The notes under the pieces: generated by a model | Database searches by the model: none | Seen by the model: only the letters and a program-made list of their open reading frames with translations | What the model was told of the DNA's origin: nothing | Made by a program: the position numbers and the translations under genes | Shown: one piece after another, positions 1 to 41,287 of the stretch | Numbering within the stretch: the stretch's first letter is position 1 | How the letters are laid out: the number at the start of each line of letters is the position of its first letter | Origin: an uncultured Chlorobiaceae bacterium | GTDB lineage: Bacteria > Bacteroidota > Chlorobiia > Chlorobiales > Chlorobiaceae | Assembly (NCBI GenBank): GCA_903871235.1 | Contig: CAIQGA010000225.1 | Coordinates: 1 to 41,287 of the forward strand | Reading direction: 5' to 3' | Length of the DNA stretch: 41,287 nt

Positions 1-2
1 CT

Positions 3-2333
3 GGAATTACCGACACCTTTGCATGCCACTTTAATACGCAGGATACGTGGTACACTATCACCGTATCCAGTCATCAGCAGTGGTTTTTTACTTCGGTCAT
101 TAAGAAGATCAATGATGTGCAGCTTGCGCAGAAAGAGCTCCGTCTCAGTAAAGAGCTGTTGGAAGAGGCTGTTGTTGCTGCTCAAGTGGGTATCTGGGAT
201 TGGTTTATTGAGACTGGTGAAGTTTTTGTTAATGAGATATGGGCTGGCATCATCGGCTACACTCTCAAAGAGCTTGAGCCGCTCACGATCAAGACATGGA
301 AGGATCTCCTGCACCCGGACGATTTGAGGCATGCAAATGCCAGTATCCTGCGCTATTTTAATGGAGATGCTGATGACTGCGCTCTCGAATTCCGTATGAG
401 GCATAAAGATGGGCATTGGGTATGGATAAATTGCAGCACCAAAATAGTATCCCGTGCTCCGGAGGGCAAGCCATTGCGATTGCTCGGCGTGCATAGGAAC
501 ATCAACAGCCAGAAAGAGAGCGAACCAGAAGCCAAAAAAAAAGACGATCAGTTCCGCATATTCTTTGACAACCACTCCGAACCCATGCTCTGTATTGAAC
601 CGAATTCTGGAGCTATTGTCAATGCCAACCAGGCTGCCGTGAATTTTTACGGATGGTCGCGTGACGAGCTCTGCAGGATGAGTATAGAGCAGATTAATAC
701 GCTTCCCATGGTTCAGATTTTGGCACAGATGAGAATGGTCGGGGCATCGAACCATGTCAGATTGCCTTCTGTACATTGCACAGTGACAGGCTCTCTGCGC
801 GATGTAGAGGTTTACATGAGCAGTATTCCTGTCGAAGGCCAATTACTGCTCTATTTGGTTATTCATGATGTTACCAAGCGAACACAGGCAGAAGAAAAAG
901 TCAGAAATTTAACCTTGGCGAAGGCAATCAGTGACTGTAACCAGACACTCATTCATGTCACGAATGAGGCCACATTGCTCAAGAAAGTCTGCAACATTCT
1001 CGTTAAAATCGGTGGTTACAGGATGGCATGGGCCGGATATGCTGAGCACGATGAGGCTAAAAGTATCTCTGTTATTGCTGAAGCAGGTTGCTTCAAGGGT
1101 AACCCTCACCATTACCTCCTCTCCTGGGGCGCCTCTCCACAGGGAAGAGGTCCCGTAGGCACCACTCTTCGCACTGGCCACGCATCTGTTATTAATGATA
1201 TTGCCAAAGATCCAACCTTTGCGCTATGGTGCAAAGATGCCCGCAAACATGGTTTTGCATCCCATCTGGTTCTGCCTTTAACTGCTGACAAGGGTGCTTT
1301 TGGCGCCATAGCCATTTATGCAGCAAAATCTTATGCCTTTGAATCGGAGGAGGTGGAGCTTCTGCTCACCCTGGCTCAAAATATCTCCTTTGGGATTTTA
1401 CTCCTGCGCCATCGGAATACGGCTGAATTCTCCAGAAAAGATCGTGAACTCCTGCAGCGCCAATTGTTTAAGAACCAACAGTATAAGCATTTGCTCCGAA
1501 GAGAAGAGGATCAAAAGGATATTAAAAGGGCCAAGAGTGGTGAAAAGGATGCCCTTTTGCTTGCAAAGGAAACCATTGCTGAACTGAGTAAAAGGGAGAA
1601 GCTTTTGCAGGAAGCGCTTGCTTCCGAGCGATTGATCGCCGAACAACAGCGGCGCTTTTTGAGTATGATCTCTCATGAGTATCGCACTCCTATTGCTATT
1701 ATCAATGGGAATCTTGATATTCTTATGTTAAACGAAAAAACGTCATCGACGATTCATGCTAATGCAACGGAGAAGATGAAGCGAGCGGTCAAAAGACTCA
1801 TGGAGGTCATGGATACCTCTCTTGAACAGTGTCGCTTTTTTGATGACGCAAACAGTACTGCATATCAGTTACTTGATCTCCCGGAAATCTTGTGTGAACA
1901 ACTTGCAGATGCCGCTGTATTGTGGCCGGATCGGTTTTATTGCAGTGCCGAGAGCATCAAGGGTATCAGGGTTCTCGCTGATCAAACGTTCCTCAAAGTC
2001 ACGATTTTCAATCTTCTCGATAATGCCCGAAAATACTCACCGCCGAACTCCCCGATTCGGGTCGATTGTCAAAAAGATGGGACAAATGTTGCAGTTCGTA
2101 TCGTCAATCAAGCCGACACCGTTTCACCTTTCATCGGTGAGGATCTTTTCAAAAAGTATGCGAGAGGCAGTAATAGTGCCAATTCCGGTGGTGCCGGAAT
2201 GGGACTTTGGCTGGTTCGTGAGATTGTAGAGATGTACCATGGTACGATAACGATCGAGAGCGAGCCTCAAGGTATTGTCGCAACATTGCGCCTTCCTTTT
2301 GTCGATGACGCAACTTCCATTCAACCGAATTAA
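3..2333 (+). CDS. Sensor histidine kinase, PAS-PAS-GAF-HisKA-HATPase (5' end outside window)
   Basis: The reading frame is open to the left edge of the window, so this is the last 776 residues of a longer kinase. Counting from base 3, residues 1-38 look like the end of another PAS/PAC unit. A PAS fold follows at about 55-170, a second PAS at about 186-300 and a GAF domain at about 306-478. A long charged helical linker then leads to the H-box (SMISHEYRTP, His558 by this numbering). The ATPase domain has an N-box (NLLDNARKYSP) and a glycine-rich G2 region (SGGAGMGLW), but no DxGxG G1 motif; that position reads VNQADTVSP. It should autophosphorylate on His558 and pass phosphate to the regulator encoded 13 bases downstream. 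No membrane segment is visible, so it is probably a cytosolic sensor unless the missing N terminus holds one. The ligand is unknown. Confidence 0.9.
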   Translation, partial: GITDTFACHFNTQDTWYTITVSSHQQWFFTSVIKKINDVQLAQKELRLSKELLEEAVVAAQVGIWDWFIETGEVFVNEIWAGIIGYTLKELEPLTIKTWKDLLHPDDLRHANASILRYFNGDADDCALEFRMRHKDGHWVWINCSTKIVSRAPEGKPLRLLGVHRNINSQKESEPEAKKKDDQFRIFFDNHSEPMLCIEPNSGAIVNANQAAVNFYGWSRDELCRMSIEQINTLPMVQILAQMRMVGASNHVRLPSVHCTVTGSLRDVEVYMSSIPVEGQLLLYLVIHDVTKRTQAEEKVRNLTLAKAISDCNQTLIHVTNEATLLKKVCNILVKIGGYRMAWAGYAEHDEAKSISVIAEAGCFKGNPHHYLLSWGASPQGRGPVGTTLRTGHASVINDIAKDPTFALWCKDARKHGFASHLVLPLTADKGAFGAIAIYAAKSYAFESEEVELLLTLAQNISFGILLLRHRNTAEFSRKDRELLQRQLFKNQQYKHLLRREEDQKDIKRAKSGEKDALLLAKETIAELSKREKLLQEALASERLIAEQQRRFLSMISHEYRTPIAIINGNLDILMLNEKTSSTIHANATEKMKRAVKRLMEVMDTSLEQCRFFDDANSTAYQLLDLPEILCEQLADAAVLWPDRFYCSAESIKGIRVLADQTFLKVTIFNLLDNARKYSPPNSPIRVDCQKDGTNVAVRIVNQADTVSPFIGEDLFKKYARGSNSANSGGAGMGLWLVREIVEMYHGTITIESEPQGIVATLRLPFVDDATSIQPN

Positions 2334-2346
2334 CAGCTCTCATCCT

Positions 2347-3099
2347 ATGAGTCAGGAAAACGAGACGAAATTTACTTCGCATCACAAGATCATCATGATT
2401 GAAGATGACAATGATCTCAGAGAGAGCTTGATACTCTATCTTGCCATGAACGGTTATGATATCATCGGAGTCGGTTCAGCCCTGGAGTTCTATCAGCATA
2501 TCACTACCGCAAAATATGCACTGGCTATTGTCGATATAGGTCTTCCTGATCAGGATGGCCGAGTGCTCTCAGAGTATCTGAAAGCCAATACCGATATTCG
2601 CATTATTATGCTAACAGCCCGTGCAACACTCGCAGACAAGCTCTCTGGCTATCATTCAGGTGCCGATATCTACCTGGTCAAGCCGGTGGACTTTGGCGAA
2701 ATAGCCGCGGCTGTTGCGGCGGTACTCATTCGTATCGAAAGTTCACCCTCAGCTTCACTTTCTCTTGTTAAAGAACAGAAAACCATCCGGGAGGTTACGG
2801 TTACTCCATGGACATTCATGAACAGCGAATGGTTACTGATGACGCCGCTTGGGGTAAAAATCAAACTTACTGGAAAGGAGTTTAAATTTCTTCAATGCCT
2901 CCTCTCTTACCATAAAAAAGAGGTATCGCGCGATCTGATTCTCAAAAGCCTTGGCTACCCGGATGATACCGCCGGAGGTGCTGCCCTTGAAACGCTTGTG
3001 CATCGCATTCGTCAAAAAACTGATAAAGGGGCGCCCTCTCCGATTCGCACCATTCACGGCGTCGGATACAGTTTTATAGCCGACATTGTGATGGCATAG
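2347..3099 (+). CDS. OmpR/PhoB-type response regulator (receiver plus winged helix)
   Basis: This 250-residue protein has an N-terminal receiver with acidic pair Glu19/Asp20, phospho-acceptor Asp63 (AIVDIGLPDQDG) and the conserved Lys in LVKPVDF. A C-terminal winged-helix DNA-binding domain follows (LTGKEFKFLQCLLSY; ETLVHRIRQKTDKG; IRTIHGVGYSF), the usual OmpR/PhoB layout and length. I chose the ATG at 2347 because the frame can begin further upstream only by overlapping the end of the kinase gene, and the receiver starts right after 2347. It lies 13 bases behind the kinase stop, so the two are almost certainly a cognate pair in one transcript. Target genes cannot be read from the sequence. 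Confidence 0.92.
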   Translation: MSQENETKFTSHHKIIMIEDDNDLRESLILYLAMNGYDIIGVGSALEFYQHITTAKYALAIVDIGLPDQDGRVLSEYLKANTDIRIIMLTARATLADKLSGYHSGADIYLVKPVDFGEIAAAVAAVLIRIESSPSASLSLVKEQKTIREVTVTPWTFMNSEWLLMTPLGVKIKLTGKEFKFLQCLLSYHKKEVSRDLILKSLGYPDDTAGGAALETLVHRIRQKTDKGAPSPIRTIHGVGYSFIADIVMA

Positions 3100-3452
3100 G
3101 TTTCCTGGCCCCCATGTTATTGATCCCACGCCCACTCCCCAAATCTTCCGTTTCTTTCCTGACAAGAAGGTTTTAACTCATTTATACAAAGCGTCATAAC
3201 ATTACGGCGTACCTCTCATATATATTTGCTTATGTGATTATTTATTTGCTTATGTTTGATTGTTTAATTAACCTTCAGTGCGAATGCTTTCATGTTGAGT
3301 TGTAACGGATGACTGGCACCACCCGAGCTTACAATATTTAGTGTAAATTATAATGTTGTTTTTACCGCAAAAACACTATGAACACCTCAACACCTCAACA
3401 CCTCAACACCTCAACACCTCAACACTTCAACACCTGGTCAATGCTCTTCTGA
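3100..3452. other. Intergenic region with no intact gene
   Basis: About 350 bases without a credible reading frame. The sequence is AT-rich, with two copies of a short motif (atttgcttatg) near 3225-3255. It contains the 8-base tandem array listed separately. No convincing terminator hairpin was found behind the response regulator gene. Confidence 0.6.
3381..3435 (+). repeat. Tandem array of an 8-base unit (AACACCTC)
   Basis: Five perfect head-to-tail copies of AACACCTC are followed by one copy with a single change (AACACTTC) and a partial seventh (AACACCT). It lies about 145 bases upstream of the hybrid kinase start. An 8-base unit shifts any reading frame on expansion, and the array is non-coding here, so it could alter promoter spacing through slipped-strand length change. 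No function is shown. Confidence 0.9.
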
Positions 3453-3566
3453 CAATACGTTAATGTTCATCCCCCTGGCAATTTTGCCGACGATACGGCT
3501 TTTGCATTGCTTGACTCCCTTCCTGAACAAGCCTTTCTCATCGACACGAGCGGCATTATTACTTAG
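3453..3566 (+). pseudogene. Remnant of a PAS domain N-terminal strand/helix
   Basis: The frame after a TGA at 3450 encodes a short stretch including [17 protein letters not shown] followed by IIT and a TAG at 3564. That string has the look of the first strand of a PAS domain (LL..LPE.AFLID..G.I). It ends 15 bases before the start of the PAS-containing hybrid kinase. It may be a degraded piece of an ancestral, longer kinase that once had one more PAS domain, or a leftover from recombination between PAS genes. It is short and the call rests on pattern alone. Confidence 0.4.
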
Positions 3567-3580
3567 CGATCGTAAAAAAT

Positions 3581-5140
3581 ATGAGCATGAGTTACATTGA
3601 AAGCAAAGAGTTTCTCAAGAATATTTATGACAAGGTGAACTACTCTATTTTTGTTGTCGATGTTCTGCCGGAAGGTACCTATCGGTTCAAGAGTATTAAT
3701 CCGCTTCATGAAACACTGACCGATATCACAAGCCAAGAGGTTTATGGCAAAACCCCTGAACAAATACTTTCGCCCGCTGCGGCAAAATCGATTATGCAGC
3801 ACTATGACGAGTGTGTTCGAGCAGGTTACTCAATCCAGTATGAAGTGTCTCTGACGTTCAAGGGGGAAAACTCTTTTTGGGAGACGGAGCTGAACCCTGT
3901 TTGTCAAAAGGATGGCACCATTTTCAGAATTATCGGCACCAGCATCAACATCACGGAACGCAAGCAAATTGAGGAGGAGAGGGCGAAACTTGCAGTTCAG
4001 CTTCAGCAGTCGCAGAAAATGGAGATAATCGGGCGACTGGCTGGAGGTATAGCTCATAATTTCAACAATATGCTGACAGTTATTCTTGGCCAAGCTGAAA
4101 TGGCCATGGAAGAGAGTGACCCAGCGACGCCAACCTATGCAGATTTTGATGTAATACGACAGGCAGCAACCCGTTCTGCCACTCTGACCCAGCAACTGCT
4201 TGCTTTTGCGCAGAAACAGACGATCACTCCACAAATTATTGAGCTGAACACCGCAGTTGCACAGATGCTACCCATGTTGCGGCATCTCATCGGTGAACAT
4301 ATCACCCTGATATGGATTCCGGGATGCAAAAACTGCCATCTCAACATTGATCCATCACAGATTGAACAGATTCTTGTTAATCTCTGTATCAACGCTCGTG
4401 ATGCGATAACTGGTAACGGCAGAATTACCATCGAAAGCAGGAGCTTTTCAGTGCCCGAAGTTATCCATGACGCTGACGGTCTCCCGGCAGAGTATGTTTC
4501 ACTTTCCGTGCATGATAATGGATGCGGTATTGAGCAAGACGATCTTCAACATATTTTTGAACCCTTTTTTACTACAAAAAAAAGCAGAAACGGTACAGGC
4601 CTCGGTCTTTCAAGCGTTTACGGAATTGTTAAACAGAACAACGGCACTATTGACTGCCTGAGTGAAACGGAAAAAGAGACAACCATCACCATTCGTCTTC
4701 CCCTGTACAGAGTCCAATCAAAAACTGAACAGGAAGCACTACCGGAGGAATCAATCAAGAAAGGCTATCAAACAATCCTGCTTGTGGAGGATGAACCAAC
4801 CATTCTCAAAATGTGCAAGCTCATCCTTGAACGCTGCGGGTATACCGTGCTGGCATTCGAAAGAGCCGTAGACGCTCTCGAAATAGAAGAGGGTTTCCAT
4901 GGAACGATTGACCTCCTGGTGACCGATGTTATGATGCCGGAAATGAATGGATGCGATCTTGCAAAAAAGCTCCTTTTCATGCGTCCTGACTTCAAAATAC
5001 TCTTTATATCAGCCTGCGCCACGGACTTTATCACTCAAAGCATGGGAATTGACCATCAGTTTAACATTCTTCAGAAACCGTTCAATCAGAATGCGCTGGC
5101 AACAATCGTCTCTACTATCCTCAATGCAGAAGTTGCTTGA
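3581..5140 (+). CDS. Hybrid histidine kinase, PAS-HisKA-HATPase-receiver
   Basis: The 519-residue protein starts with a PAS domain (about 8-130, ending with a PAC-type [15 protein letters not shown]). The H-box follows ([17 protein letters not shown], His159), then the ATPase with N-box NLCINARDA and G-boxes [10 protein letters not shown] and [11 protein letters not shown]. The C-terminal receiver (about 398-515) has VEDEP, phospho-acceptor Asp449 ([12 protein letters not shown]) and LQKPFNQ. The GIAHNFNN form of the H-box is typical of soluble hybrid kinases. There is no DNA-binding output domain and no membrane segment, so phosphate probably passes to a separate regulator, perhaps the single receiver at 10147-10563. 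ATG codons at 3581 and 3587 are both possible starts. Confidence 0.92.
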
Positions 5141-5215
5141 TGAACCGCACGGCAATGCGGACACGCAACGGCGTGCAGAGCCACAATACTTATTATCCAT
5201 AATCAGGGACAAAAG

Positions 5216-6091
5216 ATGAGACCAAAAGACGGAGTTACGTTGTCGAGCGGTTACAGGGCGCTTGAGAACGCCAATAATATATCCTATGTGCTGATCCGAG
5301 GTGGTGAGTTTACGATGGGAAGCCCGCTGAGTGAGTTTGATCGCCAAAGCTGGGGGAGCGATGGAATTCAGTATCAGGTAATAGTAAGTGACTTTTATAT
5401 GGGAAAGTATGCGGTGACGGTTGCGGAGTTCAGAAAATTTGTGTATGCATCAGGATACCATACCGATGCTGATAAAGCGGATTATAGCGTTATTGGCAAC
5501 CGCAAGGCGAAAATGGCGGAGGGAGTAAACTGGCGTTATGGCGTATCAGGCATTATGCGACCTCAGAGTGAAGAGAATCATCCGGTGGTGCACGTGAGCT
5601 GGAATGACGCAGTGGCGTACTGCAAATGGCTCTCAGCAAAAACGGGGAAAAGGTTTTATCTGCCAACCGAAGCGGAGTGGGAATACGCCTGCCGTGCGGG
5701 AAGCCGAACGCCGTTCAATACGGGAGAAAACCTGACGACTAAACAGGCAAATTATGACGGAAACTATCCATACAACAATAATCCGAAAGGGATTTGCCGG
5801 CAGAACACCGTTGCGGTAAACAGTTTTGCTCCCAATGCGTGGGGGCTGTACAACATGCATGGCAACGTTGATGAGTGGTGCAGCGACTGGTATAGTGGAG
5901 GATATTATGACGAATGTAAAGCAAGAGGCACGGTTACCAATCCCGCAGGGCCGGAAGCGGGTTCGTACCGTGTGCTTCGCGGCGGGGGCTGGCGCAGCGG
6001 CGCCGAGTATTGTCGGTCGGCTGATCGTATCTGCACCTCCCCCGACAACCAGGAACACTACATTGGCTTCCGCCTGGCCTTCATCCCGTAG
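5216..6091 (+). CDS. FGE-sulfatase / C-type-lectin-fold protein with a DGR-like variable C terminus
   Basis: The 291-residue protein is one formylglycine-generating-enzyme-type domain (about 20-290): it opens with VLIRGGEFTMGSP, continues with NHPVVHVSWNDAVAYCKWLS, LPTEAEWEYACRAG and NMHGNVDEWCSDWY, and closes with RVLRGGGW...GFRLAF. A plausible Shine-Dalgarno (AGGGA) precedes the ATG. It has no signal peptide. Catalytic FGEs carry two cysteines in the last segment (human Cys336 and Cys341). Here the first aligns with Ser261 and only the second is kept (Cys266), so sulfatase-activating chemistry is doubtful and ligand binding is more likely. The last 40 codons resemble the variable region of DGR target proteins. 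It follows the hybrid kinase by 75 bases on the same strand and may share its transcript. Confidence 0.88.
   Translation: MRPKDGVTLSSGYRALENANNISYVLIRGGEFTMGSPLSEFDRQSWGSDGIQYQVIVSDFYMGKYAVTVAEFRKFVYASGYHTDADKADYSVIGNRKAKMAEGVNWRYGVSGIMRPQSEENHPVVHVSWNDAVAYCKWLSAKTGKRFYLPTEAEWEYACRAGSRTPFNTGENLTTKQANYDGNYPYNNNPKGICRQNTVAVNSFAPNAWGLYNMHGNVDEWCSDWYSGGYYDECKARGTVTNPAGPEAGSYRVLRGGGWRSGAEYCRSADRICTSPDNQEHYIGFRLAFIP
5969..6091 (+). other. Candidate DGR variable region (VR) at the 3' end of the FGE-like gene
   Basis: From residue 260 to 282, the codons at predicted surface positions are mostly NNC: CGC, AGC, GGC and GCC near the start, then ATC, TGC, ACC and TCC, and finally CAC and TAC. Conserved framework codons (Trp259, Cys266, Arg267, Ser268, Arg271, Pro276, Asp277, Asn278, Gly284, Phe285, Arg286) sit between them. 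This is what adenine-specific mutagenesis of an AAC-rich template gives, because A can change while C stays. Known DGR targets place this region at the extreme C terminus of the same fold. GAG264, TAT265, CAG279 and GAA280 are less easily explained. No template repeat, Avd or reverse transcriptase gene was found in this window. Confidence 0.55.
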
Positions 6092-6102
6092 TCAGTTGGC
6101 TG

Positions 6103-6528
6103 TCAGTTCATCGTGGAATTAAAAAAAATGCCCTGTGCCAATGACTTCCGTCCTTCGGAGAGCCATACTCTTATCGTATCAAGTGGCTTGCCGATTATTC
6201 TGGATATGGCTTGATGTTTAAGCTTGGGAATTGCCGATAACAAAACGGTTAACCTTACATCCGCAACCTGTTTGACAAGTGAGTGTTCAAGCGTTTGCTC
6301 CAAAAAGCACGGAGTTTCAGGCAACCCTGATTCATCATTACTGACCGTACTGTCAAAATAACAGAGTCTGAACGCTTTGAAGACCTCTATGTCGGAACTT
6401 CCATTGGCAACATTAAGATAGGTATTGTTGACGAGTTCTGTCGCCTCAAATTCAGAACCCGTCAACCAGTATGCAAGGCTGTAAATATCATCCATCAAGT
6501 CAAGAGGTGTTCTTTTTGCTGTAAGCAT
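6103..6528 (-). CDS. Small sigma-70/ECF-like protein
   Basis: The 141-residue protein has an N-terminal part resembling sigma region 2 (DLMDDIYSLAYWLTGSEFEA, then an aligned helix ending in NNTYLNV). A C-terminal part resembles the region 4 helix-turn-helix (LTVLLSAIPKLKHQAISRII, then PLDTIRVWLSEGRKSL). It is shorter than usual ECF factors (about 170-200), and the region 2.3/2.4 and linker sequence looks worn, so it may be a degenerate or specialised sigma-like regulator. It converges on the FGE-like gene with only 11 bases between stops. No anti-sigma gene is adjacent. Confidence 0.6.
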   Translation of the reverse strand: MLTAKRTPLDLMDDIYSLAYWLTGSEFEATELVNNTYLNVANGSSDIEVFKAFRLCYFDSTVSNDESGLPETPCFLEQTLEHSLVKQVADVRLTVLLSAIPKLKHQAISRIIGKPLDTIRVWLSEGRKSLAQGIFFNSTMN

Positions 6529-7076
6529 TGTTTTATTTTAAAACGGGTTACCATGTAGAGGCTGCGACAATCGCCCATGAAAGTTTACAACAAAAAAAGA
6601 GGGATTTTCTACAGTGAATAGCTCTGGCTATGACAAAACTCCTGGCCATCATTCTCTATGCGCAAAGCCTCGGCAAGAGTCATAATAGCAATCAAAAATA
6701 ACATTATATCACAAAAACTATCAAGATATCACGAAATCACATTCACCCCCTTTCATTTATATGGACTTATACGTAAAAGGCTCAGTTATTTCAACAGTTG
6801 CGACGAGGAGCTGCTTTACATTGTTCCGCAATTCTGGTAAATGGCAGAAAAACGATGATTTTTTGCAGAAACTATGGATTGTCCTGAAAAATTTTTAGCG
6901 GGGCTTGTTCATTATCAAAATTAATACTACAATTGGCCAAAAATGTCTGATTCTGTTTTTTGTCTTTAATCAGGGCGTGCGCGGTCTACCGGTTGCCTCT
7001 GCAAACCCTGCCGTTTAAACGCTGGTACTCCCCTTTCCCCTGCTTCGAGCTTTAAATTTTTGAAATTGGTTTTACC
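6529..7076. other. Intergenic region, no supported gene
   Basis: About 550 AT-rich bases between the divergently arranged sigma-like gene and the large kinase. A 60-codon frame at 6658-6840 is present but has no recognisable family, no clear ribosome site and an AT-driven composition. The stretch presumably carries promoters for both flanking genes, but I could not pick out a convincing -35/-10 pair. Confidence 0.5.
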
Positions 7077-10000
7077 ATGAAGTTCCATACACCAGTCGAT
7101 AAGATCACACATACTGAAGTCACCGAAAAAAAGGGTGACTCCACACTGCTTTCCTTGTTTCATTCCTTTCCCGATGTTGTTTTTGTTATTTCTCCCAAAG
7201 GCATTATCCTCGATGCCAATCAGGCTTTTGCTGCCCAGTTCAATAAACGCCCGGAAGAGTTCTTTGGCCTGAATGTGTTCAATTTTTTGCCACCGGATGT
7301 TGGAACTGCACGCATGAAAATGATGCAAGAGGCCGCGCTTACCGCAAGACCGCTTACCTTTGACGATGAAAGTAATGGGCGACTGGTGCGCAGTACCATC
7401 TATCCCTATACATCTCCAGAAGGTAACGTAGACCGGCTTCTTGTCATCGCGCAAGATATCACCGATATCGAGCAGTTGCTGAAAAAAGAGCAGCTCTTCA
7501 ATAAGCAGATCATCAATGCTATCCCCGGAACCTTTTACATCGTTGATGCAAACGGAAAGTTTGTTGCATGGAACGATCACGTCCGAGACAGAAGCTTTGG
7601 GGTACGAGATGATGAAATGGCTGAGACTATCGGGTTCGATGCCTTCCATCCGGACGATCGGGAGCGAGCCATCGAAGCAATGCAGAATGTCATGAAGAAT
7701 GGCTCGGAAGTGGTTGGCGAATACCGGATAGTGCTTCGAGGAGCCCCTGATGTCGAGTGGCGACTCATAACCGCCAAAAGGATCGTGATTGATGGCGATC
7801 CCTTTCTTATCGGCGTGGGCATTGATATCACTGAACGCAAACGTGCGGAAGAGCTATTTAAAAAAAGTGAGGTGCGGTTCAGAACACTTTTCAACAGCCA
7901 GTCGGCCATCCAGGCTCTCCTTGATCCCGATACGGGAAAAGTGCTTGACGTCAATCAAACAGCCGCAAAGTGGTATGGATGGAGCATTGAGGAGCTCAAG
8001 CAGATGTATACCAGGGATATCAATACTCTTTCGCAGGCAGAGATTGAAAAAAGCCTGAAAACCGTAGATGCCAAAGAACACAATAAATTCATAGGTCGCC
8101 ACAGAAGGGCGGACGGCTCCATACGGGATGTGGAGATATTCCGTAACCGGATAGAGGTCGATGGGAAATCGGTTATTCACGTCATTACCCATGATATCAC
8201 CGAGCGCAAACTGGCTGAAGCTGAACTTGAGCGGCTGAATCGTGTACTTATAGTGAGCGACTATTGCAACGAGGCTCTGATTCAGGCACAAGATGAACGA
8301 GAACTGCTGAACAAAATTTGCAGCATCATCGTTGAATCCGGTGGTTACCGGATGGCGTGGGTTGGGTATGCACGGGATGATGAGGCAAAAAGCTTGCAAC
8401 TTGCCACCTCGGCGGGAAGTACCGGTGATTATTTTGAATCGGCGACCATATCCTGGGCCGATGACCAGTATGGGCAAGGTCCTGCAGGAACGGCCATACG
8501 TACAGGGCAACCAGTTACTGTAAATCATATCCTGATCAATCCAGAGTTCGAAAAATGGCGAACTCATTCAATAAAAAACGGTTATGCGGCTGTTCTGGGT
8601 TTACCGTTATCTATCGACAATCGTGTGATTGGAGCATTGACGATTTATTCGGGAGTAGCAGACGCCTTTAATGCAGCCGAAACCCTGCAGCTCTCTTCAG
8701 TTGCAAATAATCTTGCCTATGGCATCAAGATGCTGCGAAAGGATGATGCACTGAGAAAAAATGAACAGATCAATGCATTACGGCTCCGCATACTCCAGAT
8801 GGCTGAAACTCGAACGGTTGAGGAGCTGCTGACAGCAACGCTTGATGAAGCGGAAAGGCTGACAGGAAGCTTGACCGGGTTTGTCTCTTTTGTTGCTGAA
8901 GATCAAAATTCACTTTTGCTGCAGTCGCTCTCAACCAACACCCGTCTCAAAATGAGCAAGGTTGAGAGAAAAGGACTCTACCTTCCGCTGGACAAGGCGG
9001 GTATATGGGCAGATGCTGTCCGAGAGAAAAAAGCGGTTATCCATAATGATTATCTTGCACTCAAGCTGCGCGAGGGAATGCCGCAGAGCCATGCTGAAAT
9101 AAGGCGCGAACTGGTTATTCCAGTCAACCGTGACGGCAAAATAGTGGCTATCATGGGAGTCGGGAGCAAGCAGAGTGACTATGATAATGATGATACTCAA
9201 TACATAGAGTTGATTGCCAATCATATCTGGGATATCGTTGCCAAAAAGATTGCGGAAGAGGAAAAAAGGGAGCTTGCGGCCCAGCTTCAGCAAGCAATGA
9301 AAATGGAGATGATTGGCCAGCTTGCTGCCGGAATTGCGCACGAAATCAATAACCCGCTCAACTTTATTACCCTCAATGCGCATGTTATCCTGGAGGATTT
9401 TAACGATCTTGGTGCATTTGTGTATCAGTACCGCCAAATAATTGAAAAAGTAACAACAGGAGGTGCTGATACTGAAGAGGTGAAGCGACTCCATGAAAAA
9501 GAGATAGCGATTAATATTGATGAGCTCCTCAAAAGTATCCCTGACGCTCTTGAAAAATTACAGCATGGAATTGAACGTATATCGACCATCACCCACAGCA
9601 TGAGAAGCTACTCTTTCAAGAACTCCGGTGAGCAGTTATTCCAGTTCGATCTCAATAAGGCAATTCATGAGGCCCTTGTCATTGCAAAACACGAATACAG
9701 TAACATCGCCACGGTTGTCTTGAACCTTGAAGAACTACCGCAGCTCTTTTGCGATCCGGCTCAAATCAGTCAGGTAATTCTCAATCTTGTTATCAACAGC
9801 AGTCATGCCATCAAGTCACAAAACAGAAGCTCTTTTGGTAAGATTGAGATTAAAACATGGGTAAACGGTGAAAGCGTCTCTTGCTCAGTTACTGATGATG
9901 GTCCGGGAATTCCTGAAAAAATGATAAGCAGGATATTTGAACCCTTCTTTACGACCAAGGAACCAGGGAAAGGAACGGGGCTGGGATTAAGCATCTGTTA

Positions 10001-10109
10001 TGACATCATTGTCAATAAGCATAAAGGAAGCCTCACCGCCTCCTGTTTGGCAGAAGGTGGCACGGTGTTTGTGTTTACATTGCCGATAACAAAAATGCCA
10101 AGCGCCTAA
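7077..10109 (+). CDS. Large sensor histidine kinase, PAS-PAS-PAS-GAF-GAF-HisKA-HATPase
   Basis: The 1010-residue protein has three PAS units (about 22-135, 142-251 and 262-380, the last two ending in DITERK-type PAC motifs). Two GAF domains follow (about 390-555 and 570-725), then a short coiled linker. The H-box is [17 protein letters not shown] with His755. An extended helical insert precedes the ATPase domain: N-box [11 protein letters not shown]1 [11 protein letters not shown]-box [14 protein letters not shown]2 [12 protein letters not shown]. The first GAF and third PAS closely resemble those of the first kinase in the window (GGYRMAW.GYA and NQ.A..WYGWS..EL), which suggests domain duplication and shuffling. 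No transmembrane segment is visible, so it should sense an intracellular or diffusible signal. No regulator lies on its strand; the receiver at 10147-10563 converges on it. Confidence 0.93.
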
Positions 10110-10138
10110 GAGTGTGCGGAGAGAATAAAATCAGGTAC

Positions 10139-10185
10139 ATCGAATATTACCGAGTGCTTTTTTCAGCGTTACAGTAATATTCGAT
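10139..10185. terminator. 12-base perfect inverted repeat between convergent genes
   Basis: ATCGAATATTAC (10139-10150) and GTAATATTCGAT (10174-10185) pair perfectly around a 23-base spacer. The repeat spans the stop codon and last codons of the receiver gene and lies 30 bases after the large kinase stop. It could be a shared terminator between converging transcripts, though neither side has a strong T run directly after the stem. A protein-binding site is the alternative. Confidence 0.4.
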
Positions 10186-10563
10186 AGCATCGTTTATGGT
10201 TTTTTTGAAAACCGGCACATTGATGGGTTTTGTGAGCGTTGTGTAAATGTAACCGGTATCGACATCTTTGACAAGCTCGTTAATATCATGGGCTCCAGAA
10301 ATCAACATACAGATGGTGTCGGGAAAACGGCTCTTCACTCTCTGAATCAATTCTATGCCGTTTATACCCGGCATGTGAATATCTGAAGCGATCACAATAA
10401 CGCGAACCTTGCTGTCACTCTCCTCAAGCAAAGCAAGGGCCTGCTCACCCGATTCTGCAAACAATTTTATGTAGGGCTCCCTGCGAAAACAACTCTTCAG
10501 GGCGGTGAGGATTTCGACTTCATCGTCAACAAACAAAACAGCAATATCAGCAAGATTTATCAT
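10147..10563 (-). CDS. Single-domain response regulator (CheY-like receiver)
   Basis: The 138-residue protein is a receiver with nothing after it. It has the acidic pair Asp13/Asp14 ([11 protein letters not shown]), phospho-acceptor Asp61 ([18 protein letters not shown]), the switch residue in MLISGAH and Lys in TLTKPINV. This resembles the receivers of RpfG-like regulators, but no HD-GYP or other output domain is attached. Its ATG overlaps the stop of the upstream VF530-type gene by four bases (ATGA), which implies translational coupling. It could be a phosphate relay partner for the nearby kinases, which lack a linked regulator. Confidence 0.88.
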
Positions 10564-10802
10564 ATATCTTTTATTTCTTTCTTTTCTTGACCAATTAAGT
10601 TCAAATATATTTCTTCAACTTTTACCCTGGCCCAATTTGTTTTTCGCAAGAATTTCAAGCTTGACTTAATACTTGGATCATTATAAAAACAACGAATTTC
10701 TATCATTGTATAGAGTTCATCCCAGCCATAGTGATCGACAAGATCACAGAGTATTTTTTCAAGAGTTACTCCATGCAATGGATTCTTTGGTTGATCATTC
10801 AT
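10560..10802 (-). CDS. VF530-type (DUF2132) small DNA-binding protein
   Basis: The 80-residue protein carries the signature stretch of the VF530/DUF2132 family: [12 protein letters not shown] near the N terminus, [29 protein letters not shown] and [11 protein letters not shown]. Length matches the family (about 70-80). The structural prototype (Vibrio VF530) is described as a DNA-binding fold, but its role is unknown. Here it is the first gene of a two-gene unit with a receiver protein, joined by an ATGA overlap, which hints at a link between phospho-signalling and DNA binding. That link is inference. Confidence 0.85.
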
Positions 10803-10923
10803 ATTTCCATATTCTCCATCTATCCTTATGACATTAGATTATTTTACTGTACATCCCCATCCCGTACACTTTAAAAATATCAGAAAAACCAACCTAAATC
10901 ATTTTTTAAAAATAACATATAAC

Positions 10924-10961
10924 AACATGCAGGTGTAAAAAAAATTTCATACCTACATGTT
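10924..10961 (-). terminator. Inverted repeat downstream of aspS, possible terminator
   Basis: AACATGCAGGT (10924-10934) pairs with ACCTACATGTT (10951-10961) with one mismatch, around a 16-base A/T-rich loop. It begins 29 bases after the aspS stop on the minus strand. The bases after the stem in that direction are AT-rich but not a clean T run. It also lies about 120 bases upstream of the VF530 gene, so it could instead be an operator. Confidence 0.4.
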
Positions 10962-10989
10962 AATCATACAAAACATTCTCCTGTATACC

Positions 10990-12810
10990 CTACGGTTTCG
11001 GCTCTGCTTTTTTAGGCAGATCAATTTGTAGACTCAGCTCCTTGAGCTGAACGGGCGTCACCGCCGAAGGTGAGCCCATCATGAGATCCTGCGCCTGCTG
11101 GTTCATGGGGAAGGCGATGACTTCACGGATATTCTGTTCGTCACAGAGGATCATGACCATGCGGTCAAGTCCGGGCGCGATGCCTCCGTGGGGTGGGGCT
11201 CCAAGCTTGAAGGCTTCGATCATGTGACCAAAGCGCAGGTCAACCTCTTCACGACTGTATCCGGCAATACCGAAAGCCTTGTACATGATTTCGGGCTTGT
11301 GGTTGCGGATGGCGCCGCTTGAGAGTTCAATGCCGTTGCAGACGATGTCGTACTGGTAGGCGAGAATATCGAGTGGCGACATGGTTTCGAGCGCCTCCAT
11401 CTCTCCCTGTGGCATGGAGAAGGGGTTGTGTGAAAAGTCGATCTTTTTGGCCTCTTCGTTGTACTCGAACATCGGGAAGTCAACAATCCAGCAGAAAGAG
11501 AGTTCATCCTTGTCGAGCGAAAAGAGATCGCCAAAGTATGTTCTCATCCCGCCCATGATTTTGCAGGTCGCGGCCCACTTCCCCGCTCCGAAAAAGACGA
11601 CGTCGCCATTTTCAAGAGCAAGGTGGCTTTTGAGTGTTGAGAGATCGGCTTCGGAAAGAAACTTGACCACCGGCCCTTTTGGCCCCTCCTCTTTGAACTG
11701 AATATAGGCAAGACCGCCTGAACCGAGCTCTTTGGCCCGTTTTTCGGCCTTGTCGTAAAAAAGCCTCGATTCATTGCCGCGCCCCTTGAGCACCAGCGCC
11801 TTGACGCAGGAGCCCTCTACAGTGCTGTTGGCAAAGACCTTGAAGGCTGAACCGACAAAGAGCGGGGTGACATCGCTGATTTCGAGCGGAATACGCAGGT
11901 CGGGTTTGTCGGTGCCGAAACGGTTCATCACCTCTTTGTAGCTGATCCTCGGGAAGGGGAACCGGGTGATGCGCTTGTGCGACATGGTGGTGGTGAGGTG
12001 CTCAATCATCCCTTCAAGGATAGAAAAGAGATCGTCCTGCTCAATGAAGGCCATCTCCATATCAAGCTGGTAGAACTCGCCGGGGCTGCGGTCGGCACGG
12101 GCATCTTCATCCCGAAAACAGGGGGCTATCTGGAAGTAGCGGGGAAAGCCCGATACCATCAGGAGCTGCTTGAACTGCTGAGGTGCCTGGGGCAGAGCGT
12201 AGAATTTACCCGGATGGAGGCGGCTTGGAACAAGAAAGTCGCGTGCACCCTCAGGTGAGCTGGAAGTGAGAATTGGTGTCTGTATTTCAATAAAATCCTT
12301 CGCTTCGAGGTAGCGGCGCATGGCGGCGGTGAGGCGGCTGCGGAAAATAATATTTTCGTGAATTTTTTCACGGCGCAGGTCGATGAAGCGATATTTCAAC
12401 CTCAGCTCTTCGGAGGTCTGCACTTCGTCGGCCACCGGAAAGGGCAGGGTTTGCGCATTGCTCTCAACCGAGATCTGGCTGAGAACCACTTCAATTTCGC
12501 CTGATGCGAGGCGGGGGTTGATGGCACCCGGAGCGCGCCGGACAACGACACCCTCGACACAGATCACTGATTCAATATGCAGTTGCTCCGCTATGGCGAA
12601 GAGCTCCTGCTGCTCAGGCTGGATAACGAGCTGGCTGAGACCGGTATGATCTCTCAGATCAATAAAAATAAGCCCCCCGTGATCCCGTTTTCTATGGACC
12701 CAGCCAGCAAGTCTGACAGAGCCGTGCTCACGCTCCGGACTGAGTAATCCGCAATAATCAGAGCGGAACCGGTTTTTCAGAATCTGCGTGCTCTCTGCAG
12801 CTTTTTTCAT
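10990..12810 (-). CDS. aspS: Aspartyl-tRNA synthetase, bacterial type
   Basis: It charges tRNA-Asp (and possibly tRNA-Asn) with aspartate. The 606-residue protein has the N-terminal anticodon-binding OB fold ([20 protein letters not shown]), class II motif 2 ([20 protein letters not shown]), a central GAD insertion and motif 3 ([18 protein letters not shown]), and ends with the usual QLKEL tail. Length is normal for bacterial AspRS. The frame extends 12 codons upstream, but the ATG at 12810 gives the expected N terminus and has GACAGGAAT just before it. It is followed by about 190 bases without a gene and preceded by dnaX on the same strand. Whether it is discriminating or non-discriminating cannot be told without knowing if gatCAB is present. 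Confidence 0.97.
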
Positions 12811-12915
12811 AATATTCCTGTCGTCCTTTGTATAGGGAGGTTGCAAAAACTTAAAAGCATGAATATGAAGAATATTTTCTCATTTATGAAACCCTGAGGG
12901 CCCCCCGGCCATCGC

Positions 12916-14699
12916 TCAATAGACCAGCTCCCCTCCAAATTCGGTGACAAGAAAGCGAATGACCTCATTGTGCTGTGAAAGCTCCTGAAAAATAGTAAAA
13001 ACTGTTTTTTCTCTCGTACAGGCATCTTTTTCGGCATCATAAGAGATACGGATCTGGAGCGGCAGGGCATAAAACTCTGAAATTTCCTGCTGAAGTTCCG
13101 CCCGTTCCTGCTGAATCTCCTCGTAAGAAAACTTTCGGCAACAGGAAATGTCGAGCACACCGCCGGGAGTGCAGGCAACCAGCTCGCATGATTGCAGATG
13201 CGTTGCCATAAGGTTTTTAGGTTTTTTGGCCATATACTCAAGAAACTGGTGCCATTCAACCCTGAGCAAGGAAAGATCAGCCACATGCTCAGTACCTTCG
13301 GGATGCGCCGTGTCGGGGAGACTCTTGGGAAGTACCTGCGGCAATGCTGAATTGGAGGCAAAGCTTGAGAGCTTTTTCTGCCATGAACCAAGATCAAACC
13401 CGCCGCTTTCGGAGAGCTTCGCGGCTGGCGCAGTTACCGAGAGGGATGGTGCGGAGGGTACAGAGAGTGGAGCAGCAGGAGCTGACTCTTTTTTCAGGGG
13501 CTTGTCAGGTACTTTTTTTTTTGATCCCGCAGTTGAGGTTGTGTTTCCACCGCGATGGCAGCCAACGGCACGGCGTGCACAATGTCAATCAATTTCAGCA
13601 GTGCAAGCTCAAAACGAAACTGGTATTCAAACTGAAACTTCAGCTCTTTCTGGGTGAGCAGAAGAAAGTCAACCATCTGCATGACCGCAAAAGGGGAAAA
13701 ATTGGCGGCATCACGCAGGTAGCGCTCACGGATTGCATCGGGACGCTCGACCAGACGGGTTGAGGAGAGATTCTGTACCACCAGAAAATTTCGCAAATGC
13801 TCAATCAGCTTTTCAAGAAAATCCTGCTCGTCATAGCCGTTCCTGATAACAAACTGCGCCACGTCAAGCATTTTTGACGCACTGCGCTCCGCAACGGCAT
13901 CCGTAACCTCAAAGAGGTGGTCATCGTCAATATAGTTCAGCAATTCAGAAACGCCGAGGTAGGTGATACTTCCCGTGTGATCGTTCTCGGCTGAAAATGC
14001 AATAACCTGATCAAGAATGCTCTGTGCATCGCGCATGGAGCCCTGTGCCTTGCGACCGATAAGCTGCAAAGCGTCGCCGTCAACCTTTATCTGCTCGGCG
14101 TCACAGATCAGTTGCAGTTGCTTCTGAATCTCCTCAAGCGGAATACGTTTGAAATTGAACCGCTGGCAGCGGGAGGCAATAGTTGCCGGAATTTTATGGA
14201 GTTCCGTGGTGGCAAAAATGAAAATTGCGTGGGGCGGCGGCTCCTCAAGGGTTTTCAGGAATGCATTGAATGCGGCAATGGAGAGCATGTGTACCTCGTC
14301 AATAATATAGACGCGGTAGATTCCCTTCTGCGGCCCGTAGCGCACATTTTCACGCAAGGTGCGGATATCGTCAACGCTGTTGTTGGAGGCAGCATCAAAC
14401 TCCGCAATATTCATGCTGGTACCGGCATCAAAGTCGCGACAGCTTTCGCACTCTCCGCAAGGCTCGGTCACTTTCTGGAGGTACTCGGCATCCTCCATCA
14501 TCTTCTGGCAGTTCAGTGCCTTGGCGAAAACCCTTGCGGCGGTTGTTTTGCCAACGCCGCGCAATCCCGAAAAAATATACCCATGCCCTACACGGCCCAT
14601 GCGCAGTGAATTCTGGATAGTACGGGTAACATGCTCCTGTGCGGTGATGTCAGCAAATTTTGCTGGCCTGTACTTTCGGGCTATAACCTGATAACTCAT
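12916..14699 (-). CDS. dnaX: DNA polymerase III tau subunit, made by a -1 frame change at an A10 run
   Basis: Reading zero frame from 14699 to 13515 and then the -1 frame to 12916 gives one continuous 594-residue protein. The first 395 residues are the clamp-loader ATPase. The -1 part (199 residues) starts with a Pro/Ala/Ser-rich linker and runs into a folded C-terminal domain (LRVEWHQFLEYMAKKPKNL; LQIRISYDAEKDACT), as expected for a tau C terminus. The -1 frame has no stop between the A run and 12918, so coding there is clearly under selection. Tau tethers polymerase and helicase at the fork. The change could be ribosomal -1 shifting, transcript slippage adding one A, or an undercounted homopolymer in the sequence. 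Confidence 0.8.
13494..14699 (-). CDS. dnaX: DNA polymerase III gamma-like short product (zero frame of dnaX)
   Basis: The zero-frame product is 401 residues. It has Walker A (GLRGVGKTT, residues 45-53), a zinc-binding cysteine set (ALNC and CGECESC), Walker B (YIIDEVHML), the sensor 1 region (FATTELHKIPATIASRCQRF) and the helical collar domain. It stops six codons after the A10 run (KKKYLTSP). This is the AAA+ clamp-loader core without the tau tail, equivalent to gamma in E. coli. Its ATG overlaps the stop of the YihY-family gene by four bases, so the two are co-transcribed and coupled. Confidence 0.85.
   Translation of the reverse strand: MSYQVIARKYRPAKFADITAQEHVTRTIQNSLRMGRVGHGYIFSGLRGVGKTTAARVFAKALNCQKMMEDAEYLQKVTEPCGECESCRDFDAGTSMNIAEFDAASNNSVDDIRTLRENVRYGPQKGIYRVYIIDEVHMLSIAAFNAFLKTLEEPPPHAIFIFATTELHKIPATIASRCQRFNFKRIPLEEIQKQLQLICDAEQIKVDGDALQLIGRKAQGSMRDAQSILDQVIAFSAENDHTGSITYLGVSELLNYIDDDHLFEVTDAVAERSASKMLDVAQFVIRNGYDEQDFLEKLIEHLRNFLVVQNLSSTRLVERPDAIRERYLRDAANFSPFAVMQMVDFLLLTQKELKFQFEYQFRFELALLKLIDIVHAVPLAAIAVETQPQLRDQKKKYLTSP
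13512..13523 (-). promoter_or_regulatory. Slippery A10-G run in dnaX (candidate recoding site)
   Basis: On the coding strand the bases are C, ten A, G, read in zero frame as CAA AAA AAA AAG. This contains A AAA AAG in exactly the phase used for the E. coli dnaX -1 shift. No strong upstream Shine-Dalgarno-like element or stable downstream hairpin is obvious; a 5-bp CTGAC/GTCAG pairing starting 5 bases downstream is weak. A homopolymer this long also supports polymerase slippage, as in Thermus dnaX. Confidence 0.7.
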
Positions 14700-15970
14700 T
14701 CTTGTGCTTGATTAATATCCTCTAACAAAGGGGCAAGGGGTAAATTCATGCTGCTTTTGAGGCAATCGGTGACTCCCCTGCCGATCGTTTCCAAATGTAC
14801 GCTATTACCTCCTGAAATCAGCGAACCGTTTTCATCGCTCCAGAAGCCAGGCGGAAGTATTGCATAAAGATCATACAACGTCAAAAGATAAAGATCACCA
14901 CTGACGGCAAGGGCACCATCTGCGGTCAGATGAATCAGATCGTTCAGCAACAGAATATCGACAATTTTTCTTAACCCGGAAGGAGTCAGGCCGCGGACAA
15001 CCTTCAAAATCTTCTTCATGTTCATGGCATTGCCGCTCTTCTGGCCACTCCAGATATGAGCAAGAACCGAAAGAATCTCGGGCACTCCACGCAAAGGGTT
15101 GAAGGGCTCGACGACCGCACCTTCAGGTTTCAGGGCACCGAGACAGAAAACAAATTCAGCACCGGTCAGTACCACAATCCAGCCAAGATAGATCCAGAAA
15201 AAAAGCATCGGGATAACCGACAGAGCACCATAAATATGCTGAAACGTCGCAATATGGGTGATGTAAAAGACAAACCATCGCTTTGAAAGTTCAAACAGAA
15301 CTGCGGCAAGCAGTGCACCGGAAAAGGCATGAACAAAGCGCACCCGACGGTTTGGAACAAGCATGTAGAGCAGAAAAAAAGCGACAATCGAGTTGATGAC
15401 GGGGAAGAAGGAGAGGAGACTGGGTTTCATTTCAAGCAAAGGGCCCGCAGTAAAGATGGTATACCAGACATAAGAGCTTGCGGCAAGACTGCTTCCGATA
15501 AGCACTGGCCCAAGCGTCAGTACCGTCCAGTAGAGGGTAAAACCCTGCAGAGCCTTGCGGGGAGAATGAACCTCCCATATCTCATTAAGCGTATGATCGA
15601 CCGTTGAGATCAGGAAGAGTGCGATAATGAAAAGAAAGACACCTCCAAGAATCGGTACACTGGAGGTCTTTCCAATAAAATCTATCAGATAGGTATTGAG
15701 CACCATCCCTGCGCCCGGCATGAAATTCTGGACGAGAAAATCCTCAATTGAGCGTTTGAAGGGTGCAAAGACCACAAAAACATTCAGGATTGAGAGAATG
15801 ATGGCAAGAATCGGCACAATCGAGAGAAGTGTTTGAAACGCGAGAGAGCCTGCGCCGAGAAAAATTTTGTCGTGGATAAAATTTTTCCAGAAAAAAGGGG
15901 CAAAAGCGCGCAAATAACGTGAAGCCTCAGCAGGGAGGGTCAATTTCGCTCTTCTCACTCTCCTTTTCAT
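14696..15970 (-). CDS. YihY-family inner-membrane protein (formerly 'ribonuclease BN')
   Basis: The 424-residue protein has the YihY/virulence-factor-BrkB core in its first 280 residues: roughly six membrane segments (for example SLAFQTLLSIVPILAIILSI, GGVFLFIIALFLIS, VFFWIYLG-like segment near 265) and the hallmark FxxLY-like loops. A C-terminal soluble part of about 140 residues follows, seen in some family members. I prefer the ATG at 15970 because AAGGGAG lies just upstream; a GTG nine codons earlier has no such site. The family was once misnamed RNase BN; its function is unknown, probably in the envelope. The stop overlaps the dnaX ATG. Confidence 0.85.
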   Translation of the reverse strand: MKRRVRRAKLTLPAEASRYLRAFAPFFWKNFIHDKIFLGAGSLAFQTLLSIVPILAIILSILNVFVVFAPFKRSIEDFLVQNFMPGAGMVLNTYLIDFIGKTSSVPILGGVFLFIIALFLISTVDHTLNEIWEVHSPRKALQGFTLYWTVLTLGPVLIGSSLAASSYVWYTIFTAGPLLEMKPSLLSFFPVINSIVAFFLLYMLVPNRRVRFVHAFSGALLAAVLFELSKRWFVFYITHIATFQHIYGALSVIPMLFFWIYLGWIVVLTGAEFVFCLGALKPEGAVVEPFNPLRGVPEILSVLAHIWSGQKSGNAMNMKKILKVVRGLTPSGLRKIVDILLLNDLIHLTADGALAVSGDLYLLTLYDLYAILPPGFWSDENGSLISGGNSVHLETIGRGVTDCLKSSMNLPLAPLLEDINQAQE

Positions 15971-16031
15971 CTCCACTCCCTTTTGTTCCCAAGCCACTTT
16001 ATGCTGTAAGGTAACGCTTTAAATGCAATAT

Positions 16032-17295
16032 TTATTCACCATTCAATGCGGTACCGCCTGCCGAACGAACTCTGGTCATCAGCAACAGACCGATCGTAAA
16101 AAAGAGCAGCAATGAAGCAAGCGCCACCTTCTGACTTCCGGCCTGCGCCGATACCAGCCCGAAGACAAGTGGGCCAACCACAGCCGAAGCCTTGCCAAAG
16201 GTGCCGTCATAGAAACCAAAAAACTCAGTAACATGTTCTTGGGGGGTCAGACGGGTCATCATGGATCTCGATGCGGCCTGCGACGAGCCCATAGACATGC
16301 CGGCAAGCATCCCTGTATAAAAAAAGAGCTCCTTGCTGTCGGCAAAAATAGCCGCAACCACGACCAGAAACCAGATCAGGAGCGTGATGACAATCGTTCG
16401 TTTCGGCCCTATTTTATCAGTCACAAAGCCAAAGATGACCGAACCGGCAATGGCCGTGGTCTGTACCAGCATAAAAAACTGAATCAGCTCACCGGTCGTA
16501 AAGCCAAGGGTATTCTGGGCATAGATCGACGAAAAAGCGATAACGGTCAAGATGGCATCATTGTAGAAAAAGTAGGCAAGAAGAAAGCGAGCAAGATCGG
16601 GGTAGCTCATGATATGCTGAACCGTATACTTCACCTCCTTGATAGAGGCGATGAGCGCTGCCGAAGAGAGTGCCGGTCGATCCTCTTTTTTTTCATCCCG
16701 CAACGCAAGAAAAAGCGGAGCCGAAAAGAGTGCGAAAAAGAGTGCGGCGACGAGAAAACTCAGTTGCACATTCGCCATGTTCGACAACACAATCCCTTTG
16801 GTGAGCAGCGGCTTCACCAGCAAAAGAATGGAGAGCGCACCAAGATAGCCCATGGCAAAACCGTAGCCGGAGAGCCTGCCAACACTTTTATCGGAAGCAA
16901 GCTCCTTGAGATAGGCGTCATAGAAAACCAGCCCACCCTCAAAGCCCATATTGGCAAGAAGAAACAACAGAACCGCTGCCACGGCCATTCCCGGGCCCGA
17001 AAAGGAGAGCAGGGCTGTAGCAATAACAGAGGTTATGGTAAAGGCAAAGAGAAAGCGCTTTCGTTTTCCCGAGTAATCGGCGGCAGCTCCAAGAACCGGC
17101 GAGATGAGGGCAACGAGCAGCATGGAGAGGCTGATGCTGAAACCCCCACAGGGCGTCGCCCCAGGGCTCGCCCTCGCAAATCACATTCTTGAAAAAGAGG
17201 GGAAAAACAAAGGTGACCATCATCACGCTGAAGGAAGTGTTGGCAAAATCAAACAGCAGCCATGAAAACACTTTAGATTTCTGCGCAAATTTCAT
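16032..17295 (-). pseudogene. UMF1-type MFS transporter, frameshifted near the N terminus
   Basis: From the ATG at 17295 the protein begins KVFSWLLFDFANTSFSVMM and GEPWGDALWG, the typical start of UMF1/Vps22-like major facilitator proteins. After about 52 codons the frame is lost. It resumes one base out as GFSISLSMLLVALISPVLG and continues to 16032 with DAYLKELA, further membrane segments and GMSMGSSQAASRSMM. Removing one base of the C5 run at 17143-17147 restores a 420-residue protein, the normal family size. The remaining sequence looks intact, so this is a recent inactivation, a phase-variable run or a sequencing error. The substrate is unknown. No terminator separates it from the YihY gene downstream. 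Confidence 0.8.
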
Positions 17296-17385
17296 AATTC
17301 ATTTAAAATATATCTGTTGCGCTACTTTTGTTTTTATAAAAAAATCCTGAACAGGTACAAAAAGCAACAGTTTCGAGAAAAATAG

Positions 17386-17412
17386 AAGCCTCCGAGGGCA
17401 AATCGGAGGCTT
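17386..17412 (-). terminator. Strong hairpin, rho-independent terminator upstream of the MFS gene
   Basis: AAGCCTCCGA and TCGGAGGCTT form a perfect 10-bp stem with a 7-base loop. On the minus strand the stem is followed by CTATTTTTC, a U-rich tail. It would end a leftward transcript arising between 17.4 and 18 kb before it reaches the MFS gene. That implies a short transcript, possibly a small RNA or small protein, that I could not define. Confidence 0.7.
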
Positions 17413-18396
17413 TGATAGTATCTCCAGAAAACGAGGTCACGAAAACAGGATACCGAAGAACAATGAACGAAATTATTTTTATTTCGACAAGTCGTTTCTG
17501 TTGTACCCGCCTTCCAGCAGGTCGGTAGTCATTGGAATGGATGCCCCTGCCGAGACACTGACCCACGCCTTGAAAGAGCGCATCTTGTTAGCTGGTCTTC
17601 TTAAAAGCTATCCGACAGGCTTGCGATTTTTGCAGACAATGTTTTGTGGTGTTTTGGACAATAAAAAGCCAGGTGGCTAGCCGGGTTCGGTTAATGAACG
17701 AGGCTATTCGCGGATTTTAGTAGGAATAGAGTAAGAAAGAGTTGGGAAGGCGTAATATTGATTCATTGGATAAGTCCGAAGGGGACCCTGTAATGAAAGA
17801 CAAGTGTGTGAAAAACAGCCATAGAAACAGCATCTTTTACGATTTAAGCAAGCATCAACTGAAGCGGTAAAAAGCAATTATGCGGAGAGCCGAAAAATTC
17901 AATCTGACAGGCCAATGCGGATACTTGTGCGGATGCTGTATCCCATCACACACCACCCTTTTCTATTATCGCTTTGTCAACAAAATCGCTTACCACAGCA
18001 ACGGGGGAACCCGCTATTTTCGCTGTAAATATACACTAATTTAATTTATTATCTCGTCTTTCATTGAATTTATTCCACGATCTTAAGCGCTCAACAAGAA
18101 TTGAGGCCGAAGTAAAACATGTCTGAACGCTAATGAATCAGGCGAAACCGATACGGTATTACGGAACAACTTGTAGTTGGACGCTTAATGGTTATCGTCA
18201 CCAGGGCTTGATGTCATTGACGTTTGCTGCATTTCTCTACCCTTTTTTGGTTTTTCCTGGCTCTAAGTTTTTCCACTGTGTGCTCTGCGTATTTTACAAT
18301 TGTCAGTTTGCCATGCACCTCTGCGGTGTAGTCTTGGCCCTCGACCGGCTCCGGTTCCTTTCCTTTTTGTTTCTTTCTATGATGGAGGTTTCCGAT
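17413..18396. other. Gene-poor accessory stretch
   Basis: About 980 bases with no recognised gene. On the minus strand just upstream of the hairpin, an ATG near 17586 opens a 34-codon frame ending at a TAA near 17482 (it contains AWVSVSAGASIPMTTDLLEG). All three minus frames are open there, so this is only a candidate for a small gene or RNA. The rest (about 17.7-18.1 kb) looks like decayed or non-coding sequence. Plus-strand frames across 18133-18612 lie opposite the small gene at 18397-18581 and are not credible. Confidence 0.45.
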
Positions 18397-18581
18397 CTAT
18401 GCTCTGCTGTATTCAATGACACGAATAAGCTCCGACTCGCGAATTGTGAAAATTTCCGGTTCTTGTTTGTCGTGGCTGATCGAGTTGCTCTCAATTGCTT
18501 TTTTTTTATCACCAGTGCAAGTTCCGGCGTTTTTGCCGTCGCCAAAACCTTATCAGTGTTTTTATCACAGATCGAGATCAT
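18397..18581 (-). CDS. Small protein split at an A9 run (61 residues if shifted -1)
   Basis: The ATG at 18581 has an excellent Shine-Dalgarno (AGAGGAG) before it. The first 27 residues include ISICDKNTDKVLATAKTPEL. At AAA AAA AAG the zero frame runs on into low-complexity Arg/Thr-rich sequence to 18303, which looks untranslated. A -1 step there yields a compact, well-formed tail (EPEIFTIRESELIRVIEYSR) ending at TAG 18397, for a 61-residue product. I do not recognise the family; size and lone position fit an antitoxin-like or regulatory small protein. It may be a pseudogene, a recoded gene, or a base-count error in the A run. Confidence 0.45.
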
Positions 18582-18859
18582 TGCTCCTCTTTCGAGCGGT
18601 TTCTTGATGTAAGGTGCTGCACTCTGCTCATTGCTCATTGCTCATGAGGTAACTCTTATCCATATCGCTGATTGCCTCACTGGTCTCCTCAGATCTTGGC
18701 TATCTGGTCATTCTGGCCCGTGCGGAGTTGACTGAGGAGTCTGACCTTCACTACGGTGTTGTTATTTGTATGTATGAATATTTTTTTTAAATTAAACATT
18801 GATTTTTGCATAAAAAACGCAAAATACGACACAAGATTTAACCTGAAATTGAATCAGTT

Positions 18860-20128
18860 ATGGTAATTGAATTCAGCGTCACCAACTTCAAATCGATTCA
18901 TTCAAAGCAGACCTTGAGTATGGTTGCCAGCTCTATCAGTGAATTGCAGGAACAAAACTGCTTCATGACGGCTGAAAAAGGCTTACCTCCCCTGCTACGT
19001 TCTGTCGTGATTTACGGCCCTAATGCCTCTGGAAAAAGCAACATTCTTGAAGCAATGAATTTCATGGAGAACTTTGTTACTGAATCATCCAAGGAGGGGC
19101 AGGAGGGGGAGCCAATCAATGTCAAGCCATTTCTCTTCAATACCATCAGTCGAACTGAACCGAGTGAATTTGAGGTACTGTTTCTGCAAGAAGGGATTCG
19201 TTACCAGTATGGTTTTGCTGTCAACGCTACGCGAGTCACTCACGAATGGCTCATCGCTTATCCAGAAGGCCGTTCCCAGCGCTGGTTTGAACGGGAATAC
19301 AATAGTGCCACAACGCAAGAAAACTGGTATTTCGGCAGCAAGTTCAAAGGCAAGAAAACATTGCTGCAACAGGCTACGCGCAGTAACGCTCTGTTTCTGT
19401 CTACCGCAGTTCAACTCAACAACGAGCAGTTGAAACCTGTTTACAATTGGTTTCATCAAAAGCTGCAAACCATCCCTGTGACGAGCCTTTTTTCGTCATA
19501 TTCGACCTCAATGTGCAAGAGTGATACAGGCAAAAAGAGGGTATTGGAGCTGCTGAACGCTGCGGATCTCAGCATTACTGATCTAAAAGTTGAAATCAAG
19601 ACGTTTGCATCAAGTGATGTACCATCTGATATGCCAGAACCTCTTAAGGAATATCTTTGCAAGGCATTAGATGGCAAAGAACAGCCAGAGATTAAATTTT
19701 TGCACACGATGGGAGGATCAAAAGAATTGGTTCCGCTTGAACTTTTTGAAGAATCAGTCGGAACGAGAAAGCTGTTTGGGCTTGCGGGTCATTGGCTTAA
19801 TGTTATCGACAAAGGTTGCGTACTCTTCGTCGACGAACTGAACAACAGTATGCACCCCAAGATGGTACGTTTTCTCATTGGCATGATCAACAATCCACAG
19901 ATTAACAAAAATAATGCGCAATTGATTTTTTCGACACATGACACCTCTTTGCTCGATAACGAACTGTTTCGTCGTGATCAAATCTGGTTCACAGAAAAGG
20001 ATGCGTCCAACTCCACAAAGCTGTATCCACTGTCTGACTTTACCCCGCGAAAAGATGAGGCTTTGGAAAAAGGATATCTCAATGGACGTTACGGGGCGAT
20101 TCCATACATTGGCGAAATGAGGTTCTGA
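18860..20128 (+). CDS. RloA-type AAA+ ATPase (AAA_15/OLD-like defence ATPase)
   Basis: The 422-residue protein opens with the SMC/OLD-type N terminus (IEFSVTNFKSIHSKQTLSM). It has Walker A (YGPNASGKSN), a signature-like region, Walker B (CVLFVDELNNSMHP) and a switch His (FSTHDTSLLD). This is the ATPase of RloA/AbiL-type modules, related to the ATPase of PARIS. In such pairs the ATPase holds and licenses a TOPRIM-type effector, normally RloB or AriB, which acts on phage infection. The stop codon overlaps the start of the rloB-like gene by one base (TGATG), the coupled arrangement expected. The gene itself looks intact. It lies in an accessory stretch between the MFS gene and purQ. Confidence 0.85.
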   Translation: MVIEFSVTNFKSIHSKQTLSMVASSISELQEQNCFMTAEKGLPPLLRSVVIYGPNASGKSNILEAMNFMENFVTESSKEGQEGEPINVKPFLFNTISRTEPSEFEVLFLQEGIRYQYGFAVNATRVTHEWLIAYPEGRSQRWFEREYNSATTQENWYFGSKFKGKKTLLQQATRSNALFLSTAVQLNNEQLKPVYNWFHQKLQTIPVTSLFSSYSTSMCKSDTGKKRVLELLNAADLSITDLKVEIKTFASSDVPSDMPEPLKEYLCKALDGKEQPEIKFLHTMGGSKELVPLELFEESVGTRKLFGLAGHWLNVIDKGCVLFVDELNNSMHPKMVRFLIGMINNPQINKNNAQLIFSTHDTSLLDNELFRRDQIWFTEKDASNSTKLYPLSDFTPRKDEALEKGYLNGRYGAIPYIGEMRF

Positions 20129-20364
20129 TGGGCTCTGACAATATTTTTCATAAACGCAAACAGAGAGAAGCTGCCTCCCTGAAGCGGAAGAATCCCGGGA
20201 AATCGTCCTACGACAGGGTACTTATTGTCTGTGAAGGAGAAAAAACTGAACCACACTACTTCAAAGAAATCCTCGACACCTACAAGCTAAGCAGTGCTAA
20301 TATTACCATTTGTGGAATAAATGAGCTGATTGAATACCTGATCAATCTTAAAAAAAATTGTTGA
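20128..20364 (+). pseudogene. Truncated RloB-like effector (N-terminal 60 or so residues)
   Basis: The start has the RloB hallmarks: a basic N terminus (FHKRKQREAASLKRKNPGK), then VLIVCEGEKTEPHYFKEIL, the first TOPRIM-like strand and glutamate motif. RloB proteins are usually about 200 residues. Here resemblance ends near SSANITICG, and the frame stops at 78 residues. The remaining acidic residues of the nuclease core are missing. A +1 step at the A8 run (20350-20357) would add 29 more residues to 20446, but they do not look like RloB. A deletion has probably removed the effector and joined foreign sequence, leaving the ATPase orphaned. Confidence 0.7.
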
Positions 20365-20465
20365 AGATTATTTGAGGATGGCAAAAGCCTACAAAGATTT
20401 TGTTGTATTAATCTCTGTAAGCTCTCTGTTTATCAATGAATTGTAAACGGCTACAAAACACAGCG

Positions 20466-20488
20466 AAAGTGTCGGTATAAGACACTTT
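20466..20488 (+). terminator. Hairpin between rloB remnant and purQ
   Basis: AAAGTGTC and GACACTTT form a perfect 8-bp stem with a 7-base loop, followed on the plus strand by GGTTTTCT. It lies about 100 bases past the truncated rloB and 40 bases past the purQ stop on the other strand, so it may serve either or both. Confidence 0.45.
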
Positions 20489-20528
20489 GGTTTTCTGGGT
20501 CACAATGGGGGCCTAACACCAGATGCCA

Positions 20529-21233
20529 TTACACTCCGGCAATATGCTCAAAGAGTGATTCAAAAAGCGCTCGTCCATCAAGTGAGCCAAGACTCTTTTC
20601 GCTCGCCCGTTCAGGATGGGGCATAAGGCCGAGCACATTACCCTGACGGTTGATAATTCCGGCAATGTTCTCAAGAGAGCCATTTGGATTGGATTCCTCA
20701 CTCACCCGGCCCTCTGCGTCACTGTATTTGAAAACAATCTGATTATGCTCCTGAAGGCTTTCGATCACTTCCGGCGGAGCAAAGTAGTTGCCCTGACCAT
20801 GCGCAATGGGAATGGTGAGGAGTTGATCCTGCTGGTACCGGCTCGTAAAGATGGTTGAGCAGTTCACCGTTTTGAGGGTGGTCTGGCAACAGAGAAACTT
20901 TTTATCGCGATTCTTTGAAAGGGCGCCTTCGAGCAGACCGCTCTCAAGCAGCACCTGAAATCCGTTGCAGATGCCAAGCACCGGAAAGCCTTTGCGGGCA
21001 AACTCTATAACCTCCTGCATGATGGGAGAGAAACGGGCAATTGAGCCAGCCCTGAGGTAGTCGCCATAAGAAAAACCGCCAGGAAGAATGATTGCTTTTA
21101 CCCCCTGGAGGTCATGGTCATTGTGCCAGAGCATACGTGGTTTAATGCCATTGAACGAACCTACGGCATACTCCGTGTCATGATCACAGTTTGAACCTGG
21201 AAAAACAACGACCCCTACAGTTACATCAGCCAT
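20529..21233 (-). CDS. purQ: Phosphoribosylformylglycinamidine synthase, glutaminase subunit
   Basis: PurQ releases ammonia from glutamine for PurL in the fourth step of purine synthesis. The 234-residue protein is a class I glutamine amidotransferase: N-terminal FPGSNCDHDT, the oxyanion region PGGFSYGDYLRAGS, nucleophile Cys89 (VLGICNGFQVLLESGLL), and the His/Glu pair in LMPHPERAS. It follows purS by 15 bases on the same strand; purL is not in the window. With a separate purS, this is the three-subunit enzyme of Bacillus type, not the fused proteobacterial form. Confidence 0.96.
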   Translation of the reverse strand: MADVTVGVVVFPGSNCDHDTEYAVGSFNGIKPRMLWHNDHDLQGVKAIILPGGFSYGDYLRAGSIARFSPIMQEVIEFARKGFPVLGICNGFQVLLESGLLEGALSKNRDKKFLCCQTTLKTVNCSTIFTSRYQQDQLLTIPIAHGQGNYFAPPEVIESLQEHNQIVFKYSDAEGRVSEESNPNGSLENIAGIINRQGNVLGLMPHPERASEKSLGSLDGRALFESLFEHIAGV

Positions 21234-21248
21234 AATTAAGAATGCTAT

Positions 21249-21503
21249 TTAATTGACATGTTCCAGCTCAAAGGAGTAATTCTCCATGACCGGATTCGAC
21301 AAGAGTTTTTGAGAGATTTCGTTGCAGATGCGTTCAGCCTCCTGCAACTCCTCTTCGTTGATGGTCACCTCGATATATTTGCCGATTCTTGCGGATTCTA
21401 CGGTGTGGTAACCGAGATTTTTCAGGGCGTGCTCGACCGCCTTGCCCTGAACATCAAGAATGGACTGGCGCAGGGTAACCTTTATTTTTGCTGTATAGGG
21501 CAT
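21249..21503 (-). CDS. purS: Phosphoribosylformylglycinamidine synthase, PurS subunit
   Basis: The 84-residue protein matches PurS in size and pattern (AKIKVTLRQSILDVQGKAVE, ALKNLGY..V.S.RIGK). PurS bridges PurQ and PurL and is needed for ammonia transfer. A longer frame runs upstream into pssA, but family length points to the ATG at 21503; an in-frame ATG two codons earlier is also possible. It sits between pssA (28 bases upstream) and purQ. Confidence 0.94.
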   Translation of the reverse strand: MPYTAKIKVTLRQSILDVQGKAVEHALKNLGYHTVESARIGKYIEVTINEEELQEAERICNEISQKLLSNPVMENYSFELEHVN

Positions 21504-21531
21504 TATCATGCGTATGGTTGAATGAAAAAAA

Positions 21532-22335
21532 TCAGGTCTGCCACTGGCGACGCCACAGCAGAGTGAGTGAGCGTGCAATACCGAGCAGAATATACAACAA
21601 CATGGCAAGAAAAAAAGCCTTCGAATGAAAGAGAAGCACGCTCGACATGGCCCCGATATAGAGCGCCATTTGCAGGGGCTTACGCCGGAAAGAGTCGACC
21701 GTCGGCTTGGGCAGAGCATCATAATTCACCTTGCTGACCATGAGGAGGGCGAGTGCTGTGGAAAGCCCGGCAAGAACCATCTGCATCAATGCTGGAGGAA
21801 AGAGTGGATCGCCAATCATCCAGAGCACAAACCCGGTAATAGTCAACGCCTGTGCCGGTGTCGGAAGACCCGAAAAGGACTCTTTGTCGTAACCAATCAT
21901 GCTGATATTGAAGCGGGCAAGCCGGAGGCCACTGCCAATCATGAGCAGAGAGCTGACACAGATACCGGTAATGCCCGGCAGCCCTTCAAGGCCGAATTTG
22001 TAGACAAGGTATGCCGGAGCGGCTCCAAACGAGACAAGATCGGAGAGTGAGTCGAGCTCAACGCCAAAGTCGGAGGTACCGTTGGTGATTCTGGCCACAA
22101 AACCGTCAATGGTGTCAAAAAATGCCGCAAGAATGATAAACCAGCAGGCGGCAACAAAACTTCCCTGCCCCGACATCACAATGGCGACATAGCCGCACAC
22201 CATGTTCATGACGGTAAAAACCGAAGGAACGAACGAGCGTGATACGGCAGGAAAGAGTGATGAACGCTCTTTTGAACCATTTTTCAGAAACGGGGGGTAG
22301 CGTTTCTGAGCCCTTTGTTTGCCGGTATCACTCAT
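21532..22335 (-). CDS. pssA: CDP-diacylglycerol--serine O-phosphatidyltransferase
   Basis: The 267-residue integral membrane protein carries the CDP-alcohol phosphotransferase motif D..DG..AR........G...D...D, seen as DTIDGFVARITNGTSDFGVE followed by LDSLSD. The last two Asp residues are expected to bind metal and catalyse. About seven hydrophobic segments follow the basic N terminus. The extent of the N terminus (PSVFTVMNMVCGY) and the DSLSDLVSFG stretch fit the type II (Bacillus-like) PssA. It makes phosphatidylserine, the precursor of phosphatidylethanolamine. It lies at the head of a pssA-purS-purQ unit, a grouping that looks positional more than functional. Confidence 0.93.
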   Translation of the reverse strand: MSDTGKQRAQKRYPPFLKNGSKERSSLFPAVSRSFVPSVFTVMNMVCGYVAIVMSGQGSFVAACWFIILAAFFDTIDGFVARITNGTSDFGVELDSLSDLVSFGAAPAYLVYKFGLEGLPGITGICVSSLLMIGSGLRLARFNISMIGYDKESFSGLPTPAQALTITGFVLWMIGDPLFPPALMQMVLAGLSTALALLMVSKVNYDALPKPTVDSFRRKPLQMALYIGAMSSVLLFHSKAFFLAMLLYILLGIARSLTLLWRRQWQT

Positions 22336-22855
22336 AGACAGGAATATCCATCATCAGGGGAAAAAAAATTCATAACTGGTAAAAAAGCGCATACAGGAAG
22401 TTTGACTTTTGCGGCCACGTTCCTTGCTGAGCATGATAATCACGAAGCTGTACGTTTGCGTATATATTTAGCCACCAAAACCACAATATGTTTATCTCAA
22501 ATAAAATAAGGAAAATAAAGTCCTTAAAAACAGCCGGACCTTTACATAAACTTCACAAATCCATCAATATTCCCGTTTTTTGAACATCCAGCATACTTTG
22601 GCAATATTCTGAAAAGTTCCAGAAGATAAGGAAATGGAAAGAATGTGTAAGCTGATTTTTTTCTCTCTCCAAACAACCTCACGTTCTTCATCAACCTCTA
22701 CAACTGAAAACCATACATGGTAATGGGCTGAACTACCGGCTCAGGGCGAATGCTCCTGTAGCACCCCCGACGCCTTCTTGGAGAGATCCAAAAACGACTA
22801 CAAGGAGAACGATGATCCTTAGGAATTTTTAACCCTTAAGGCGTCAGGCTGGCAC
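22336..22855. other. Intergenic region with a possible gene remnant
   Basis: About 520 bases without a full gene. On the plus strand a short frame after a TAA at 22722 (about 22725-22820) encodes ELPAQGECSCSTPDAFLERS and then a charged tail ending at TAG. It reads like the 3' end of a gene but has no start or recognised family. GACGCCTT (22769) and AAGGCGTC (22838) form a distant inverted repeat. No clear promoter was identified. Confidence 0.4.
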
Positions 22856-23599
22856 TCAGTTCAGTTCCGAATGGCGCAGGAACTCCTTTGTCCGCGGATC
22901 ATACGGGTAGTTCATCAGCTTTTCGGTTGTGTTCATCTCAATCAGTTCCGATTTTCCCATGAATGCAAGATAGTCGGCAATTCCTTTCAAAAATCGTATA
23001 GAGTGTGAAACGATGACGACGGTATGACCGGAGTGGGCAAATTCACGCAGCAGATTTCGTACATCACCGCTTCTCATCGGGTCAAGGGCACTGGTGGGTT
23101 CATCGAGCAGGAGCACTTCAGGGTTCATGGCAAGGGCGCGCAGGATGGCGACGCGTTGTTGCTCACCACCGGAGAGCTCTTCGGGATATTTGTTCCTGTG
23201 CTGCGTGATTCCAAGCTTTTCAAGAAGCTGTATTGCTTCATGTTCGGCCTCACTTTTTGTTTTGTGGTTCACCTGCATCGGCGCTTCGATGATATTGCCG
23301 AGGACGGTCAGGTGGGGGAAAAGATGGAGATGCTGAAAAACAATCCCTGATTTCTTCCTGAACTCCCACAGCGCTTCCGAGTTAACCATACTCTCTCTGG
23401 CGCTGATGCTTTTGTTGCCAACGGTAATTTCACCCTGATCAAAGGGCAATAATCCTGAGAGAGAGAGGATAAGGGTTGTTTTGCCATTGCCTGAGGGTCC
23501 GATGATTCCAAGTATCTTGCCTGACTCCAGTTCAAGGTTGACGTTGCGAAGGAGTGTGGTGTTTTGCATGTTCTTGCACAACCCTGTTATTCTGATCAT
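22856..23599 (-). CDS. Polar amino-acid ABC transporter, ATP-binding subunit
   Basis: The 247-residue ATPase has Walker A (GIIGPSGNGKTTL), Q-loop (GIVFQHLHLFPHLTV), signature (EELSGGEQQRVAILRAL), Walker B (EVLLLDEPTSALDP) and the switch His (VIVSHS), all in the GlnQ/HisP style. Its ATG overlaps the stop of the fused binding-protein/permease gene by four bases, so the two proteins are the transporter's two halves. The substrate is probably a polar amino acid, but the sequence does not say which. Confidence 0.93.
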   Translation of the reverse strand: MIRITGLCKNMQNTTLLRNVNLELESGKILGIIGPSGNGKTTLILSLSGLLPFDQGEITVGNKSISARESMVNSEALWEFRKKSGIVFQHLHLFPHLTVLGNIIEAPMQVNHKTKSEAEHEAIQLLEKLGITQHRNKYPEELSGGEQQRVAILRALAMNPEVLLLDEPTSALDPMRSGDVRNLLREFAHSGHTVVIVSHSIRFLKGIADYLAFMGKSELIEMNTTEKLMNYPYDPRTKEFLRHSELN

Positions 23600-25149
23600 T
23601 TGTCTTCTCCTGATGAAAGAATGCCTGTTGATTTTCTTTGCAGCTTCTGTTCCAGTTTGTGGGCATAATGGGCAAGGGGGAGGCTCATGGCCAGATAGTA
23701 GCAGCAGACAACGAGGCCAATACCGAGATAGCTCTGTGTTGCATTGGCCAGTTCCCGGTAGGCGGTAGCCAGTTCCCAGACGGCTATAGCGAAGGCGGTC
23801 GAGGTGTCCTTGAAGAGTGCGACAAAATCATTGGTCATTGGTGGCAGGGCGATGCGGAATGCCTGGGGAAAAATGATGCGCCGGAATGCGAGAAGAGGGC
23901 GCATACCAAGAGAGTAGGCGACCTGCCACTGCCGGTCAGGCACAGACTTGAACGCAGTGCGGTATATTTGTGATTCATAAGCGGCATAATTCAAACCGAG
24001 ACCGACAATCGCGGTCAGCCATCCGGGGAGGGTGATGCCGATGACCGGCAGACCGAAATAAAGGAAGAGCAACTGGACAAGAACTGGTGTGCCTCTGAAA
24101 AATTCAATATAGACCGTACATGCAGCCCTTGTGAAGGGGCCGCCGTTCGACTGGCCAAAAGCAAGGGGCAGGCCGAGAGTGACGGCAATCATCATGGCGC
24201 CGAAGGCAAGAAGCACGGTAACCGAGGCGGCCTTTAAGAGCTTGATTAACCCCTCGCTCCAGTTGAGTTTTGTGTTGGTCATCTCGAAAACCGGCTGATT
24301 TGTGCTCCGAAGCTTGATCTGCTCTTCGTCCCACAACTGCCATTTTCGAAAAATCCTTTCGACGGTGCCATTGTTGATCAGCCTCTCTATGGCGGTGTTG
24401 ACTTTTGCAAGCAGCAGGGAATCTTCTTTGCGGATGCCGACAATATAGGCGCCAGTCTTGAACGGTTTGCCAACCGCCTTGAGTTTCGGATTCTGCCGTG
24501 CATAAAACATCTCTCCAGCCACATCCATCAAGACAGCATCGACACGACCGAATTCAAGATCCTGATAGGCCGCTACGGGATCCTGATAGGCTTTTGCCTT
24601 ATATCCGCCCTCATCAAGCAGGCGCGAAGCAGCGCAGTTGACCAGTGTCCCTACCGTTCGTCCATGTTTTTTGCAATCCTCCAGAGTGGCGATAAGCTTG
24701 TCCGTGCGCTTGACGCTCAACTGCAGTCTGAAAAGATAGTATGGTTTGCTGAACAGCACTTCCCGGGCGCGATCTTCGGTTGGTTCGAATCCGTCAATGA
24801 TCACATCGAACTCTTTTCGCTGGAGCGAGGCAACAATACTCTCCCAGTCAGTCGGAACAAACTCCGCCGTCATATTCATCTCCCGGGCGAGTGCCTCAGC
24901 AAATTCATAGTCGAATCCCGTGTAGGACTGCGGATTTGCAGGATCTGCATAGACATAAGGCGCGCCTCCACTTGGGTCGCCGCCCCAGCGCAATGCAGGC
25001 ATTGAGAGAGCTGTCAGTGAATGCATCACGAACAGAAACGAGAGCAATATCAGTTTTTTCGTGATGTAAAAGGGTTTTGGGTTCCAGAATGTTGTAAAGA
25101 AATTGATTGTGTGAAATTTATACTTTTTTTGGAATTCTGCATACCGCAA
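23596..25149 (-). CDS. Fused solute-binding protein and permease of an amino-acid ABC importer
   Basis: The 517-residue chain joins two parts normally encoded separately. An N-terminal signal/anchor segment (KKLILLSFLFVMHSLTALS) leads into a bacterial extracellular solute-binding domain, family 3 (about 55-285: YTGFDYEFAEALAREMNM; FDVIIDGFEPTEDR; VAAYQDLEFGRVDAVLMD). The C-terminal part (about 295-505) is a HisM/GlnP-type permease (VYIEFFRGTPVLVQLLFLY; ALPPMTNDFVALFKDTS). The binding domain is thus tethered outside the membrane and feeds its own permease. The upstream-most start in frame is a TTG at 25149 with no clear ribosome site; the true start is uncertain by up to 30 codons. Confidence 0.9.
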   Translation of the reverse strand: MRYAEFQKKYKFHTINFFTTFWNPKPFYITKKLILLSFLFVMHSLTALSMPALRWGGDPSGGAPYVYADPANPQSYTGFDYEFAEALAREMNMTAEFVPTDWESIVASLQRKEFDVIIDGFEPTEDRAREVLFSKPYYLFRLQLSVKRTDKLIATLEDCKKHGRTVGTLVNCAASRLLDEGGYKAKAYQDPVAAYQDLEFGRVDAVLMDVAGEMFYARQNPKLKAVGKPFKTGAYIVGIRKEDSLLLAKVNTAIERLINNGTVERIFRKWQLWDEEQIKLRSTNQPVFEMTNTKLNWSEGLIKLLKAASVTVLLAFGAMMIAVTLGLPLAFGQSNGGPFTRAACTVYIEFFRGTPVLVQLLFLYFGLPVIGITLPGWLTAIVGLGLNYAAYESQIYRTAFKSVPDRQWQVAYSLGMRPLLAFRRIIFPQAFRIALPPMTNDFVALFKDTSTAFAIAVWELATAYRELANATQSYLGIGLVVCCYYLAMSLPLAHYAHKLEQKLQRKSTGILSSGEDK

Positions 25150-25248
25150 GGCCGAGAGATGTCCGTTGAATTTTGGAAGTATTGCGAATAATGGTGGTTA
25201 TTACCGCCATTGTTCTCTTCTTTATTTGGGCGGGGATATCGAAAATTT

Positions 25249-25267
25249 GGGCGGGAGTGACCCGCCC
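25249..25267 (-). terminator. GC-rich hairpin, probable terminator of panB
   Basis: GGGCGGG and CCCGCCC make a perfect 7-bp stem with a 5-base loop, starting 7 bases after the panB stop on the minus strand. The stem is followed in that direction by AAATTTTCG. A partial direct copy (TTTGGGCGGG) lies 21 bases further on. Confidence 0.6.
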
Positions 25268-25273
25268 CTGCAA

Positions 25274-26110
25274 TTAATAACTTTCGTCGGGAGATGGAAA
25301 ACTGGTTTGGCGGACGTCTTCGACGTACTGGCGGACGGCTCCCTCGATAACCGTATTCAAATCGGCATACTGACGCACAAAGCGGGGATGAAATTCGCGG
25401 TTGAGGCCGAGAATGTCGTTGATAACAAGCACCTGACCGTCACAGGCAACCCCGGCACCGATGCCGATGGTGGGAATGGTCAGCGAACGGGTTGCTTCGG
25501 CGGCAAGTGCGGATGGTATTTTTTCGAGCACGATGGCAAATGCGCCCGACTCCTCAAGGATTCTGGCATCTTCAAGCAGTTGTTCGGCCTCTCTCTCCTC
25601 CTGTGCCCTCACTCTGTAGCTTCCGTACTTGTAAATCGACTGCGGCATCAGACCGAGATGGCCCATGACAGGAATACCGACATCGGTAATTCGCTTAACG
25701 GTATCGGCAATGATCATACCGCCCTCCAGTTTGAGCGCATCACACCCATGTTCCTTCATGATTTTTCCGGCATTGCGCAAAGCCTCATCACCTGAAATCT
25801 GATAGCTCATGAACGGCATATCAACGACGACCATTGCCCGGCCGCTTTCATCATGCACACCTTTTACAACAGCCTTGGCATGGTAGATCATCTCTTCGAT
25901 GGTGATCGGCAAGGTTGTACTGTGGCCGGAAAAAACATTGCTTGCTGAGTCGCCAACAAGAATAACATCAAGACCTGCCCGGTCAAGGATTCTCGCCATG
26001 GTGTAATCATAAGCAGTCAGCATTGATATTTTCTCACCGTTCTGCTTCATGTCGAGCAATCTTCTTGTGGTAACATGAGCTGATGATTTTTGCTGGGCAC
26101 TTCTGTTCAT
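25274..26110 (-). CDS. panB: 3-methyl-2-oxobutanoate hydroxymethyltransferase (ketopantoate hydroxymethyltransferase)
   Basis: PanB adds a hydroxymethyl group from methylenetetrahydrofolate to 2-oxoisovalerate, the first committed step to pantothenate and coenzyme A. The 278-residue protein shows the family marks: [20 protein letters not shown], the metal-binding [47 protein letters not shown] and [23 protein letters not shown] in shorter pieces. Length is normal (about 265-280). panC and panD are not in the window. It follows the lipoate ligase-family gene by 12 bases on the same strand and ends at a hairpin. Confidence 0.97.
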
Positions 26111-26122
26111 AATGACTACTTC

Positions 26123-26938
26123 TTAATGGATTAAATGTTCATGATCTTCCAAAATATCCTGCAAATCGCACAGAGAAAGCTCCACTGTTTCGACGCCATG
26201 CAGTCTCCCAGCCGCTGAGCGCATCAACGAACTGAGATCAGCGTAGTCGGGAGTGTAGCCGAGAATCTCCTGAAGAGAGGTGGTTTTCCGCTCCATTTCA
26301 TCCATGATCTCTTCGAAGGTATCCCCATCTGAAAACGTCATAAGGGAGCAAAGCTCCTTGTGTCGGGCCGAGAGTGGAAGTGATCCATGCTGCAAAAGGA
26401 TATTGCGGCTCCTGCGTTGTGCGGAGCCAACCAGTTTCCGTCCTTCAACCTGAAGCTCATGACGGGCCGATGCAGTAAAACAACTGACAGCTCTTGACGC
26501 GGCATCACCCTGATGGCGGGAAAGAGTCGAGCGGCAAAAGTCGGCATGAATGCCAAGTGTTTCGAGAGCAAGCCGGATGACTTCGTGTACCATACGGTAC
26601 AGCTCGGAATTTTGCGCCACAGACTCTGCAAAAAAGCTGTAGGTAAACTCCTCTGCATGAAAGACGGCCCTGCCACCGGTAGGCCTTCTGACAACGTCAA
26701 TACCCTCAGAGCGGCATTTGAGCAGGTCAATCCCTGAAATATCCTGATTATAACCTACCGTAACAGCATAGGGATGCCAGCCATAAAAGCGCCAGAGACA
26801 ACTGTCGCGTCCGTAGCACTGCTGAAACCGGCCATCAAGAAACGCGGCCATCAACTGCCGGTCAAAAGCCATATTCTCTTCGCCGGTATGGAAGCCTGAG
26901 TCGAGACAATAGACCTTTGAAAAAAAAGTATTCACCAT
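26123..26938 (-). CDS. Lipoate-protein ligase A / LipM-type octanoyltransferase family protein
   Basis: The 271-residue protein is in the biotin/lipoate transferase fold: [19 protein letters not shown], the substrate motif [20 protein letters not shown], then [20 protein letters not shown] and SAQRR...LQHGSLPL. The Cys in [11 protein letters not shown] sits where LipM enzymes have their acyl-carrying cysteine, so octanoyl transfer from acyl carrier protein may be the activity, with lipoate ligation as the alternative. The C-terminal accessory domain of E. coli LplA is absent. It would supply lipoyl groups to 2-oxoacid dehydrogenase or glycine-cleavage proteins. It is 12 bases upstream of panB. 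Confidence 0.85.
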
Positions 26939-27102
26939 TTACAACCCCTCCCGGGTACTCTACAAGACGCTGCGGCACAATGTTTATTGCAAATTCGGAG
27001 CAAGATAATAATTATTTTTACCCTGTTACATTGTTTGTCTCCTATGAGAGGGGTATTTTGCAGGAAAATGCCATCACCTTACCAATCGTCATTACCATAC
27101 TC

Positions 27103-28185
27103 ATGCCACGTATAACTGTTGCTCTCATTTTTGGAGGCAGGTCAAGCGAACACGAAATATCGATTATCTCAGCAAAATCAATCGCCGCAACTATCAGCAC
27201 CGAACGCTACAAGGTGCTCCCCATCTATATCACACACGAAGGGCTGTGGCTCTGTGACGGGATTGCGCAGGATATCCTGAACCTTGACCTCTCAGCTCTC
27301 TTGAGAAGCTCTTCACTTGAAGCAACAAGATTAACCCTCCGTGGGATGATCAAACAGGCTGCCCAGAAGCCTTTCAACCTTGATTTCAGGGGTGCTAAAA
27401 TTGATGTGGCATTTCTCACGCTTCATGGAACTTATGGCGAAGATGGCCGCATCCAGGGATTTTTGGATACCTGCGGCATTCCTTATACGGGATGCGGGGT
27501 TCTGGCCTCGGCACTGACGATGGACAAGGCGCTCACCAAACTTTGCGTTGCCGATGCTGGTCTTGCCGTCGCACCATCCATCACACTTTTAAGCGCTGAT
27601 TACCATGCCGACCCGAAAGGGGTTCACACCTCGATTGAAAAACAGTTCGAATACCCGTTTTTTGTTAAACCGGCAAATCTCGGATCATCAATAGGTATCT
27701 CAAAAGTGCATCATGGCACCGAACTCCCTTTGGCCCTTGAAAGCGCCTGCTCGCTTGATTCAAAGATACTGGTCGAAAAAGCGATCAGTGGAAGGGAGAT
27801 TGAGGTTGCCGTGCTTGGTAATGAGATGCCGGAAGTTTCGGTATGTGGTGAAATAGAACCTGGCAGCGATTTCTATGACTATCAGGATAAATACATTCAC
27901 AATAGCGCAAAACTCTTTATCCCTGCCCGCATTCCCCATGAAATGCAGGAAAAGGTGAGGAGCGCTGCACTGAAAGCGTACAAGGCCCTTGGGTGCAGGG
28001 GAATGTCAAGAATAGATTTTTTTGTTGACGAAAAAACAGGTAGCATTGTCCTCAACGAGGTCAATACCATTCCCGGCTTCACCGACATCAGCATGTATCC
28101 GCGACTCATGGATGCAAGCGGCATACCGTTTCCGGAACTTACAGAGCGACTGCTGCAACTCGCACTGGAAGCCATACGACCATGA
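27103..28185 (+). CDS. ddl: D-alanine--D-alanine ligase
   Basis: Ddl joins two D-alanines for the peptidoglycan stem peptide. The 360-residue protein has the N-terminal [20 protein letters not shown], the ATP-grasp centre ([28 protein letters not shown]), the metal-binding end ([20 protein letters not shown]) and [14 protein letters not shown]. The frame is open upstream to 26917, overlapping the divergent lipoate gene, but homologous sequence starts at the ATG 27103 and gives the normal length. The stop overlaps the start of a TPR-like gene by four bases. Confidence 0.95.
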
Positions 28186-28760
28186 TCAGTGAACCCTACC
28201 TGTTTTTTGCAGAAGTTTCGCTTGACATCTCAAAAGGAAGATTCCAGTCCGGCATAGACAAACTTGACCCATTTTCCGAGTGGTTTGCTGACTCATATCT
28301 TTTTCATATCCTCTATGCAAGGGCGCTCAAAGGGCTCCGGCACAACACTCTTGCCGGAGAATATTTTCGAAAATGCTGCGCTATAGCTCCGGCAAACCAG
28401 GTCGCCTGGCAGGAACTCATTGAACTTCAGGCTTTGTCAGGCAACGAGGATGAGGTGCTCGAACTTCCTCCCGTATTCGACGCCGTTACTGATGAACTTG
28501 AAAAACTGACAGCAGCACTGATGAAATTTGAACCAGCAATAACAACGGAAAACTCTGACCCGACCTCAATTCTTGAGCAAAAGCAGCCTTTTTCAGACGA
28601 CGTAACCATTGCGGTACCAACGGAAACTCTTGCCAGCCTCTTCACGGCACAGGGCGCCTACAAAAAGGCGATAAAAATTTACACACACCTTGTCAAGTTG
28701 AAACCGCAAAACGCACAACTCTACCAGAAAGAGATCGACTCGCTGCTTGAGAAGCTCTGA
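28182..28760 (+). CDS. TPR-like protein coupled to ddl
   Basis: The 192-residue protein begins with two to three helical repeats of tetratricopeptide type (about 25-90: [20 protein letters not shown] and [20 protein letters not shown]). An acidic variable middle follows, then a final clear repeat (about 148-185: [36 protein letters not shown]). It lacks a signal peptide. The ATGA overlap with ddl means coupled translation, so a role linked to wall synthesis is possible but not shown. Confidence 0.75.
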
Positions 28761-28885
28761 ACAACAAACGAGAACAACCTGACCTGCCCATGAAACGATT
28801 TCACTGAAATATATATCATAAACCGGAGTATATTAGGGCTCAAATGCTCATGGAAGAAATTTTAAACGGTTAAAACTATTGTATT

Positions 28886-30259
28886 TTGCTTTCCAGAATT
28901 TTTTCATCACTCTGCATTACTCTGCTTTTTTTTGCTTCACCTTCAATCGGCAGAAGTTCTGAAAACGCAGAAAAAAAATTCTCTCTCTCCCGCTGTATTG
29001 AAATTGCGCTTGCCAACTCTACTTCAGCCAGAAAGGCTGAAAACACCCTGAAGCTTCAGGGTGACGATGTCTTGAGAAATTACGGAAATTTTCTTCCACG
29101 ACTTTCAACGTCAGCGAGCTATTCTCCCTATACCCTCAGCCGCACCTATACGCCTGCAGGAACCGCAATAACAAACGACAAAACAAAGAGCAGATCCGTA
29201 GATTTGACAGTGACAACCTCCCTGAATCTTTTCAATGGATTCAGCGATTACGCTTCCCTGCAAGCAGCACTGAATAAAGAAGATGCTGCTGAATACACCC
29301 TTTCAAGAGCACTGCAAGCCATAGCCTTTGACGTCACCCAGGCCTATTATCAGATACTTCTGAACCAGGAACTCCTTGCCATTGCCCGCGAAAACCTTCT
29401 CTTGGCCCAGAATCAACTGACCCTCACTGACCGACAGTTTCAAATTGGCCTGAAATCCATGGTTGATCGTGACCAGCAGCAGGCTGACGTAGCCGAAAGC
29501 AGTCTGGCGGTCATCAAGGCAGAAACCCGCATGCAAAAAAGCCTGCTTGAAATGGTGCGACGCATACAAATCGACCCCTTGACAAAGTTCAGCCTTGAGC
29601 CTCTTCCCGAAAGCCTTAAGAATCCGCTTTTGGTAAAACCCAATCCCGACGATCTTGTTGCGCTTGCCTTTCAACAGCGCAGTGACCTTAAAGGCAAAGC
29701 GTTTGAGGTGAAAGCGTCAAAATGGCAGGTCACCCAATCCAGGGCGTCGTTTTACCCGAGCCTTGACGTAACCTTCAACGTCAGCACTGGAGGCATCGAA
29801 TACCTGCACCAGAGCACCGACGACCTATCCTACCCGCCTCTCTCGGATCAGCTTGCGAACACAATCGGGTACTCGCTGGCACTCAACCTCAGTTGGACGA
29901 TTTTTGATGGATTCCAGACCCGTTATAATGTTGAATCGGCCAAAATCAACAAAATAAATTTGCAGTATGATTATGAGGATCTGAAAAACAATATTCTTAT
30001 CGATATTTATGAGGCTGCAGGAGAGTACAACTCAGCACTCTCGCAGATAGAAACCGCTAAAATCAGCCTGAAAGCAGCAAGCTCAGCCTTTGACGGCATA
30101 AAAAGAAAGTATGAACTGGGCGCTTCAAATTTTATCGAACTCAGCTCTGCTCGAAGCTCTCTTTTCAGTGCACGATCCAACCTTTCCCAAGCCGTCTACA
30201 ACCTTGCACTGCAGAAAAGTGTGCTTGATTTCGCATCAGGCAATACAGCCAGACCATAA
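28886..30259 (+). CDS. TolC-family outer-membrane efflux protein
   Basis: The 457-residue protein has a signal peptide (SSLCITLLFFASPSIG) and the two repeated halves of the TolC fold: SLSRCIEIALANS near the start, LNLFNGFSDYASLQAA, then LSWTIFDGFQTRYNVESAK in the second half, with long coiled-coil helices between. It would form the outer-membrane duct for the adaptor and ABC transporter encoded right behind it. The only in-frame start is a TTG at 28886; an upstream TAA at 28871 rules out a longer protein. Confidence 0.93.
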   Translation: MLSRIFSSLCITLLFFASPSIGRSSENAEKKFSLSRCIEIALANSTSARKAENTLKLQGDDVLRNYGNFLPRLSTSASYSPYTLSRTYTPAGTAITNDKTKSRSVDLTVTTSLNLFNGFSDYASLQAALNKEDAAEYTLSRALQAIAFDVTQAYYQILLNQELLAIARENLLLAQNQLTLTDRQFQIGLKSMVDRDQQQADVAESSLAVIKAETRMQKSLLEMVRRIQIDPLTKFSLEPLPESLKNPLLVKPNPDDLVALAFQQRSDLKGKAFEVKASKWQVTQSRASFYPSLDVTFNVSTGGIEYLHQSTDDLSYPPLSDQLANTIGYSLALNLSWTIFDGFQTRYNVESAKINKINLQYDYEDLKNNILIDIYEAAGEYNSALSQIETAKISLKAASSAFDGIKRKYELGASNFIELSSARSSLFSARSNLSQAVYNLALQKSVLDFASGNTARP

Positions 30260-30286
30260 CAACCAGAACCCTCTCTGCAAATTCAA

Positions 30287-31540
30287 ATGAAGAAACAAAA
30301 ATTTTTGCTGAAACGAAAAAAAGTAGTAATTCCCCTCGTAGCACTTCTGATCACGGGAGGGCTACTTATTGCATTTCTCCAGCTTCGCGAGAAACCCGTT
30401 GAGGTAACAACCGAAAAAGTTTTCTTCAAAGAGGTTGTTCATGTTGTCACGGCTACAGGCAAAATTCAGCCAACACTTGTCGTCGCCATGTCACCCGATG
30501 TATCAGGTGAGATTATCGAATTACCCATCCAGGATGGCCTGAACGTTCAAAAAGGAGACCTTTTGTTCAAAATCCAGCCTGACATCTATGTCAATCAGGT
30601 AGAACAGAGCCTTGCACAGCTTAATTCAGCCAAATCGCAAAGCATGGAGACGCGGGCCCGGAAGCTCAAGGCTGAAGATGATTTCCGCAAGGCTTCTCTG
30701 CTTTACAAGGAGAAGCTGATCTCCCAATCTGATTACATCGCATCAAAAACCAATGCAGAATCGGCACAGGCAAGCTACCAGGCATCTATCTATACCATAC
30801 AACAGAACAAGAGCCTGCTCGACCAGAATCAGGAACGGATGAAAAAAACCGTCGTCCGGGCACCCATCAACGGTACCATTATCGCCCTGAACAGCAAGCC
30901 GGGTGAGCGTGTTGTCGGCACTGGCCAGTTTCCCGGCACGGAGGTACTGCGGCTTGCAAATCTTGACAGTATGCAGGTAGAGGTGGAGGTCAATGAAAAC
31001 GACATCGTCAATGTAAAAGCGGGCAACCCTGTCACAATCACAGTGGACGCTTACGGCGATCGCATCTTCAAAGGCATCGTCCATGAAATTTCCAATTCAG
31101 CCATCTCAAAGGCTGCCGGAACGCAGGAGGAGGTGACCAACTTTTCAGTCAAGATCCGCATTTTCAACCATGATCGCCTGCTGAAACCAGGCATGAGCGC
31201 AACGGCGGATATTGAGTCGCAGCGGGTACAAAACGCTCTTGTTGTGCCCATTCAAAGCGTCACGATACGAGGCGGATCTGCCACCAAAAAAAGTGCCGAG
31301 AGTGAAAAAGAGATGATAACCATCGCACCGGTTGGCAAAGCAACCGAAAGCGAGCAGGGAGTTTTTGTTGTCAAATCAGGAAAAGCATGGTTCCGGCCAG
31401 TCAAAACAGGCACAACCGACAATACCCACATCGTGGTCACAGCAGGACTTAAAAAAGGAGAAGAGGTTGTTTCGGGAAGTTATACCGCCATCACCAGCAA
31501 GCTTACAAATGGCTGCATGGTCAAACCACCGCAACAATAA
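30287..31540 (+). CDS. HlyD/MacA-type periplasmic adaptor of an ABC exporter
   Basis: The 417-residue protein has one N-terminal membrane segment ([20 protein letters not shown]), then the split biotinyl-lipoyl domain ([41 protein letters not shown]), a coiled-coil hairpin between the halves (about 100-185), and beta-barrel and membrane-proximal domains. This is the MacA-like adaptor plan. It bridges the TolC protein encoded 27 bases upstream and the MacB-like ATPase/permeases downstream. Confidence 0.92.
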
Positions 31541-31547
31541 CGCCCCT

Positions 31548-32234
31548 ATGCCATCAAATGTTATCACCATGCAGTCGCTCTGCAAATTCTATGAAATGGG
31601 CGATCAGGTTGTTCGTGCGCTGGACTCTATCAACCTTGAGTTCAAGCTGAACGACTATGCGGCAATCATGGGCCCCTCCGGCAGCGGAAAATCAACCCTT
31701 ATGAACATTATCGGCTGCCTTGATACACCCTCTTCCGGCAGCTATGAACTTAACGGCCAGAGTGTGGCTGAAATGAATGACGATGAACTGGCCCTTGTCA
31801 GAAACCGAGAAATCGGTTTTGTTTTTCAGACCTTCAACCTTCTTCCCCGCCTTAACTGCCTGCGCAATGTCGAACTGCCGCTGATCTACGCCGGAGTCCC
31901 ACCCGGGGAGCGCGAAGAGCGTGCAGCGGAAGCACTTGTGAGGGTAGGACTTGGCGACCGAATGACACACAAACCAGCCGAACTTTCCGGAGGGCAGATT
32001 CAACGGGTAGCCATTGCAAGGGCACTCATCAACAAACCCTCAATCATTTTAGCCGATGAGCCTACCGGAAACCTCGATACCGCGACCAGCCGCGACATCA
32101 TGAACATCTTCGGAGATCTCTCCGAAGCCGGGAATACCATAATCCTCATTACGCATGAAGAGGATATTGCGCGCTATACCCGTCGACTCATCCGGCTCCG
32201 TGATGGAAAAATTGAAAGCGACAGAAGCCAATGA
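31548..32234 (+). CDS. MacB/LolD-type ABC transporter ATP-binding protein
   Basis: The 228-residue ATPase has Walker A ([15 protein letters not shown]), Q-loop ([20 protein letters not shown]), signature ([18 protein letters not shown]), Walker B ([13 protein letters not shown]) and switch His (LITHEED), all as in MacB/LolD. The frame extends upstream through the adaptor gene, but the ATG at 31548, seven bases past its stop, gives the usual length. It pairs with the two separately encoded permeases that follow; its stop overlaps the first permease ATG by four bases. Confidence 0.93.
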
Positions 32235-33496
32235 ACACTACCTGGCGACAGTTCCGCTATGAAAGCGCTGAAAGTTTGAAAATGGCGCTCTTCCAGATCA
32301 GGGCGAACAAGATACGATCGTTTCTTACCGCGCTCGGTGTCATTATCGGCATTGTTGCCATTACCATGATGGGCACGGCGATCAACGGCATCGACCGGGG
32401 CTTCGACAAAAGCCTTGCCATGCTTGGCTACGACGTGATCTATGTCCAGAAATCATCATGGAGCACTATGGGGCAATGGTGGAGGTACCGCAACCGCCCT
32501 GACCTGAAAACAGAGTATGCGGCCCAGCTCAATCGCATTATTGCCGACAATCCGCACTCCGAGCTGCTCATTGCGGTTCCGCAGATGTCAACCTATCAGG
32601 CGTCGGCAAAATACCGGGAGAGGAACCTCGAGCAGGTCTTTTCTCTCGGAACCAACCATGACTACCTGCAAACCGCATCAGGCAACCTTTCTGCCGGCCG
32701 CTTTTTTACTCCTGGAGAGTCTGCCGGAAGCGCAATGGTCTGCGCCATTGGAGACGATATCGCGGTTGGACTCTTTCCCAATGAGCCTGCTCTCGGAAAA
32801 GCCATCCAGATCAAAAACCGCAAGTTCAGAATCATCGGAATTTTCAAAAAACAGGGAAAGTTTCTTGGCCTTTTCAGCTTCGACAACCAGATCATCATGC
32901 CTCTTGGAGCCTTTGAAAAAATCTACGGTAAAAACATGTTCATCACCATGCGGGTGAAAATCAAGAATCAGGAGCGCGTTGCTGAGGCCAAAGAGGAGCT
33001 ACTCGGAGTTATGAGAAGAATCCGGCGACTTCCACCGGGCAAAGAAGAGGACTTCTCCATCAACGAGCAACAAGCGTTCAAGAGCCAGCTTGACCCCATC
33101 AAAAACGGCATTGCCATCGCTGGCATCTTCATTACCGGTATGTCGCTCTTTGTTGGTGCCATCGGTATCATGAACATCACCTTTGTAAGCGTCAAAGAGC
33201 GCACCAGGGAGATCGGACTGCGCAAGGCCCTTGGCGCCAGACGTCGCACCATTCTTTTACAATTTCTCATCGAATCGGTTATGATATGCCTCATCGGGGG
33301 TGGAGTCGGGCTCGCGACCTCCCTCTTTATCACCATTGCCATCGAAAAAATTGTGCCTGATTTTCCGATACAGTTCTCCCCTGATCTTGTTCTTGCGAGT
33401 CTTGCCGTTTCCGTTATCACGGGAATCATCTCCGGCCTTGCTCCGGCTGTTACAGCCTCAAAGCTCGATCCGGCTGACTCGCTGCGTTATGAATAG
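32231..33496 (+). CDS. FtsX/MacB-type ABC permease 1
   Basis: The 421-residue protein has an N-terminal membrane segment ([20 protein letters not shown]), a large periplasmic MacB_PCD domain (about 60-285) and three C-terminal segments. These include [20 protein letters not shown], the coupling-helix motif [18 protein letters not shown], and [20 protein letters not shown]. It probably moves a lipophilic substrate, lipoprotein or small peptide through mechanotransmission. It is followed nine bases later by a related permease, so the transporter may be a heterodimer. Confidence 0.9.
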
Positions 33497-33504
33497 GAGG
33501 GCTT

Positions 33505-34740
33505 ATGCTGCTGCGTGAAACCATCATCCAGGCGATCTACTCCCTGGCGGTCAATAAACTCCGTTCATGGCTCACCATCATGGGTGTCGCCGTAGGCGTA
33601 TTCTCCATTATTGCCGTCATGACAGCCCTCGATGCCATCGACAAAAGCGTCGAATCGGGCCTGACAAGCCTCGGAGCCAACACCTTTCAGATACAGAAAA
33701 ACCCTGCAACAGTTTTTGGCAGCGGTCACAGCCGTAACTTCTATGCAAACCGGAAGGATATCAGCTACAAGCAGGCACTTTTTTTCCGTAAAAGCATGGA
33801 ATCCAGAGCCCGTACGATTGGCTTCATCATCACAAGCATGGCCAATCAGGCAAAATATGGCAACCTGACCACCAATCCTGATGTCACGATGACCGGCGGT
33901 GATGAGAACTTTGCTGCATCAAACGGCTACACCATTGCGCTCGGCCGCAACCTCGCAGAGAGCGATATCCGCTCGGCAAGAAACAGCGCAGTACTCGGCG
34001 GCGAAGTTGCGGCAACGCTCTTCCCAAGTGGCGAAAACCCGCAGAACAAGTTCATCAAGGTCAACGGTGAAATCTATACTATCGCCGGTGTTTTTGAAAA
34101 AAAGGGTGCTGCCTTTGGCCAGAGCCAGGATAACTTTGTGCTTATTCCCATAACCCGATACCTCGACCACATCAACGAAAAAAGCAGTATCGCCATCACC
34201 ATTGAAGCGCTCTCACGCAAAGAGTATCCACAGGCCATCGACCAGGCAATCGGCGCCATGAGGCTTGCGAGAGGACTGACAGTAAAAGAACCCAACGATT
34301 TTGAGATCAGGACGAATGAATCGCTCATAGACTCATTCCGTGATATTCAGCGTGCCATCGGTATCGGCGCTTTCATCATCAGCTTTATGGCCCTGCTGAC
34401 CGCCGGGGTTGGTATCATGAACATCATGCTGGTCAGCGTCACGGAAAGAACTAGGGAAATCGGCATCAGAAAATCAATCGGGGCGCCTCGCAGAACCATT
34501 CTTCGCCAGTTCCTCTTCGAATCATTTTTTCTCTCCATTACCGGAGGGGTGATTGGGATTCTGGCAGGCATTGTGACGGGAAACCTCATCGCACTGCAAT
34601 TCAACCTTCCGACGATATTTCCCTGGGTCTGGATTATCGTCTCAATGGTTGTCTGTTCCGGTATCGGCATAACCTTCGGGCTCTTCCCTGCGTGGAAAGC
34701 CGCCAACCTCAACCCCGTCGAAGCCCTCCGGCCAAAATAG
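33505..34740 (+). CDS. FtsX/MacB-type ABC permease 2
   Basis: The 411-residue protein has the same plan as its neighbour: LRSWLTIMGVAVGVFSIIAV, a periplasmic domain, then GVGIMNIMLVSVTERTREIG and IRKSIGAPRRTILRQFLFES, and a last segment ending in WKAANLNPVEALRP. A good ribosome site (GGAGG) lies before the ATG. Two adjacent, diverged copies of the permease suggest a heterodimeric MacB-like complex, unlike MacB itself, in which ATPase and one permease are fused. Confidence 0.9.
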   Translation: MLLRETIIQAIYSLAVNKLRSWLTIMGVAVGVFSIIAVMTALDAIDKSVESGLTSLGANTFQIQKNPATVFGSGHSRNFYANRKDISYKQALFFRKSMESRARTIGFIITSMANQAKYGNLTTNPDVTMTGGDENFAASNGYTIALGRNLAESDIRSARNSAVLGGEVAATLFPSGENPQNKFIKVNGEIYTIAGVFEKKGAAFGQSQDNFVLIPITRYLDHINEKSSIAITIEALSRKEYPQAIDQAIGAMRLARGLTVKEPNDFEIRTNESLIDSFRDIQRAIGIGAFIISFMALLTAGVGIMNIMLVSVTERTREIGIRKSIGAPRRTILRQFLFESFFLSITGGVIGILAGIVTGNLIALQFNLPTIFPWVWIIVSMVVCSGIGITFGLFPAWKAANLNPVEALRPK

Positions 34741-34752
34741 GAGGATAATTTT

Positions 34753-34778
34753 ACCTGTTCATGAAATACGGAACAGGT
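34753..34778. terminator. Inverted repeat between converging genes
   Basis: ACCTGTTC and GAACAGGT form a perfect 8-bp stem around 10 bases, right after the second permease and overlapping the stop of the convergent hypothetical gene. It lacks a long T run on either side, so a bidirectional terminator is only a possibility. Confidence 0.4.
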
Positions 34779-35700
34779 TTGCGGCATACTCTTTCACCTG
34801 ATGCATCATGGTTGATTCACCGGCAACAAATGCTTCAAGCTGCTTTTTCAGGCCTGAGCCTTCAGCGTAGGTACCATCCACACGATCCCACGACGGTAGC
34901 ACATCCTTTTCAATCCACTGCCAGCGATCATCCCGGTCAGTGACACTCTTGAGACCAGTCAGCGTTTCGAAATATCCTGAAAAAGATGAAAAAGAGGCTT
35001 TGACGTTTTCAACCGCTCCTGAAAAATCAAGCTCGCTTCCAAACGAAACGACAATCCTTCCCTGCTGACTGATCGCATCAAAAACCGGTTGCAAGGTATT
35101 GAGCTGTTCTTGACGAAGCAACAGCACATTACCATTCCATATCACCCTGCGGGCCTCCTCTTCATCACCCGCTTTTTCCAGTATGCGTGCACCATCATCA
35201 ATCATCCTGAAGCCTGTCAGCAGGTATTCATCTTCCTCTCCTTCGCAATTTTTCACAATCTCACCAATGCCGCGTTCCAGATAGGCCGCATGTGCCCATG
35301 CGATATCGGCAAAAATAGTATTGTTCCCTCGACGGATTTCATCAAGATCGGCAAGAAAAAGCTGACGGGCTGCTACCGAATGCATGAACGAAGGAACAGA
35401 AAAGAGGTTATTGAGGGCAGAACGAAACAACCTTCCCGGATCAAATGAAAAACCTTGATCCTGCCTCTCTTCCTCAAGAACAACAGGATCGGGAGCATGC
35501 ATCATTTCGGAAAACGCAAGCGCAATACCAACCTGCCGAGAAGCAAAGGCTGCCATCCCCGCCCACTTGAAAAGCTGCGGTTTCTGCAAATACCACGCCG
35601 CATACTGAGCAGTAATGGCTATGTTACGCTCAACGATCCTCTCCTTCGGTGGCAAGCCGGATTCAAGACGATCAATCCATTCTTCTTTTAAGCGGCTCAT
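34759..35700 (-). CDS. Conserved hypothetical protein, possibly DUF2515-like
   Basis: The 313-residue protein is soluble and largely helical, with no signal peptide. The stretch VERNIAITAQYAAWYLQKPQ and following helices (KWAGMAAFASRQVGIALAFS) recall the DUF2515 (YppC) family, but I am not certain. A central acidic part (NCEGEEDEYLL) and a Trp/Asp-rich C terminus are notable. I chose the ATG at 35700; the frame extends 17 codons further to a non-ATG start. It converges on the export operon and is divergent from the OmpA-family gene. No function can be given. Confidence 0.6.
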   Translation of the reverse strand: MSRLKEEWIDRLESGLPPKERIVERNIAITAQYAAWYLQKPQLFKWAGMAAFASRQVGIALAFSEMMHAPDPVVLEEERQDQGFSFDPGRLFRSALNNLFSVPSFMHSVAARQLFLADLDEIRRGNNTIFADIAWAHAAYLERGIGEIVKNCEGEEDEYLLTGFRMIDDGARILEKAGDEEEARRVIWNGNVLLLRQEQLNTLQPVFDAISQQGRIVVSFGSELDFSGAVENVKASFSSFSGYFETLTGLKSVTDRDDRWQWIEKDVLPSWDRVDGTYAEGSGLKKQLEAFVAGESTMMHQVKEYAANLFRIS

Positions 35701-35976
35701 GACGATACGGTGTCTTAAAGGGTTACTGCTGTCGGAGCTATAAACCAACAAATCAGATTATAAATTTTCGTCAGCATCAAACCGGAAAGATGAGGGCAAG
35801 AATCATTCAATTTGCAGTATTCCTGGCAAAAGCCGCACCAGCTCAACTACAGCTCGTATTTCTTTGCATGATACCACTCAATTGAGGATTTATTCACCCA
35901 GTTTTGATGTTCCTGTAATTACATTTTTTTATAATCTGTTCACGCAAAAATTTTCAAATATAAACACTCTACGACG

Positions 35977-36666
35977 ATGAACCATGTACAAAAACTTACC
36001 AAACCAGTTGTTTTTTTGCTCATTCTTGCCATGACAGGCATGACCTGGGGCTGTGAATCATCGACCAATGCTGGACGCGGTGCCGGTATCGGCGCAACGG
36101 CTGGAGGCGTTATCGGCGGTATTATCGGCAGCCGTTCGGGCAGTTGGGTGAAAGGGGCGCTTATCGGCGCAGTCATCGGCGGAGCTGGCGGAGCGCTTAT
36201 CGGCAACTATATGGATAAACAGGCGGCTGAAATTGACCGCGATGTGGAGGGGGCGCGTGTTGAACGTGTCGGCGACAGCATCAGGGTAATTTTCGACTCC
36301 GGCATTCTCTTCTCAACCGGTTCGGCGACCATAACCTCGACCAGCCGCTACAACATTGAAAAACTCGCACGCATTCTCAACCGTTATCACGACACCACTC
36401 TTGTCATCGAAGGTCATACCGACAATACCGGCAGCGAGGCAGCAAACCAGTCTCTTTCTGAAAGAAGGGCTGAATCTGTAGCAATTCTGCTTGAAGCATA
36501 CGGCGTTTCCTCCAGAAGAGTCTCCCCTGTCGGATTTGGTGAAACCCGTCCCGTTTCAACCAACGAAACAGAAGAGGGGCGCAGGCTTAACCGCCGCGTT
36601 GAAGTGCTGATTTATGCAAATGACGAGCTCAAACGCCAGGCAGATTCCGGTGAGTTGAGGTATTAA
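35977..36666 (+). CDS. OmpA-family peptidoglycan-binding lipoprotein with glycine zipper
   Basis: The 229-residue protein has a signal segment (PVVFLLILAMTGMTWGC) whose Cys is a probable lipidation site, though Trp in the lipobox is unusual. A glycine-zipper hydrophobic region follows (about 34-75, GAGIGATAGGVIGGIIG). The OmpA C-like domain (about 105-220) has IEGHTDNTGSEAANQSLSER, RVSPVGFGETRPV and NRRVEVLI, whose Asp and Arg bind the diaminopimelate peptide. The order matches YiaD/Pal-type proteins. It probably links outer membrane and wall. It stands alone, followed by a strong terminator. Confidence 0.92.
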   Translation: MNHVQKLTKPVVFLLILAMTGMTWGCESSTNAGRGAGIGATAGGVIGGIIGSRSGSWVKGALIGAVIGGAGGALIGNYMDKQAAEIDRDVEGARVERVGDSIRVIFDSGILFSTGSATITSTSRYNIEKLARILNRYHDTTLVIEGHTDNTGSEAANQSLSERRAESVAILLEAYGVSSRRVSPVGFGETRPVSTNETEEGRRLNRRVEVLIYANDELKRQADSGELRY

Positions 36667-36697
36667 CTCTTTTTTAAATTCAAGTTGTAAAACCAGC

Positions 36698-36732
36698 AAA
36701 AAAGCCTGAACAGACGGGGTTCAGGCTTTTTT
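36698..36732 (+). terminator. Rho-independent terminator of the OmpA-family gene
   Basis: AAAAAAGCCTGAAC and GTTCAGGCTTTTTT form a perfect stem with a 7-base loop and a T run on the plus strand; the mirrored A run makes it usable in both directions. It begins 31 bases after the stop. Confidence 0.9.
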
Positions 36733-36849
36733 ATGAGGCGTACGGGGGAAAAAAATAAAAAATGATTACATTCCCTCCATCCAAACAAGCCTGAAAAAAA
36801 TGGATAATTATGTCAGCCTACTCTCCCTTGTAAAACATAACGCACAACC

Positions 36850-37245
36850 ATGATCTATTTTAAAACTGCCGAAGAGGTTCTCTTTCAATGGGTTACAAGA
36901 ATCTGCAGCGGAAATGCCGACGACATTGCTGCGCTTTACAATGAGTCCGCAGTCCTTATTCCCACCTTTTCTCCCCATACGGTCATCACTCCCGAGGGAG
37001 TAAGAGACTATTTCGGACAACTTGCCTCCAGGGACGGACTCGGAGTACGCCTGCACAACAAGGCACTCAGAAAACAGTCGCTAAGCGATACCCTGCATAC
37101 CCTGAGCGGAATCTGCTCCTTTGAATTTGAAGTTGATCAGGTACTGCTTTCCTTTCCTTCACGATTTACCTTTGTCATAGATATATCACTTCCAAAACCC
37201 ATTCTGCACCACCACTCATCGCAGGTACCAAGGAATCTTTCGTAA
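36850..37245 (+). CDS. NTF2/SnoaL-like (DUF4440-type) small protein
   Basis: The 131-residue protein has the cone-fold pattern of the SnoaL/NTF2 group: an N-terminal helix (AEEVLFQWVTRICSGNADDI), ALYNESAVLIPTFSP, GVRDYFGQL, and late strands ending in RFTFVIDISLPKP and a histidine-rich ILHHHSSQVPR tail. Members with this tail resemble calcium/calmodulin kinase II association-domain-like proteins. No catalytic set can be assigned. It lies 45 bases upstream of the GH15-DUF547 gene and could share its transcript. Confidence 0.75.
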   Translation: MIYFKTAEEVLFQWVTRICSGNADDIAALYNESAVLIPTFSPHTVITPEGVRDYFGQLASRDGLGVRLHNKALRKQSLSDTLHTLSGICSFEFEVDQVLLSFPSRFTFVIDISLPKPILHHHSSQVPRNLS

Positions 37246-37290
37246 ATTCCGTTATGTTTTACCCAACGCCCAAAGAGAAGGAATGACGAA

Positions 37291-39954
37291 ATGTACCGAA
37301 GCATTGCTGACTACGGCCTGATCGGGGATCTTCACTCTGCCGCACTCGTATCAAAAGATGGCTCCATAGATTACTGCTCCCTTCCCTGGCTCGACTCCCC
37401 AACCATCTTCGCCTCACTGCTCGATGATGAGCAGGGAGGCTTTTTCAGCCTCCAGCCTTCGGAACCCTTTTTTTCTGAACAGGAATATCTGGCCAACACC
37501 AATATTCTCTCCTGCCGGTTCCGCACAAAGGGTGCCGAAGCGCTACTCCATGATTTTATGGTTGTCGAAAATAATGCCCACATCAAAAAGACAAAGCATC
37601 GCATCCATCGCTGTCTGAAGGTCGTCCGGGGCACCATTCATTTCACGCTCACCCTGAAACCAAGGCCGGAATATGCAATGGTGGTACCATCCATTACTGA
37701 TGAGGGCGCCAACCACTTTACAGTCAGCTTTGGTGACAAAACCCTTTCACTTGCTCTGGCAGGCGCAGAAACCACTCTTCTCGGCAACAGTGCGGGAGAA
37801 CTGAGACTGGCGTTACAACTTGAGGCTGGTGAAGAGGCGCATATCGACCTGATCTATGGAAGCCATAACAGCTACGATCCACTCCCTTGTCCTTTTGAGG
37901 AAAACAGGATATTCTGGCAGGATTGGGTACTCCCCTGCCTCGGTGAGCGATGCGCCTATCTCGGAGAGTTCACCCCGATGATTAACCGCTCCCTGCTTCT
38001 GCTCAAACTGCTGACCTTTCAGCCAACCGGAGCCATTGCTGCGGCACCAACGACCTCACTTCCTGAAACTTTGGGTGGTGAGAGAAACTGGGATTACCGC
38101 TTCAGTTGGCTGAGAGATGCCGCATTTACCCTTAAAGCACTCTTCTCCGTCGGCCACGTCGCCGAAGCAGACACTTACCTCCGATGGGTGCATGAAACCT
38201 ACCGTAAATACGGAAGCCGGAATCTGCAGATCATGTACACCCTGCATGGCAACGACCGGCTGAAAGAACAGGAACTCCTCCACCTGAAAGGATATCGTCA
38301 TTCAAGACCTGTACGAATCGGCAACGACGCGCACCGGCAGAACCAGTGGGACATTTACGGTGAAGTCATGGATGCTGCCCTCCGCTTATCGGATTATGCC
38401 GGAAAAATTGATGAGGAACTCTGGCCATTTTTCCGCGAAATCTGTACCATTGCCATTGAAAACTGGCAAAAACCCGATGACGGAATATGGGAAGTGCGCA
38501 ACGGCCCGCACCATTTCGTCTATTCAAAAGTGATGTGCTGGGTTGCCCTCGACCGCGGCATCACCATTGCCCGACGTTTCGGATTTGACGCTCCTCTCGC
38601 CCATTGGCTGAAAGAGCGGGAACGGATCAGGGAGGATATTCTGACGAAAGGATTCGATAAGGCGGCAAACAGTTTTGTCCAGAAATATGGCTCTTCGGAG
38701 CTTGATGCAAGCCTCCTGCTGTTGCCGATTGTCGGCTTTCTTCCTGCGAGAGACCCACGAGTGCAAGGAACGATCAACGCATGCAGGGAGAAGTTGATGC
38801 AGAATGGTTTTCTGCTCCGCTACAAGGCAGAAGATGGCCTGAAAGGCGATGAGGGCGGATTTATTCTTTGCAACTTCTGGCTCGTAGAGTGCCTGGCGCT
38901 CTCAGAAAAAATCGAGGAAGCTCTCGCATTGCTCAAGCAAACCGTGAACGCATCAAATCACCTCGGGCTTTTTTCGGAAGAGTTTGAAAGCTCGACGCAT
39001 GAAATGTTGGGCAATTTTCCCCAGGCATTCAGCCATATCGGCTATATCAATGCGGTTGCCGCAATTCTGGCAGCCGAGAACCGTCTCCATGAAACGGGAA
39101 AAGAGGCCCGCTGCGGGGATCCGTTGCAACAAAAAATTCCCCTGCAGGCAATCCTGAACCCTGAACGGAGCGCTCAACCCGCACCCGCCATTACTCTGGC
39201 AGCCGAATTAAAAAAGCGGCTTGGCCGACTGCAGGGAGCGTTTTTCAATACAGAGAAGGGCATGGTCAATTACAACGCACTGAAGCACTCCGAAGAGTTT
39301 GACCAATACCTTCACCTGGCAGGATCGCTCAACAGCTTCAATCTGGAACTTCTCCAAAACGATACAGAAAAAAAAGCTTTCTGGATTAATATCTATAACG
39401 TGCTCATCATTCACGGTGTCCTTGAATTCGATATTCAGGGTTCTGTGTTTGAAATTCCACATTTTTTTGCCCGGATCGGCTACACCATCGGCGGACTCTT
39501 TTTTACGCCTGACGATATTGAGCACGGCATACTCCGTCATAACCGGACACACCCGCACTTTCCCATCAAGCCTTTTTTGGCAGACGATCAACGCAGCCAC
39601 CTTACGGTAACATCATTCGACTACCGGATCCATTTCGCACTCTTCTGCGCATCGTCATCCTGCGCTCCCATAGAGTTCTACGATGCGGCTCTCATCGACC
39701 GTCAGCTCGACACCGCAACGAAAAGTTTTATCAACCGCGAAGGTATAAAAATTGATCGACCAGGCAACACGCTCTGGATCTCATCGCTGTTTCAGAGGTA
39801 CAGCGAAGACTTTGGCAGCAGCATACGCAAAATAATCCTGTTGCTGCTGCCGTATATGGATGAGGAAAAAAGAGAATGGACAAAAGAGAACCTTGATTCC
39901 TCCCACATCCGCTACCTGCCCTACAACTGTAATATAAACAGTATCCTGCAATAG
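37291..39954 (+). CDS. GH15 glucoamylase/trehalase-like enzyme fused to a DUF547 domain
   Basis: The 887-residue protein starts with the bacterial GH15 N-terminal domain (YRSIADYGLIGDLHSAALVS; DGSIDYCSLPWLDSPTIFAS). The alpha/alpha barrel follows, with GERNWDYRFSWLRDAAFTLK, the proposed catalytic acid Glu401 (DDGIWEVRNGPHHFVYSKVM) and the catalytic base region LGLFSEEFE (Glu563/564). About residues 655-880 are a DUF547 domain (KKAFWINIYNVLIIHGVLEF; PDDIEHGILRHNR; FALFCASSSCAP). GH15 enzymes cleave terminal alpha-glucosides such as maltodextrins, glycogen or trehalose. DUF547 is a protease-like fold of unknown role. No signal peptide is present, so it likely acts in the cytosol, perhaps on storage glycogen. 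Confidence 0.92.
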   Translation: MYRSIADYGLIGDLHSAALVSKDGSIDYCSLPWLDSPTIFASLLDDEQGGFFSLQPSEPFFSEQEYLANTNILSCRFRTKGAEALLHDFMVVENNAHIKKTKHRIHRCLKVVRGTIHFTLTLKPRPEYAMVVPSITDEGANHFTVSFGDKTLSLALAGAETTLLGNSAGELRLALQLEAGEEAHIDLIYGSHNSYDPLPCPFEENRIFWQDWVLPCLGERCAYLGEFTPMINRSLLLLKLLTFQPTGAIAAAPTTSLPETLGGERNWDYRFSWLRDAAFTLKALFSVGHVAEADTYLRWVHETYRKYGSRNLQIMYTLHGNDRLKEQELLHLKGYRHSRPVRIGNDAHRQNQWDIYGEVMDAALRLSDYAGKIDEELWPFFREICTIAIENWQKPDDGIWEVRNGPHHFVYSKVMCWVALDRGITIARRFGFDAPLAHWLKERERIREDILTKGFDKAANSFVQKYGSSELDASLLLLPIVGFLPARDPRVQGTINACREKLMQNGFLLRYKAEDGLKGDEGGFILCNFWLVECLALSEKIEEALALLKQTVNASNHLGLFSEEFESSTHEMLGNFPQAFSHIGYINAVAAILAAENRLHETGKEARCGDPLQQKIPLQAILNPERSAQPAPAITLAAELKKRLGRLQGAFFNTEKGMVNYNALKHSEEFDQYLHLAGSLNSFNLELLQNDTEKKAFWINIYNVLIIHGVLEFDIQGSVFEIPHFFARIGYTIGGLFFTPDDIEHGILRHNRTHPHFPIKPFLADDQRSHLTVTSFDYRIHFALFCASSSCAPIEFYDAALIDRQLDTATKSFINREGIKIDRPGNTLWISSLFQRYSEDFGSSIRKIILLLLPYMDEEKREWTKENLDSSHIRYLPYNCNINSILQ

Positions 39955-39968
39955 GCAGACTATCGAGT

Positions 39969-41021
39969 CTACCTCCTGGCAAGCTCTTTCATCTCTCGTT
40001 CAAGGTGATCGAGCTTTGTCTTCATGGCTCCAAGGTTTCGCAACATCGCCTCGTGCTTCAACTGGTCGCGCATGGGCTGCGCCGGATAACCACGCAGTGC
40101 AATGCCGGGCTGAAGAAAGGATTTCGAAATCCCCGCCTGCGCAGCAACCTGTATGCGATCAGCGAGTTCAAGATGACCGGCAAATCCCGCCTGTCCACCA
40201 ATCACGCACTGACGACCGAGTGTTACACTCCCGGAAATACCCGCCTGAGCGGCAATAACCGTATCTTCGCCAATACGGCAATTATGGGCGATCTGAACGA
40301 GATTATCAATCTTGGCTCCCCGGCCAATCACCGTGCTGCCCATGGTGGCCCGGTCAATGGTAGCATTGGCCCCGATTTCAACATCATCACCGATTTCCAC
40401 AATGCCCATCTGCGGAATTTTCACATAAGAACCATCACGCTGCGGAGCAAAACCAAAGCCATCAGCGCCAATGACACTTCCCGAATGGATGACCACCCTG
40501 CTACCGATAATGGTACCATCATAACAGGTAACAGAAGGGAATACAACGCAGTCCTCTCCAATAGAAACATCGTGCAGAAGAACAGCATGTGCACCAATAA
40601 CGGTGTTGCGCCCGATAGAACATCTATCACCAATCACCACACAAGCGCCAATCGAGACGCCCTCACCCATAGTGACACCTTCACCAATCACCGCCGTGGG
40701 AGCAATACCTTTTGCGGCGACAAGGCGGGGTGTTGCAAATTTCTTGAGTATAAAAACAAACGCCGTATAGGGATCGCTGACCTTGATGAACGAAATTGTG
40801 TGGCTGAACTCATCAACGGCAACTGAGTGGTGTACGATAACGAGCGAGGCTGCCGTGGTAGAGAGATATTTTACATACTTCTCGTTTGCCACAAAACTTA
40901 CCTGCCCTTTTTGCGCACTCTCAATCTTTGCAGGAGCAGAAATCAAGCCCTCTCCCTCTCCCTCCAGTTCAACGGGATCAAAAAATTGCCCGAGGTAGTT
41001 CTGGATTTCCTTAATAGTCAT
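39969..41021 (-). CDS. lpxD: UDP-3-O-(3-hydroxyacyl)glucosamine N-acyltransferase
   Basis: LpxD transfers the second 3-hydroxyacyl chain to UDP-acyl-glucosamine in lipid A synthesis. The 350-residue protein has the N-terminal uridine-binding domain (to about 100), a left-handed parallel beta-helix of hexapeptide repeats ([20 protein letters not shown] onward), the catalytic His in [35 protein letters not shown], and a C-terminal helix ([20 protein letters not shown]). The frame could begin three codons earlier at a TTG, but the ATG at 41021 is the normal start. It is divergent from prs, about 165 bases apart. Confidence 0.96.
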
Positions 41022-41185
41022 ATTTTTCAAGCAAATAAACTCCGTTTAGAAAGAGTAAAAAATTAATTAATTTTTCGGCCTTTTTAACTATATTTGAGTT
41101 CCCTTGAATGTTTTCCCCCGAAATGGAGCAAAAACACTCACGGGCATTAACCGTACTGCCATAATATAACCCCTTTCATCCGAAT

Positions 41186-41287
41186 ATGCAGGACACGATG
41201 GCAAAACCCATTAAAATTTTTGCGGGACGCAGCAATCCGGCTCTTGCAGAAAAGATTGCTCAGTACCTCGACATGTCACTTGGCAAC
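41186..41287 (+). CDS. prs: Ribose-phosphate pyrophosphokinase, N-terminal fragment (runs off window)
   Basis: Only the first 34 codons are inside the window. The segment KPIKIFAGRSNPALAEKIAQ followed by YLDMSLGN is the typical start of PRPP synthetase (KIFAGRSNP.LA..IA..L...LG), which makes the phosphoribosyl donor for purine, pyrimidine, His and Trp synthesis. ATG codons at 41186 and 41198 are both in frame; the second gives the more usual N terminus. Confidence 0.88.
   Translation, partial: MQDTMAKPIKIFAGRSNPALAEKIAQYLDMSLGN

Follow-up and report, generated by a model that had tools for sequence, protein, structure and literature searches.

Identification of a probable retired DGR target

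The FGE-fold gene at 5216–6091 (+) of the window (the whole stretch of 41,287 nucleotides analyzed here, from contig C225 of Chlorobiaceae genome G000; 3.3 Mb, 234 contigs) was very probably a retired DGR target: a variant made by a DGR and then disconnected, fixed, and inherited across species. Its variable region (VR) was considered retired, not live, because it was shared between species, carried non-adenine mismatches to templates, and lacked a 3′ hairpin, and because a relative (G023) kept the DGR cassette together with a frozen copy of the same gene. The window displayed the following features:

117–2333 (+): PAS/GAF histidine kinase HK1 (Pfam); syntenic in G074, G061, and G023
2275–3099 (+): response regulator, named from sequence; syntenic in G074, G061, and G023
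3581–5140 (+): hybrid histidine kinase HK2 (PAS, HisKA, HATPase, and receiver; Pfam), 75 bp upstream of the FGE gene; same kinase type beside another frozen FGE lineage in G011, G002, and G023
5216–6091 (+): FGE-fold (C-type-lectin-like) gene, 291 aa, very probably a former DGR target (PF03781; PDB relatives FGE and Treponema TvpA; orthologues in G074, G023, and G061)
5960–6091 (+): VR, 132 nt that match templates (TRs) of relatives and reach the stop codon (compared with the G019 TR, mismatches at 19/33 A and 8/87 non-A sites, p 1e-7; 11/13 AAC codons still NNC)
5993–6061 (+): VR core, codons 11–33, in which the majority of adenine-derived residues lie; fixed across species (variable positions read YGRSGYDICTSDNEHY in both G000 and G074, with 13/16 of them retained in G023)
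5996–5998 (+): AGC (Ser) at the first catalytic FGE cysteine position; AAC in templates (alignment to solved FGEs; TR codons)
6062–6091 (+): 3′ end common to TR and VR (ATTGGCTTCCGC...CCGTAG; TR/VR listing), at an IMH-like position; putative IMH role by analogy with BPP-1
6092–6221 (+): 3′ flank without RGGGACG-loop hairpin (no motif; best stem score of 5, no higher than the mean of shuffled sequences, 5.0; fold −17 kcal/mol versus −25 to −35 in C143, C149, and C219)
7077–10109 (+): PAS/GAF histidine kinase HK3 (Pfam); syntenic in G074

The open ORF 5216–6091 had the closing codons GSYRVLRGGGWRSGAEYCRSADRICTSPDNQEHYIGFRLAFIP followed by the stop and contained a full PF03781 FGE-sulfatase domain (Pfam, E 5.5e-60). 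PDB matches of its product were formylglycine-generating enzymes (6s07, E 8e-39), and the C-terminal part also matched the Treponema DGR protein TvpA (2y3c). The FGE fold was recognized by sequence and the catalytic cysteine pair was incomplete, with Ser in place of the first Cys and Cys (TGT) kept as the second; because of this Ser, FGE activity would not be expected of the protein. The AlphaFold model (mean pLDDT 73; VR blocks mostly 50–70) gave too little confidence for positioning the variable residues. The first-pass annotation had described a VR-like sequence at the end of an FGE-like gene, an enrichment in NNC codons, and a Ser (AGC) at the first catalytic Cys position inside the variable stretch, and all three were borne out by matches to DGR templates of relatives, by codon counts (see below), and by alignment to solved FGEs, respectively; its start at 5969 was too narrow, the template match beginning at 5960. 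The short ORF 6103–6528 (−), convergent with the FGE gene, gave no Pfam match and looked by eye like a sigma-factor-like helix-turn-helix.

Comparison of the VR with templates of related genomes

A template with AAC codons was written from the VR copies of G000 before relatives were searched, and its best match in same-genus genomes was 95% (G019), with several others at 92%. Most intact template loci in relatives lay directly 3′ of a reverse transcriptase (RT) gene overlapping an HRDC gene. The HRDC-associated RTs harbored IGNLTSQ and YMDD, the motifs of DGR-type RTs. The VR had been proposed to be DGR derived, and a search for an A-rich copy beside an RT and an Avd gene had been suggested: A-rich template copies beside an RT were indeed found in related genomes, none of the FGE type was found in this assembly, and the accessory gene of FGE-type cassettes turned out to be HRDC, Avd being present in the unrelated C142 DGR of the genome.

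Compared to the closest template (that of G019), the window VR displayed mismatches at 19 of 33 A and 8 of 87 non-A positions (p 1e-7), a contrast that is by itself partly confounded with the tolerance of positions to change; since exposed positions vary in any FGE paralogue, a codon-position test was added as the stronger evidence. Within the A-bearing codons of the template, 19 changes were counted at positions 1 and 2 and two at position 3; third-base C persisted opposite 11 of the 13 AAC codons in the relative's template versus 22% NNC in the remainder of the gene (p 3e-6), and likewise at 12/13 in G074 and 13/13 in G023. The window gene hence had the marks of a former DGR variable protein: AAC-origin codons randomized at positions 1 and 2, position 3 kept, and a C-terminal VR that runs up to the 3′ end common to TR and VR.

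These counts bear on the reading that the gene was never a target and is an ordinary FGE paralogue, like those that once served as the source of templates (the DiGReF 'ancestor' paralogues; PMC3521204). Some excess mismatch at template A is expected in such a paralogue, its exposed positions being free to vary, and one FGE copy of G000 (C220 11324–11443) had no significant A bias; divergence among paralogues upstream of the VR, however, was richest at codon position 3, where the A-bearing VR codons had hardly changed, and C was kept in 11–13 of 13 AAC codons across three orthologues, which together render this reading highly unlikely.

With the last 161 bases of the window gene as query, nine further strong FGE-type copies were detected in the genome (234 contigs), and the total reached twelve after the search with the predicted template. 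The VRs of C143, C146, and C219 had 17–22 pairwise differences over 132 positions, none of them at codon position 3; 20/21, 21/22, and 17/17 of these differences fell on an adenine of a relative's template.

Comparison of orthologues and control VRs

A genus-wide search (65 genomes; most or all of the compared genomes were probably metagenome assemblies) gave orthologues of the window gene in G074 (95% nt identity), G023 (91%), and G061 (95%); the last was cut by a contig end before the VR, and the VR comparison covered G000, G074, and G023. The gene order was HK1–RR–HK2–FGE–HK3 in G074 and HK1–RR–FGE in G023. All 16 adenine-derived VR residues were as in the window in G074 and 13 of 16 in G023, whose three differing residues (two near the 3′ end) could represent one partial late conversion. 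Recent transfer of the VR does not explain this sharing, because silent divergence between G000 and G023 was not lower in the VR (dS 0.40) than in the rest of the gene (0.18). The adenine-derived residues of the window had 0 nonsynonymous changes relative to G074 and a dN of 0.128 relative to G023 (upstream 0.059), values that do not demonstrate purifying selection there.

The control set comprised 115 repeats from the genus (19 template-like and 96 VR-like), and a VR with seven or more non-adenine mismatches was classed as mismatch-laden. The number of variable residues common to VR pairs between genomes was bimodal, 0–9 or 13–16 of 16. At an upstream identity of ≥85%, where the pairs came from few lineages and were not independent, (i) pairs with both VRs clean (n = 21) had 2–7 of 16 residues in common, and (ii) 15 of the pairs with both VRs mismatch-laden (n = 16) had 13–16 of 16 in common. 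The window VR belonged to the mismatch-laden, residue-sharing class: its differences from the template were not confined to adenines, and its orthologues were fixed between species. The ongoing diversification from a distance read by the first-pass annotation was not upheld, since orthologues in two other species carried the same VR while live VRs at that divergence shared 2–7/16; the comparison of orthologues that it had proposed as a check gave ordinary divergence, against ongoing diversification. Low-level diversification within a population may exist beside this between-species fixity.

Frozen VR lineages of the genus numbered at least three: that of the window, C213 (five species), and C88 (four species). 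The frozen FGE VR of C213 (locus L015 1827–1958; L208, L209, L270, and L271) read SFN..R..GHS..GL..YCS in five species, and adenine-derived codons of this lineage had a dN of 0–0.03, compared to 0.02–0.12 upstream (0.07–0.12 among more diverged pairs). This parallel lineage argues against the window VR being a functionless remnant in decay, as has been suggested of leftover targets in Treponema denticola isolates lacking the DGR core (PMC4891356). Decay would agree with the RT and template not being found in the assembly and with the clearly decayed state of other fragments (C17 and C41), but the reading frame of the window gene was intact in the three species with full-length copies, with an upstream dN/dS of about 0.15–0.33, and we regard decay as very unlikely.

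The 3′ hairpin and the frozen state

Clean VRs were mostly followed by a long inverted repeat with the loop RGGGACG, located about 70 nt (48–95 nt) past the stop codon. The loop motif, which had been derived from the clean VRs of this very data set and was absent from 7/44 of them, was present at 37/44 clean VRs versus 6/45 mismatch-laden VRs (Fisher 7e-12), with a background of 13 in 2702 windows of 70 nt. The hairpin was absent 3′ of the VR in the window gene, G074, and G023 (by motif and stem score, and by fold for the window), and the inverted repeat expected downstream of the VR of an active target was thus not found in the window. An example of the long 3′ inverted repeat was seen in locus L017 (C143) after 6063.

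G023 harbored RT, HRDC, and TR, with perfectly matching VRs at other loci, and its own copy of the window gene was frozen; loss of target recognition therefore fits better than loss of the machine. The 3′ hairpin/cruciform of BPP-1, required for efficient retrohoming (PMC3240598), is likewise an inverted repeat downstream of the VR; the loop in BPP-1 and phage DGRs is a 4-nt GRNA, while that of clean Chlorobiaceae VRs is RGGGACG on a long stem, with a putative role, 48–95 nt past the stop. Given the strong association of the hairpin with clean VRs and the frozen copy of G023 despite its cassette, loss of this target element, together with drift from the template, is the likely cause of freezing.

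Search for the cassette in the genome

No RT and no template were present in the window, as the first reading had noted: the two RTs of the genome were located in contigs C97 and C142, the FGE template matched only 5960–6091, and the template of the other DGR gave no significant match. Across the assembly (234 contigs), there was no FGE-type TR, such TRs being found in relatives only (an assembly gap is possible), and no FGE-type RT, a G003-type RT query finding only those of C142 and C97; the assembly thus contained neither the same-genome template nor the matching DGR-type RT of an active target.

Both RT loci were rejected as candidates. C142 (locus L011 10618–15419) was a complete second DGR with RT 13162–14397, bAvd 12430–12810, and a template from 12988, which lacked a significant match in the window and fitted Lcl_C targets. 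Of its two Lcl_C (DUF1566-like) targets, one carried pentapeptide repeats as a fusion and the other a TIR domain; VR1 of this DGR differed from the template at 16/39 A and 1/81 other sites. C97 (locus L012 6022–8193) contained the RT in one frame with a C-terminal half that reads as Cas1 and adjoined CRISPR-Cas-like genes (by sequence reading).

C143 carried tandem NACHT-FGE targets (locus L017 3061–7888), the second of which ran off the contig end; its G011 homologue was directly followed by HRDC-RT-TR. In C146, the likely matching 3′ end (locus L016 4359–6712) was followed by an IS110-family transposase, at the place taken by the HRDC-RT-TR cassette in G011. The shortest among twenty contigs sampled was 1689 bp, and several templates of relatives were at contig ends; because sampled contigs were at least that long and relatives' templates lay at such ends, an assembly gap at the cassette is plausible, as is its loss.

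In the first reading, the window VR would be a live remote target, with an RT and a template of the FGE type, located in another part of the genome, still rewriting 5960–6091 in trans. In favor of this, the assembly is broken at repeats at the expected site of the cassette, other VRs of the genome are fresh (C149 matched a G023 template at 94/94 non-A sites), the C143, C146, and C219 VRs imply one template, and action in trans is reported in Thiohalocapsa (PMC10907252); yet the window VR was identical or nearly so in other species, differed from the closest template known at 8 non-A sites, and lacked the hairpin, and neither the RT nor the template was found in the 234 contigs, so that a live target is very unlikely.

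An IMG/VR scan with the FGE-type RT found no relatives, and a wider genome-contig scan gave distant FGEs and few Chlorobiaceae loci. G019 contig C45 (locus L071) contained an FGE template and a partial RT together with phage terminase, portal, and endolysin genes, and a phage may therefore carry an FGE-type DGR; in G000, C146 had a portal gene near its VR.

Kinase neighborhood

The window and C213 lineages adjoined the same hybrid histidine kinase type, whereas no clean VR did; this linkage of frozen VRs came from two independent lineages only and is considered weak. The C213 lineage adjoined this kinase type in three of five species. Adjacency suggests coupling of the window FGE protein to HK2, and, with only two independent events, a role as fixed sensor module of this kinase is put forward as a hypothesis. 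The protein is, somewhat tentatively, read as probably a ligand-binding C-type-lectin-like module with fixed specificity, not an FGE enzyme, which would be cotranscribed with HK2 and would possibly feed it.

Discussion

For the window gene as a retired target, we propose that (i) mutagenic retrohoming would have copied an FGE-type template into its 3′ end, driven by an HRDC-RT-TR cassette such as other species of the genus still carry, as TR homology and the codon-position pattern support; (ii) rewriting would have ended earlier than the common ancestor of three or more extant species; and (iii) the variant was then inherited with ordinary substitutions, as the orthologues show, freezing being ascribed to hairpin loss and drift.

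Multiple VRs in Chlorobiaceae DGRs, conserved-ancestor paralogues, and VRs with non-adenine mutations (PMC3521204), remote VRs (PMC7517822), leftover targets (PMC4891356), and STAND/FGE sensors acting in trans (PMC10907252) were already known; in the open-licence literature, no description was found of DGR-made variants common to species residue by residue. Cyanobacterial remote variable proteins (PMC7517822) likewise have a C-terminal CLec VR away from the RT and kinase associations, but those VRs are defined by identity to a same-genome template and the kinase is a fused Ser/Thr kinase, whereas the window VR is fixed between species with no template found in its genome, and the kinase is a histidine kinase in the neighboring gene. 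The Treponema denticola leftovers (PMC4891356) share HRDC overlapping RT, an FGE/CLec target, and a VR without its own core cassette, but that work concerns isolates of one species; the window VR is common to different species, with freezing linked to loss of the 3′ hairpin. The DGRs of Chlorobium phaeobacteroides DSM 266 and Pelodictyon phaeoclathratiforme BU-1 (PMC3521204) are also Chlorobiaceae DGRs with several VRs each, located near the RT, while the window VR is distant and mismatch-laden. The NACHT/FGE antigen sensors of Thiohalocapsa PB-PSB1 (PMC10907252) resemble C143 in having FGE/CLec targets fused to STAND NTPases, with several loci per genome and some in trans; the window gene, in contrast, encodes an FGE of one domain only, belongs to a two-component cluster, and does not diversify.

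Work on DGRs usually treats them as machines continually altering their targets, and one gene family here holds both live and frozen products. Finding VR-like codons at a distance from any RT is no evidence of present-day diversification, and comparison of orthologues is needed. Three marks separate live from frozen, namely template match at non-adenine sites, the 3′ hairpin, and residue sharing between species, and they open to test the idea that binding specificities made by DGRs are retired and then retained in bacteria. It is tentatively suggested, as a possibility below even likelihood, that DGRs of the genus may produce receptor specificities that are stable and heritable, hairpin loss disconnecting variants that are then fixed across species, some being recruited beside hybrid histidine kinases; if true, this would be a passage from adaptive to innate repertoire.
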